The notes beneath the pieces are model-generated. The model ran no database searches and was not told the origin of the DNA. It saw nothing but the letters and a program-made list of their open reading frames with translations. From a virus, in IMG/VR virus record IMGVR_UViG_3300027743_000040, positions 1 to 46,110 of that record: a stretch of DNA of 46,110 nt; one strand, 5' to 3'. How positions within the stretch are numbered: the first letter of the stretch is position 1; every line of letters starts with the position of its first letter. Both the position numbers and the translations under genes were made by a program. This document shows, piece after piece, positions 1 to 46,110 of this stretch.

Positions 1-132
1 TGCCTTACAGCGGCTCGCCGGCGATGATGGACCCCAGCAACCCGATGCGCTCCGTGCTGCAAAACGCGGTGCTTGCCGAGCCTCCCCCCAAGCCCGCGAT
101 CGAGAAGCTGCGGCCCGGCAGCGAACTGCACA
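1..132. repeat. Left copy of the 132-base end repeat
   Basis: Matches 45979-46110 base for base except position 6 (T here, G at 45984), which would change Asp to Tyr in the portal. The repeat lies inside the portal coding sequence and keeps its frame, so it most simply marks where a circular or circularly permuted genome map was cut, not a genetic element. A true terminal repeat is possible but would split a structural gene. Confidence 0.95.
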
Positions 133-1946
133 CGGAGGTGCTGGACAAACTCAACGCCATGTTCAAGTTCGGCAAGGACGAGATGGCGAAGCACTACGAC
201 CGCTGGAACTTCGGGGAGCAGAAGATCCAGGCCTATACCTCGATCGAAGATTACACCCGGCTCATGGACACCCTCAATGAAACGAATGCTCGTCCGCCCG
301 AACCCATCCAGGTTATCGTCCCCTATTCCTATGCCACTCTCCATGCTGCCGCAACTTTTGTCGCGACGGTCCTCCTTGGGCAGAAGCCGGTCTTTCCCCT
401 CGTTCCAACACGGGGCACTGAAACTGACCGAGCTCGGTATATGGAGACTGCCATACAGTCCAACCTCGACGCCAGTCGCGGCTACGAGCAGCTGTGGCAG
501 CAGATCTGGGACGGGCTCATTTATGGGTTTGGTGTCAATCGCTGCCAGTGGGAAGAACGTCAGGGCCCGGCGATACGTTGGGTAGGTGGTGAGCGGACGA
601 TGACCACTCAGACCACGTTTGCTGGGAACGTGCTGTCAAGCATTGATCCCTATGCGTATGTGCCTGATCCGCGCGTCCCGATCCACGAGTGCAATGTGCG
701 CGGCGACTTCATCTTCACTGAAATGCAACAGTCGGAGACCGTGCTCAAGGATATGGAGAAGGCCGGCAGCCTGCAGTGGGTCAAGGAGGCGCTGGAGAAG
801 AACAAGGCCAACCGGCGCAGCGGCTCCGCAGTGCAAGACAATCGGCGCAGGGTCAAGATCGGTATTCGCGGCGAGAACCTCATCACGCCCAACAGCGTTA
901 TTGGGTTCCATCGGATCTTCGAGGGGACGGTAAGGCTGATCCCCAAGGACTGGAAGCTGGGAACGTCGGAGACCAGCGAACTGTGGAAGTTCACCTGGTT
1001 CAAGGAGCAGATCGTGCAGGCTGAACCGCTGGGCATGATCCACGGCCAGCATCCGTATGTCGCGAGCGAACCCACCAGCTTTGGCCATGACTTTATGTCT
1101 GTGGCGATGAGCGATATGATCGGGCCCTTCCAAGACATCATGAGCTGGCTCATTTCGTCGAGGATGGAAAACGTCCGGACTGCGATCAACAACCAGTTCG
1201 TGGCCGACCCTTCCCGCGTGGAGGTGAACGACATCCGGACCTCCGCGATCGGCCGCATCATTCGGCTCAAGCAGCAGGCGATGGGCCTCCCCGTCCGCGA
1301 AGCGATCCAGCAGCTCCTCGTCCAGGATGTGACCACGGGCCACCTGAACGACATCCAAACAATGCGGGTTCTCGCTGACACCATCACAGGTGTCAACGAC
1401 AATATGAGGGGGATCCAAAACCCCGGAGGGCGGAAGTCCGCCACCGAGGCGAGGATGTCCATGCAAGCCGGAGCGTCCCGTCTTTCACAGCTTGCTGTTC
1501 GCATGAGCACTCAAGCCATGCTCCCCCTCGCCAACCAAATGATCTTCAATATTCAGCAGTTCATGCCGGAAGACATCTGGGTGGAAACGACCGGCGATGA
1601 CAAGCAGCCCACCTCGCATCAGGTCACGCCCGAGATGCTGGTCGGGAGTTTCAACTACCAGGTCAGTGATGGATCACTTCCTTATGACAAAATGGCCCTC
1701 GTGGAAAGCTGGAAGGAAATCCTCTTCGGGGTGGCGCAAGACCCTGAGCTGCGCCAGACCTACGACATGGCTGCGATCTTTGATTACGTAGCTACGCTGT
1801 CGGGAGCAAAGAACATCGACGCCTTTAAGAAGCCGCCTCCCCCGCCAGGGGCTGGACTTCCCATGCAAGCCGGTGCCGCGCCAAATCCCGGCGGCGCAGC
1901 CGATATGATGGCCTTAGGGCCTGCCATGCCAGCCGGGCCAATGTAG
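3..1946 (+). CDS. Portal protein (main part; 5' end lies at 45852)
   Basis: Head-tail portal that forms the dodecameric DNA channel and docks the terminase. The frame is open to the left edge and continues the gene starting at 45852. Joined across the ends, the protein is 690 residues, a normal portal size. The first in-window ATG (base 24) is internal. The body has an alpha/beta core (FGKDEMAKHYDRWN, IVPYSYATLHAAATF) and a long helical segment around GVNDNMRGIQNPGGRKSATE. The C-terminus is Pro/Ala/Met/Gly-rich and probably disordered. It follows the large terminase directly and precedes the scaffold and coat genes, the standard order. Family assignment rests on position, size and these segments, not on a diagnostic motif. 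Confidence 0.85.
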   Translation, partial: PYSGSPAMMDPSNPMRSVLQNAVLAEPPPKPAIEKLRPGSELHTEVLDKLNAMFKFGKDEMAKHYDRWNFGEQKIQAYTSIEDYTRLMDTLNETNARPPEPIQVIVPYSYATLHAAATFVATVLLGQKPVFPLVPTRGTETDRARYMETAIQSNLDASRGYEQLWQQIWDGLIYGFGVNRCQWEERQGPAIRWVGGERTMTTQTTFAGNVLSSIDPYAYVPDPRVPIHECNVRGDFIFTEMQQSETVLKDMEKAGSLQWVKEALEKNKANRRSGSAVQDNRRRVKIGIRGENLITPNSVIGFHRIFEGTVRLIPKDWKLGTSETSELWKFTWFKEQIVQAEPLGMIHGQHPYVASEPTSFGHDFMSVAMSDMIGPFQDIMSWLISSRMENVRTAINNQFVADPSRVEVNDIRTSAIGRIIRLKQQAMGLPVREAIQQLLVQDVTTGHLNDIQTMRVLADTITGVNDNMRGIQNPGGRKSATEARMSMQAGASRLSQLAVRMSTQAMLPLANQMIFNIQQFMPEDIWVETTGDDKQPTSHQVTPEMLVGSFNYQVSDGSLPYDKMALVESWKEILFGVAQDPELRQTYDMAAIFDYVATLSGAKNIDAFKKPPPPPGAGLPMQAGAAPNPGGAADMMALGPAMPAGPM

Positions 1947-1954
1947 GAGGGTTT

Positions 1955-2248
1955 ATGAACCAAGCTGATGTTGTCCAGGTCTTTTCCGAGGTCACGCTGA
2001 AAACGGCGCTGGACTCGGCCGAATTGGGCAAGATCGAGGATATGCTCAAGCATCCAGGCTTCAAACTCTATGCCGGCCTGTTGCTGGGCAGCCGCCAAGC
2101 CCTCCTCATGGCACTTGCCAATACTCCGCTGGGAACGGCAGAGAAAAGCGCTCAGGCGAGCGTATTACAAGGCAAGGTTCATGGGCTAGACTTGGCCCTC
2201 GAGACTATTGTAGAACTATTCACACCAGCTGAGAAGGATCTCAACTAA
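1955..2248 (+). CDS. Small conserved protein between portal and scaffold
   Basis: A 97-residue, mostly helical acidic protein (LKTALDSAELGKIEDMLKHP near the N-terminus). It starts 8 bases after the portal stop behind an AGGAGG ribosome site, and its TAA overlaps the scaffold ATG (TAATG). No recognised family. Position between portal and scaffold suggests an assembly accessory protein, which is inference only. Confidence 0.8.
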   Translation: MNQADVVQVFSEVTLKTALDSAELGKIEDMLKHPGFKLYAGLLLGSRQALLMALANTPLGTAEKSAQASVLQGKVHGLDLALETIVELFTPAEKDLN

Positions 2249-3273
2249 TGGCTTCCGCTCCCTCGCCAGAACCCGCCACTCCTGCGGCCGAACCGGCTGC
2301 AGCCGCGCCTGCACCTGCAGCGCCCGAAGCACCCGCTGCTGAGAACAATGCCGACATCGAGGAGATAATGAATGTTTTCTCCCTCCGCGATGAGCCACTG
2401 CCCAATTTTGGTTCTGCTTCTGAGACGCCCGAGCCTCCGGCAACCGTTGTTACCACACCTGCTGAACCGGCAGCGCCTGCTGCACCCGCGGCTGCCGCTC
2501 CCCCAGCCGCGGCCCCGGCACTGCCTGGTATTCAAGAGCCGGCAGCGCCTGCGGCTGCAGTTCCGGCCGCACCTGATGCCCTGAAGCTTGCGTCGCTGGA
2601 GGCGACGGTTCAAGCCCTACAGGCTCAGCTTGCCCAACGTGCTGCGCCAGCGGCCCCTGCTGCGGAGGTCCCGGACGCGCCGCTGGTGAAGCCCGAGGAG
2701 GTCAACTACGGCCTCACGATCCCGAACGAGGTGCTGACCGCTGTGTTTTCCGAGGACCAAGCGCAAGCAGCTGCCGGCATGACGCACCTTGTTAACTCGC
2801 TGGCGAACATCGTGCACCGGAACGTGCTCACCGCGGCGCGGCGCGACCTGCACTCAATGCGGACCGAGATCCAAAACGAGTCTTCATACTCGGTCCAGGA
2901 GCAGGCGCGGCGCGACGCCCAACAGCAATACTACACGGCGTTCCCTACTCACGACAACCCGAACATCAAGATCCTCGTGGCGGCCGAGGCCCAGAAGCTG
3001 GGTGCGGAACACCCGAACCTGCAGTGGGGCCCCGACTTCATGAACGCTCTCGGAGCACGGGTAAACAACGTGCTGACCTCGCTGGGAGCAAATCCGGCAG
3101 TTGCGCCCCAATCGCCGGCCCCAGCCGCCTCTGCACAGGGGCTGTCCCCCACCGCCCCCGTGCAGCCTCCTCCGAAACCCGCCTCGTTCATGCCTCAGGC
3201 ACCGAGCGGGGGGATCCCTGCCTTTGAAGCTGGGCAGGATTTAATCGCCGATACGTTCAGTTTCGGCAGCTGA
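2248..3273 (+). CDS. Capsid assembly scaffold protein
   Basis: A 341-residue protein with the usual scaffold make-up. Residues 1-130 are very rich in Ala and Pro. A short coiled-coil-like stretch (LASLEATVQALQAQLAQR) lies near residue 115, and a charged helical segment occupies about 190-270. A Pro-rich linker precedes the C-terminal tail. It lies immediately upstream of the coat gene and is translationally coupled to the gene before it (TAATG). Scaffolds diverge quickly, so the call rests on composition and location. It would coat the inside of the procapsid and leave or be cleaved before packaging. Confidence 0.75.
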   Translation: MASAPSPEPATPAAEPAAAAPAPAAPEAPAAENNADIEEIMNVFSLRDEPLPNFGSASETPEPPATVVTTPAEPAAPAAPAAAAPPAAAPALPGIQEPAAPAAAVPAAPDALKLASLEATVQALQAQLAQRAAPAAPAAEVPDAPLVKPEEVNYGLTIPNEVLTAVFSEDQAQAAAGMTHLVNSLANIVHRNVLTAARRDLHSMRTEIQNESSYSVQEQARRDAQQQYYTAFPTHDNPNIKILVAAEAQKLGAEHPNLQWGPDFMNALGARVNNVLTSLGANPAVAPQSPAPAASAQGLSPTAPVQPPPKPASFMPQAPSGGIPAFEAGQDLIADTFSFGS

Positions 3274-3310
3274 GTTCTCTAGCCGGAGATTTCGCTAAAG
3301 GAGACGTAAG

Positions 3311-4498
3311 ATGACAATGCCTGGAATGAGGTCGACGGCTGACTTCGCTGCCGACGAACGCCCGAAGAACTGGAGGGAAGGTATCCTCTGGCTCAGCCCG
3401 CGGAACGACGCGCCGCTATACTCGCTCACGGCCGCGATGGCCGAGGAGAGCACCGACGATCCCGAGTTCAGCTGGTGGGAAGAAGACCAGCAGATGTTCG
3501 TGTTCAAGCTGTCGGCGGCGATCGACGCAGTGGTGACAACCATCCCGCTGGTGGCCAAGGGGACCATGCTCAAGCCTGGCGATATGCTGCGCATGAGCCT
3601 GACCGGCGAGGCCGTCAGGGTGGTTACGGTTGTTTCGGCAACCTCGATCACTGTTCAGCGCGCTATGGGACCTGCCGGCACACCGGCTGGCACCGCGGCC
3701 GCTGTCAACAACGTGACGAACCCGAACGTCCTGCTGGTCGGCAGCGCATACCGTGAGGGCGCCCCGCGCTCGATCGGCGTGAGCAACAACCCGGTCAAGA
3801 TGAGCAACCTCACCCAGATCTTCCGTGATCCGGTGGAGATTACTCGCACGGCGGCTGCGACCAAGTATCGCACCGGGGATCCCTGGAAGAACGATCGCAA
3901 GCGGACGATGCACAAGCACGCTGTCGGCATCGAGCGCGCGTTCTGGCTCGGCACGAAATACGAGACGATGGAGGCCGGTCAGCCTCTGCGTTTCACCGAC
4001 GGTGTGCTGAACCGCATCCCAGCCGCCAACATCAAGGTCGCCGACGCCGGCGGCTCGGATATGACGGACCTGGAGTCGTGGTTCGAGGGGATGTTCACCT
4101 ACGGCAGCAAGGAGAAGCTGGGCTGGGCGAGCATCCACACGATGACGGTCATCAACCAGATCATTCGGAAGAACTCCCAATACAACTGGGGGCCGAACGA
4201 GAAGGAGTATGGGATCGACGTCAAGCGGCTGTATATGCCGTCCGGCACGTTGATCCTGACCGAGCACCCGCTGTTCGGCCAGGAGGGTGACTTCTTGGCA
4301 GAAGACTTGGTGGTGATGGATACCGCCAACCTCAAGTATCGCTACATTCAGGACACCACGCTCCTGAAGGATCGCGAGGACAAGGGGGTGGACGGCAAGG
4401 CCGAGGAATACCTGACCGAGGCCGGGCTGGAGGTCCATCACGGCAAGACGTTCTACTGGGTCAAGGGCATCAAGGGCGCGCTGACCGACGCGCCGTAA
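3311..4498 (+). CDS. Major capsid protein, SU10/DUF5309-type HK97 fold
   Basis: Coat subunit of 395 residues preceded by a strong AAGGAG site at 3299-3304. The segments WLSPRNDAPLYSL, LLVGSAYREGAPRS and DPVEITRTAAATKYRTGD, with a central insertion-like beta region (about residues 70-125), fit the SU10/DUF5309 coat family seen in podoviruses and some siphoviruses. The C-terminal part (VVMDTANLKYRYIQDTTLL) is the typical P-domain strand region. A 76-base gap with a stem-loop follows, so coat and scaffold may be expressed at a higher level than the tail genes. Confidence 0.85.
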   Translation: MTMPGMRSTADFAADERPKNWREGILWLSPRNDAPLYSLTAAMAEESTDDPEFSWWEEDQQMFVFKLSAAIDAVVTTIPLVAKGTMLKPGDMLRMSLTGEAVRVVTVVSATSITVQRAMGPAGTPAGTAAAVNNVTNPNVLLVGSAYREGAPRSIGVSNNPVKMSNLTQIFRDPVEITRTAAATKYRTGDPWKNDRKRTMHKHAVGIERAFWLGTKYETMEAGQPLRFTDGVLNRIPAANIKVADAGGSDMTDLESWFEGMFTYGSKEKLGWASIHTMTVINQIIRKNSQYNWGPNEKEYGIDVKRLYMPSGTLILTEHPLFGQEGDFLAEDLVVMDTANLKYRYIQDTTLLKDREDKGVDGKAEEYLTEAGLEVHHGKTFYWVKGIKGALTDAP

Positions 4499-4524
4499 AT
4501 GCCTCAACGTCTCCGGCGAGGGGA

Positions 4525-4552
4525 GTCGGGAGGGCATCCGTGCTCTCCCGGC
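4525..4552 (+). terminator. Stem-loop after the coat gene, possible leaky terminator
   Basis: GTCGGGAG pairs with CTCCCGGC (8 pairs, one G-U) around a 12-base loop, and a short TTT follows at 4553-4555. The U-tract is weak, so partial termination or mRNA stabilisation downstream of the coat gene is more likely than a full stop. Confidence 0.45.
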
Positions 4553-4574
4553 TTTCGCCTGAAAGGACTGATCC

Positions 4575-5261
4575 ATGACCGTCGAGACATTGGTTCCGCG
4601 AGTGCGGGAAGCGTTGGGAGTTAGCAACTCCTACGATGAAACAACGCTTCCCGCTGCTATAAGGAGGGCCGAGCGCCGGCTGCTCCGTGATTACAATTTC
4701 CCCAAGAGCATCAAGCGGCGGAACTGGTGGACCGATGCTGTCCCCGTCGAAGATCGGCTTGGTGTAGGGCAGTTTGCCTTCAAGCTGCCGACTGGCATGA
4801 AGCGGGATCTGGGGGTGATATACCGCAGCCCCGGCACCAATCCCCCGCACACCACCGGCTGGACCGACCCGCTGAAGAAGCTTGAGGGGTTCCGCGCACC
4901 CAACACCGCCTCAGATGCGTTCGCTAGGTATTACTGGCTGGAAGGCGATATGCTTGTCGTGGACAAGCCTTTATACACGCTGCCGGTGGAAGTGGTGCAC
5001 CTGGAATTGACCTACCAAAGCTGGGATGTGGTGGAGAACGAGCCCTGGCTGATCGAGGACTTCGAGGACGTTATCTTCATCCTGACTGTCTATCGGGCAG
5101 CGGCCGAAATGCGCAAGCCTGAGGTGATGCAAGCGTATGCTGCGCTGTGGCAGGAGGAAGTGGTTTCGCTGGCTACCTACGTCAACGAACTCGAATACGA
5201 CAACCTCTACATGATGATGAGGGAGGCGAGGGCTCGTCATGACGAAAGGTATCCCGTCTGA
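4575..5261 (+). CDS. Head-tail adaptor (connector) protein
   Basis: A 228-residue protein with the pattern of podovirus adaptors that bind below the portal. The N-terminal helices (VETLVPRVREALGV, LPAAIRRAERRLLRDYNF) are followed by a beta region (about 60-150) and a C-terminal helical bundle (IEDFEDVIFILTVYRAAAEM). It begins behind a GAAAGGAC site and ends in TGATG, overlapping the next start by one base. The P22 gp4-like role is inferred from helical pattern and gene order. Confidence 0.7.
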   Translation: MTVETLVPRVREALGVSNSYDETTLPAAIRRAERRLLRDYNFPKSIKRRNWWTDAVPVEDRLGVGQFAFKLPTGMKRDLGVIYRSPGTNPPHTTGWTDPLKKLEGFRAPNTASDAFARYYWLEGDMLVVDKPLYTLPVEVVHLELTYQSWDVVENEPWLIEDFEDVIFILTVYRAAAEMRKPEVMQAYAALWQEEVVSLATYVNELEYDNLYMMMREARARHDERYPV

Positions 5262-6715
5262 TGCTGCGCCGCCAGCCGATCTTCTCAGCGCTAGAGCCTC
5301 AGCTTGTGTCGAGCGGTTTACAGCCGGACTTGCACAACCTGCACCGTCTTTTGTGGCAGGACTCGGCCAATGTTACGTTCTTCGCTGGACGGGTAAAGCG
5401 GCGGCTTGGCAGCGCATTGATGTATTCGGCAGGGGTGGAGACGATCCGCGGCCTGAGCCAGCAGCAGGCCTCCGACGGGACTCGCTGGGTCTGGGCCGCG
5501 AGTGGTGGGGACGTGACCCGCTGGTATGGCCCGGCGGCTGAAGCCATTGTCACGATGCCGTGGCAGGAAGACGAGACGGTTAACGATCCGGCCACCCTAT
5601 TCGACTTCACCCACTACGGGGACTGGACGATTATCAATAGCAGCGTAGGGAAAGCTCAGCTCTATAAGCCGCCGGCTGCAGCCGAGTATAGCGAGGCACC
5701 GGGCGATGTCGTCACCTTCACAAAGAAACTCAGCTTCATCCTTGCAGTTGGTCACGGTGCGCGCGGGACGCAAGTTAGCTGGTCGGATGCGGACAACATC
5801 GAGGTCTGGATACCGACGGCCAGTAACCTCGCGGGCAGTATGGCTATTGACGACTTCGATACTCGCATCCGCGCGTCCAGCCGTATCGGACAAAGCATCG
5901 CTGTCTATGCAGAGGACCAGCTTGCCCTCGTCACCTATATCGCTGATCCTTACTACTTCGGCCAGAAGGTGGTGCTGGATGGGATTGGTGCAGTTGGCAA
6001 AGGAGCCGTCTGCTCGGACGGGAAAGCCAATTATGGGGTAGGACATAACGGGATCTGGTGGACGGACGCCAATACCTACCGCTACATCGACGAGGGGTTC
6101 ATCCACGATTACATCCAGGACAATGTGAACTGGGCTCAGAAGTCCAAGATCATCGCTGTCCGCAATGACTACACTGGCTGCATTGAGTTTCACTTCCCCA
6201 TGCACGGCTCGGGGATTATCAACGAAGGGTGGAGCTGGGACCCGCGGACGGGAGGCTGGTGCCCCATTCCCCCGTTCCCGGCGAAGGACGAGCGCAGGTT
6301 ATTCACCCGTCCCATCCTGGGCACCGAGAGTGGCGAGGTCCACCAAGACCAACTCCTGCACAATGTGGACCTCCCCCTCACCCTCGAGACGCGGCCGCTG
6401 CTGATGCAGGTTCAAGGCCCACAAGGTTTTGCTGATATCCACACTGCCTCGCGTGTGGATGAGGTCGTGCTGCTGTTGAAGGAAGCCACCTCGGTGGACT
6501 TCCAGATCGGTAGCGCGCAGTCGGAGGAGAAAGACTTCCACTGGAGTGGGTGGATGGAACTCGACCCTTCATCCCCCACTTACCTGATCGAGGCCATGCC
6601 TGATGGGGTTTATTGGAAGCTGCGCTTCCGTTCGACCGCGGACCAGTGGAAGTTTGACCTCCAAGGCTTCCTGCTCTTCGGCGTTGTAGAGGGTAGCAAG
6701 AGGGGGCAGCAGTGA
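5261..6715 (+). CDS. Tail hub / nozzle-like beta-propeller protein
   Basis: A 484-residue protein rich in aromatic and beta-strand residues, with repeated propeller-like strands (VWAASGGDVTRWYGPA, WTIINSSVGKAQLYKP, ISWSD-type and GIWWTDANTYRYID). This resembles the nozzle or gp10-type stabiliser that closes the short tail of podoviruses. It sits between the adaptor and the first fibre-like gene. It overlaps the adaptor by one base (TGATG) and the next gene by four (GTGA). Confidence 0.65.
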   Translation: MLRRQPIFSALEPQLVSSGLQPDLHNLHRLLWQDSANVTFFAGRVKRRLGSALMYSAGVETIRGLSQQQASDGTRWVWAASGGDVTRWYGPAAEAIVTMPWQEDETVNDPATLFDFTHYGDWTIINSSVGKAQLYKPPAAAEYSEAPGDVVTFTKKLSFILAVGHGARGTQVSWSDADNIEVWIPTASNLAGSMAIDDFDTRIRASSRIGQSIAVYAEDQLALVTYIADPYYFGQKVVLDGIGAVGKGAVCSDGKANYGVGHNGIWWTDANTYRYIDEGFIHDYIQDNVNWAQKSKIIAVRNDYTGCIEFHFPMHGSGIINEGWSWDPRTGGWCPIPPFPAKDERRLFTRPILGTESGEVHQDQLLHNVDLPLTLETRPLLMQVQGPQGFADIHTASRVDEVVLLLKEATSVDFQIGSAQSEEKDFHWSGWMELDPSSPTYLIEAMPDGVYWKLRFRSTADQWKFDLQGFLLFGVVEGSKRGQQ

Positions 6716-8622
6716 GCCTTCCGGCACCCGATGACTACAAGGACTGGAAAGAGTATGCGCGCGCTCTTGTTGCGGTGCTCGCAGAGAGCACGACGGACCC
6801 GGAGGTCTTTAGCTACGCCTCGCGCATACCCGAACCTCCACCTGTGGTCATCCCCCCGCCTACTCCGGCCTATCCCCCAGACGGTTGGTTTCCTGTTTGG
6901 TATACGCAGGACCAGGCGGAGTTATACCTCGGGAACGCGGCGTTCTCCCCACCGACTGCAGGCGCGCTGTTTCACATTGATACTGGTCAGATCGCGGACG
7001 CCGCTGTTACCACCGCCCAGCTAGGTAACAAGGCGGTCAACACCGGGAAGCTGGCGGATTTGGCCGTGACGGCTGCGCAGCTGTCAGACAGCTCGGTCAC
7101 GGAAACGAAGATTGCCAACCTGGCAGTGGGGTCAGCTGCGATACAGGCCTTGGCGGTGGGCACAGCCCATATTGCCAATGCCGCAATCATCAGCGCGAAG
7201 ATTGCAGACCTGCAGGTAGTTACGGCGAAGATCGCTGACCTCGCGGTCAATGACGCCAAGATCGCGAACCTGGCCGTTACCAGCGCCAAGATAGCTAACC
7301 TTGCTGTGGGTGTGGCCCACATACAGGATGCGGCGATCGTCCGAGCTAAGATTGCCTTCGCCGCCATTGGCGCGGCGCAGATCGAAGATGCTCAAGTCAC
7401 CAACGCCAAGATAGGAGCCACGATCCAGTCCTACAACTGGAACCCAGCAAACAAGGCTGGGTGGCTGATCGACAAGAACGGGATTATCTATGGCCAGGGC
7501 ATCAACATTTATGACGCTGGAGGAAATCTGGTCTTTGGAGCAGGCAGCGGGACGATCGACTGGGCTCGCGTTGTCGGTGTTGGTCGTCCGCAGGATTACT
7601 CAACAGTTGGTGCTCAGAGCGGGGTTAATATCCGCGACAGCCTTGGGAACATCCAAGGCGACATAAACCTGCTGAACTCAGCCATTGTCATCAACACCCT
7701 GGGCCAGCTGGCGAACATCGGCACGGCTGGGGTCACGGTTGACAACAACAGGATGGGGATTTACGGGACCACGGGCCAGCTGGTCCTGACGAACAACAAC
7801 GTGCCGACTGATGCCGTGAACTTGGCTGAGGCTGGATTGGCAGCGTTTGCGTATCTGAATATGCTGAACGCGGCCAACGCCACCACGTATATCCAAAACG
7901 GAGCCATTGGCACGGCGCAGATTGGGCTGGCCTCGATCACCACCGCGCTGATCGGGGACGCCCAAGTCATCCAGGCGAAGATCGGCTTGCTGGCGGTGGG
8001 CACGGCCAACATTCAGGATCTGGCGGTCACTCAGGCTAAGATTGGGTATTTGGCTGTGGGCGTGGCGCAGATCCAGGATGCCAGTATCAGCACCGCCAAG
8101 ATCCAAGACGCTGCAATCGCCAATGCCAAGATCGGGGATTTGCAGGTCACCACGCTGAAGATCGGGGACATTGCTGTCACCACGGAGAAGGTGAATTACT
8201 CCGCGGTGGAAGAAGTGCTGACGTTTTACTCAGCGTATATGGGGATACCATCCAGCAGCCCCGGCGTGTGGTATTACCTCAATTACGGTGGGGTCTACTG
8301 TATGCTGACAGCAGTTGCCACCACTCCCAACCAGCAAGTGCTGGTGGACTGGACGGCCTCGTTGACACGGGGCGGCAGCAGCGACGACGTTGTGCACTTC
8401 AGGGTTTATCGCTCGGATGGGGTAGTCCTCGCCCAGCAATATATGAACATCAGGATCTCGCAGGGCAACGAGCCCTATTCCATGACCTTCTGCGATCCGA
8501 ACCCTGTAGTCGGGGCGTCCCGCGCATACTACCTCCAATACTGTGCGACGCAATCCGACCCCTCCGCCAACACCCCGCAGTTTGGTGATGTCTCCCTCCG
8601 CTTGCAATTGGTGAAACGCTGA
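6712..8622 (+). CDS. Tail protein with decapeptide repeats (fibre/spike shaft)
   Basis: A 636-residue protein starting at GTG in a GTGA overlap with the nozzle gene. After a Pro-rich linker (about 38-56), residues 91-237 hold fifteen in-register ten-residue repeats of the form x-A-K-I-A-D-L-A-V-x. A beta-rich domain (about 238-400) follows. Residues 401-500 hold ten more repeats, then a compact C-terminal domain (about 500-636). Such repeats form beta-helical or trimeric shafts in tail fibres and central tail tips. It ends in TGATG with the next gene. Likely trimeric, with the C-terminal domain as a candidate receptor-binding or folding domain. Confidence 0.7.
   Translation: MSLPAPDDYKDWKEYARALVAVLAESTTDPEVFSYASRIPEPPPVVIPPPTPAYPPDGWFPVWYTQDQAELYLGNAAFSPPTAGALFHIDTGQIADAAVTTAQLGNKAVNTGKLADLAVTAAQLSDSSVTETKIANLAVGSAAIQALAVGTAHIANAAIISAKIADLQVVTAKIADLAVNDAKIANLAVTSAKIANLAVGVAHIQDAAIVRAKIAFAAIGAAQIEDAQVTNAKIGATIQSYNWNPANKAGWLIDKNGIIYGQGINIYDAGGNLVFGAGSGTIDWARVVGVGRPQDYSTVGAQSGVNIRDSLGNIQGDINLLNSAIVINTLGQLANIGTAGVTVDNNRMGIYGTTGQLVLTNNNVPTDAVNLAEAGLAAFAYLNMLNAANATTYIQNGAIGTAQIGLASITTALIGDAQVIQAKIGLLAVGTANIQDLAVTQAKIGYLAVGVAQIQDASISTAKIQDAAIANAKIGDLQVTTLKIGDIAVTTEKVNYSAVEEVLTFYSAYMGIPSSSPGVWYYLNYGGVYCMLTAVATTPNQQVLVDWTASLTRGGSSDDVVHFRVYRSDGVVLAQQYMNIRISQGNEPYSMTFCDPNPVVGASRAYYLQYCATQSDPSANTPQFGDVSLRLQLVKR
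6982..7422 (+). repeat. First block of thirty-base coding repeats
   Basis: Fifteen units encode a ten-residue motif (consensus AKIADLAV plus two variable residues) in perfect register. Bases vary more than residues, so protein-level selection maintains the array. Confidence 0.85.
7912..8211 (+). repeat. Second block of thirty-base coding repeats
   Basis: Ten further units of the same motif (for example AKIGDLQV, AKIQDAAI), separated from the first block by about 160 residues of non-repeat sequence. Confidence 0.85.
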
Positions 8623-9134
8623 TGGTCGATGTTCGTCACTTCGGGATCTTCAACATCGCCAGCGGCGAACTCATCGCTGTCGCCTCGGGCACATTCGACA
8701 ACGTGCTGTCGCACTACGAAAACGCTGAAGTCACCATCGTCGAGGGCGAGTTTGACCCGACCTGGAGGCTGATCGGAGGGAATGCTGTGCAGCAGACCGG
8801 GCCCTCGTTGACTTGGTATAAGCAGCACCTGCGCAACGCCATTCGCCAAGCGCGGCTAGCCGCTCGCTCGGGCACCTTTGACAGCAGCTTTGGCGAAACC
8901 ATCCTTGACCTGCCGCTTATGGGGATCGCGCCGCGGCTCGGCCCTGTCCAATGGAGGTTTACGAACGGTCCCGCGGCCCTGAACCAAAACCAGTGGCGGC
9001 AGTTCCTGGACGAAGTGTGGGAGTTTCTAACCGATACAGATGATGAGGAAACGGTGCGGCTGGATCTGGTCGAGGCCGCCGTGAACCAAGCCCAGCTGCA
9101 GACGCTGATCGACCTGCTCTTGCCGGAGAACTAA
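8622..9134 (+). CDS. Unknown virion-region protein
   Basis: A 170-residue protein coupled by TGATG to the repeat-fibre gene. Its N-terminus is beta-rich (FGIFNIASGELIAVASGTFD), followed by a helical middle (LRNAIRQARLAARSGTF) and an acidic C-terminus. Genes just after a fibre often encode a chaperone or accessory subunit for it, but no motif supports a specific call. Confidence 0.75.
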   Translation: MVDVRHFGIFNIASGELIAVASGTFDNVLSHYENAEVTIVEGEFDPTWRLIGGNAVQQTGPSLTWYKQHLRNAIRQARLAARSGTFDSSFGETILDLPLMGIAPRLGPVQWRFTNGPAALNQNQWRQFLDEVWEFLTDTDDEETVRLDLVEAAVNQAQLQTLIDLLLPEN

Positions 9135-9135
9135 C

Positions 9136-9699
9136 ATGATGCTGTATGTCCACCCTACTCACATCACGCCTGAACACGTCCATATGCTGATGGAGGTGAA
9201 CAAGCTTGCGTCGGACTTCGAGCGGCCCAATTTGCTGGCCCTCGCGAAGCAAATCAACGCTGGCAGCGCGGTGATGTTCGAGATCCCTCACGGGATCGTG
9301 GTGGTAGAGATCCTGGAGTCGAACGGCGAGCGCCGACTGAACATGATGTCGTTCTACTGCAGCAAGTTCGGGGCTCATGGACGCGGTATCACCGAGGACT
9401 TACAAAGGCTTGCGCGTGACTGGAACTGTGCTAGAGTAACCACAGTCATCTGGGACAAGCGCCTCGCCAAGCAGCTTGAGAAGCTGGGATGCAAGACGGA
9501 ATACACCAGCCTGATACTTGAAAGCGGCTTAGCGGTCGCTCAGGAGACACCCGATGAGCACCAAGACGAAGTCCACGCAGAAGACGAACATGACGAACAC
9601 CTCAGCGCCTCCGAGCTGGACGCAGCCGGGACTGGTGGATTTATCGAACAGGGTGATGGGGGCGGTCGGCCAACTGCCGACGTCAACCTATCAGGGTGA
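9136..9699 (+). CDS. GNAT-like acetyltransferase-fold protein
   Basis: A 187-residue protein. Residues 1-135 follow a GNAT-like strand-helix order: hydrophobic strands VMFEIPHGIVVVEIL and LNMMSFYCSKFG, then HGRGITEDLQRLARDWNC in the acetyl-CoA loop position, then a terminal strand (LGCKTEYTSLIL). A clear Q/RxxGxG/A motif is absent, so catalysis is uncertain. Similar small GNAT-like genes occur in podovirus structural blocks. The last 49 codons, very acidic and Gly-rich, lie in a different frame over the start of the next gene. Confidence 0.65.
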   Translation: MMLYVHPTHITPEHVHMLMEVNKLASDFERPNLLALAKQINAGSAVMFEIPHGIVVVEILESNGERRLNMMSFYCSKFGAHGRGITEDLQRLARDWNCARVTTVIWDKRLAKQLEKLGCKTEYTSLILESGLAVAQETPDEHQDEVHAEDEHDEHLSASELDAAGTGGFIEQGDGGGRPTADVNLSG

Positions 9700-10648
9700 C
9701 TTTGTCGCCCAACCTGGGCAGGAAGGCGTCCAGAACGCAATGGGCGCGTATAACAACGCGGCTGGAACGGCGGGCGAGCTCTCGGGCTGGGGTCGTCAGC
9801 AGCTGGACCGGACGATGGGTGCGCCGCAGTTTGACATTGCTCAGGTTCCCCAGTCCATCAACTACAACATGGGGGACAGGCAGGCCAACCTCGATCAGGT
9901 GATTAACGCGGCCAATGCTCCGGTGATGCGGCAGCTGCGGGAGCAGATCCTGCCGCAGATCCGCAGCAGTGCGCTGCAATCAGGTGCCTACTCCAACGAT
10001 CGCGCGATGGGTGTGGTGCCTGAACAGGCCATCGGCGCTGCGGTGCGGGACATGGCTGCGAACGCGCAGGGCATCGGGTATGAGGACTACAACAACTGGG
10101 AGACTCGGCGAGCGGATATGTTCAAGAGCGATCAGCAGCGCGCGCTGGACGCGTATGGCCTAGACACCGAGCGGGGGCTGGGTGTTGGCGACCTGGGCGT
10201 GGCGCAAGCCGGGCAGATCCCTGGCATGATGGACGCGATCATCGGGGCTGGCAGTGCGTCAGGGGATCTGTATGGCCGAGCCGCCGATGTGGACACCACG
10301 GCCCGTCAGGCCGCGATCGACAACGCCCTGCAGCGGGAAGCATATGGCTTCGCTCGGCCGTTTATGGGGCTCGACACGGCCTCGGCGCTGATGACGCAGC
10401 TGGGTGGGAACTACGGCACCCAGACGCAGCAAGGCACCGTCGAGCAGACGCAGAAAACCGGCGGGCTGGGGAACATTGCCCAAGGCGTGCTGGGTGCGGG
10501 CATGATGGGGCTGGGTTTGGCGACCGGAGGTGGCCCGCTGGCGGGCCTTTTCGGCGGCGCAGCCAAGGCTGCCGGAGGCTTGGGTGGCGCTGCCAAGCTG
10601 TTCCAGATGCCTTTGAACGCCTCAGGCGGCTTCGGCCCGAACCAATAA
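9554..10648 (+). CDS. Internal virion / ejection-type protein
   Basis: A 364-residue protein starting behind an AGGAG site (9542-9546), 146 bases before the previous gene ends. The N-terminus is polar and Ser/Thr-rich (SWTQPGLVDLSNRVMGAVG), the middle is helical with many Ala and Gln, and residues about 310-350 are Gly/Ala-rich and hydrophobic (GVLGAGMMGLGLATGGGPLA), like a membrane-inserting segment. Such segments are typical of podovirus ejection proteins. Position before the muramidase and the giant internal protein supports this. Confidence 0.65.
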   Translation: MSTKTKSTQKTNMTNTSAPPSWTQPGLVDLSNRVMGAVGQLPTSTYQGDFVAQPGQEGVQNAMGAYNNAAGTAGELSGWGRQQLDRTMGAPQFDIAQVPQSINYNMGDRQANLDQVINAANAPVMRQLREQILPQIRSSALQSGAYSNDRAMGVVPEQAIGAAVRDMAANAQGIGYEDYNNWETRRADMFKSDQQRALDAYGLDTERGLGVGDLGVAQAGQIPGMMDAIIGAGSASGDLYGRAADVDTTARQAAIDNALQREAYGFARPFMGLDTASALMTQLGGNYGTQTQQGTVEQTQKTGGLGNIAQGVLGAGMMGLGLATGGGPLAGLFGGAAKAAGGLGGAAKLFQMPLNASGGFGPNQ

Positions 10649-10658
10649 GGAGGCTTAA

Positions 10659-12794
10659 ATGGCGAATATCCCCCTCATCGGGCCACAGGCGCAGATTGAC
10701 CCCCTTACGGGGCTGCCGATCGACCCGCGGGCCCGGATGCTGCTGGCTCAGCAGGTTTTTAACCAGCCGGGTGTGCAGGAAGCGGCCGCTAATCAGGTCC
10801 CTTCACGGCAGCGGCTGCTTCAACAGCAGACTGCTGGGCGGGAAGCCGTGGCTGCGGGGCCGCCGCTGATCGGTAGTGGGCCAGGACCTGGGTCGATCAG
10901 GGATTATCGCCGGGCTCAGGATGAATATCGGGTAGACGCGGCGAATAAGAACGTTACGGGCGCTGAACGGGGGATAAATGAGGTCTTTGCTGCGCCGGGA
11001 CGGTTCATTCGGGACAGTATTCAAGGCGTTGGAGACTATTTCGGCACGACTGAGGCCGAAATGGAAGCCCGTGGGAAGCCGGCTGCGGCGCAAGGGGACT
11101 ATAGCCCTGCGGGGTTCTTTGCACCGCCGGCAGCTGCGGCAACAGTCAGCCCTGGTGGGGGTGGTAGCGGGCGCAGCAGCCCTTGGTATGATCCTCGTCA
11201 GAGCAGCAGCACGGATACCAGCAGCCCGTATAACACTGTGGTTGGATTTGGAAGGTTTGGGCAGCCGCCTAAGCCTCTGACGCAGATGACCATGGGCGAG
11301 GTGGTAGCGTTCGGCCGGAATGTGCTCATTCCCAACAGCAGGGCTGCTGGTGTGGGCCGAGATAGCAGGGGGACGATTGGTTCGTCCGCCTCGGGCGCGT
11401 ATCAGATCACGCAGGAGACAATGCGGAACATCGCGCCGGGGCTGTTCGGGGATAAGTGGCGCTCGATGCCATACTCGGAGCAAAATCAGGACGCGATGGG
11501 GCGGCTGCTGTTCGAGCAGAATAAGAGCGGGAACCTGAAGCAGATCTGGCAGGGGCTGCCGGACTCCACTCCAGGCGCGTATGCGAATATGACCTGGGAT
11601 CAGATGAAGCCGATTATCCACCAGTATGAGAGTGGTGGACAGGGTGGAGGCGGCGGACCGGGTGCAGGTGTGGGGGTCGATCCCTATGCTGGCAGCCCCG
11701 CTTCGGCCTTCGATAATTCGATCCTGGCTGATTATGATGCGGCCAGAGCAGCGGGGAAGATCCCCACCTCCACCGAGGTGACCAACCCGTTCATGGAGCC
11801 TCCGAAGCCGGGCGATGTGCCGGGGAGGGACTTCACCGCCAGCGATGCGGCGCTGGAACGGCTGCGGCCGGCGGAAGTCCTCGAGCAGGACAAGACGAAG
11901 ATGATCCGACAGGGGATCTTCCAAGGCATGGCTCAGGCGCTGATGAGCACACCGGATGGCGCAGGGCTTGGCAAGGTGCTGGCCATGTTCGGCGCTGGGA
12001 CGCTGGCCGGGAACGTGCAGGGGAACAAGGACGTCGAGGAGAAGATGGAGAAGTATGACCGGCTGATGGCCGAGTTCAACACTGCCGTCTTCAACAACGA
12101 GCGGGATAAGTCGGGGGCTGTGTGGCAGCAAGCCGTTGCTCAGTCCAATCAAGACAACCAGTATGCCAAGGATCGGTTCACTGAGTTCACGAAGCACAAT
12201 AACATGACTGTGACCCCGGACGGCCAGGTCATCATCACCACGGCGCAGCCCAACGGCAAGATCAAGATTGAGACGAGGGCGCTGGATGCGTTGTGGGATC
12301 AGGCCACTGCAATGGGTCGCATCCCCATTATGCAGGGGATCGCGCAGCATATGGTGGGGGGTCAGGCTGTGGAAGCCGGAGTCCGCAACCACATTGCGAC
12401 GCGGGCGGCGGAAATTGAGCAGAGCCAAACGGGAAGCGGGATCTCCCAAATGATCCCAGGGATGATGATCATTCAGCAGGCGGTGGCGTCCAAGTGGGCT
12501 GAGGAGTATCTTGGCGAGCAGGGGATGAAGGATCTGAACGAGGAGTGGATGCACAAGAACCCTGGCATCGACATCGGCTCCGAAGCCGGTCAGCAGTCTC
12601 GGGATAAGTTCCTGGAAAACAAGCTGCTGACCATGATTATGAACCCGCAGTTTAAGGGTCTGTGGGAGGCCATGCAGCAAGCCGCGCCGCTTAATGCGGC
12701 GAGCGAACAGACTCGTGGGATCAGGCAGGGCGACCGGCGGACGAACACCCGCTCGGGCGCGACTACCTTCACGCAGGAAGGGGCTGAGTTCTAA
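10659..12794 (+). CDS. Virion-associated muramidase / transglycosylase-like protein
   Basis: A 711-residue protein behind an AAGGAGG site. After a Gln/Pro/Gly-rich N-terminus, residues about 205-310 look like a lysozyme-superfamily domain: MGEVVAFGRNVLIPN, then IGSSASGAYQITQETM, which matches the SLT-type SxxxGxxQI core. E213 is the candidate catalytic acid. A Gly-rich linker (about 326-340) separates a C-terminal helical region. It would cut peptidoglycan during DNA entry. I see no other muramidase in the genome, so a role in lysis cannot be excluded. It overlaps the next gene by one base (TAATG). Confidence 0.7.
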   Translation: MANIPLIGPQAQIDPLTGLPIDPRARMLLAQQVFNQPGVQEAAANQVPSRQRLLQQQTAGREAVAAGPPLIGSGPGPGSIRDYRRAQDEYRVDAANKNVTGAERGINEVFAAPGRFIRDSIQGVGDYFGTTEAEMEARGKPAAAQGDYSPAGFFAPPAAAATVSPGGGGSGRSSPWYDPRQSSSTDTSSPYNTVVGFGRFGQPPKPLTQMTMGEVVAFGRNVLIPNSRAAGVGRDSRGTIGSSASGAYQITQETMRNIAPGLFGDKWRSMPYSEQNQDAMGRLLFEQNKSGNLKQIWQGLPDSTPGAYANMTWDQMKPIIHQYESGGQGGGGGPGAGVGVDPYAGSPASAFDNSILADYDAARAAGKIPTSTEVTNPFMEPPKPGDVPGRDFTASDAALERLRPAEVLEQDKTKMIRQGIFQGMAQALMSTPDGAGLGKVLAMFGAGTLAGNVQGNKDVEEKMEKYDRLMAEFNTAVFNNERDKSGAVWQQAVAQSNQDNQYAKDRFTEFTKHNNMTVTPDGQVIITTAQPNGKIKIETRALDALWDQATAMGRIPIMQGIAQHMVGGQAVEAGVRNHIATRAAEIEQSQTGSGISQMIPGMMIIQQAVASKWAEEYLGEQGMKDLNEEWMHKNPGIDIGSEAGQQSRDKFLENKLLTMIMNPQFKGLWEAMQQAAPLNAASEQTRGIRQGDRRTNTRSGATTFTQEGAEF

Positions 12795-15700
12795 TGGGTC
12801 AGTTTGATGACTACATGGCTCGTCGGATGGAAGCCGAAGAGGCGCAGAGGGAGCATGGACCTACAAAAGACTATGGGTATGTAGGCGGGTTTATCGAAAG
12901 CACGCTGTCATCCATCCCCGAGTTCTTCTGGCAGGATCCCAGCCCTGAAGCGCAGCAGTTCCGGCAGGATAACCCGATTAGCGGGTTTATCAGCCAGGCG
13001 CTCCCCTACATGGCTCCGTATGCCGGCGCCCTGGGTGTGGTCAACCGCTCGGCAAAGCTGGGCGGGTTGATCGAGGGTGGGATTGGTAGGCTGGGCATTA
13101 CAGCGGCCGAGCAGCCCATCAGGTATAATGCCCTGCGAGGCATGGCGGTGGATGCGCTGGTGGATGTGCCTCGAGCGGCGATTGGTTATGCCACGGCTCC
13201 GGAAGGGAACCGGGACGACATTCTGGGGGACACGATCCTTAATCAGGCGTTTAGTGGGGCATTGGGCGCAGGGTTCGGATATCTGACTCGCTCTGGGGGC
13301 AAGCCTAATCGAGCGGGGGTTGGTGTGCTGGCTGAGTCGCACCCCGACTGGAACGCGATGCGGACGTTTAGGGAGGGGATGACTTTAGGGGCTGAGAACG
13401 CGAATATTGTCGGTGGAGAGTTTCAGGCCACAATGGATGACCTGATGCGGCAGAACCTCAAGCCGAGCAGGAACGAGCTGCCGCCGGAGTTAAGGCCGGG
13501 AGCGGATTGGACAGAGGACACTTCCAAAGTCTGGAACGACTTTGCTCGGACCGGGTCGGAAGAGCCGGGCAAGCTGGGGGGCAGGAATACTCGCTGGCTG
13601 ACGGAGAGTGAGGACACGAATCTTTCGACGCTCAATGTGGGGGAACAGGCGGAGCTGGTGTCGCGCTCGGGGTTCGAGAGTATTCAGGATCTAAATGCTC
13701 ATGTCATGAACCCGACAGAGGTCAGGTTTCATAACGCCGATGCCGCCAAGACTGCTACGGAGCGGTTACGGACCACGCCTGGAATGACCTACATGGGGGA
13801 GGGCGTGTGGGCCTCGGTAGAAGATGGCGGGCTGGTCAGGTTCATGAAGCGTGTGGATGGGGCCAAGACCAAGGCTGGAAAGCCGGTTGCGCGGAGCGAG
13901 GGCCAGATCCGCAACGGCGACGTTTTCTTGCAGGGGCGCACTGATAGGCTGGACCGGATTATGCCCGGCATGGCGGCTGAAAGTCAGCCCGTGGTTGACG
14001 CCTGGGCCACGATGAATGACGCCATGAGGAATACCAACCTAGGCGTGTATAACCAGTATGAGAACGCGACGTATGGGACCATGCTGAAGGGCTATGGTCC
14101 AGGCGATTTCAAGCGGTCCGCGCTCATGGGCAAGGGCAAGAAGGAGAACATGATTGCTGAGATGGCGACACGGTTCTCAGCAGCGGCCGAAGGAATGACA
14201 GGGGGTTATAGTCACAACGCTCGGCAAGCGGCGGAACGGCTGTTCGATGTGATGGCGGTGGGAGCAGCTAAGAACACCAAAAATGTCTTTCGCCGGATAC
14301 CGTTCGAGGCTATGGTGCAACGCAAGGCGATTGCGACGCATGGTGCTCGGGTCCTGATCCAAGGCGAGCAGACCCTGACCAAGGGACCGGGGAAGATGTT
14401 GCTGGGCACGGCCAAGCGCGGGAACGGGCTGAACGGAATGAAGTCGGCTCGGCAGCTGCAAGAGGGCCTGACGGATGATGAGCTGCTGGGGCTGGAACTG
14501 CTGGAAATGTCCCGAGCCAGTGTGGATAATATTGAAGATGCTGTGCCGGCGGAATTGATTACTGAGAGGATGAAGCGCGCCTATCAGGGTTTGATTGATA
14601 TCGACCTGGCGTGGCAGAAGCCATACTTCCTCGATCCGTTGATTGGCACGCCTGAGGGCGGGGTCAAGATGGCCGATAATTATACTGGAGCCGGGCAGAC
14701 CCGCGGCCAGTATTATGTTGATCTGATGGGGCCTGATAATCGGGTTGTCTATCAGGTCACGGATGACAGCAGGAACCTGGCGCAGGAGCGAGCCAAGTCG
14801 TTTGTGGAAACGGCCAATGCGGAGGGTGCTGAATGGAAGATGGGGGAGACGAAGTCGTTTTTGCAGACCGGGCAGGATGAGGTCAACAAGGCCGGGCAAG
14901 CGATCACGGAACGGCTCACCTCCGCGCGAACCGAGCAGGTCAATTCGATTATTAATAAGGCTGTGAAGCGCTGGGCCTATGAACGCTATGGCAGCACTAT
15001 GCCGACCCTCAAGCCGCGTGCGCCGGGGGATCTGACTGCAGGGTCGAAGCCCCGGCTGAGCGATCCGACACGCAAGCCGCCGACGTTGGAAGAACGGCTG
15101 GCGCGCACGGAGAAGCACTATAGAGATCTGGGAATGTTTGCTGCCTATATTGACGGCAGTCGGCGGTATACTCCGATCATGAACAAGCTGAACAAGTTTG
15201 ATCCTGTGGCGGGGGAGGATTTGCTTCACCAGTTCAATAACATTTTCGGGGTGAAGGGGCCCACCGCAAGGTATCTGGACAGTAAGCTGAGGGGAGTGTT
15301 TGGCGATGCGCTGGGCGGGAATGCTGCCAGCCAGATCGCGGGGACCGTCGGCAGCACGCTGTATCGGATGCAGCTGGGGATCTTGAATACGACCGCGGCG
15401 GTGATGAACCTGATGGGGACGGTGCAGCTGCTCATCCCGCATCTGGCGTATATGAGGGATGCGCCGCTCGCAGCCAAGGCGGCGATGGTCGATATGGTGC
15501 CTGAGATATTCGAGGGCAAGGTTCAGGGGGATATTGCACATATGTCCCTGGGTAAGATCATGGGCCGGGCGATTGTTAATCTGGGGGATAGTGCGCCACA
15601 AGACCTGAAGCAGATCCACGCGCGGCTGGACGATATGGATTTGCTCGGAAGTGGGAGTCATGGTGAGTTCATCGGGGGAAATAGTGAGGTGGCCTCGACG

Positions 15701-16840
15701 ATCCGGGGAGCCTATAGAGAGGCGGGGGGAGGCATTGCTGGTTATATCAAGGGCGCCGATCAGATCATGACGTTCCTTGCTCGCAACTCGGAGAACCTTC
15801 CGCGAGTGCTCACCGTTAACGCCAGCTATGATATCGGGAAGAACATCCTGGGGCTGGAAGGGGAGTTGCTCGAGCACTTTATTATCAAGTCCCTTCGCAG
15901 GGCCATGTATGGGCACGCTACGCAGGACCGGGCAAAGATGTTCACTGGGCCGATTGGGTCCACGTTCGGGCTGTTCAAGAACTTCGCCTTTCATTACATC
16001 AATGACTTCATGACCTATGCGAAGCTGGCCAAGAATGAGGGGGTGTATAAGCCGCTGCTGTGGCAGGTCGGAAGCACGATGGCGGTCGGAGGGATTGGTG
16101 CGACGCCGCTGCGGTATCTGGCCGACGGGCTGGCGAATTGGGATGAGGAATATCCCGATGGGGCTACGTGGCTGAGTGAGAACATGGGCAAGACAGGGGA
16201 TGCAATGTATTATGGGCTGCCGGCGTTCTTGGGGGTTACACTGCAATCGTCGGCCGCAATGCCAGGGACGGATATTGTGCAAGACTCGAGTAACATGGCC
16301 AATGCTGTGGCGATCACCAAGGCAATGGAGATTGGAAAGGCGTTGGGAGCGGCGGGAGCGTATGCAGTTGGATCGGGGGAAAATCCCCTGCGGAATGAGA
16401 ATGTGAGAGATCAGCTGTTCGCGGCGACCATGCCCCGAGCGTTTAATCGGATTGCCAGCGTGGTGGAAGGGGATTACGTCAAGAGCATGAGGACGGGCTA
16501 CCCGTCGGTGAGGGATGTTAGTGTGAGTCAGAGGATGTTACAAGCATCCGGGCTGAACGATCTGGATGTTGCGAAGCGGGCGTATGTCGGGAGGCAGCTG
16601 TGGAAGCAGAAGGCCGAGACGCAAAGGGTGATCGCGGCGCTGGGTATGCGGCATCAACAAGCCAGGGATAATGGCGATGTTGACGAGATGACTGATGTGA
16701 TGTTCGAGGCGCTGGAAGCCGGCGTGGACATCAGCAGCGTGTATAGCAGCAGCCGGACAAGGTTCCGGAGGGAGACACGGGAAGACGCGCTGAGCCTGTA
16801 TGGCCCGGAAGCGGTAATGGAGTATGGGATCGAGCCCTAG
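12794..16840 (+). CDS. Giant internal virion protein (1348 residues)
   Basis: The last gene of the rightward arm. It starts MGQFDDYMARRMEAEEAQRE and is helix-rich throughout. Hydrophobic stretches lie near residues 60-85 (ISQALPYMAPYAGALGVV) and 855-885 (LGILNTTAAVMNLMGTVQLL). Size, terminal position and the muramidase gene before it match large podovirus ejection proteins that form the trans-periplasmic channel. No RNA polymerase motifs are visible, so it is not an N4-type virion polymerase. A protease or ADP-ribosyltransferase domain could be hidden in it, but I cannot identify one. Confidence 0.7.
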   Translation: MGQFDDYMARRMEAEEAQREHGPTKDYGYVGGFIESTLSSIPEFFWQDPSPEAQQFRQDNPISGFISQALPYMAPYAGALGVVNRSAKLGGLIEGGIGRLGITAAEQPIRYNALRGMAVDALVDVPRAAIGYATAPEGNRDDILGDTILNQAFSGALGAGFGYLTRSGGKPNRAGVGVLAESHPDWNAMRTFREGMTLGAENANIVGGEFQATMDDLMRQNLKPSRNELPPELRPGADWTEDTSKVWNDFARTGSEEPGKLGGRNTRWLTESEDTNLSTLNVGEQAELVSRSGFESIQDLNAHVMNPTEVRFHNADAAKTATERLRTTPGMTYMGEGVWASVEDGGLVRFMKRVDGAKTKAGKPVARSEGQIRNGDVFLQGRTDRLDRIMPGMAAESQPVVDAWATMNDAMRNTNLGVYNQYENATYGTMLKGYGPGDFKRSALMGKGKKENMIAEMATRFSAAAEGMTGGYSHNARQAAERLFDVMAVGAAKNTKNVFRRIPFEAMVQRKAIATHGARVLIQGEQTLTKGPGKMLLGTAKRGNGLNGMKSARQLQEGLTDDELLGLELLEMSRASVDNIEDAVPAELITERMKRAYQGLIDIDLAWQKPYFLDPLIGTPEGGVKMADNYTGAGQTRGQYYVDLMGPDNRVVYQVTDDSRNLAQERAKSFVETANAEGAEWKMGETKSFLQTGQDEVNKAGQAITERLTSARTEQVNSIINKAVKRWAYERYGSTMPTLKPRAPGDLTAGSKPRLSDPTRKPPTLEERLARTEKHYRDLGMFAAYIDGSRRYTPIMNKLNKFDPVAGEDLLHQFNNIFGVKGPTARYLDSKLRGVFGDALGGNAASQIAGTVGSTLYRMQLGILNTTAAVMNLMGTVQLLIPHLAYMRDAPLAAKAAMVDMVPEIFEGKVQGDIAHMSLGKIMGRAIVNLGDSAPQDLKQIHARLDDMDLLGSGSHGEFIGGNSEVASTIRGAYREAGGGIAGYIKGADQIMTFLARNSENLPRVLTVNASYDIGKNILGLEGELLEHFIIKSLRRAMYGHATQDRAKMFTGPIGSTFGLFKNFAFHYINDFMTYAKLAKNEGVYKPLLWQVGSTMAVGGIGATPLRYLADGLANWDEEYPDGATWLSENMGKTGDAMYYGLPAFLGVTLQSSAAMPGTDIVQDSSNMANAVAITKAMEIGKALGAAGAYAVGSGENPLRNENVRDQLFAATMPRAFNRIASVVEGDYVKSMRTGYPSVRDVSVSQRMLQASGLNDLDVAKRAYVGRQLWKQKAETQRVIAALGMRHQQARDNGDVDEMTDVMFEALEAGVDISSVYSSSRTRFRRETREDALSLYGPEAVMEYGIEP

Positions 16841-16850
16841 CTGGAGAGGG

Positions 16851-16906
16851 GCAATGTGTTACATTGGACACCGTGGAATGTAACACATTGCGACGTATCA
16901 CAACCT
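16851..16906. repeat. Composite GTA-N2-AC element, copy 1
   Basis: Perfect 15-base inverted repeat (16851-16865 and 16877-16891) with an 11-base spacer, then three bases and GTATCACAACCT (16895-16906). Heptamers GTGTTAC, GTAACAC and GTATCAC are centred at 16859, 16883 and 16898. It fills the convergent junction between the arms and could work as a bidirectional terminator, but no T-tract follows on either strand. A protein-binding site is equally possible. Confidence 0.85.
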
Positions 16907-18144
16907 CAAGCCGTTGCAACCTTCCTGCCGATGCTGAATTTGCGGCAGCCATAGGCGTCGATCGCGCCTTGGACCTCGATGGCTTCGGAGGAGATCAGGT
17001 TGTCGATGATCGACTTGACCTGGGTGGATGGGAAGCGCGCCATGAGCATGGTGATCAGGACGGCCTCGTCCGTGTAGCGGCCAGCAGCAGTGTCTACCTT
17101 GACGATCTCCACGGCGTCGTTCAGGGCGGTTGATGTCCCCGACTGCGACATCTCCGAGAAGATGTGCCTCATGTTATCTTCGGTCTCAAGCTGGAATTGC
17201 AGGGCCCGGATCGTGTCTTGCTGAGTTACGATGAGGCTATTGCTGCGGCTGATGGACATAATCATCGACAGCTTTAAGAAGTGGATGCCCCTACGGGCGT
17301 TGTAGCCTTGCGCCAGCCGGGCGGCGGTCGGCTTCGGCTCGCCGTTCCCTTCCACCCACCAGCGCCGGTAGAACGCTTGCGCGCCCTCGTCCCATTCCAT
17401 CCAGCCCCCCAAGGAGTGTATGATCTTGAGGTCGTGGATCAGGTCGGCCAGGAGCTTGTGGTCTGGCATAGGGTAGTGGAATATGTTGCGGTTGGGAGGG
17501 GCGACGTCGAAGATCATCATGAGCCGGGACATAAAACCCATACCCCAGGCAAGGTCAGGTAATGTCTGAGCCAACAGCGCCGGCTGGGCCCCCGTGAGTA
17601 TCGAGCAATACGGATACTCCAAACGGATTTCGCCTGACCCTCTGGTCCGAGCCTTGTAGATCTTGGGCATATCATAGAGGCTGTTGTAGAGGGTAAGGTG
17701 AGAGAGGTCCTGGTCAGGGAGGATACCGTGCATTTCGTCACTGAGACCAATGCACTCGTTTGCCATGACGGTTGTGCCATTGGGCAGGTTCCTTTTCATC
17801 ATGTTGTCCTGCATATAGTCTTCGAGCGCCGCACGGGTGATGGAGGGCGGGATGATGGAGCAGGGCACGGAAGGGATGAAGACGCTGCGGATCGCGGACA
17901 CCGCCTGGGACTTGCCAGTGCCCGGCCCGGCTACCATACCTAAGTAGAGGTTCAAGTAGGTTGTGTTGCCACCGGCCTGCATCGCGACATTGCGCAGACA
18001 CGCGGTTCCCAGCATCCACATCGCCCCGATCTTGATGAAGTTGGGAGTGCTCTGATAGACCTTGCCATACTCCTCGAACGCCTGAATGAAATCAGGTAGG
18101 CGCCGCGGCATTAGCTCCACAACATCGGACATTTGCGTGCTCAC
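16906..18144 (-). CDS. P-loop ATPase, DUF3987-like replicative helicase candidate
   Basis: A 412-residue protein, the last gene of the leftward arm. Walker A GPGTGKS is at residues 73-79 and a Walker B-like segment (GLSDEMHGIL) lies near 132-142. GMGFMSRLMMIFD supplies a plausible arginine finger. The leading FIKIGAMWMLGTACLRN and YLNLYLGMVAGPG resemble DUF3987-type phage helicase/primase-associated ATPases. Its ATG overlaps the polymerase stop by four bases. As the genome shows no other DnaB-like protein, this is the best candidate for the replicative helicase. No primase domain is seen. Confidence 0.6.
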   Translation of the reverse strand: MSTQMSDVVELMPRRLPDFIQAFEEYGKVYQSTPNFIKIGAMWMLGTACLRNVAMQAGGNTTYLNLYLGMVAGPGTGKSQAVSAIRSVFIPSVPCSIIPPSITRAALEDYMQDNMMKRNLPNGTTVMANECIGLSDEMHGILPDQDLSHLTLYNSLYDMPKIYKARTRGSGEIRLEYPYCSILTGAQPALLAQTLPDLAWGMGFMSRLMMIFDVAPPNRNIFHYPMPDHKLLADLIHDLKIIHSLGGWMEWDEGAQAFYRRWWVEGNGEPKPTAARLAQGYNARRGIHFLKLSMIMSISRSNSLIVTQQDTIRALQFQLETEDNMRHIFSEMSQSGTSTALNDAVEIVKVDTAAGRYTDEAVLITMLMARFPSTQVKSIIDNLISSEAIEVQGAIDAYGCRKFSIGRKVATA

Positions 18145-19652
18145 CAGTGAAGTGCTTGACCAGGTGTATACTTTCGTAGGTGACCTCGGAGGCTTTCGTC
18201 CTTACTCCATACCCGGCCGACCGTCATATCAGAAGGGATCTTCATTACCCCCCTGTTACCAAAGTCGACTGGAAAGAGGAGACGCTGCTGGATGATCGGC
18301 GCGACGTCAGCCAGCTCGTTGATAGGCACGAGGAAAACCCCAGCGTCATGGACCTGTGCACGTAGATCTGCCCTGAGCGGGCAAAGCTTATTCTTCCTGC
18401 CGATGAAGGATTTGCCGAGGCCATACTCTTTGACGAAGAATTGCTGGACTTGGATAAGACCCTCATTGCAAACGTCGGCGACCAGCGATTGAGGATCGAA
18501 GGCAATGGCGGCGCGGTGGGTCGCAGGGTCCTCCGATCTATCCCAAAAACGGCGTTCTCGATGGAGGCGCGTAGTAATGACACCAGTTTGCATGATCTGG
18601 GCGATAACAGATAACTGCCACTCCGCGATCTCTGGGAACTGAGCAAAATACGCCGCCTGAAATTGCGCAATGATCTCAGTCGGTAGGTTGAGGACCTTGG
18701 CAATAGTCGGCGGCTGTCCGTAATAGTTTGTCGCATGGCCTCCGCGCTTGGCCATATCCCTGTAAGAGAAGTGGCGGTAGTAAGGGCTCTCAGCAATTGC
18801 TCGGTTGAGTTTTCCATCGTCTGTCCAGTCTAGTGAAGGCCAAGTAAGACGAGAGACGCTAGTGTGAAGATCGCTCCCCATACAAGCGTCAATGTAAGCA
18901 GGAGAGCCGCTAATGAACCCCACCGCAATACTCTCAGCTGTCTTAAGATCCAGGTTAAGGATCGCATATCCCTTTGGAGCTGCAATGACTCCACGCGCCC
19001 GATCGGTGAGGTTCTGCGCATTAGTTCCTCGCCCAAACGGATTTTGCTGCGAAGATAGCCGTCCAGTATCAGTTCCACTGGGGCTGAAATTACAACGGAG
19101 AAGAGGAGAACCGGGTTCCAGCCCACGCTTGAAAACGGAGCGTAGTTTAGTAACCTCGCGGTAAGCAAGGATAGCGTTAACGAAAGGCACAGTAATAGGG
19201 TAGTTGGTTCTGATCTTTTCCAACGCTTTGATGTCAGCGACGACCCTTTTGGTTTTTGTCTTGCGGTCATACTGGTGGATCGCAGGGATGCCCAGGTGGG
19301 AATAGAAAAGTTCTGGGACGTCTTTGGTGCTGTTGGGATTGCAAGGTCGGAAGCCAATAGCTGCGCAGAAACGATGCAGAATTGATAGGGCCCGACGCTG
19401 ATCCTTCTCAAGTGCCCAATCGAGTTCCGCAAGTGCGAACTCGTCAATTGGGAAACCTTTAGTGGACATTTCAAGACACAGGGCCATGACGCGCATCTCG
19501 CGGTTATAGGTGATGGCTGTGTGTTCATTGAGCCGGGCTTTCATGACGGGGAGCAGCTGGGCGGTGACCGCGCTGTCCAAGCAATTGTAAAGCTGGTAGG
19601 TGGTGAACGGAGGGAGGTTCGCGGGAATGAAACCCTCTATGATGATCTTCAT
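18141..19652 (-). CDS. DNA polymerase A, polymerase domain with exonuclease motif III
   Basis: A 503-residue family A polymerase. At the N-terminus YQLYNCLDSAVTAQLLPV (19-36) is exonuclease motif III, whose earlier motifs are in the gene before. TDTGRLSSQQNPFGRGTNAQNL (in the 190s to 215) is the template-binding segment. Motif A is LDLKTAE (234-240, D235), motif B RDMAKRGGHATNYYG (298-312) and motif C QVHDAGVF (433-440, H435-D436). The usual Glu after the catalytic Asp is Ala437. It is ATGA-coupled to the gene upstream, with AAGGTGG as ribosome site; a stop three codons before the ATG in this frame fixes the start. Confidence 0.9.
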   Translation of the reverse strand: MKIIIEGFIPANLPPFTTYQLYNCLDSAVTAQLLPVMKARLNEHTAITYNREMRVMALCLEMSTKGFPIDEFALAELDWALEKDQRRALSILHRFCAAIGFRPCNPNSTKDVPELFYSHLGIPAIHQYDRKTKTKRVVADIKALEKIRTNYPITVPFVNAILAYREVTKLRSVFKRGLEPGSPLLRCNFSPSGTDTGRLSSQQNPFGRGTNAQNLTDRARGVIAAPKGYAILNLDLKTAESIAVGFISGSPAYIDACMGSDLHTSVSRLTWPSLDWTDDGKLNRAIAESPYYRHFSYRDMAKRGGHATNYYGQPPTIAKVLNLPTEIIAQFQAAYFAQFPEIAEWQLSVIAQIMQTGVITTRLHRERRFWDRSEDPATHRAAIAFDPQSLVADVCNEGLIQVQQFFVKEYGLGKSFIGRKNKLCPLRADLRAQVHDAGVFLVPINELADVAPIIQQRLLFPVDFGNRGVMKIPSDMTVGRVWSKDESLRGHLRKYTPGQALHW

Positions 19653-20722
19653 TCGTCCACCTTAGCGTCCTTGGCGCTCTTCCGCATAAACTTCCATGCA
19701 GGCTCGTTCAAATATAAGGAGGCAAGGGTTCCGAGATCCTTGAGCAGCTCAGGTTGTAGAGAGTGTTGTAGTATGCTCGTGTCATCACCGTAGTTGCGAA
19801 GCCTGATGGGAATTGGAGCCGCCAGCAGATACTGCGTGTCATATAGCCCATTCTGGAGAACTTTCGGATTGGGTAGCTGAGCGAACTTGTCAATCCAGCG
19901 CCATGCCATAACCTCATCTGCAACAGACCAATAGTTTGGATCAGCGGTAGCATATCGGTCCCAGATGGGAATGCAGATCCCCAGGTTAGGTGTCGAGAAC
20001 GAACAAGTGGTAATTTGAGCGATAGAGGGGGCAGTTTCCAGGTCAACGCCAACGGCCACACTCGGCGTGGACAGGAGACAGTGATAGACGTAGGAGATCT
20101 CGTTGAACGAAGGGTTGACATAGAAGACTCGCTTGGCGGGCGGAGGGAGAGATCCGGTGAGGTAGTCGCGGACCTTGGTCAGGTCGGCCCAAGCGATCGG
20201 GTAGTTGGGCCATTGGTAGAGGATGCTGGCGGGGTGGAACGTGCAGATGGCGTCGCCGCCGAACGGGCTCGGGAAGAACGTCCCACGGAATGAGGTGATG
20301 GCGGACTCCCCGGTGAGGAACCACAGCGCCGTGGCTCCCAATCCCACTATGAGATCAGGATTAAGAGCCTCGAGACGGGATCGGCAAAGCGCCACTTGGT
20401 CACGATATTGCGGTAGGAGGTAACGCTTCTGTAGCGGGGCTCCGAGGTTTCGCCAGTCCAACCCCATTCTCTTGGCCTCGGTCTTGTTGACGGTCCAAGC
20501 GCGGAGGTCATTGTCAGGCGGACGGTCCGTGAAGACATTGAGTATATACCAATGGTCAGCATCGAGGTTGGCGTCCGGCATGAGCTTGTTGCGAAGTAGT
20601 CGGCCGCTGGAGCCGACGAATGGAGCGTTTGCGACTTCTTCTTCAGCGCCTGGCGCTTCACCCAGCAGAACTAGGGTCTTGGGGCTGGAGATTAAGGGAG
20701 GGCTGAACATCTTGTCCCACAT
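19649..20722 (-). CDS. Uracil-DNA glycosylase fused to the first half of a 3'-5' exonuclease
   Basis: A 357-residue two-domain protein. Residues about 14-190 are a family 4/5-like uracil-DNA glycosylase: LLGEAPGAEEEV (19-30, motif 1), PFVGSSGRLLRN and the closing TFHPASIL (161-168). Residues about 198-350 are the front of a family A proofreading domain: exo I VGVDLETAPS (D227, E229), exo II KVLQNGLYDTQYLL (N291, D295) and GDDTSILQHSL. Exo III is at the start of the next gene. The four Fe-S cysteines of family 4 are not in place. It starts behind a GAGGT site and overlaps the methyltransferase gene by 65 bases. Confidence 0.85.
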   Translation of the reverse strand: MWDKMFSPPLISSPKTLVLLGEAPGAEEEVANAPFVGSSGRLLRNKLMPDANLDADHWYILNVFTDRPPDNDLRAWTVNKTEAKRMGLDWRNLGAPLQKRYLLPQYRDQVALCRSRLEALNPDLIVGLGATALWFLTGESAITSFRGTFFPSPFGGDAICTFHPASILYQWPNYPIAWADLTKVRDYLTGSLPPPAKRVFYVNPSFNEISYVYHCLLSTPSVAVGVDLETAPSIAQITTCSFSTPNLGICIPIWDRYATADPNYWSVADEVMAWRWIDKFAQLPNPKVLQNGLYDTQYLLAAPIPIRLRNYGDDTSILQHSLQPELLKDLGTLASLYLNEPAWKFMRKSAKDAKVDE

Positions 20723-22178
20723 TGGTGACCTCGGGGTGAAAGCGCTGGAGAAGGAACCGAGCTACCTCGGCGTTTGCGGGATCGAGTTCAATGCCAAGGA
20801 TACGCGCCGCGCCGAGGTTTCCCGCGGCAGCAAGCGCTGTGCCAGAGCCGCACGTAGGATCGAGAACTGCCGTGTGCTCATCCACGATGAGACGCAGGAA
20901 GTGCGATAGCATCGCGAGGGGCTTTTGGTTGAGGTGGAGCTTTTCAGCATCCAGAGCGCACTCAGTATAGTCCCGATCGAGTTTGGAGATTTTGCGATCG
21001 CCTCGAGAGAACAGGAGTGCAGTCTCGTAACAGTGACGAGGCCTACGTTTGACATCGGACGCGATACCTGAATAGCCCTTGCCCCAGATGAGGGGGTAGG
21101 GTTGGACTGCCACCCATCCGGCGGCGGAGAAGCGTTCGATAAGCCAGGTGTAGTAAGGCATATCGAACCAGATCATGCAGTGTGCGGCCTGGAACGTGAA
21201 CGAGTCCTGGAGGTTGAGGAAGCCATCGACGAGGCTGAAGAAGATGTCAGGATCATCGGCGTAGATGGGGGAGGTGTGGACGGCCGTTTTGCGGGTCCGC
21301 GCTCCGGAGTAGTTCTTGCCGTATGGAGGGTCGAAATGGATGACATCGAACTTGGGGCCTGTGTAGGACTCGGCCCAGTTGAGAAAGTCGTCACAGAGGA
21401 TGATGTCGTTTACTACATCCTGCTTGCGTTGGACTTCTAGCGCGGCTGCGGCGATCTTCCCAGCCTGGATGTCGCTTAGGCTGCGATCGACGTCCTCGAG
21501 AGTTTCCTCCATGGCTGTCCCCAAGTTGATCGCGGACAGGAAAGCTGCGGTTCTCTCCTCTTTAGTCGCGTTAGCAGACACGAGTGGTGGGAGGATAAGA
21601 GAAGCTCCCACAGCAACGTCCAGCCCACGTGAATGTGCTGCAATTCGAGCACGTTGGGCTTTTGCCGTGATGTAGTTAAAGGCTCCGTTGAAAGTCGGGC
21701 AGGTATTGACATTTTCGTCCTTCATTTCTTCGTAGACGGCGAGGACCTTCCCGATCCAGCTATCCGACCGGCCAAGATCCGTGGCCGTGCCCATGTTGGT
21801 CCAGCCGGGGAACGCTAGCAGCCTCATGCCGTGATATTTGCCGACAGCGTGGACTTCTTCTTGCCAAGTCAGCTGCTTGCGGACAAGGTTTTCAGCCAAC
21901 TCGATGAGAAAGGCTTTGATGGGGTTGAGGTGCTCGAAGATCGTGGCCCGGATGGTCAGGAGTTCAAGCTGCATATGCGCGCGAAGGCGGCGCTCACCTG
22001 CGACTAGGGTGCCGTCCTCGCGGACCACGATCGGCTGGATCAGCCCGTGCATCTGGATCGAGGATATAAGGGCGTCGTCAGGGGCCGCCTGTTGGCGCTG
22101 GCGCTCGGCCGGGATGATGATGAGGTCGACGGGGAAGTGGACGACTGTCTCGTCGGCCAAGACGTTATCAGGTAGCAT
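20658..22178 (-). CDS. ParB-domain / N4- or N6-DNA methyltransferase fusion
   Basis: A 506-residue protein. Residues about 12-150 are a ParB/Srx-like nuclease-superfamily domain (VDLIIIPAERQRQQ, LVAGERRLRAHMQL) with a following helix-turn-helix region (TATDLGRSDSWIGKVLAVYE). Residues about 255-480 are an amino-methyltransferase in beta-class order: FDPPYGKN (282-289, DPPY catalytic) first and VLDPTCGSGTALAAAGN (SAM-binding) near 438-454. Such fusions are common in phages and usually modify adenine or cytosine amino groups, protecting the genome or regulating it. No partner restriction gene or parS role is implied. Start is ATG behind GGAAGGG. Confidence 0.85.
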   Translation of the reverse strand: MLPDNVLADETVVHFPVDLIIIPAERQRQQAAPDDALISSIQMHGLIQPIVVREDGTLVAGERRLRAHMQLELLTIRATIFEHLNPIKAFLIELAENLVRKQLTWQEEVHAVGKYHGMRLLAFPGWTNMGTATDLGRSDSWIGKVLAVYEEMKDENVNTCPTFNGAFNYITAKAQRARIAAHSRGLDVAVGASLILPPLVSANATKEERTAAFLSAINLGTAMEETLEDVDRSLSDIQAGKIAAAALEVQRKQDVVNDIILCDDFLNWAESYTGPKFDVIHFDPPYGKNYSGARTRKTAVHTSPIYADDPDIFFSLVDGFLNLQDSFTFQAAHCMIWFDMPYYTWLIERFSAAGWVAVQPYPLIWGKGYSGIASDVKRRPRHCYETALLFSRGDRKISKLDRDYTECALDAEKLHLNQKPLAMLSHFLRLIVDEHTAVLDPTCGSGTALAAAGNLGAARILGIELDPANAEVARFLLQRFHPEVTNVGQDVQPSLNLQPQDPSSAG

Positions 22179-22200
22179 GAATAGACCCTTCCGGAAAGGT

Positions 22201-22299
22201 GGGGAGAGGATAGGGGGGTCCTTCCTCTCCCCAAGTCTACCAGCGGTTGGTTTTAGGGCGCCGCTGGTTTATTGGACTGAGCCTGGAGGATCAGTCCAA
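22201..22299 (-). other. Cluster of three stem-loops between two early genes
   Basis: Three perfect hairpins lie in 99 bases: 22201-22210 with 22223-22232 (10 pairs), 22239-22246 with 22261-22268 (8 pairs), and 22272-22280 with 22291-22299 (9 pairs). The last includes the stop codon of the gene at 22291-22737. None has a clear U-tract. They may act as RNase barriers, attenuators or processing sites that lower expression of the methyltransferase and polymerase genes relative to the recombination genes upstream. Confidence 0.6.
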
Positions 22300-22737
22300 C
22301 GGGGCCGGGTTGTCGAAGCGCATGAACGGAGGCTTCGTGGCGTCCTCGTTCGGCTCATGCTTGAGTTCGATCGAGAACGGGGTGCCGGACGTTGCCAGGG
22401 CTTCCGCCAGTTCCAGCAGGGACAGGTCATCACTGTGACCCATCGCCTTGCCGAAGTCGGTGAAGCGGTAGCGAGCGTCGGGGCTCATCCAGAAGTCGTA
22501 GTGGTATTCCTTGTCGCCAAGGCTGGCGTCTGCCGGCATATCGGCGAGGTCGACGTCTTCGAGCGGCGCGATCAGCTTCATCGGGAAGCGCATCGCTGCG
22601 TTTCCGGATTTGGCGTTGTGCTGCTTCATCATGCCGGTGAAGAGCGCCTGGTAGTGCCCGATCGGGTAGGTGGCGGGGGGCTTGACCTCCCCGACCTTGA
22701 CGTTGGCGAGGTCTGCGAAATTACCCTGTCCAGCCAT
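22291..22737 (-). CDS. Probable OB-fold ssDNA-binding protein (DUF669-like)
   Basis: A 148-residue acidic protein. YPIGHYQALFTGMMKQHN followed by a strand ending MRFPMKLIAPL, and the later ELAEALATSGTPFSIELKHE and KPPFMRFDNP, give the beta-barrel pattern of DUF669-like phage single-strand binding proteins. It lies directly downstream of the Sak4-like ATPase, the usual partner of such proteins in recombination modules. The family match is from pattern only. Confidence 0.55.
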   Translation of the reverse strand: MAGQGNFADLANVKVGEVKPPATYPIGHYQALFTGMMKQHNAKSGNAAMRFPMKLIAPLEDVDLADMPADASLGDKEYHYDFWMSPDARYRFTDFGKAMGHSDDLSLLELAEALATSGTPFSIELKHEPNEDATKPPFMRFDNPAPLD

Positions 22738-22823
22738 GCTGGTTACTCCTGTGTGTGGCGAGAGAAGGGTCCGGTGGGATCCCTGTAGTTGCCACGATGC
22801 CGGTGAGGGACCGGCGGCCCAAA

Positions 22824-22841
22824 TGCTCGCTTACGCGAGCA
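22824..22841 (-). terminator. Hairpin whose loop holds a stop codon
   Basis: On the minus strand TGCTCGC pairs with GCGAGCA around a GTAA loop. GTAA is a GNRA tetraloop and its TAA is the stop codon of the ATPase gene. A short TTT follows. It may be a weak terminator or an mRNA-stabilising end after the strongly promoted ATPase gene. Confidence 0.5.
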
Positions 22842-23613
22842 GATCTCGGAATATGTCGGCCCAGCCGGTTTCGATCGGATAGGTGGGTTTGATGGGGCGG
22901 CTGGTCTTGAGCGCCAGCACCCCGTCCTTGTCGGTGTGGAAGGATCTCGTCTTGCCGAGGATGGAGAGGCTGATCATGTTGTCGAAAGGCTTGGCGACCT
23001 TGGGGCCCAGCTTGTTGCCGAGCGACTCGGGGAACATCGTGATGCTGCCCTCGGCCATCGGGGAGAGGTGCGTGTTGCAGATCACATGGCAGTTGATCGC
23101 GTCCGAGGTGATGTAGTCCAGAAGGGACTCGATGTTTCCCATCGCTGTGCCGTAGTGTTGGATCTCGGGGGGCTTCATGATGTGCCCGTTGGCGAACAGG
23201 ACCATGTTGAGGCTGGCCTTGCCCGCACCGGCGAGGGTGTCGATGACGAGAATGTCCTGTGGAGTCCAATCCCAGATGGGAGGGATGTGTGCGCCGGCCT
23301 CGCCCCAATGCTTTGCGCCGCCTTCGTCGAGCGCGTTCATGGCTCGCTGGAAGGCGTCAGCCTTCGCGATGCCCATACGGGCTCCCATTAGCTTTAGCCG
23401 GTCGCGGAGGGTGATGTAGTGGACGTTGGAGAGGTTGGCGGGTTTCTTGACGAAGCCTCGGAGGACGCCGAGCCCGTTGTCGAAGTCGAGGACGCGGAGG
23501 TTGTAGCCCTGATCGACTAACGGTGCCAAGGCACCGCTCTTGCCGCCACCGCTGTGCCCGACGCACAGGGCCTTGACGACAGTTGCTGACTCGTGTTGAG
23601 TTAGGTCATTCAT
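22831..23613 (-). CDS. Sak4-like RecA-fold ATPase (AAA_24)
   Basis: A 260-residue ATPase. Walker A is GHSGGGKS (19-26), with a preceding strand VVKALCVG. LRVLDFDNGLGVLRG and DILVIDTLAGAGKASL (Walker B) follow, the order seen in AAA_24/Sak4 proteins. Sak4 proteins are RecA-like single-strand annealing recombinases that work with an SSB. Start is ATG behind GGAGG, and a near-perfect sigma70 promoter lies 24-52 bases upstream, so it should be expressed early and strongly. Its stop is in the loop of a hairpin. Confidence 0.8.
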   Translation of the reverse strand: MNDLTQHESATVVKALCVGHSGGGKSGALAPLVDQGYNLRVLDFDNGLGVLRGFVKKPANLSNVHYITLRDRLKLMGARMGIAKADAFQRAMNALDEGGAKHWGEAGAHIPPIWDWTPQDILVIDTLAGAGKASLNMVLFANGHIMKPPEIQHYGTAMGNIESLLDYITSDAINCHVICNTHLSPMAEGSITMFPESLGNKLGPKVAKPFDNMISLSILGKTRSFHTDKDGVLALKTSRPIKPTYPIETGWADIFRDLLA

Positions 23614-23636
23614 TGGGAACCTCCGGCAAGAGTTGA

Positions 23637-23665
23637 ATTATACCAAAACGGCTTCAGGATGTCAA
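23637..23665 (-). promoter_or_regulatory. Consensus sigma70 promoter for the ATPase gene
   Basis: On the minus strand: TTGACA (23660-23665), 17-base spacer, TATAAT (23637-23642). This is a full consensus match and gives a start near 23630 with a leader of under 20 bases. The -35 box overlaps the last codon of the upstream gene. Confidence 0.9.
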
Positions 23666-23976
23666 GCATCTGTCCCGTCTTTGTTGACAGTGTTGTCGTC
23701 CGCGTAGGTGGCTCGACGGGCCTCGGGGATCCTCCAGGTCCCATCGTTAACCTTTCGCCATTCCTCCATTTGGTCCGCAGACTCTTCCGCGGCCGAGCAC
23801 ATCCGCAGGTCGTCCTCATCGCGGGCACCGAGGATGACCTCGCGGCGCCGGACATCAGCCCATAGGCGGAGCAGGGCTGGGGCCTGCGGGTCACGACCGA
23901 GCAGGGTGAAGATCGGCTCGTCATCGAGGGCCCGAGCGTAGCAATCGAAGGTGTCAGGGTTGGTTTTAGTTCCCAT
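23662..23976 (-). CDS. Unknown early protein
   Basis: A 104-residue acidic protein (LRLWADVRRREVILGARDED, MEEWRKVNDGTWRIPEARRA). It overlaps the preceding gene by 11 bases; its last codons carry the -35 box of the ATPase promoter. No family recognised. Confidence 0.7.
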   Translation of the reverse strand: MGTKTNPDTFDCYARALDDEPIFTLLGRDPQAPALLRLWADVRRREVILGARDEDDLRMCSAAEESADQMEEWRKVNDGTWRIPEARRATYADDNTVNKDGTDA

Positions 23977-24259
23977 CGGTGATGTCCTTGTTGAGCTGAA
24001 TGGCGCGGGTGACTCCAGGCTCTTTCATCCGTTCAGGATGATCGCGCTTGAAGGCCCGAAACTCGGCGACGCGATCCTGCACAGCCTGATCGTGGTGGTC
24101 ATCTAGCACAAGGCTGTGATAGTATTGAAGCACCAGCAGGGCGTAGTGATCACGAGCGCGGAAGATGATAACGGGCTCGTCGTCGGGGATAATCTCACCG
24201 CTGACGCGGTTGACGAAGTGTCCATCCTCGAATTTGAACTTACGGTCTTCAGCCATCAT
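23966..24259 (-). CDS. Unknown early protein
   Basis: A 97-residue protein starting MMAEDRKFKFEDGHF. The ATG at 24259 forms an ATGA overlap with the nuclease stop, so this start is preferred to an upstream one at 24280; the second ATG at 24256 is an alternative. DEPVIIFRARDHYALLVLQYYHSL forms a strand and helix; the C-terminal half is charged. No family recognised. Confidence 0.7.
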   Translation of the reverse strand: MMAEDRKFKFEDGHFVNRVSGEIIPDDEPVIIFRARDHYALLVLQYYHSLVLDDHHDQAVQDRVAEFRAFKRDHPERMKEPGVTRAIQLNKDITDGN

Positions 24260-25269
24260 CTGTTCTCCAGCGGGTTCCACCCCGGCTTGGCTGTGTAGTG
24301 CATGGCGAGGTGGCGATCGCGGAACTCGGGCGGCTGCCGGCAGATGCCTTTGAACTCGCAGAAGTAGCAGCTGGCTGTGTTCATCGGGTAGTAGCCCCGC
24401 AGGGCGTAGTTAACCGCGTGCTCGGTCGCCATGCTGACCAGCTGGAAGTATTCCTCGATCTGGCCGGGAGTGCGCTTGGTTTCCACACGCTGGAAGCGGG
24501 CCGACCCCACCAGCAGCCCAATGCCATCAATCCAGGTGCTCTTGATCGGCTTAGGGAAGATGATCTGGCCGGCAGCTGTGTAGCCCGTCATCTGGTGGGA
24601 TAGATCGAACATTTCAAACATCTGACGGCTGAGAGCCTTGGACGTCTTGTAGTCCACGTTGTGAAGCGAGTCATTGAACTCAACAACACGGTCGAGGTGC
24701 CCGCAAAGTAATACCTGCGCTTGACCAGCCAGCTCAATTGGGAGGGCAACTCGGAACGAGAGTTCCACAGCTGGCGAACCGTCAGAGAGGATATATGTCT
24801 TGAAAGCGTCGGATGCGTAGTTCTCGAGATACCATACCACGGCTCGGAAGAGGTAGTAGCGGGTTCGGATCTTGGTGTTGCGGAGCGTGATCCCGTCATC
24901 GTCCTCAGAAGTCTTGTCAGCCAGGTCATCGACTTCCTCGTCAATTGGGAGGGTGGCGGTCATGGGGTGAGCCAGCAGCATCTTCACCGCCTCGAAGACG
25001 CCTTCATCATGGTCATCGCCAGATGCTCGAGACAGATGATAGTATTCTGCGCCCTTGTGGAAGAGGATGCCGAAGACGAGAGCGATGGCGAAGGATGTGC
25101 TGTTGCTGACTTGGCCCTGCACAATGCTGTATTGGTAGCGTCGCGGGCAGGACAAGATGTTGGTAAGGCTGACGCTGTCCCACGCATACTGCACGGGGAC
25201 GCCGTTGACGAGGGCGAAGGGGCTGTCAGGGCCCTCAGCCGAAGCGGCGAGAACATGGTCCATGCTCAT
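24256..25269 (-). CDS. Cas4/AddB-like PD-(D/E)XK exonuclease with Fe-S ligands
   Basis: A 337-residue nuclease. GILFHKGAEYYHL (68-80) has the conserved His. CGHLDRVVEFND (189-200, D193) and NVDYKTSK (204-211, D206 and K208) are the PD-(D/E)XK core. Four cysteines, C41 (SCPRRYQYS) and C301, C304, C310 (CYFCEFKGIC), are spaced as in the 4Fe-4S clusters of Cas4 and AddB. It probably resects DNA ends for the Sak4-like ATPase. It is ATGA-coupled to the genes on both sides. Confidence 0.85.
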   Translation of the reverse strand: MSMDHVLAASAEGPDSPFALVNGVPVQYAWDSVSLTNILSCPRRYQYSIVQGQVSNSTSFAIALVFGILFHKGAEYYHLSRASGDDHDEGVFEAVKMLLAHPMTATLPIDEEVDDLADKTSEDDDGITLRNTKIRTRYYLFRAVVWYLENYASDAFKTYILSDGSPAVELSFRVALPIELAGQAQVLLCGHLDRVVEFNDSLHNVDYKTSKALSRQMFEMFDLSHQMTGYTAAGQIIFPKPIKSTWIDGIGLLVGSARFQRVETKRTPGQIEEYFQLVSMATEHAVNYALRGYYPMNTASCYFCEFKGICRQPPEFRDRHLAMHYTAKPGWNPLENR

Positions 25270-25517
25270 GCGCGGGTCTCCCTGCTATAGGTGCGGTAGT
25301 GCTTGCGCTCGGAGAGGACCTCAGCCACATCGGCGAGGAAGAAGAGCGAGCTGTGGTAATCAGGGTAGCGGCGCGCGATGGACTGAATTTCCTCGCACGG
25401 GACCACGCTGAGTTCGGCGGCGGAGCGGCCATAGATGATGAGGCTGAGGGACTTAAGCCCTTCCCGGCGAGGGATAAGGTTAAGCTGGCAGCGGCGGTGG
25501 TGATTGGGAACCTGCAT
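25266..25517 (-). CDS. Unknown small early protein
   Basis: An 83-residue protein with a mixed sequence (LSLIIYGRSAAELSVVPCEE; YPDYHSSLFFLADVAEVLSE). Its stop overlaps the nuclease start (ATGA), suggesting co-translation with the nuclease. No family recognised. Confidence 0.7.
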   Translation of the reverse strand: MQVPNHHRRCQLNLIPRREGLKSLSLIIYGRSAAELSVVPCEEIQSIARRYPDYHSSLFFLADVAEVLSERKHYRTYSRETRA

Positions 25518-25520
25518 TGA

Positions 25521-25757
25521 TTAGTCCTTGAAGATCTTGAGTTGGGCCAGCAGGGCCTTGGTGTTCGCGGCCTTCTGGGCCTCGTCCACAGGGATGGCCT
25601 TGGCCTTGGCTGAGTCGGCTTTGGCCTTGTCAGGCTTGCCGGTTTTGACGAACAGGTCGCGCCGCCGGCGCAAGTCCTGGACGACGATTTCGACCTCGTC
25701 ATCCGTCAACTCAAGCGTCGGCCGGGATAGGAGGGAATAGGCGTCAGGTTGGTCCAT
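25521..25757 (-). CDS. Small charged helical protein
   Basis: A 78-residue protein with an early helix (LTDDEVEIVVQDLRRRRDLF) and a Lys/Ala-rich second half (KAKADSAKAKA). Start chosen at 25757: GGAGG lies eight bases upstream, and it overlaps the ribbon-helix-helix gene by 14 bases. No function assigned. Confidence 0.65.
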   Translation of the reverse strand: MDQPDAYSLLSRPTLELTDDEVEIVVQDLRRRRDLFVKTGKPDKAKADSAKAKAIPVDEAQKAANTKALLAQLKIFKD

Positions 25758-25971
25758 TGGTTGGGTCCTCCGCAGGAAGGGCAGAGACAACCTTGCGGAT
25801 GTCCTGCACGGTGTCACCGCTCAGCTGCTGGTTCTTGTAGCGCTCGAGGAGCGCCAGCATCGTCCAGCGCACGAGGGTGCTGAACTTCTGGCCGGTAGCG
25901 GCGCGGATCTGGTTGGCGACTCCTTTGGGAAGTCGGACGGTGTGAGTTTCGTCAGCTAATGGGGCTGGCAT
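25744..25971 (-). CDS. Ribbon-helix-helix-like DNA-binding protein
   Basis: A 75-residue protein. THTVRLPKGVANQIRAATGQ followed by STLVRWTMLALLERYKNQ fits an Arc/CopG-type fold: an N-terminal strand, then two helices. Such dimers repress promoters; a target could be one of the early promoters, but none is shown. It is the only clear small regulator candidate I see. Confidence 0.6.
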   Translation of the reverse strand: MPAPLADETHTVRLPKGVANQIRAATGQKFSTLVRWTMLALLERYKNQQLSGDTVQDIRKVVSALPAEDPTNGPT

Positions 25972-26206
25972 CGGGGTCTTCCTCTATGTGGTGCTCGAGG
26001 CGGGTTTTGAGTAGCAGGAACTGGCGGCGGGAACGGGGGTCGGAGTAGATGTGGCAGCGCAACGAGGGATCGGCGCGCATCGTGTTGTAGAGGATGCGCT
26101 TGAAGCCATCTGGGTCGTTGGTGCTGACTTTTAGCCCAACGTCCTGCTGGTGCACAGCACACAACAGCCCGTGCGGGTCGAAATGGGGACTAGCCACCTT
26201 TGGCAT
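25952..26206 (-). CDS. Unknown small early protein
   Basis: An 84-residue protein starting MPKVASPHFDPHGLL behind GAGGAGG. The middle (FKRILYNTMRADPSLRCHIY) and the basic segment after it (SRRQFLLLKTRLEHH) suggest a compact alpha/beta protein. It overlaps both neighbours by fewer than 21 bases. Confidence 0.65.
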   Translation of the reverse strand: MPKVASPHFDPHGLLCAVHQQDVGLKVSTNDPDGFKRILYNTMRADPSLRCHIYSDPRSRRQFLLLKTRLEHHIEEDPDASPIS

Positions 26207-26396
26207 TGAGTTCCTCCTCCTTAGCGTCCACCTCGGCCTCGAGGAAGGGCATGGTGCGGGCGCTGACGCGGAGGCCATTATCCACCCAGCCATCTTCTTC
26301 GCCTTCCCAGCTGGCGTCGTAGTCAGGGTGCGTGGCCCAATACTGGCCATACTCCCAAGTGACCTCCCAGCCGCGGTAGGTGTCAGGGCTGCTCAT
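26190..26396 (-). CDS. Unknown small early protein
   Basis: A 68-residue acidic protein rich in Trp (YRGWEVTWEYGQYWATHPDY). Start is the ATG at 26396, which overlaps the previous stop as ATGA and has GGGAG upstream; a GTG at 26411 is a weaker option. No family recognised. Confidence 0.65.
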   Translation of the reverse strand: MSSPDTYRGWEVTWEYGQYWATHPDYDASWEGEEDGWVDNGLRVSARTMPFLEAEVDAKEEELNAKGG

Positions 26397-26539
26397 TGCT
26401 GGGTCTCCCACGGCGGGTTGCTCTCGCCGGTCGGGTGAGGGTTGGTCATCGGCTTAGTCGGCTCGGTCGTGCCGCAGAACTCGGTGCGCGGCAGGTCCGG
26501 GTTGCGGATACGGTAGCCGCTCATGTCGCGGAGGCTCAC
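26393..26539 (-). CDS. 48-residue unknown protein
   Basis: Pro/Thr-rich (IRNPDLPRTEFCGTTEPTKP). GTG at 26539 lies in a GTGA overlap with the upstream gene and six bases after GGAGG; the ATG at 26524 is an alternative start. Its TGA overlaps the next ATG. The tight chain of overlaps on both sides is the main support. Confidence 0.55.
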   Translation of the reverse strand: MSLRDMSGYRIRNPDLPRTEFCGTTEPTKPMTNPHPTGESNPPWETQQ

Positions 26540-26706
26540 TGCTGACCTCCTTCGGTTTTGAGCATATTGTGGCCCATGGAAATGTAGACCTGGAAGGCGA
26601 CAGCCACATCGAGCACGGCCATCGGCTCAAACCTGCCCTGACAATGCACGTTGGCAGCGTTCAGAGCGGCGAGCCTGATGTATTGCTCGGCGGAAAGATC
26701 TGGCAT
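26536..26706 (-). CDS. 56-residue unknown protein
   Basis: Begins MPDLSAEQYIRLAALNAANV and is helical with a hydrophobic middle (MAVLDVAVAFQVYISMG) that is amphipathic, not a membrane segment. It precedes the 48-residue gene with a GTGA overlap and follows a terminator-like hairpin at 26736-26766. Confidence 0.55.
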   Translation of the reverse strand: MPDLSAEQYIRLAALNAANVHCQGRFEPMAVLDVAVAFQVYISMGHNMLKTEGGQQ

Positions 26707-26735
26707 GAGGTAGACCCTAGGGAATGAGTAAACGA

Positions 26736-26766
26736 CTGGGGGGAGGGGTTCCCTTCCTCCCCCCAG
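26736..26766 (-). terminator. GC-rich terminator-like hairpin
   Basis: CTGGGGGGAGG (26736-26746) pairs perfectly with 26756-26766 (11 pairs, 9-base loop). On the minus strand TCGTTTA follows, so the U-tract is short. It lies downstream of the gene at 26808-27401. Confidence 0.65.
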
Positions 26767-26807
26767 CCGACAGCAGGGCGGCGTCGCAAGACACCCTGCC
26801 GAGTTGG

Positions 26808-27401
26808 TTAGGCGGCGGCGGGCTCCTCGACCTCGGTGCCACCGTTCGCGGCGGGAGCCGCCGGCACGAGGTTGACCTGGAGGTTGAGACCGTCGCTGGC
26901 CTTCTTCGCCAGATCCTGAGCCTTGACGATCTTGGCGCCCTCCTTCATGAGGAACTCCTTGTTCGCCTCGAAGATCTGGTCGGTGATGGCGCTCAGATCC
27001 ACGTCCTTGGCCTTCATGCCGTGCTCCTTGACCAGCTCGATCGCCTTCATCTTGGCGATCTTGCGGGCCTCGCGCTCGGTCGGGTCAGTGACTCGGGCCT
27101 CGCCCGAACCGGAGCCGCGGACGCCCGGCTCGTAGGTGAGCATATATTCGTCGACGAGCTTCTGGGCTTCGTCGGGCGAATAGGGCTCGGAGTGCGCGTC
27201 CTCGCCGTCGCCGACGACCTTGCCGTCTGCGAGCTTCTTGCGCAGGTTGTTGCTGATGTTCTCGGCCAGGACCTGGTTCATCTGCTTGGCCTCACCGTCC
27301 GTGAGGGGGTGGCCTTCGGCGTAGGGAGCCGGGACGCTGACGGAGATCTCGGCGATGGTGCGAGTGATCCGCGACGTTTCGGGAGTGATATTCAAGGGCA
27401 T
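26808..27401 (-). CDS. Unknown early protein with its own promoter and terminator
   Basis: A 197-residue protein starting MPLNITPETSRITRT. GGAG lies eight bases upstream, and the likely promoter falls between 27402 and 27491, which excludes the longer upstream start. The protein is helical and Lys/Glu/Ala-rich (EREARKIAKMKAIELVKEHG; MKEGAKIVKAQDLAKKA), with an acidic Ala-rich tail. A private promoter and a hairpin on each end suggest high early expression, for example a DNA-associated or host-takeover protein; no family is recognised. Confidence 0.75.
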   Translation of the reverse strand: MPLNITPETSRITRTIAEISVSVPAPYAEGHPLTDGEAKQMNQVLAENISNNLRKKLADGKVVGDGEDAHSEPYSPDEAQKLVDEYMLTYEPGVRGSGSGEARVTDPTEREARKIAKMKAIELVKEHGMKAKDVDLSAITDQIFEANKEFLMKEGAKIVKAQDLAKKASDGLNLQVNLVPAAPAANGGTEVEEPAAA

Positions 27402-27462
27402 TACGTTTCTCCGACTTGTGGCCTGTTGGCCGGTTAAGGGGCCGGTGTCATCCGGTCCCCGC

Positions 27463-27491
27463 AATATGGGCGCGATGCAATACAAGGTCAA
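27463..27491 (-). promoter_or_regulatory. Possible sigma70 promoter
   Basis: Minus strand TTGACC (27486-27491), 17-base spacer and CATATT (27463-27468). The -10 is a modest match; a shift of one or two bases gives ATATTG or TATTGC. The position between two genes supports it. Confidence 0.4.
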
Positions 27492-27886
27492 GCGTTTTCT
27501 TCATTCTCCTTGTTGTCTATGTCGATTTCCGAAGGTTCAGACGGTGCCTTGCGGATAGCTGGTGCACCGATATACCGGATCTCAGTAGGGAGTTTGAGTA
27601 GCGCAGCAACACTGATCTCAGCTGACATTCCGGGGGAGAGCCCAAGATCGGCGTAGACAACAAGTGCCTCAGCACGCGCCAACCAAGCAGTTCCCATCGC
27701 GATTGCCAATTCGCGGCTGTCGGGCAGATTGTCGTCCAGAAAACGTGGGTAGAGGAGGTGCGGGATGAATGGCGCCTCGCCCTGTAGGATCGAATGTTCG
27801 GCTGCTCGTTTGGCATAGTTGATGTGCCTGCGTAAGGTTTGGGCATCAGGTGCGCTGAAGGGCGATGCGAGGAAAACGGGCTTCAT
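27488..27886 (-). CDS. Nucleoside 2-deoxyribosyltransferase-like protein (DUF7768/DUF4406 type)
   Basis: A 132-residue protein. VFLASPFSAPD at the N-terminus, GEAPFIPHLLYPRFLDDN in the middle, then AMGTAWLARAEALVVYADLG and SPGMSAEISVA give the conserved order of DUF7768/DUF4406, a Rossmann-like family related to deoxyribosyltransferases. It may remodel nucleotides in infected cells. Start at 27886 follows GGAGG. The last codons overlap a possible promoter -35 box. Confidence 0.75.
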   Translation of the reverse strand: MKPVFLASPFSAPDAQTLRRHINYAKRAAEHSILQGEAPFIPHLLYPRFLDDNLPDSRELAIAMGTAWLARAEALVVYADLGLSPGMSAEISVAALLKLPTEIRYIGAPAIRKAPSEPSEIDIDNKENEENA

Positions 27887-27887
27887 G

Positions 27888-28235
27888 TTAGCCTCCGAGA
27901 TTGAGCCCGGCGAGGGCTGCGAGAAGTTTGGCAGTATTCGCAGATTTATCCGCTGATACCGGGGCCATTGGGCGAGGGACGACCAGTGCACGGGGGGTAG
28001 GTCCTCCGAAGCGCTGGATGACTGCGGCGGTTTTAAGGCGGGCATCAGCTTCGCACTCCCCGATGATGGAGAACAGGGTGGCGCGGTCCAGTCCGCTGAG
28101 GCCAAGGTTCACGGCGGCTGCGGTGATGGGCACCCAGTAGCGGTTGTTGGGCTGGTCGATTTGGTGCAGGGCGCGAGGGTTTAATAAGGCCTCGGCCGCG
28201 TAGATGAGTTCGTAAGAGGTAGGGATTGATGTCAT
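27888..28235 (-). CDS. Unknown early protein
   Basis: A 115-residue helical protein (YELIYAAEALLNPRALHQID; GLDRATLFSIIGECEADARL) ending in a Gly/Ala/Leu-rich tail. GAGG precedes the start. It lies one base from the next gene. No family recognised. Confidence 0.65.
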   Translation of the reverse strand: MTSIPTSYELIYAAEALLNPRALHQIDQPNNRYWVPITAAAVNLGLSGLDRATLFSIIGECEADARLKTAAVIQRFGGPTPRALVVPRPMAPVSADKSANTAKLLAALAGLNLGG

Positions 28236-28254
28236 GGGAACCTCGGCGAGAGGA

Positions 28255-28284
28255 TGACGGCGGAGGTGTTAGCCCCCGCCGTCA
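28255..28284 (-). terminator. Terminator-like hairpin after the PEP-CTERM gene
   Basis: TGACGGCGG (28255-28263) pairs with 28276-28284 (9 pairs, 12-base loop). It directly follows the PEP-CTERM stop codon on the minus strand; the U-tract is weak. Confidence 0.55.
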
Positions 28285-28292
28285 GTATTGAG

Positions 28293-28988
28293 TTAGGCTA
28301 CCCGCAACCTGCGGTTGCCGTCACCGACGGACCTGCGGCGCAGACCCATGCCCAGAAGGCCGAAGCCGAGCAAGAGGCTCAGCCACGTGCCGGGCTCGGG
28401 CACCGTGCCGAACGGGGTGGGAGTCCCGCCGTCCGGTCCCCTGACATCACCCAACCGGAGCTGGCGAAGATCCTGCCAGCCGCTCGTGACCGGGTTCGCG
28501 ATGAACTCGATCGAGATGAACCGCTCGCCGGCTGTGCCGAAGATGCCCTGGAAGTTCTGCCCGTTGGCAGCGATGTCGACTGCAGTGCTAGCGGTTCCGC
28601 CCCCTGCCAAGAGATAGGTCAAGATGACCTGCGTGGCTTCGTTGAGCGCGTTGCCGCCGATCGGGAACAGGTTCCATGTGGCCGCACCGAAGGTGTTGCC
28701 GTTGGCAAGGCTGAACTTCAAGCTGTTCAGCAACCCGTCCTCGGCCGAGACGTCGGCCTGGCCCCCGGCATCGCCGGAGAGGTTGTCGCCGGTCGGGCTG
28801 GTGAACAACACGCCTGCGTGGGTGTTGTTGGTGAGGCCGATGATGACCGGACCGATCTCCTTGACGATGAGGACGTTCTCCTCCGTCGTTGCGCAGCCGG
28901 GGGTCTCGCAGATCTCGACCGCGGCGAAGGCGGGGGAGGCAAAGATGGTGCACGCAAGTGCTGCCCCCAATAGTGCTTTTCTCAGCAT
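28293..28988 (-). CDS. PEP-CTERM sorted exported protein
   Basis: A 231-residue secreted protein. Residues 1-22 are a signal peptide (MLRKALLGAALACTIFASPA, with Ala-x-Ala cleavage near 20-22). The mature part is beta-rich (VIIGLTNNTHAGVLF, FISIEFIANPVTSGW). Residues 196-219 are a PEP-CTERM signal: VPEPGTW, a hydrophobic stretch (LSLLLGFGLLGMGL), then RRR. In bacteria this tail is cut by an exosortase and the protein is placed in the outer envelope or exopolysaccharide matrix. Twelve residues after RRR are slightly longer than usual. I see no exosortase in the phage, so the host enzyme would be needed. Confidence 0.85.
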   Translation of the reverse strand: MLRKALLGAALACTIFASPAFAAVEICETPGCATTEENVLIVKEIGPVIIGLTNNTHAGVLFTSPTGDNLSGDAGGQADVSAEDGLLNSLKFSLANGNTFGAATWNLFPIGGNALNEATQVILTYLLAGGGTASTAVDIAANGQNFQGIFGTAGERFISIEFIANPVTSGWQDLRQLRLGDVRGPDGGTPTPFGTVPEPGTWLSLLLGFGLLGMGLRRRSVGDGNRRLRVA

Positions 28989-29059
28989 GGTGTATTTCCC
29001 TTTGCAAAGGAGTTAGTAGGCGTGACGAGGCGTAGTGTTAGCGTTCCATACGGGGCCTC

Positions 29060-29503
29060 CTATTGTTTGTTGATCAGGTCGTCAATGAAGCGAGCAATGT
29101 CCTGCTTATTGACCTTCAGGTCTTCGGGCGTGATGACCGGGGTTGGCTGGGAGAATTGCTCGAGGTGATGGATCTCTGCTGTGTCGGGGACTCGGAGGGT
29201 GGGTAGATCCATGCCCTCGGGGAGTCGGTTGTAGATGCAGAGGAAGCGGCCGAGGGGCGGCTGGTTAGGCTCGCAATGGGTGAAGGTCCACTGGCCGAAG
29301 TTGACGAGGTGATATTCGGGAGGGATCGTGAAGATCGCTCCGGAGTCTTTTCGGCGGCGCAGGCGAAGAAGGCGCATCTTGAGGCTTTTGGCGGCGACCT
29401 CAGTGATGTTCTCGACATAGATATAGCCAGCATGGACTGTTTTACCTAGGATGTCGAGGAGGAACGGCTGTGGCCAGTCGTAGTGAGGTTCGTGGGCGGG
29501 CAT
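29060..29503 (-). CDS. Unknown early protein
   Basis: A 147-residue protein with a basic stretch (AAKSLKMRLLRLRRRKDSG) inside a beta-rich fold (AIFTIPPEYHLVNFGQWTFT; PPLGRFLCIYNRLP). It lies just upstream of the PEP-CTERM gene; the 71-base gap between them has the palindrome CCTTTGCAAAGG. No family recognised. Confidence 0.65.
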   Translation of the reverse strand: MPAHEPHYDWPQPFLLDILGKTVHAGYIYVENITEVAAKSLKMRLLRLRRRKDSGAIFTIPPEYHLVNFGQWTFTHCEPNQPPLGRFLCIYNRLPEGMDLPTLRVPDTAEIHHLEQFSQPTPVITPEDLKVNKQDIARFIDDLINKQ

Positions 29504-29525
29504 GAAAAACTCCGGCGAGAGTTAA

Positions 29526-29542
29526 GATCCGCGAAGCGGATC
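29526..29542 (-). terminator. Short hairpin at a gene end
   Basis: GATCCGC (29526-29532) and GCGGATC (29536-29542) pair around three bases. It covers the stop codon region of the gene at 29541-30044; the U-tract is only TT. Confidence 0.45.
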
Positions 29543-30044
29543 AGCTGGCGTGGTCGTTGGGGACCGGGAGGTCCTCGTCGTCGATCCCGGCTGCGCGAGT
29601 GCGCTTGGAGCCGTGATCCTCGAAGGCCTCGCGGGTCTCGTCGATGGCCTTCTGGCGGGACTCCTCGGTCGCAGTGATGCCCTCGTAGATGGCAGCCATT
29701 GCCACAGGAGGATCGACGGGCGGCGTGTAACCTGTGCCGATCGGGGCGCCGACAGCCTGCTGGTTGCGGGTGTTGATCTGGGACAGGCCGGGCTCGACCT
29801 TGGCATCCGCAGGGTATTCGTCCGCATAGGGCTCGACCTGCACCGCGCCGGATCCGTCACGAGCGATCATGACGTCCACGCCCTCGACCTGATTGGTCTT
29901 GGGAGCGTAGGGAGCGATGGGATCGGTGAGGCCGCCGGCCTCGCGTTCGTTCTTGCGCTCGACAGCGGCCTTGTCCTCGGCGCGCTGCGCAGCCTGTTCA
30001 CTGGCGGCGGGCTTGGGAGCGGGATTGGGCTTTTCATCAGCCAT
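29541..30044 (-). CDS. Unknown polar early protein under a strong promoter
   Basis: A 167-residue, highly charged, Pro/Ala-rich protein without hydrophobic core runs (EQAAQRAEDKAAVERKNERE; ATEESRQKAIDETREAFEDH). It looks largely disordered or coiled. It sits 42 bases below a good sigma70 promoter and the composite repeat, so it is probably abundant early in infection. No function assigned. Confidence 0.7.
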   Translation of the reverse strand: MADEKPNPAPKPAASEQAAQRAEDKAAVERKNEREAGGLTDPIAPYAPKTNQVEGVDVMIARDGSGAVQVEPYADEYPADAKVEPGLSQINTRNQQAVGAPIGTGYTPPVDPPVAMAAIYEGITATEESRQKAIDETREAFEDHGSKRTRAAGIDDEDLPVPNDHAS

Positions 30045-30085
30045 GAGATTTCTCCAGTTGGGGCGTCCGGATGTGGCGCTGGATG

Positions 30086-30114
30086 ATAGTAGACGAGGTT
30101 GGCGAGAGTGTCAA
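30086..30114 (-). promoter_or_regulatory. Strong sigma70 promoter
   Basis: Minus strand TTGACA (30109-30114), 17-base spacer, TACTAT (30086-30091). Transcription would start near 30079 and serve the gene at 29541-30044 and those below. The composite repeat begins 13 bases upstream of the -35 box, the position of an activator or repressor site. Confidence 0.8.
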
Positions 30115-30126
30115 GGATTGGGTGGG

Positions 30127-30182
30127 CGAATGTGTTACATTGGACTGTGTGGAATGTAACACATTCGGATGTATCACAACCT
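30127..30182. repeat. Composite GTA-N2-AC element, copy 2
   Basis: Perfect 15-base inverted repeat (30127-30141 and 30153-30167) around an 11-base spacer, then three bases and GTATCACAACCT (30171-30182). Compared with copy 1, the outer two bases of both arms changed together (GC to CG), so pairing was kept. Heptamers are centred at 30135, 30159 and 30174, the same 24/15 spacing. It lies between a terminator and a strong promoter. Confidence 0.9.
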
Positions 30183-30185
30183 GAA

Positions 30186-30222
30186 AAGCTGGGGGAGAGC
30201 GGGTTCGCGGTGCTCTCCCCCA
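30186..30222 (-). terminator. Rho-independent terminator
   Basis: TGGGGGAGAGC (30190-30200) pairs with 30212-30222 (11 pairs, 11-base loop). On the minus strand AGCTTTT follows directly, a usable U-tract. It ends transcription from the gene at 30272-30823. Confidence 0.8.
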
Positions 30223-30271
30223 TAGGTTAGGCGTGCTGAGCGGGTCTAGGACTCAGCACATCGGGACAGGG

Positions 30272-30823
30272 TTACTTCTTGGGCTGCGGCGTATCGGGCA
30301 GCTCCTGACCCGGCCGCGGCTTGCCGCCGGGGACAGTGTTGTCGATCTCCGGCTGCTCGCCCGGCAGGCCCTGATCGGGGCGCCCGGTGACTTCCTGCCC
30401 GTAGTCGGGATCGACCGGCCGCTCGGCACCCGGCAGGGTATTGTCGATCTCGCCGGACTGGCCGGGAAGGGACTGGTCAGGCGTGTCGGGGGTATCGGGC
30501 AGCGTGTTGTCGATCGTCGCCGGCGGCTCCGGGAGTTCCTGATCGGGAGTGTCCGGATCGGTGGGCAGCTCCTGATCGGGCAGTTCCTCGGCCTCGCCGT
30601 TGTCGATCGCGTCGAGCAGCTTCTGGCGCAGCTCTTCCTTCTCTTCGTCGGTGAGTTCGAAGTCCTCGCCTTCCTCGTCGGTGCACTCGGTGATGTTGAC
30701 CGAGTTGTCGACATTGGTGGTCTCGCTGAGATCGTTGACCTCGAACGTGATGTCCACATCGTAGATGTAGTCCTCCCCGTCCTCGTTGCGCTCGACCGGC
30801 AGAGTGGCCTTGTAACGCGTCAT
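30272..30823 (-). CDS. Very acidic protein with Pro/Asp/Glu-rich repeats
   Basis: A 183-residue protein starting MTRYKATLPVERNEDGEDY behind AAGGAAAA. Residues 1-85 form a possible globular part; from about 85 the sequence repeats imperfect units such as PDQELP and IDNTLP (DTPDQSLPGQSGEIDNTLPG). The net charge is strongly negative, and charge and length recall DNA-mimic anti-defence proteins, but the repeats look disordered and the role is unknown. Followed by a good terminator. It is ATGA-coupled to the RMF-like gene. Confidence 0.7.
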   Translation of the reverse strand: MTRYKATLPVERNEDGEDYIYDVDITFEVNDLSETTNVDNSVNITECTDEEGEDFELTDEEKEELRQKLLDAIDNGEAEELPDQELPTDPDTPDQELPEPPATIDNTLPDTPDTPDQSLPGQSGEIDNTLPGAERPVDPDYGQEVTGRPDQGLPGEQPEIDNTVPGGKPRPGQELPDTPQPKK

Positions 30824-31014
30824 GAGTGTTTTTCCTTCACTAGAGCCCGGCAAGATTTCTCCCAGCTGACACGGGCTTTATGCCAGCCGAAAGCCCACGC
30901 TCGCCTGTCGGCCCCTCGTGGGTAGGGATTTGAGGCGGAGTAAACTCCGCAATGGAAGGCATGATAGCCTTGCTGGAAAGCAGTGCTACCATAAAAGGTC
31001 GATGGGTGTGACAC
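30820..31014 (-). CDS. Ribosome modulation factor (Rmf/CrpP)-like protein
   Basis: A 64-residue protein. FQQGYHAFHCG, then SASNPYPRGADRRAWAFGWH and a closing A match the GYxA-xxG, NPYP and RxxWxxGWxxA pattern of the Rmf/CrpP fold. Bacterial Rmf dimerises 70S ribosomes; phage members are unstudied. GTG at 31014 lies three bases after the upstream stop. Its TGA overlaps the next ATG. Confidence 0.75.
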   Translation of the reverse strand: MSHPSTFYGSTAFQQGYHAFHCGVYSASNPYPRGADRRAWAFGWHKARVSWEKSCRALVKEKHS

Positions 31015-31017
31015 GGC

Positions 31018-31284
31018 TCAGTGTATGCGCCACACCATGAGATAGGGGCCCTCACGGAGAGTTCGGAACTTCCAGCCTGCCGCGTTGTCCTTGTTGATGC
31101 CATAGATCCGGGCTCGCAGCCGCTTGACCTCCTTGTCGGTTAACTCGTATTCGCCGGCAGCGGCGCGCGGGATGGCGAGGAGCTGGTCGGTAGTGGGGAG
31201 GCCGTGGTGGACGGGGCGCCGCTGTGCGGGGCGAAGAGTGTTGAGTTTGATGGGGTCAGACAATGCCCTGATCCTTTGCTTCAT
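31018..31284 (-). CDS. Unknown small early protein
   Basis: An 88-residue basic protein. LTDKEVKRLRARIYGINKDN and WKFRTLREGPYLMVWRIH form a helix followed by strands, like a small nucleic-acid-associated fold, but no family is recognised. It overlaps the upstream gene by 29 bases. Confidence 0.65.
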   Translation of the reverse strand: MKQRIRALSDPIKLNTLRPAQRRPVHHGLPTTDQLLAIPRAAAGEYELTDKEVKRLRARIYGINKDNAAGWKFRTLREGPYLMVWRIH

Positions 31285-31540
31285 ACAGGTGCCAGACGTA
31301 GGGGCCGACGACGGCCGATCCTACGTGCAGCCAGTTCTCGGTGAAGGCCTCGCCGGTGGGATAGACGGCGAACGTGCGGTGCTCGTATTCAGCGGCCGTG
31401 TCCTCCTCGAGCCAGAGGACGAGGGTGTGATCGCCACATCGCTGGGGCTGACCGGCGACAAGAACGGGCTTGGCACCGATCGGGACCTGGACGGCTGTGA
31501 ACTTGAGCGCGGGGAACTCGTAGCGGAAGATACGTCTCAT
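31256..31540 (-). CDS. DUF7352-like protein
   Basis: A 94-residue beta-rich protein. FRYEFPALKFTAVQVPIGAK, the central LVLWLEEDT, RTFAVYPTGEAF and the C-terminal VGPYVWHLYEA follow the spacing of DUF7352, a small phage family of unknown function. ATGA-coupled to the next gene. Confidence 0.65.
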   Translation of the reverse strand: MRRIFRYEFPALKFTAVQVPIGAKPVLVAGQPQRCGDHTLVLWLEEDTAAEYEHRTFAVYPTGEAFTENWLHVGSAVVGPYVWHLYEAKDQGIV

Positions 31541-31701
31541 TTGGAAGCCTCCGAGGCTAGAAGGTTGGCGAGGGCTCTGACTTCAGAGGCACCAAAGGCG
31601 TAAGGGCCCTTGCCGCGCTGAGCATAGAAGCGGTATTTGGGAGAGATTGGCTCCCAATCGGGTCCGGTGAGGTCGATGGTGATGGGGATGTGCTCAGGCA
31701 T
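31537..31701 (-). CDS. 54-residue unknown protein
   Basis: MPEHIPITIDLTGPDWEPIS begins a small protein ending in a helical Ala/Leu/Ser segment. Start at 31701 follows GGAGG; the previous gene stops at 31694, giving an 8-base overlap. No family recognised. Confidence 0.6.
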   Translation of the reverse strand: MPEHIPITIDLTGPDWEPISPKYRFYAQRGKGPYAFGASEVRALANLLASEASK

Positions 31702-31930
31702 TGGACGGCACCTCCTTACGTAAGCACTCGGGCTCGTGGCCGTAACGCTGAAAGAATGTTTCCGGGTGCTCACGCAACATCTTCTCAGCGAATTGGGCGA
31801 CGCCGTAGTGCTCGGCGACGCATTGCAGGAACTCTAGATCGGTTAGCTGTCGATGACAGCGGTTGGCTAGAGCAAGGGCGGTGGTTCGGAGGGAATTGAC
31901 TCCGGCGTAGAAGTCGGACTCACGCAGCAT
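31694..31930 (-). CDS. Unknown small helical protein
   Basis: A 78-residue protein (LRTTALALANRCHRQLTDLE; FLQCVAEHYGVAQFAEKML) that looks all-helical. It begins 11 bases inside the end of the helicase gene, behind GAGG. No family recognised. Confidence 0.65.
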   Translation of the reverse strand: MLRESDFYAGVNSLRTTALALANRCHRQLTDLEFLQCVAEHYGVAQFAEKMLREHPETFFQRYGHEPECLRKEVPSNA

Positions 31931-33539
31931 TGTGCGGCACCTCGCGATGAAGGCCGCGGTCGATGGCTGACTGGACGCCGTGGACGTTGACCAGCAGACG
32001 CTCGGCGCGGGTGATGGCGACGTAGATCAGGTTGTTCTCCTGCTCCAGCTCCCAGTCGGATGTGGCCCTGTGGAAGGGCATATAGTCCGAGCGGCCAAGG
32101 ATGAAGACGGTGGGCCACTCGCGGCCTTTGGATTTGTGGACGCTGGATAGGGTGACCACGCCGCGGGCTGGAATGTCGTCCGCGAAGAGGTCCGCCACCA
32201 ACGCCGCGACATCAGCATAGGTGGGCTTGCGGAAGACCTCGGCCTCGATGGTCCGGTCGATGATCAGCTGCATAGCTTCGACTTCGTCCTGCAACAGATC
32301 AATGGCGGCCTCGCGCTGCTTGGCGAACAGCTTGGCGGACTCGATCTCGAAGTAGTCGTCCATCGCGCTGCGGATGTCGTGCAGGTCCATATCCTGATAC
32401 ATCCCGTCAGTGGCACGCTGGATGTGGTCTAGGAGCTTCTTCCCAAGATCCTTGCCCTCGATCCGGGCTCGAACTCCCCGGCGAAGGAGGCCGAGACACA
32501 CGGCCACGTTGGGCTTGTTCAGGCGGCAGAGGATGGCATCGCCGGGCTGAGGGAGGGATAGGAAATCTGGGTTGCCCGGTGTGTTGTCCCAGTGGATGTT
32601 GCGGACCGCGCCCTCGTCGGCGCCGGGCCGAGCGTAGATGCCGGGCACGATGCGCTGGGCCTCGCCGATGATGGCCTCGTCGCACCGCCAGCATATGGAG
32701 AGGGGCAACGATAGGGCCCCCGCCCGGACCTGGATCTTGTGGAGCGAGTCGACGGCTGCGCCGGTGAAGCCGTAGATGGCCTGGTTGGGATCGCCGACTG
32801 CGACGATGCGGCCGCCGGGAGCCACGGTTCGGAAGGCCAGCTCGCGCCGGGTGGCGTTGATGTCCTGGGCCTCGTCGATCAGGACATTGTTGTAGGTCGG
32901 GATGGGCAGGTTCATCAACAGCGGGAGGTAGATCATATCGTCGAAGTCTACGGAGCCGGTGCGCATGTTGCTGCGCTTGAGAACGTCCTTGGCTGCATCG
33001 CAGATCGTCTCCAGCGAGGTGGACCCACTGATTTCCAGCTCAAGATCGTAATGGTCAGCGAGCAGCTTCCAAGCTTCCTTGTCCTCGATGGAAGCAAACT
33101 CCTCTCCGGTGGATGTGAGCCCGAAGCCGGCGGCTTTTGCGTAGCTGACCATGCGCCGCACGAGGTGGGAGTTGCGCAGGATGTCGTCCTCCTCGTGGAA
33201 CTGCTCCTTGAGATAGTCCTTGGTGATGAAGGCGACCTTGCCGGTCAGGGTCTCGACCTTGCGGCCGCTCTTCCTGAAGGCGGACAGCCCGTGGCTGTGG
33301 ACCGTGGAAGAGGTGACGTTGAGCTGCTGCTGGAAGTCGAGGGTCTTGGCGAGGCGCTGCTGGATCTCGACCGCGATGGATTTGTTGAAGGCCTGGAACG
33401 TGGTCGTGCCGCGCAGGATGCGGCAGGCTTCCAGCAGGGTGGCGGTCTTGCCGCTGCCGGCCTTGGCGTCGATGATGAGGTCGTCGTTGGACGATGCGAG
33501 GTGGGCGATGATCGCCTGTTGTTCAGGTGTAAGGTTCAT
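31920..33539 (-). CDS. SF1 helicase, UvrD/Rep-like
   Basis: A 539-residue helicase. LTPEQQAIIAHL (Q motif) and AGSGKT (27-32, Walker A) are followed by VLIDEAQDIN near 219 (motif II), AVGDPNQAIYGFTGA (motif III), VVTLSSVHKSKGREWPTVFI (motif V region) and NNLIYVAITRAERLLVNV (motif VI). It is shorter than UvrD (about 720), so the accessory 2B domain is probably reduced. It would unwind 3'-to-5' in replication or repair. ATG lies behind GAGGAG. Confidence 0.9.
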   Translation of the reverse strand: MNLTPEQQAIIAHLASSNDDLIIDAKAGSGKTATLLEACRILRGTTTFQAFNKSIAVEIQQRLAKTLDFQQQLNVTSSTVHSHGLSAFRKSGRKVETLTGKVAFITKDYLKEQFHEEDDILRNSHLVRRMVSYAKAAGFGLTSTGEEFASIEDKEAWKLLADHYDLELEISGSTSLETICDAAKDVLKRSNMRTGSVDFDDMIYLPLLMNLPIPTYNNVLIDEAQDINATRRELAFRTVAPGGRIVAVGDPNQAIYGFTGAAVDSLHKIQVRAGALSLPLSICWRCDEAIIGEAQRIVPGIYARPGADEGAVRNIHWDNTPGNPDFLSLPQPGDAILCRLNKPNVAVCLGLLRRGVRARIEGKDLGKKLLDHIQRATDGMYQDMDLHDIRSAMDDYFEIESAKLFAKQREAAIDLLQDEVEAMQLIIDRTIEAEVFRKPTYADVAALVADLFADDIPARGVVTLSSVHKSKGREWPTVFILGRSDYMPFHRATSDWELEQENNLIYVAITRAERLLVNVHGVQSAIDRGLHREVPHNAA

Positions 33540-33551
33540 ATACTCCTCGTG

Positions 33552-33581
33552 GGGAGGCCCGGCACACAGGCGGGGCCTCCC
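33552..33581 (-). terminator. Intercistronic hairpin before the helicase
   Basis: GGGAGGCCC (33552-33560) and 33573-33581 pair over nine bases with a 12-base loop. No U-tract follows; the helicase ribosome site starts about five bases on. It may attenuate or process mRNA. Confidence 0.4.
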
Positions 33582-33598
33582 ATTATGGGTTGCGGGGA

Positions 33599-34033
33599 TT
33601 AGTAACGGGGTTCAGGCTTGAAGTCGTCGGCTTCGTCAGGCGCCAAGCTGTCAGCCTGTGCGGCTTCGTGCAGGCCTTCTTCGCGCTCGAAGGACTCGGT
33701 GTCCCAGTTCTGGGTGGGCTTGTCCCACTCAGGGGCCTCTTCGACTTCGGCCGCGAGGCGCTCGCGCTCGGCTACGGCGGCCTCGGCGACGGGATCGACG
33801 GCGCCAGCGGGGATATCGAACGACACGGCCAGCTCGGGGTCCACGAACACGAGGTTGGCAGCGTAGGCGAGGGCCTTGCGGCATTGCGCCGGTGTGAGGG
33901 TGACCCACATCGACTGCCATTCGGTCGAGAGGTCCTTGCCTTGCACACGGATCTCGTTGTAGCGGTTGGTCTCCTCGTAGTGGTCGTGGGCGTAGCGAGC
34001 GCCGATCTCAAAGCCTGTGATGGTAATGGGCAT
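33599..34033 (-). CDS. Unknown early protein
   Basis: A 144-residue protein. The first half has beta segments (ITGFEIGARYAHDHYE; LSTEWQSMWVTLTPAQCRKA); the second half is acidic and helical (AEAAVAERERLAAEVEEAPE). No family recognised. Confidence 0.7.
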   Translation of the reverse strand: MPITITGFEIGARYAHDHYEETNRYNEIRVQGKDLSTEWQSMWVTLTPAQCRKALAYAANLVFVDPELAVSFDIPAGAVDPVAEAAVAERERLAAEVEEAPEWDKPTQNWDTESFEREEGLHEAAQADSLAPDEADDFKPEPRY

Positions 34034-34060
34034 GCTGTGTTACTCCGGCGAGAGTTGAGG

Positions 34061-34720
34061 TTAGTTGACGGTGAACGCGACGGGGAACGCCGGGTCGGCG
34101 TCCTCGCGGCCCGTAGCTTCGGCAGGGGTGATCCACATGAAGTCACCCAAGCTGAAGGTGGTGGTCTCAGCAGCGAGGGGGAGAGGCTTCAGAAAGGCGT
34201 TGCCTTCGCCGGTGCTGAGATACGGGGAGAGGTCCCCAAAGGTTTCGACCGCCTCGTCGTCAAGACTGCGCCAGCTATCGACAAAGGAGAGGTCTTCGAG
34301 ATACTGGGGGTCGATCATGAGGACGAGGGTTCGTGACGTCAAAGTGATGGCGTGGTCGGGACAGAGCTGGAAGGTGATCCACGCCTCCTGCGGGGCTTGC
34401 GCCTCGGGAAGGGCCCGGCCGATGAAGAGGGTGTTGCCGTGGACATAGAGGCTGAGTTGGCCTTCGCCACTTGCAGGGGAGAGGACGTCCATGACCTCGT
34501 GGTCCGATCGGACGGTCTCGGGGATCGGGCCGGGATGGAACTGGGAGAGCATTTCCGCGTCCATCTGGCCATACAGCGTCGCCAACAGGGCTAGATACGT
34601 ATGGAAGCTGGGGACGCCGAAGTTGCGTTCCAGCAACGCGGAAAAGGGATCGGTCTCGACGTCCAACCCAAGCACATAGCTGGAGTTGGTCGCCGGGTCT
34701 ATCAGGGCGAAATTGAACAT
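34061..34720 (-). CDS. Unknown early protein
   Basis: A 219-residue acidic protein starting MFNFALIDPATNSSYVLGLD (chosen because the 30-residue membrane peptide gene ends just upstream). It is beta-rich (YVHGNTLFIGRALPE; ITLTSRTLVLMIDPQYLEDL). No family recognised. Confidence 0.7.
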   Translation of the reverse strand: MFNFALIDPATNSSYVLGLDVETDPFSALLERNFGVPSFHTYLALLATLYGQMDAEMLSQFHPGPIPETVRSDHEVMDVLSPASGEGQLSLYVHGNTLFIGRALPEAQAPQEAWITFQLCPDHAITLTSRTLVLMIDPQYLEDLSFVDSWRSLDDEAVETFGDLSPYLSTGEGNAFLKPLPLAAETTTFSLGDFMWITPAEATGREDADPAFPVAFTVN

Positions 34721-34725
34721 TGCAG

Positions 34726-34818
34726 TTATACTCCCACTAGAAGGTAAAGCATGATGGCGAAGGCTGCGATTATGGCGACCCATAGGCATCCCGACTTCGG
34801 CGGCTGAGGGTCGTTCAT
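34726..34818 (-). CDS. Single-pass membrane peptide (30 residues)
   Basis: MNDPQPPKSGCLWVAIIAAF continues into a hydrophobic helix (AIMLYLLVGV). AGGA is nine bases upstream of the ATG. It fits the gap between two genes and leaves five bases before the next ATG. It could modulate the membrane or be part of lysis; a single small TM peptide is not evidence enough for a holin. Confidence 0.55.
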   Translation of the reverse strand: MNDPQPPKSGCLWVAIIAAFAIMLYLLVGV

Positions 34819-34855
34819 GGGCTTGATCCTGCCATAGATCCGGCGCCGTTCTTCC

Positions 34856-35107
34856 TCAATCATCGTCGTCAACCAGTTCGATCATGGCCTCATAGGCTCG
34901 GATGACGGGGTTGGCCAGCTTTGTGGCATCGGTGGCCTTGAGCAGGGTGCGGGCGTATGCGATCTGAAGGCAGAGGGCGGTGAACAGAGCCACCTCCCGG
35001 ACCTCGGGTTCGGCCGCGTTGAGGACTCGGACCAAGGTCTTGCGGGCCTCTTGACACGCGTGTTCGGCGAGGTCGCGGGCGATTTGCGTCTTGCGTTCCG
35101 GGGTCAC
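34856..35107 (-). CDS. Unknown small helical protein
   Basis: An 83-residue all-helical protein (RKTQIARDLAEHACQEARKT; VALFTALCLQIAYARTLLKA) with an acidic C-terminus (ELVDDDD). ATGA overlap with the upstream gene. Confidence 0.65.
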   Translation of the reverse strand: MTPERKTQIARDLAEHACQEARKTLVRVLNAAEPEVREVALFTALCLQIAYARTLLKATDATKLANPVIRAYEAMIELVDDDD

Positions 35108-35274
35108 TCGTCCTCTCCTTCGTTGAGCCTACGGGCCCGCAACAACGCTTGCCCGCGCTTCAACGCGGCGAGCATTTCGAAGGGCTCGCGCTCCTCAGGC
35201 GTTAGGATGAACTCGGTCGGCTCATCGGCGTAGGGGCCGAATGGGCTGGGCGGGCAGAAGATGGGCTTACCCAT
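35104..35274 (-). CDS. 56-residue unknown protein
   Basis: Begins MGKPIFCPPSPFGPYADEPT; the second half is helical (REPFEMLAALKRGQALLRAR). GAGG precedes the chosen ATG at 35274, overlapping the previous gene by eight bases. Confidence 0.6.
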   Translation of the reverse strand: MGKPIFCPPSPFGPYADEPTEFILTPEEREPFEMLAALKRGQALLRARRLNEGEDE

Positions 35275-35569
35275 TGTTGGCCTCCTCACGGATGTCGTGC
35301 CAGATGGCGTGCATGAGTTCGTTGGTGATCTTGGGCGGGACCATGATGCTGGTCAGGCAGTAGATGCCGGGGAGCGGGCCGAACCCGAACTGACCGAACA
35401 TCCCTTCTTTGCGGAGATGGGCTTCGGTGACGACCTGAATGGCCTTGATCGTTGTGGCCTTCTGCATATGGGCTTCGATGTCAGCCGGGTGGTTGACAGG
35501 TAGGCCGGGCAGTTCGTAGCTGCTGATGTATTGGCCGGTGCTAGCGTTGTAAAGGTGTAGGTAGGACAT
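35267..35569 (-). CDS. Unknown small early protein
   Basis: A 100-residue protein (MSYLHLYNASTGQYISSYEL; FGFGPLPGIYCLTSIMVPPK). A GCCGGG/CCCGGC stem (35599-35604 with 35621-35626) lies upstream between it and its neighbour. No family recognised. Confidence 0.65.
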   Translation of the reverse strand: MSYLHLYNASTGQYISSYELPGLPVNHPADIEAHMQKATTIKAIQVVTEAHLRKEGMFGQFGFGPLPGIYCLTSIMVPPKITNELMHAIWHDIREEANNG

Positions 35570-35631
35570 GGTATGGGAACCTCGTTGGATGGTGTGGAGC
35601 CGGGACACCCGCTACAGCGCCCCGGCAGTGG

Positions 35632-35874
35632 TTAGGCTATTCTCCAGCAGCGGTAGCTGCCGTCGTCTTGCTTCCTGATGGTGTAGTCCCAGCCGGGATG
35701 CTTGGACTTCCACTTGGTTGCAGCGTCGCGGACTTTCGCGACCTCGGTGTGGAAATGCACGCCGAGAGCGAAGCTATCCCCTACAGCCATTGTGCCGAAA
35801 GGGTAGCGAGGCGGACGGCCCGGCCCGTGGTGGTAGGCTGGGATCGGGACGTTCTTGTCGAGGGTGATAGCCAT
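35632..35874 (-). CDS. DUF7303-like small protein
   Basis: An 80-residue protein. LDKNVPIPAY, the central YPFGTMAVGDSFALGV, then AATKWKSKHPGWDYTIRKQD and YRCWRI at the end follow the order of DUF7303, a small phage family of unknown role. Confidence 0.65.
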   Translation of the reverse strand: MAITLDKNVPIPAYHHGPGRPPRYPFGTMAVGDSFALGVHFHTEVAKVRDAATKWKSKHPGWDYTIRKQDDGSYRCWRIA

Positions 35875-35876
35875 AG

Positions 35877-36206
35877 CTAGGCCACCTTCGTGATGAAGAC
35901 TGCCGCGTGGTATAGGGCCTGGGCATAATCGGGCCCCATGTGGTTGGCGATCTTGACCAGCCGCATCTTGTGTTCGGGGGTCAGGATGCCGTTGGGGAAG
36001 TTGCGCGGATCATAGCCTGCGTCGCACGGGTGCGGGTTCAGGTGCTCCATGATGAACTGCGCGATGATGTCCTCTTGTTCCAGCCGACGATCGTGCACGA
36101 AGTCCAGCATGGCTTCGCGGATGGGTTCCATCATGGTGCGGGTCTCGGCGTCGAAGTCGATGTGGAACTGGTCGATTTCGAGAGCTTCGGTGTCTATTTG
36201 AGCCAT
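35877..36206 (-). CDS. Unknown early protein
   Basis: A 109-residue acidic helical protein (TMMEPIREAMLDFVHDRRLE; LVKIANHMGPDYAQALYHAA). It follows a GC hairpin in the 36207-36276 gap (GATGGC 36241-36246 with 36257-36262). No family recognised. Confidence 0.65.
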   Translation of the reverse strand: MAQIDTEALEIDQFHIDFDAETRTMMEPIREAMLDFVHDRRLEQEDIIAQFIMEHLNPHPCDAGYDPRNFPNGILTPEHKMRLVKIANHMGPDYAQALYHAAVFITKVA

Positions 36207-36276
36207 GTTATGTATCCTAGTGGCGCCGGATGGATCGGGGGATGGCTGGCGCTACGGCCATCTCCCGTGGCTGGGG

Positions 36277-36609
36277 CTATGCCCAGTTGTTGTTCATGAT
36301 GTAGACGTGGCTGATGGACGGGTTTACGTTCCGGTCCCCGAAGCGATCGAGGCAGAGAACCTGCCAGTCGGTCTTGTCCATTTCCAGATCAAGGTCGCGG
36401 TCGTAGGCCTCAGGATCCAACGCCGCGAAGGGGTCGCAATCCCATGCAGCTTCATGGTCGGGTTCGGCCGGATCGGGGAATAACTTGAACATCTGCTGGC
36501 CGACTTTGAAGCGAAGGCTGCCGGTGTCGGTCAAGTGTTCGAGGATAAGGAGAAGGCCGTCATCTCCCCACTTCTGGCGGATGTCGTCAGGTGTGATGCG
36601 CTTGTCCAT
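36277..36609 (-). CDS. Unknown early protein, first of its transcription unit
   Basis: A 110-residue acidic protein starting MDKRITPDDIRQKWGDDGLL behind AGAGAGG. The promoter at 36687-36714 gives a leader of about 70 bases and rules out the longer upstream start. No family recognised. Confidence 0.7.
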   Translation of the reverse strand: MDKRITPDDIRQKWGDDGLLLILEHLTDTGSLRFKVGQQMFKLFPDPAEPDHEAAWDCDPFAALDPEAYDRDLDLEMDKTDWQVLCLDRFGDRNVNPSISHVYIMNNNWA

Positions 36610-36686
36610 TGTATAGACCTCTCTATGTATGTATAACCTGCGGTAGGGGCGCGACGGGCCACAGGCACGACTCGCCCTACGCACGT

Positions 36687-36714
36687 AGAATAGACGAATG
36701 GCATACAATGTCAA
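36687..36714 (-). promoter_or_regulatory. Strong sigma70 promoter
   Basis: Minus strand TTGACA (36709-36714), 16-base spacer, TATTCT (36687-36692). It should drive the long string of genes from 36609 leftward. Two GTAAGAC heptamers lie 50-80 bases upstream. Confidence 0.75.
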
Positions 36715-36719
36715 GTGCC

Positions 36720-37207
36720 TGACTGAAGTTTGTTGTGGGAACCTGGGGATTGTTGCGCCGCCATGTAAGACACGTCATGCCACGTAAGACACGTTACTGG
36801 ATTTGGCGATATGTAGGCCCCTTGTGTGTTACGGGGGGTCCAGCCTGATACCCCTTGTTGTCTCTCTAGGGGGGAGGGGGAGGGGGGTATATACTAAAAA
36901 AAAATAAAAAAAAAAAAAGACAGGCCCCCACCACACCAATGCTCACCCCCTTCAGGTTGTAGCACACCCCCATGTAACACATTGGACACTGTGGAATGTA
37001 ACACATTGGGGGGTATTACAGGCTGGGGTAGGGGGCCTGCACGCCGTAACACGCAAGGGGGTAGGGGAGGTCCACATTCCATTAACGTGGCTTACGTGGC
37101 CTCACGCGGCTTACGTGGCAAGAAAACATATTTGAGGCTGTGAAAAAAAGTTCTGGCAGGGGCTTGACATACGGGGCCCCCTCACTATCGGCGGCGGAGG
37201 CCGCCGC
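36720..37207. other. Gene-free stretch with iteron-like motifs; candidate origin
   Basis: No gene fits here. It holds GTAAGAC at 36765 and 36784, GTGTTAC at 36826, composite element copy 3 (36969-37024), GTAACAC at 37046, and CTTACGTGGC-type units at 37091, 37101 and 37110. A run of three G-tracts (about 36869-36888) could form a G-quadruplex; beside it A9-T-A13 (36896-36918) is the most AT-rich point seen. A DnaA-box-like TGTGAAAAA is at 37139-37147. Together this suits a replication origin or a complex operator. Confidence 0.55.
36969..37024. repeat. Composite GTA-N2-AC element, copy 3
   Basis: Same layout as copies 1 and 2: heptamers centred at 36977, 37001 and 37016 (24 and 15 apart), 11-base spacer, then three bases and GTATTACAGGCT. 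Here the left heptamer reads GTAACAC, not GTGTTAC, so the left arm is a direct repeat of the right arm and the long palindrome is lost while spacing is kept. Confidence 0.8.
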
Positions 37208-37233
37208 AAAAAAAGCCCGGCCGAAGCCGGGCT
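37208..37233 (-). terminator. Rho-independent terminator with UUCG loop
   Basis: On the minus strand AGCCCGGC, loop TTCG and GCCGGGCT are followed by seven T (37208-37214). Ends the gene at 37276-37869. A second stem (37242-37250 with 37260-37268) lies between it and the stop codon. Confidence 0.9.
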
Positions 37234-37275
37234 GGGCCCTAGGGGGCTGGATGTTGGGTCCAGCCCCCGCCGGGA

Positions 37276-37869
37276 TCACTTCGCCTTCGGGGTCAGAAGG
37301 ATGGAGCCGATGTCCAACTTCGCCGCCGTCTTTTCGCGTTCGGCCTTGGCCTTGTCCGCGCGTTCCTGCAGCCCGGCCTCGATGGCCTTGTAGTTGGCCT
37401 CGATCTCGTCCTTCGTGCCGCCGACCTCGGTCGCGATCGCGAGCATGAAGTTGTCGAACGTCGCCTTGGCCTCGTCGCCCAGCTGCTCCTTGACCTTGGC
37501 CTTGATTTCGGCCTCGGTCTTCGATGCCGAAAGACCGCGGATCGTAAGGCACTCGAAGAAATAGTGCTCCTTCAGATGCCGAAGGTTCGAGTCGCCGCGT
37601 TCCCCGGCACCGCGCAGGGCCCACTGCCCGTCGTTCCATGCCGTCATGCGCTTGGCGCGCTTGGCGAGCCACGCCTCATCCGTCAGCGCCTTGCCGTCGT
37701 CGTCTTCGCCACGGCTGACATCATTCAGACCCTTGACGAAACCGTTGATGAGTCCGAAGCGAAGCACCGCATCGCTATAGGTGCCGACGGGGATCTCGTT
37801 GAAGAGCCCGGTATCCCCCAACGAGACGCGAAGCGTCTCAGGGATCTCGATGGTTATGGTCTTGTTCAT
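37276..37869 (-). CDS. Unknown early protein in its own transcription unit
   Basis: A 197-residue charged protein. N-terminus TITIEIPETLRVSLG, then helical Lys/Glu/Ala-rich stretches (TEAEIKAKVKEQLGDEAKAT; ADKAKAEREKTAAKL). It has a CGGAG site, a probable promoter at 37938-37966 and a strong terminator. Its size and composition resemble the protein at 26808-27401, though I see no clear homology. Likely abundant and early. Confidence 0.7.
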   Translation of the reverse strand: MNKTITIEIPETLRVSLGDTGLFNEIPVGTYSDAVLRFGLINGFVKGLNDVSRGEDDDGKALTDEAWLAKRAKRMTAWNDGQWALRGAGERGDSNLRHLKEHYFFECLTIRGLSASKTEAEIKAKVKEQLGDEAKATFDNFMLAIATEVGGTKDEIEANYKAIEAGLQERADKAKAEREKTAAKLDIGSILLTPKAK

Positions 37870-37937
37870 AGTATTGACTCCGGGCCGATCCGGGCCCTAT
37901 CGGGTCGGGGTGGGAACCGTTCCCTTCCGACTCACAA

Positions 37938-37966
37938 ACACTAGACGAGTCGCGCGGTGCGGTCAA
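37938..37966 (-). promoter_or_regulatory. Possible sigma70 promoter
   Basis: Minus strand TTGACC (37961-37966), 17-base spacer, TAGTGT (37938-37943), a weak -10. GTATCAC lies at 37971-37977, four bases upstream of the -35. Confidence 0.45.
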
Positions 37967-37994
37967 CCCCGTATCACGTTTTTTGATGAAAAAG

Positions 37995-38003
37995 TTTTCC
38001 ACA
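37995..38003 (+). promoter_or_regulatory. DnaA-box-like site
   Basis: TTTTCCACA fits the consensus TTWTNCACA. It lies in the AT-rich gene-free 37978-38028 segment. Confidence 0.4.
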
Positions 38004-38049
38004 ACTTCGTGAAAAATCTTCTTGACAAGTCGCGGGGCCCTGCCATCAT

Positions 38050-38102
38050 CGGCGGGGGAGGGGCCCCGCCGAACCAAGCGAAGGGGGGCCTCGCGACCCC
38101 CC
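38050..38102 (-). terminator. Tandem GC-rich hairpins
   Basis: CGGCGGGG (38050-38057) pairs with 38064-38071, and GGGGGG (38083-38088) with 38097-38102. They follow the gene at 38111-38356 on the minus strand. The unit resembles those at 37158-37233 and 38745-38798. Confidence 0.55.
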
Positions 38103-38110
38103 TTCCTCGT

Positions 38111-38356
38111 TCAGTAATCGCTGGCCTTGGCCTTGCCCGATCGCCGGGAGGGAACCCCGTTGATGTAGCGGTGCCAGTCATCGGGATCTTCGAACCCGAA
38201 CTCGATCGACTCGACGCTGGCCTCGCCGACCTTCTGCAGGTCCTGGGTCATCTGCGACAGCCGGTCGTCGATGATCTGGCCGATGGTCTTGCCGCCCGGC
38301 TCCGACTCGATCTGTTCGACTTCAGTGGTGCGGACTACGGTTTTGAGAAAAGGCAC
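38111..38356 (-). CDS. Unknown small early protein
   Basis: An 81-residue acidic protein starting at GTG (MPFLKTVVRTTEVEQIESEP) with GGAG ten bases upstream. IGQIIDDRLSQMTQDLQKVG is a likely helix. No family recognised. Confidence 0.6.
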   Translation of the reverse strand: MPFLKTVVRTTEVEQIESEPGGKTIGQIIDDRLSQMTQDLQKVGEASVESIEFGFEDPDDWHRYINGVPSRRSGKAKASDY

Positions 38357-38382
38357 GTTACGCTTACTCCTTGTTGTGGGTT

Positions 38383-38401
38383 GGGGGACTCTGACTCCCC
38401 C
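38383..38401 (-). terminator. Small hairpin after the next gene
   Basis: GGGGGA (38383-38388) and TCCCCC (38396-38401) pair around seven bases just below the stop of the gene at 38409-38651. Confidence 0.4.
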
Positions 38402-38408
38402 GTCCCGG

Positions 38409-38651
38409 TTACAGTGCCAACCAAAGCTGGTCGGCGGCTTCCTTGCGGGCGGCGGAACGGTTGTCGAACCTGTCCATCCGCACGCGGTGAGTGATCCCGC
38501 CCCACTCCTTGCTCGTGGTCACGTTCCACGGCTTGAGCCAGTCGGCGTCCGCGTTGTCCTGCGCGGGTTCCATGACGACCACTGTGCGGTGATCCATTCC
38601 ATGGATGCTGATAGTGGCGACATTGCCATCAGCGGTCTTGAACACTTCCAT
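38409..38651 (-). CDS. Unknown small early protein
   Basis: An 80-residue protein (MEVFKTADGNVATISIHGMD; RFDNRSAARKEAADQLWLAL) with beta strands then a C-terminal helix. AAGGA lies upstream of the ATG. A GTATCAC-containing region precedes it. Confidence 0.65.
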   Translation of the reverse strand: MEVFKTADGNVATISIHGMDHRTVVVMEPAQDNADADWLKPWNVTTSKEWGGITHRVRMDRFDNRSAARKEAADQLWLAL

Positions 38652-38683
38652 CGGGTAGGTCCTTTCCTTGCTTCCGATGATTT

Positions 38684-38729
38684 GTAATACATCGGCTGTA
38701 TCACAAAGTCACGTTCATAAGTGTATCAA
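38684..38729. promoter_or_regulatory. Degenerate heptamer array upstream of an early gene
   Basis: GTAATAC (38684-38690), GTATCAC (38698-38704) and GTATCAA (38723-38729) are centred at 38687, 38701 and 38726, spacings 14 and 25, close to a mirror image of the composite element. A weak promoter (TTGATA, then TGTGAT, minus strand) overlaps it. Confidence 0.45.
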
Positions 38730-38761
38730 ATTGTCGCAGGCTCGGGGCCCACCACTCACCG

Positions 38762-38798
38762 GCGGGGCAGGGGCCCCCGCAACCAACCCCCGAAGGGG
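38762..38798 (-). terminator. Tandem hairpins, one with a UUCG loop
   Basis: GCGGGG (38762-38767) pairs with 38775-38780; CCCC (38787-38790), loop CGAA and GGGG (38795-38798) give a UUCG loop on the minus strand. They follow the gene at 38815-39042. Confidence 0.5.
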
Positions 38799-38814
38799 CT
38801 GGCGCAGGGCCTGC

Positions 38815-39042
38815 TTACTCCTTGTTCATGCTGGTGAGCATCGCCTCCCACTGTCCGATCTGCTCGGGTTGCGGCTGCCACTCGAGGCGCTTGATTGGGG
38901 AGCAAGGTCCCTCGCACCACACGATATACTTGTCGCGGCCGATGGGCAGCGGTATCTGAAACCAAGCCCCATCTTCACGCTCGAAGTGAAGATAGTTGTA
39001 GAGGCCTTGAACGTCTTTGCACTTGAAGCCCATGAGTTCCAT
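38815..39042 (-). CDS. Unknown small early protein
   Basis: A 75-residue protein (MGFKCKDVQGLYNYLHFERE; FQIPLPIGRDKYIVWCEGPC) with beta-rich middle. AAGGAG lies upstream of ATG at 39042; a second ATG three codons later is possible. Confidence 0.65.
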   Translation of the reverse strand: MELMGFKCKDVQGLYNYLHFEREDGAWFQIPLPIGRDKYIVWCEGPCSPIKRLEWQPQPEQIGQWEAMLTSMNKE

Positions 39043-39063
39043 TGTCTTACTCCTTGGAAGGGT

Positions 39064-39083
39064 GGGGTGGCCGAAGCCACCCC
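39064..39083 (-). terminator. Hairpin with UUCG loop after the first early gene
   Basis: GGGGTGGC (39064-39071), CGAA, GCCACCCC (39076-39083): eight pairs, UUCG loop on the minus strand. It follows the stop at 39091. Confidence 0.6.
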
Positions 39084-39090
39084 GAGGTTG

Positions 39091-39381
39091 TTAAGCGAGG
39101 CCGCAAAGGCTGCTTAGGCTTGATGCGATGTAAGCCTCGACCCAGATCCATGACTTGCGATCATGGACATAGATCAGCTCCTTGGTGCCGAACCACTGAT
39201 CCTTGACGATCAGCTTGTGGGTGCCATCGCTGTATTCCAGCACTGTCCAGAAACGGCTGCGCTTGTAGTCAGCATCGAACATTCCGATGGTGCACGAGCC
39301 ATCATCCGTGGCGATGCAATGAACCCAGTGTCCATTGCTGGTTGCGATGCGATCCATCGCTTGGAAGGGGAGGCGACGCAT
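39091..39381 (-). CDS. First gene of the leftward arm, unknown
   Basis: A 96-residue protein with a beta-rich, Trp-rich sequence (FWTVLEYSDGTHKLIVKDQW; RKSWIWVEAYIASSLSSL). GGAG is about ten bases upstream. As the first early gene it may act in host takeover. No family recognised. Confidence 0.65.
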   Translation of the reverse strand: MRRLPFQAMDRIATSNGHWVHCIATDDGSCTIGMFDADYKRSRFWTVLEYSDGTHKLIVKDQWFGTKELIYVHDRKSWIWVEAYIASSLSSLCGLA

Positions 39382-39466
39382 AGTATGTTACTCCATCTGC
39401 CGAAGGCATGATCGCCGACGACGACTTCGAGCTTACAGATATTCGAACGTGATACAAGCCTGAAGT

Positions 39467-39475
39467 TGTGGATAA
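39467..39475 (-). promoter_or_regulatory. Perfect DnaA box
   Basis: TGTGGATAA on the plus strand is TTATCCACA on the minus strand, the exact high-affinity DnaA site. Confidence 0.6.
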
Positions 39476-39660
39476 CTCAACGGTTCATCCCGTTTGTAGG
39501 TTCGTGTTGCGTCCGAGCCACAAGGCGTGACGCGCGGGATCAAGGTGGGTGGGATACCCCCCTACCCCCCACGAGGGGGGTGCCTGCCCATCGGGGAGGC
39601 CATCAAATAAAATTCGCGGCAGGTTTTACCCCCCTAGTGATACACGCTCCCCATCAACGC

Positions 39661-39689
39661 TTGCCATTTCCTCACAGCCCACCTATACT
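39661..39689 (+). promoter_or_regulatory. Rightward sigma70 promoter of the late arm
   Basis: TTGCCA (39661-39666), 17-base spacer, TATACT (39684-39689). A start near 39696 gives a short leader to the GGAGG site and ATG at 39711. A GTGATAC heptamer lies 17 bases upstream of the -35. Confidence 0.8.
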
Positions 39690-39710
39690 GCTCGAAAGTG
39701 GAGGTCGGAA

Positions 39711-40025
39711 ATGCTTAATCTTGCTCCAGGTGAGACATTTCGCCACCTGCTCACGTTTTTTGAGGTGGGGAGGGATGGGCCACGCCTCGATCTCACTGAC
39801 ATCGTCGTCGAGGCCATTAATCTCAACGACGCGCCGTGGGTCATCCAGGTCCTCGCCACCGACCCCATCAACGGGCAGTGTCAGATCTACATACCTGACG
39901 CCGATACCCAACTCGCCGAGCCTGGGGTTGAGTATGCCTTCCAGCTGCGCATGACCTTTCCCAGCGGGGATAAGAGGTTTATACCTCCGGTCGTCATTGC
40001 GCTCGGCCCGGAGTATGTCGGATGA
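39711..40025 (+). CDS. Small beta-rich protein at the head of the late arm
   Basis: A 104-residue protein starting [20 protein letters not shown]; the ATG at 39711 is chosen because GGAGG and the promoter lie just upstream. Strands such as [20 protein letters not shown] and [12 protein letters not shown] suggest an immunoglobulin-like or baseplate-type module. It is ATGA-coupled to the fibre gene, so it probably helps attach or assemble the fibre. Confidence 0.7.
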
Positions 40026-42640
40026 AGGTCGAGTTTGAAAACCTCTCGCCCGTGGTGCAGATCGAGGCGCCGGAACAGCACCTCATCATCACCAACATGG
40101 TGCCGGCAGGAGAAGGAGCATCGGGTGTCCCTGGACCGCAAGGCGAGCAAGGCCCTCAAGGCGTCCCGGGCCCGCTCGGTCCTCAAGGGGAAGTTGGTCC
40201 GGCAGGACCTGCGGGCGAGCAAGGCATACCTGGAGTCAGTGACATCCCAGGTCCGGAAGGTCCTCCAGGCCCACAGGGGGAGCAAGGCCCTCAAGGTATT
40301 CAGGGAACCCAAGGCATCCAAGGCGTAAAGGGTGATAAGGGTGATCAGGGCGATCCCGGCATTCAGGGCAACCAAGGCATACAGGGCAATCAAGGTGTGC
40401 AGGGTCCGGTCGGGCCGGAGGGTCCTGTAGGCCCCAAGGGCGACAAGGGTGATCAAGGCATCCAGGGGCCGATTGGGCCAGCCGGCAGCCTGAGTGCTCC
40501 CATTGCGCCCATGACCTACCTGAGCAATATTACCGCGGGTGCAGCGGTGCCTGTCGCCAACCCTATTAACTTTGGCATCCTCGACGCCGCCAATCTCTGG
40601 ACCGGGACCAACAGCTTCCTGAACTCCGTCCAGATCTACGGCGCCACCCCCAGCCTCGTCCTGCGCAACGCCGCCAACAGCGCAACCGTTGGAATGCTGC
40701 AAGCCACCGGCGCAACCATGCAGCTGGTCAATAACGTCGCCGATCAGGGGATGGGGTTCCAGGTCCTCGGCACCGGCAAGTTCAGCTTCAACAAGACTGT
40801 GAACGTTACAGGCGATGTGATCGCCGAGGGCGTGCTGCGGACCCGTGCCACTCCCAACGCCATTGTCGAGTGGTATAACGGTGCAGGCACTACCCGCCTC
40901 GGCTACGCTTACCACAGCGGTGCTGGGTTCAATCTCGCAAATGAGATCGACGGCAACAACATCTACGCCACCAAGGTCGGCGCTCACGTATTCGTGGACA
41001 GCATTACCGAGCGATTTCGGATCGCGCCGGGGCTTTCCTCTACCCTAGGCGACCTCTCCGTCGGCATCGCCACCGCCCTCCAGCCCGCCGCCAACCGTGG
41101 CAACCTCAGCCTCAACGGCGCCACCGACGCGGTGATTTCCTTCGGTAACGCGGGCGCCACCGCAGGCTACATCCACGCCGCCGCCGACTCACTGAACTTC
41201 AACGCGCAGGGTCCGCGCTTCATGACCTTCAACCTCGGCGGTGAGCGGATGAGGATCACCGCCGCTGGCAATGTCGGCATTGGCACGAATGCTCCCGGGC
41301 AGAAATTAACTGTTGTTAGCGATGATGCTGTATACCAAGCGATATTTAGAGGGGCTACCTGTGGCTTTGGTATCTATTCTGACGCGCCCAATGGTGTAGT
41401 TCTCAACGCCATGAACGCGGCTATGGCTACTTACAAGCCGCTTATAGTTGCTGCTGAAACGATCAAAATGAACTCGAGCAGCGTTGCCAACGCGCTGTAT
41501 ATTTCCAATGTTGGTCATGTAGGCATCGGCACTGCCACCCCGCAGCGCGACACTGCAACGGTTGGCGGAAATAGTGCCGTCTTTCAGGTCATTGGCGAAC
41601 TCTGCCTCCCTTATGGCGTGACGGGTTATGAGCCCTTCCGCATCGGCATCTTCCCCAATCCCAACTACATCCAGGGCACGCCATCCGTCGGCGCTGCGAT
41701 TGGTATGACCATCAGCGGCTGGAACACCGGCCAGATTGGCGGCGGAACCGTCTTTCAGTCTGGTGGCGACGCCGGCGCTGGTGGGTTTGAACTCCAGGCG
41801 CGTTCGGGAGGCAGCGGCATTGTCAACCGCCTGGCGCAGTTCTCCCCAGGCTACGACATCTTCTACATAGCTAACGCCGAGAAGATGCGGCTCGATGGTA
41901 ACGGCTACCTGGCTCTTGGCACAGCCGGTCCAAGCTATCTAATGGATGTGAGGCACGTAACTGATCCCGCAATCCGAGTCTATAACAGCACCACCGGCAC
42001 CAGCTTAATCTCGATGGCAGCCGCTGGTAGCGGTCAGGTGGGCACCACTTCTGCTCACCCCTTCTATTTTCTTTATGGAGGCTCTGCTGTATGTGTTTTA
42101 CTGGGTGACGGCTTCTACCCGAACACTAATGGCACCGCGAACCTCGGCGGATCGGGCAACAAGTGGGGGACTGTTTACGCAGCCACCGGCACGATCAACA
42201 CCTCCGATGCGCGGCTGAAAACCCCGCTAGCGGCGCTTACTCCAGCCGAGCTTGCTGCGGCCAAAACCATCGCGCAGGGCGTGGGATCCTATCGCTGGCT
42301 CGATACGGAAAAGATGGGAGACAGGCTGCACATCGGCGTGACCGCGCAGGACGTGATCGCGGCGATGGAAGCGCAAGGGCTGGATGCCCTCTCCTACGGC
42401 CTCGTCCGCTACGACGAGTGGGACGCCATCGAGGGTCAAGAGGGGCAGGAAGAGGTTATGGCTGTCCTTGATGATGTCGAGGGTCTGCGCGAGGTGGTTG
42501 ACGAGGCTGTGCCTTTTGCAGCCAGCATCCAAGGCCGCGAAGCGGGCAACGAGTATAGCGTTGCCTACGCCGAGCTATCTATGTTCATCGCCGCTGCACA
42601 AGAGCAGAGGCTTGCTGCGCTGGAGGCGCTACTGCCATGA
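40022..42640 (+). CDS. Collagen-like tail fibre with S74 intramolecular chaperone
   Basis: An 872-residue receptor-binding fibre. Residues about 35-155 are Gly-X-Y repeats, interrupted once (GVSDIPG). The middle holds strand repeats of the GNVGIGT type ([23 protein letters not shown]). The C-terminal domain is a peptidase S74 chaperone: TSDARLKTP with S728 and K733 as the autocleavage pair, followed by GSYRWLD and [11 protein letters not shown]. The chaperone trimerises the fibre, then cleaves itself off. Parts around 41300-41530 and 42040-42110 are visibly more AT-rich than the rest, which suggests domain exchange. Confidence 0.9.
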
Positions 42641-42723
42641 ACAACCGTAACTACACCCTGATCATCCTCGCCGTAGCGGTGCTGATCCTGATCCTGCTCT
42701 ACACCGGGAACATTGCTCTGTGA
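42637..42723 (+). CDS. 28-residue single-pass membrane peptide
   Basis: Starts in an ATGA overlap with the fibre gene and ends in a GTGA overlap with the next. [20 protein letters not shown] is a short polar head followed by a hydrophobic helix. GGAGG is 11 bases upstream. Being in the late arm it could be a pinholin- or antiholin-like lysis peptide; no motif decides this. Confidence 0.65.
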
Positions 42724-42998
42724 AGGTGCCAGCCCCCTTCAAGAACCTCAGGGTGAAGCCCTTCCATCGAGGCCGAAACTACAGCCTTGGCCTTGACTAC
42801 CCCGTTGTCTATGGCAACCTGGAAGATGCCGGCTGCTGGGCAACGTGGAACCGGCACACAGGAAGGGTAATTGAGATCTTCCCTCATACCCCCAATGTCC
42901 ACGGCTGGAGCAACGCGCAGCACTTAGCCTCGCTGGCGGCGCAAGCTGCTGCAGGCTCTTCGGACTTCAACCCCTTCGAGCTGGATAGTGTCCCATGA
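42720..42998 (+). CDS. Unknown late protein
   Basis: A 92-residue protein starting at GTG in a GTGA overlap. FKNLRVKPFHRGRNYSLGLD and GCWATWNRHTGRVIEIFPHT suggest a compact beta-rich protein. Its TGA overlaps the small terminase start. Confidence 0.65.
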   Translation: MKVPAPFKNLRVKPFHRGRNYSLGLDYPVVYGNLEDAGCWATWNRHTGRVIEIFPHTPNVHGWSNAQHLASLAAQAAAGSSDFNPFELDSVP

Positions 42999-43660
42999 AC
43001 ATACCGTTTGCCATGCCTGACATCGACCCGAAGGCACATCAGATCATAACCTGCACCATCGAGGGGATCCTCGAGGAAGACGATGTTCGGGCGCTCCTCA
43101 TGCAGCGCTCGGACGCGGGGGAGGACGCGACCCCCTCCCCCGCAGCCCCAGAACCGGAGAACCCACGTGACCTCAAGCGGATCAAGGAAAAGCATCACAG
43201 CGTTGCCCGCCTTATCGCGGGTGGCCTGCCGCAGCGTATGGTCGCGTCCCTCAGTGGCTATAACGAACAATACCTCAGCGTCCTACTTAACAACCCTAGC
43301 ATGGTTGAACTGGTTTCGCTATACCGGATACAGTATGGAAAAAGTGCGGAGATTATCACGGAAAGGCTGCGGACCGTCGGCACTCAAGCCCTTGAGCGTT
43401 TGGAAGAACGCATCCCTAGCATGGGCGACAACGAGCTTATCCAGACGGCGAAGCTTGGGCTGGATCGTGCTGGACACGGCCCGACGACGACGCAGCATTC
43501 GATCACTGAGAGCCACCTGTTCGACCATGCGGACCTTGCAAGAATGAATGCTGAGGCCCGCAAGGGCAGCGCCAGCTATATCGTGGATGTCGAGGAGGTC
43601 CGCAAGGCCCTTCCATCCCCTCAACCGGGCACTGATGATGAGGAGGAGCCCACACCATGA
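42995..43660 (+). CDS. Terminase small subunit
   Basis: A 221-residue protein. The N-terminal part is acidic and Pro-rich. Residues about 65-105 hold a helix-turn-helix (HHSVARLIAGGLPQRMVASL, then SGYNEQYLSVLLNNP) of the kind used to bind packaging sites. A long helical region (about 110-150) would oligomerise, and the C-terminus is acidic (PGTDDEEEP). It is two genes before the large subunit. Confidence 0.75.
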   Translation: MNIPFAMPDIDPKAHQIITCTIEGILEEDDVRALLMQRSDAGEDATPSPAAPEPENPRDLKRIKEKHHSVARLIAGGLPQRMVASLSGYNEQYLSVLLNNPSMVELVSLYRIQYGKSAEIITERLRTVGTQALERLEERIPSMGDNELIQTAKLGLDRAGHGPTTTQHSITESHLFDHADLARMNAEARKGSASYIVDVEEVRKALPSPQPGTDDEEEPTP

Positions 43661-44163
43661 AGGCTACGGAGCCTTGGTATCTCCTAGACAAGGTCAACCT
43701 TGGAGCAAGCGTCAAAGCGACTACTGGTGGGAATAACGATGCTATTCGGCGTGGTAACTTATACCATGCTGCATTCTATCGCGCTCTGCGTCTCGAATGG
43801 CTACTCAATCACGGAGGTGATGAGGAGCCTTGGGAGTTGCTTATCGAGCCGTGGTATAGAACGCGCAGGTGGAAGTTAAGAAGCCCTGATGCGGTGCTGA
43901 TTAACCGCGTCAGCGACTGCGCCATCATCCTCGAAGTAAAAATGAACTGGGCCAATGGGCGCGACACGAAACTCCTGGGCGAATATCTGCCCCTTGTGCA
44001 GGAGGCCCACAAGCTTTCCACAGTGTTCCCTTGTATGGTGGTTGGGAACCTGCGGGGATACCCCCATAAGCCTTTATTGTCCATGGCTCAGATTTTCAGC
44101 GCCCAAAGTTGGCGACCCGGCCAGCCCACACCCGCCCTCTTGCACCTGAAGAAGGTCACATGA
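43657..44163 (+). CDS. PD-(D/E)XK nuclease between the terminase genes
   Basis: A 168-residue protein. GNLYHAAF (33-40), RSPDAVLINRVSD (76-87, D78) and AIILEVKMNWAN (89-100, E93 and K95) are the D-ExK core of PD-(D/E)XK nucleases. It is ATGA-coupled to both neighbours, between small and large terminase. Possible roles are resolving branched DNA before packaging, or cutting host DNA; neither can be read from sequence. Confidence 0.75.
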   Translation: MKATEPWYLLDKVNLGASVKATTGGNNDAIRRGNLYHAAFYRALRLEWLLNHGGDEEPWELLIEPWYRTRRWKLRSPDAVLINRVSDCAIILEVKMNWANGRDTKLLGEYLPLVQEAHKLSTVFPCMVVGNLRGYPHKPLLSMAQIFSAQSWRPGQPTPALLHLKKVT

Positions 44164-45851
44164 ACGAGCAGCAGAAAAGGCAAGAATACCTCACGGAGGC
44201 GGTGAAACACTCCGCCTACGATCCCAGCTACTTCCTGCGCTTCTTCCTGCGGAAGTGGTTCCCCACTCCATTCGCCCCGATCCACATGGGCCTGATCGCC
44301 CTCCTAACCCGCAAAGTTGAGTGGTTGAATGACTACCCAGAATGCCATGACTTCCTGCTGTCGGAGTTTCGATACCTGGCAGATCCTTCGGATACTGATC
44401 CTAACGCCCTACTCCTCCCAGTCTTTCGTAAGAACGAGGAAGGCAAGATCGTCATGGTCTGCGGGGACAACAATAACTGGATTATCCCGCGCGGCTTTAG
44501 CAAAACCACGCTCGTTCTCGGTTGCAAGACCTACGACCTCTGCACGGACGGGACCATTTTCGGAGTATACATAAGTGCATCGGCTGAACATGCTGAAATG
44601 CAGCTGGGGAATATCAAGGTCGAGCTGGAAGAAAATTCGTTGCTGCGAGAGGCGTATGGCAATCTTGTTCCCATCAGGTCTGACTCCGAGCGCTGGACTA
44701 ACCGTGAGATTCAGCTTCTTAACGGGGCTATCCTCATTGCACGGGGGAGAGGGGGCCAGGTCCGTGGCCTTAACTTCAGAGCACGCCGTCCTAATCGGGT
44801 GGTCCTGGACGATGTTGAAGACGAGGATAGCATCGCGACCGCGGAACTGAGGATGAAGACGGAACGCTGGTTCTATGGATCGGTGGCGCCGGCAGGTAAT
44901 CTCATGGACGGGGCTGCGGAGGATGAGTTCGCGCAGCTGCCCATGCAGATCACGAACCTCGGGACGCTGTTGGGGCCGGAATGCCTGATGATAAAGGTCA
45001 GCCGCGACCCCGCCTTTAACACGGCGCGCTTCGGTGCGAAGCTGGCGGACGGCAAGATGCTGTGGGAATACAAGATGTCGGCGCCCACCTACGACAAGCT
45101 GCGCCGCCGCTACCAGGCCCTCGGGAAGCTTGCCGAGTTCACACGCGAATATGACTCCATGATAAGGGTTGACGATGACAGCATTTTCCCCACAATCTTC
45201 ATTTACCAGCCAACCCCTCTCACGGACCTCGTGCACCGTGCTATTGCCCTTGACCCTGCAATCAGTGACAAGCCTGGGCGAGACCACGCAGCCATGGTTG
45301 TGGCGGGCAGACGCCTCACGGACGGGGCGCTGTGGTTCTTGGACGAGTGGGGAGGGTTGGGCAAGACCCCTCGGGAAAAGATCGACGCCTTCTTCGAGTA
45401 TCACGAACGCTGGCGGACTACACATCACGGTATTGAGTCTATTGCCTATCAGGCCAGCCTCATCTTCCTCATGCGCGAGGAGATGGCGCGGCGGCAGTAT
45501 TTCTTTCCGATCACTCCAATCGTTCACGGCTCGGCAGATCGCAAGGACACGAGGATTGTTGGTGTTCTCTCACCTCGATACAAGAATGGCTATATACGGC
45601 ACCTCCGGCATTTGAGCGGGTTGGAGGGGAACCTTGCAGACTGGCCCAATGGGAAGAAGGATTACGCTGACGCTGCGGCGATGGCTTTGACGTTGCTGGG
45701 GGAGACGCAGATCTTGGCTGCAGATCCTGATTTTCTGGTGGCACCTGAGTATGAGGCACTACCGGACGTTGTTCCGCCTATATACACGACTGAGGGACGG
45801 TATATACTGTCCGGCACTAGCAAGCAATCCTTCAAGCAGAGGTATGGATAG
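44160..45851 (+). CDS. Terminase large subunit (TerL)
   Basis: A 563-residue packaging motor. Walker A is PRGFSKTT (110-117), Walker B VVLDDVED (214-221). The nuclease part has AIALDP (D365), FLDEWGG (D395, E396) and the closing DYADAAAMAL (501-510, D501/D504). The ATG at 44160 is chosen because it forms ATGA with the nuclease gene stop; a TTG 51 bases upstream is less likely. It directly abuts the portal ATG. Confidence 0.9.
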   Translation: MNEQQKRQEYLTEAVKHSAYDPSYFLRFFLRKWFPTPFAPIHMGLIALLTRKVEWLNDYPECHDFLLSEFRYLADPSDTDPNALLLPVFRKNEEGKIVMVCGDNNNWIIPRGFSKTTLVLGCKTYDLCTDGTIFGVYISASAEHAEMQLGNIKVELEENSLLREAYGNLVPIRSDSERWTNREIQLLNGAILIARGRGGQVRGLNFRARRPNRVVLDDVEDEDSIATAELRMKTERWFYGSVAPAGNLMDGAAEDEFAQLPMQITNLGTLLGPECLMIKVSRDPAFNTARFGAKLADGKMLWEYKMSAPTYDKLRRRYQALGKLAEFTREYDSMIRVDDDSIFPTIFIYQPTPLTDLVHRAIALDPAISDKPGRDHAAMVVAGRRLTDGALWFLDEWGGLGKTPREKIDAFFEYHERWRTTHHGIESIAYQASLIFLMREEMARRQYFFPITPIVHGSADRKDTRIVGVLSPRYKNGYIRHLRHLSGLEGNLADWPNGKKDYADAAAMALTLLGETQILAADPDFLVAPEYEALPDVVPPIYTTEGRYILSGTSKQSFKQRYG

Positions 45852-46110
45852 ATGGCGACCTCACCGTTCGATGTGTTAGGCCCAGCTGCCGGCGCACCCA
45901 TGCCCCCTGCGTTGGGGATGGCGCCGCCAGCCGATATGTTCTCCGGCGGCGATCCCGGTGCGCTTGCACCCCCTGCGATGCCTGACAGCGGCTCGCCGGC
46001 GATGATGGACCCCAGCAACCCGATGCGCTCCGTGCTGCAAAACGCGGTGCTTGCCGAGCCTCCCCCCAAGCCCGCGATCGAGAAGCTGCGGCCCGGCAGC
46101 GAACTGCACA
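45852..46110 (+). CDS. Portal protein, 5' part (continues at the left edge)
   Basis: First 86 codons of the portal. Start behind AGAGG, one base after TerL. The N-terminal extension is Pro/Ala/Met/Gly-rich (PMPPALGMAPPADMFSGGDP) and probably disordered. It continues in frame at base 133 of the window, giving 690 residues in all. Confidence 0.85.
   Translation, partial: MATSPFDVLGPAAGAPMPPALGMAPPADMFSGGDPGALAPPAMPDSGSPAMMDPSNPMRSVLQNAVLAEPPPKPAIEKLRPGSELH
45979..46110. repeat. Right copy of the 132-base end repeat
   Basis: Repeats bases 1-132 with one mismatch (45984). Marks the closing point of the map; one copy should be removed when the circle is drawn, giving 45978 bases. Confidence 0.95.

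Follow-up and report, generated by a model that had tools for sequence, protein, structure and literature searches.

A predicted PEP-CTERM protein of Sphingomonadales type encoded by a phage without an exosortase gene

In some bacteria the PEP-CTERM label directs proteins to the slimy coat; the proteins that carry it are many and diverse, with functions that are mostly unassigned. An open reading frame at 28293-28988 of the virus record IMGVR_UViG_3300027743_000040 (46,110 nucleotides, analysed over its whole length and here called the window), which a first-pass annotation had read as a phage-encoded PEP-CTERM protein, raises the question of whether a phage indeed carries such a gene, where it came from and what the phage might gain from it. 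The gene, here P0001, and its two targeting signals are located as follows:

28293..28988, minus strand: PEP-CTERM protein gene P0001, 231 aa (PF07589/TIGR02595 matches and homologues)
28923..28988, minus strand: signal peptide, residues 1-22, MLRKALLGAALACTIFASPAFA (by eye and hydropathy)
28332..28403, minus strand: sorting tail of VPEPGTW, hydrophobic helix and RRR, residues 196-219, VPEPGTWLSLLLGFGLLGMGLRRR (tail models)

Start codon (28988) and stop codon (28293) place P0001 on the minus strand, which the first-pass annotation had not given. Since the plus strand is equally open, with an antisense frame of 239 aa that is without support, openness proves nothing and homology decides for the minus-strand gene; full-length homologues at E 9e-54 (phage) and 3e-49 (chromosomes) exclude chance. 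The predicted protein runs from a signal peptide, ending in A-x-A as judged by eye, through a body to the VPEPGTW, hydrophobic and RRR elements of the tail. By hydropathy, signal and tail rank among its most hydrophobic stretches; a third such stretch (residues 39-53) includes charged residues, and no further membrane helix was seen between signal and tail by eye and hydropathy. The model searches confirmed the proposed class: PF07589 (Pfam) matched the tail with E 4e-7 and 30.3 bits (cut-off 20.7), and TIGR02595 (NCBIfam), the model originally suggested as a check, scored 21.8 bits (cut-off 16). The PEPxxWA-CTERM model NF035944 gave 33.9 bits for the whole protein in hmmscan, against a cut-off of 35, and 38.1 bits for the stretch alone in the genome search, the motif of P0001 reading PEPGTWL rather than the WA of this subtype. 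While signal peptide and tail were thus found as described earlier, the claimed beta-rich body is only weakly suggested by an AlphaFold model from two input sequences (ten strands and a C-terminal helix, mean pLDDT 38). Profile search against solved structures returned noise only, Pfam search found no enzymatic domain, and PHROGs contained no family for P0001. Its GC3 of 0.85 is high, yet the phage's own genes reach such values too, and its codon use is average and like theirs, so that its base composition is not unlike that of its neighbours.

A search for host homologues, also suggested at the outset, pointed to the origin of the gene. Homologues at E <= 1e-8 were present in 17 of 398 Sphingomonadales genomes, and those of three genomes (G594, G443 and G499) matched P0001 at 49% in local alignment over almost its full length (best E 3e-49). 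The family has conserved body motifs, ENVL, DGLLN and RQ-RLGG or RQ-RL-GG (alignments A1 and A2), and its closest members, P0001 included, have a common C-x4-C pair after the signal peptide. Unlike P0001, these relatives are chromosomal, and two of them have an exosortase gene or fragment within 5-10 kb. The G594 homologue stands among glycosyltransferases, ~9.6 kb from exosortase; the one in G443 has an exosortase fragment at ~5.4 kb, with EpsI-like and sugar-transferase genes nearby (neighbour names read from sequence in both). In G499 homologue and exosortase are on separate contigs. Exosortase was found in 16 of 17 tested genomes with PEP-CTERM homologues or tails, which is expected and no independent evidence, because the genomes were picked for just these features. 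In the family of a Phenylobacterium MAG (299 genomes) the best E values were 3e-11 (that MAG) and 4e-11 (another), and both genome samples, Sphingomonadales and Caulobacteraceae, were partial. A Caulobacteraceae host, considered because of the terminase of Caulobacter phage Kuura and the Phenylobacterium homologue, was dropped when 4e-11 was set against 49% and 3e-49 in Sphingomonadales. The initial guess of a sphingomonad agrees with these comparisons, the nearest chromosomal homologues being those of Sphingomonadales, in genomes with exosortase. A search of the 398 Sphingomonadales genomes for prophage relatives of the window's terminase, run without a positive control, returned none.

The setting of P0001 in the window is described by the following features:

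7..132, plus strand: 126-bp terminal overlap, with an identical copy at 45985-46110
24..1946, plus strand: portal protein, phage hallmark
44160..45851, plus strand: large terminase, phage hallmark
18141..19652, minus strand: DNA polymerase family A, in the same minus-strand block as the insert
28236..29059, minus strand: single-gene insert of 824 bp, comprising 71 bp leader, ORF and 57 bp trailer (gene order compared with G001, G002, G007 and G008)
29060..29503, minus strand: conserved phage gene of 147 aa on the upstream side of the insert, no assigned function
27888..28235, minus strand: phage gene of 115 aa on the downstream side of the insert, conserved position, no assigned function
27488..27964, minus strand: DUF7768/nucleoside deoxyribosyltransferase-like gene, next in the conserved order
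28255..28284, minus strand: hairpin 3' of the P0001 stop, 12-bp stem without U tract (dG -28.6, z -3.8)

The terminal overlap, together with terminase and portal genes that are neighbours in related phages and lie here at opposite ends, indicates that the window holds the whole genome of a phage. It further encodes an exonuclease, a UvrD helicase, a UDG and a collagen/S74 tail fibre, and no exosortase was found in it. Five related phages of 39-47 kb have most genes in common with it, the large genes mostly at 40-65%. Tyrosine integrase (PF00589) was absent from the window and from these relatives, which makes the earlier description of the phage as virulent plausible. Several further genes of the window stand out by themselves. 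A fusion of a ParB N-terminal domain with an N6/N4 DNA methylase domain (20658-22178, minus strand) is conserved among the related phages. The tail fibre (40022-42640, plus strand) combines collagen repeats with a Peptidase_S74 chaperone and has no match in the related phages compared. An acidic, proline-rich protein of 193 aa with DQELP-like repeats (30272-30853, minus strand) is absent from the related phages and partially matched in two viral contigs (L223 and L207).

Comparison of gene order showed that P0001 is an extra gene, as expected of a moron, between genes that are adjacent in related phages. The two flanking genes overlap in G002 and G007 and are close together in G001, in the same order; the sequence of G008 begins only within the region, and in G003 different small ORFs occupy it. 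For the downstream gene (27888-28235), which BLAST did not match, equivalence rests on place and a shared C-terminal motif. Neither P0001 nor its tail is encoded by any of the relatives. The clean insertion of a single gene between adjacent phage genes argues for phage cargo rather than a join to a host contig, and the claim that the gene is phage-encoded was upheld by the gene order shared with related phages on either flank and by the terminal overlap. By its sequence P0001 is a full-length member of a Sphingomonadales chromosomal PEP-CTERM family within a complete phage genome, and we regard its status as phage cargo of Sphingomonadales type as very probable. Around the gene no consensus promoter or U-tract terminator was found, and the hairpin is terminator-like at best. 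A sigma-54 site, as reported upstream of many proteobacterial PEP-CTERM genes (PMC1569441), was not seen by eye upstream of P0001.

A second phage carries the same protein. The IMG/VR motif scan combined with local comparison brought up a 51-kb record (IMGVR_UViG_3300018067_000007; L148, here G769), whose homologue of P0001 also has 231 aa (44% identity, E 9e-54). As in the window, it is located in the phage replication region, with SSB and Erf-like genes near; in contrast to P0001, it reads VPEAS instead of VPEPG and is followed by a second PEP-CTERM gene and then by a hairpin with a U tract. G769 carries genes of its own for terminase, portal, major head protein and tail fibre and is by gene content an unrelated siphophage: among all genes of the window that were compared, only P0001 and a 104-aa accessory gene (72%) were common to both, besides two low-complexity matches. 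The accessory gene (23966-24280, minus strand) has no Pfam family, and its protein is 47% identical to those encoded in cyanophage records of 65 kb, one being annotated as a KTSC domain. G769 also contains three tandem near-copies of one gene (L266:2118-4102, plus strand; RLDW...ARFACKRWHYT). In a tree, P0001 and the G769 copy grouped as a single clade (94/94) next to three chromosomal genes, and their dN/dS was ~0.48 (dS 1.12, dN 0.53, close to saturation). This kinship is compatible with a transfer between phages as well as with capture from the same unsampled hosts. The scan with close-family alignment revealed no third carrier of the P0001 family.

The motif scan of IMG/VR detected at least 85 ORFs with PEP-CTERM-like tails. 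Among 50 viral records tested, drawn from the scans, 48 reached the NF035944 cut-off, and the listed ORFs of at least 120 aa fell into 44 sequence clusters, P0001 and the G769 copy included. Not all listed ORFs are proven phage genes, as host flanks occur; contig L002, a tail match of the first viral scan, was rejected as a phage-borne case since its gene is a host gene that adjoins an integrase at the border to host DNA. In other records phage hallmark genes adjoin or lie near a PEP-CTERM gene whose body is of another type than that of P0001: portal, terminase and head genes in L132, terminase and portal in L112, primase and polymerase in L098, portal, protease and head genes in L216, tail sheath in L214, and baseplate and endolysin in L231, with integrases in some of these six records. 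L231, where the baseplate genes are of P2 type, is also, with L233, L239 and L243, among proviruses of isolate genomes that contain a PEP-CTERM gene. Where phage-borne pairs were comparable, dN/dS ranged from 0.09 to 0.46. Tandem pairs of PEP-CTERM genes belonging to one body family are found in several viral contigs (L111, L137 and L173), with dN/dS of 0.1-0.3 between contigs. Exosortase was found in none of 47 viral records. Among INPHARED phages, tblastn of P0001, the G769 copy and two other phage PEP-CTERM proteins gave no match; a 31-aa tail query was likewise empty there and is uninformative, the plasmid comparison having been empty as well. In the literature covered, which took in part of the subscription journals, no description of phage-borne PEP-CTERM proteins was found among papers that mention PEP-CTERM or exosortase together with phages, viruses, prophages or auxiliary metabolic genes. 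Similar genes in unrelated phages suggest that phages borrow the surface-sorting machinery of their hosts. As a general strategy, phages of exosortase-bearing bacteria may have captured PEP-CTERM genes many times over, each time independently, and may employ the host's exosortase to place their own proteins into the exopolysaccharide coat; we offer this tentatively, and jointly with its supposed purpose, which would be to keep rivals out or to control the matrix.

How P0001 might act is suggested by published work on its class. In the processing model, PEP-CTERM proteins are exported by their signal peptide, retained by the C-terminal helix and processed by EpsH/exosortase at the PEP motif, with a link to exopolysaccharide (PMC1569441). 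Overexpression of PepA shifted exopolysaccharide from soluble to bound, and among several PEP-CTERM genes tried the floc effect was seen with PepA only (PMC9850573). The position of P0001 in the minus-strand block with replication genes makes early or middle expression likely. Taken together, processing model, PepA effect and block position lead us to think that the phage alters the polysaccharide surface by way of the host exosortase. One host-type gene would have been inserted between two genes of the replication/early block and be expressed from an early phage transcript during infection; its product would be exported via Sec, the C-terminal helix would anchor it in the inner membrane, and the exosortase of the host, the phage having none, would cleave it at the PEP motif. 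The released body would then enter the exopolysaccharide layer and shift the amount of cell-bound polymer, and the likeliest benefit would be that fewer rival phages get to the surface of the infected cell. To this reading as a whole, a moron processed by host exosortase that alters the exopolysaccharide surface and likely limits superinfection, we assign a probability of roughly 0.45. Processing by the host exosortase is probable in our estimation, action at the polysaccharide surface is favoured by a little over even odds, and superinfection exclusion as the benefit is a more doubtful proposal. Against this reading count the close phage relatives, which do without the gene, the missing consensus promoter and U-tract terminator, the restriction of the floc effect to PepA, and the empty terminase search of the 398 Sphingomonadales genomes, which had no positive control.

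Sequence by itself does not separate three other explanations of what P0001 does. It may be a neutral passenger, a host gene acquired by illegitimate recombination that brings the phage no benefit; phages do pick up stray host genes, and P0001 occurs in only one phage of its group. However, its signal, body and tail are intact and its codon use resembles that of the phage's own genes, the unrelated G769 retains a relative that groups with it, and other phage-borne PEP-CTERM genes are under purifying selection, which together make a mere passenger unlikely. Alternatively, P0001 could loosen or tighten the matrix for the benefit of progeny, setting virions free from a biofilm or retaining them in it. 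PEP-CTERM proteins do affect bound versus soluble exopolysaccharide (PMC9850573), and the chromosomal homologues sit in polysaccharide loci, but the gene lies in the replication/early block and not among late or lysis genes, and its product contains no recognized enzymatic domain; we consider such remodelling unlikely as well, and slightly more so than a passenger.

An abundant P0001 might also serve as a decoy that occupies the host exosortase, whereby receptors of other phages would not be displayed. That phages carry substrates and not the enzyme (exosortase in 0 of 47 records) and that unrelated bodies with the same tail type were captured recurrently would suit such a tail-only role, but the body is conserved between P0001 and the G769 copy too (46% identity), which a pure decoy would not need, and this explanation appears improbable. 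That the locus is an artefact, a host gene misassembled onto a phage contig or a prophage border, is scarcely credible: viral contig L002 looks exactly so, its gene adjoining an integrase where host DNA starts, whereas both flanks of P0001 are collinear with related phages, the contig closes on itself and a PF00589 integrase is missing. A phage with the substrate and without the enzyme is a small, tractable case for the role of exosortase-sorted proteins under phage attack; exosortase substrates are an addition to the surface proteins known to travel with phages, and a PEP-CTERM tail could be a host-prediction clue for uncultured phages.

In terms of known systems, the sequence comparisons identify P0001 as a known protein class on an unusual carrier, with evidence for recurrence. 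It resembles substrates of the PEP-CTERM/exosortase (EpsH) system (TIGR02595/PF07589; PMC1569441) in its signal peptide, its body without known domains and its PEP motif, helix and basic cluster, and has chromosomal relatives in exosortase-bearing genomes; it differs in that its carrier is a phage without exosortase, which must use that of the host. With phage morons and superinfection-exclusion proteins (P22 SieA, PMC10883804; reviewed in PMC11436027) it shares the arrangement in which one accessory gene, coding for a protein that is exported or sits in the membrane, is inserted between conserved genes, whereas the known exclusion morons are mainly expressed from prophages; the likeness is one of gene arrangement, and exclusion by P0001 is putative. 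PepA of Aquincola tertiaricarbonis (PMC9850573), which when overproduced binds exopolysaccharide to cells, is likewise a PEP-CTERM protein but is chromosomal, and is likened to P0001 by class alone.
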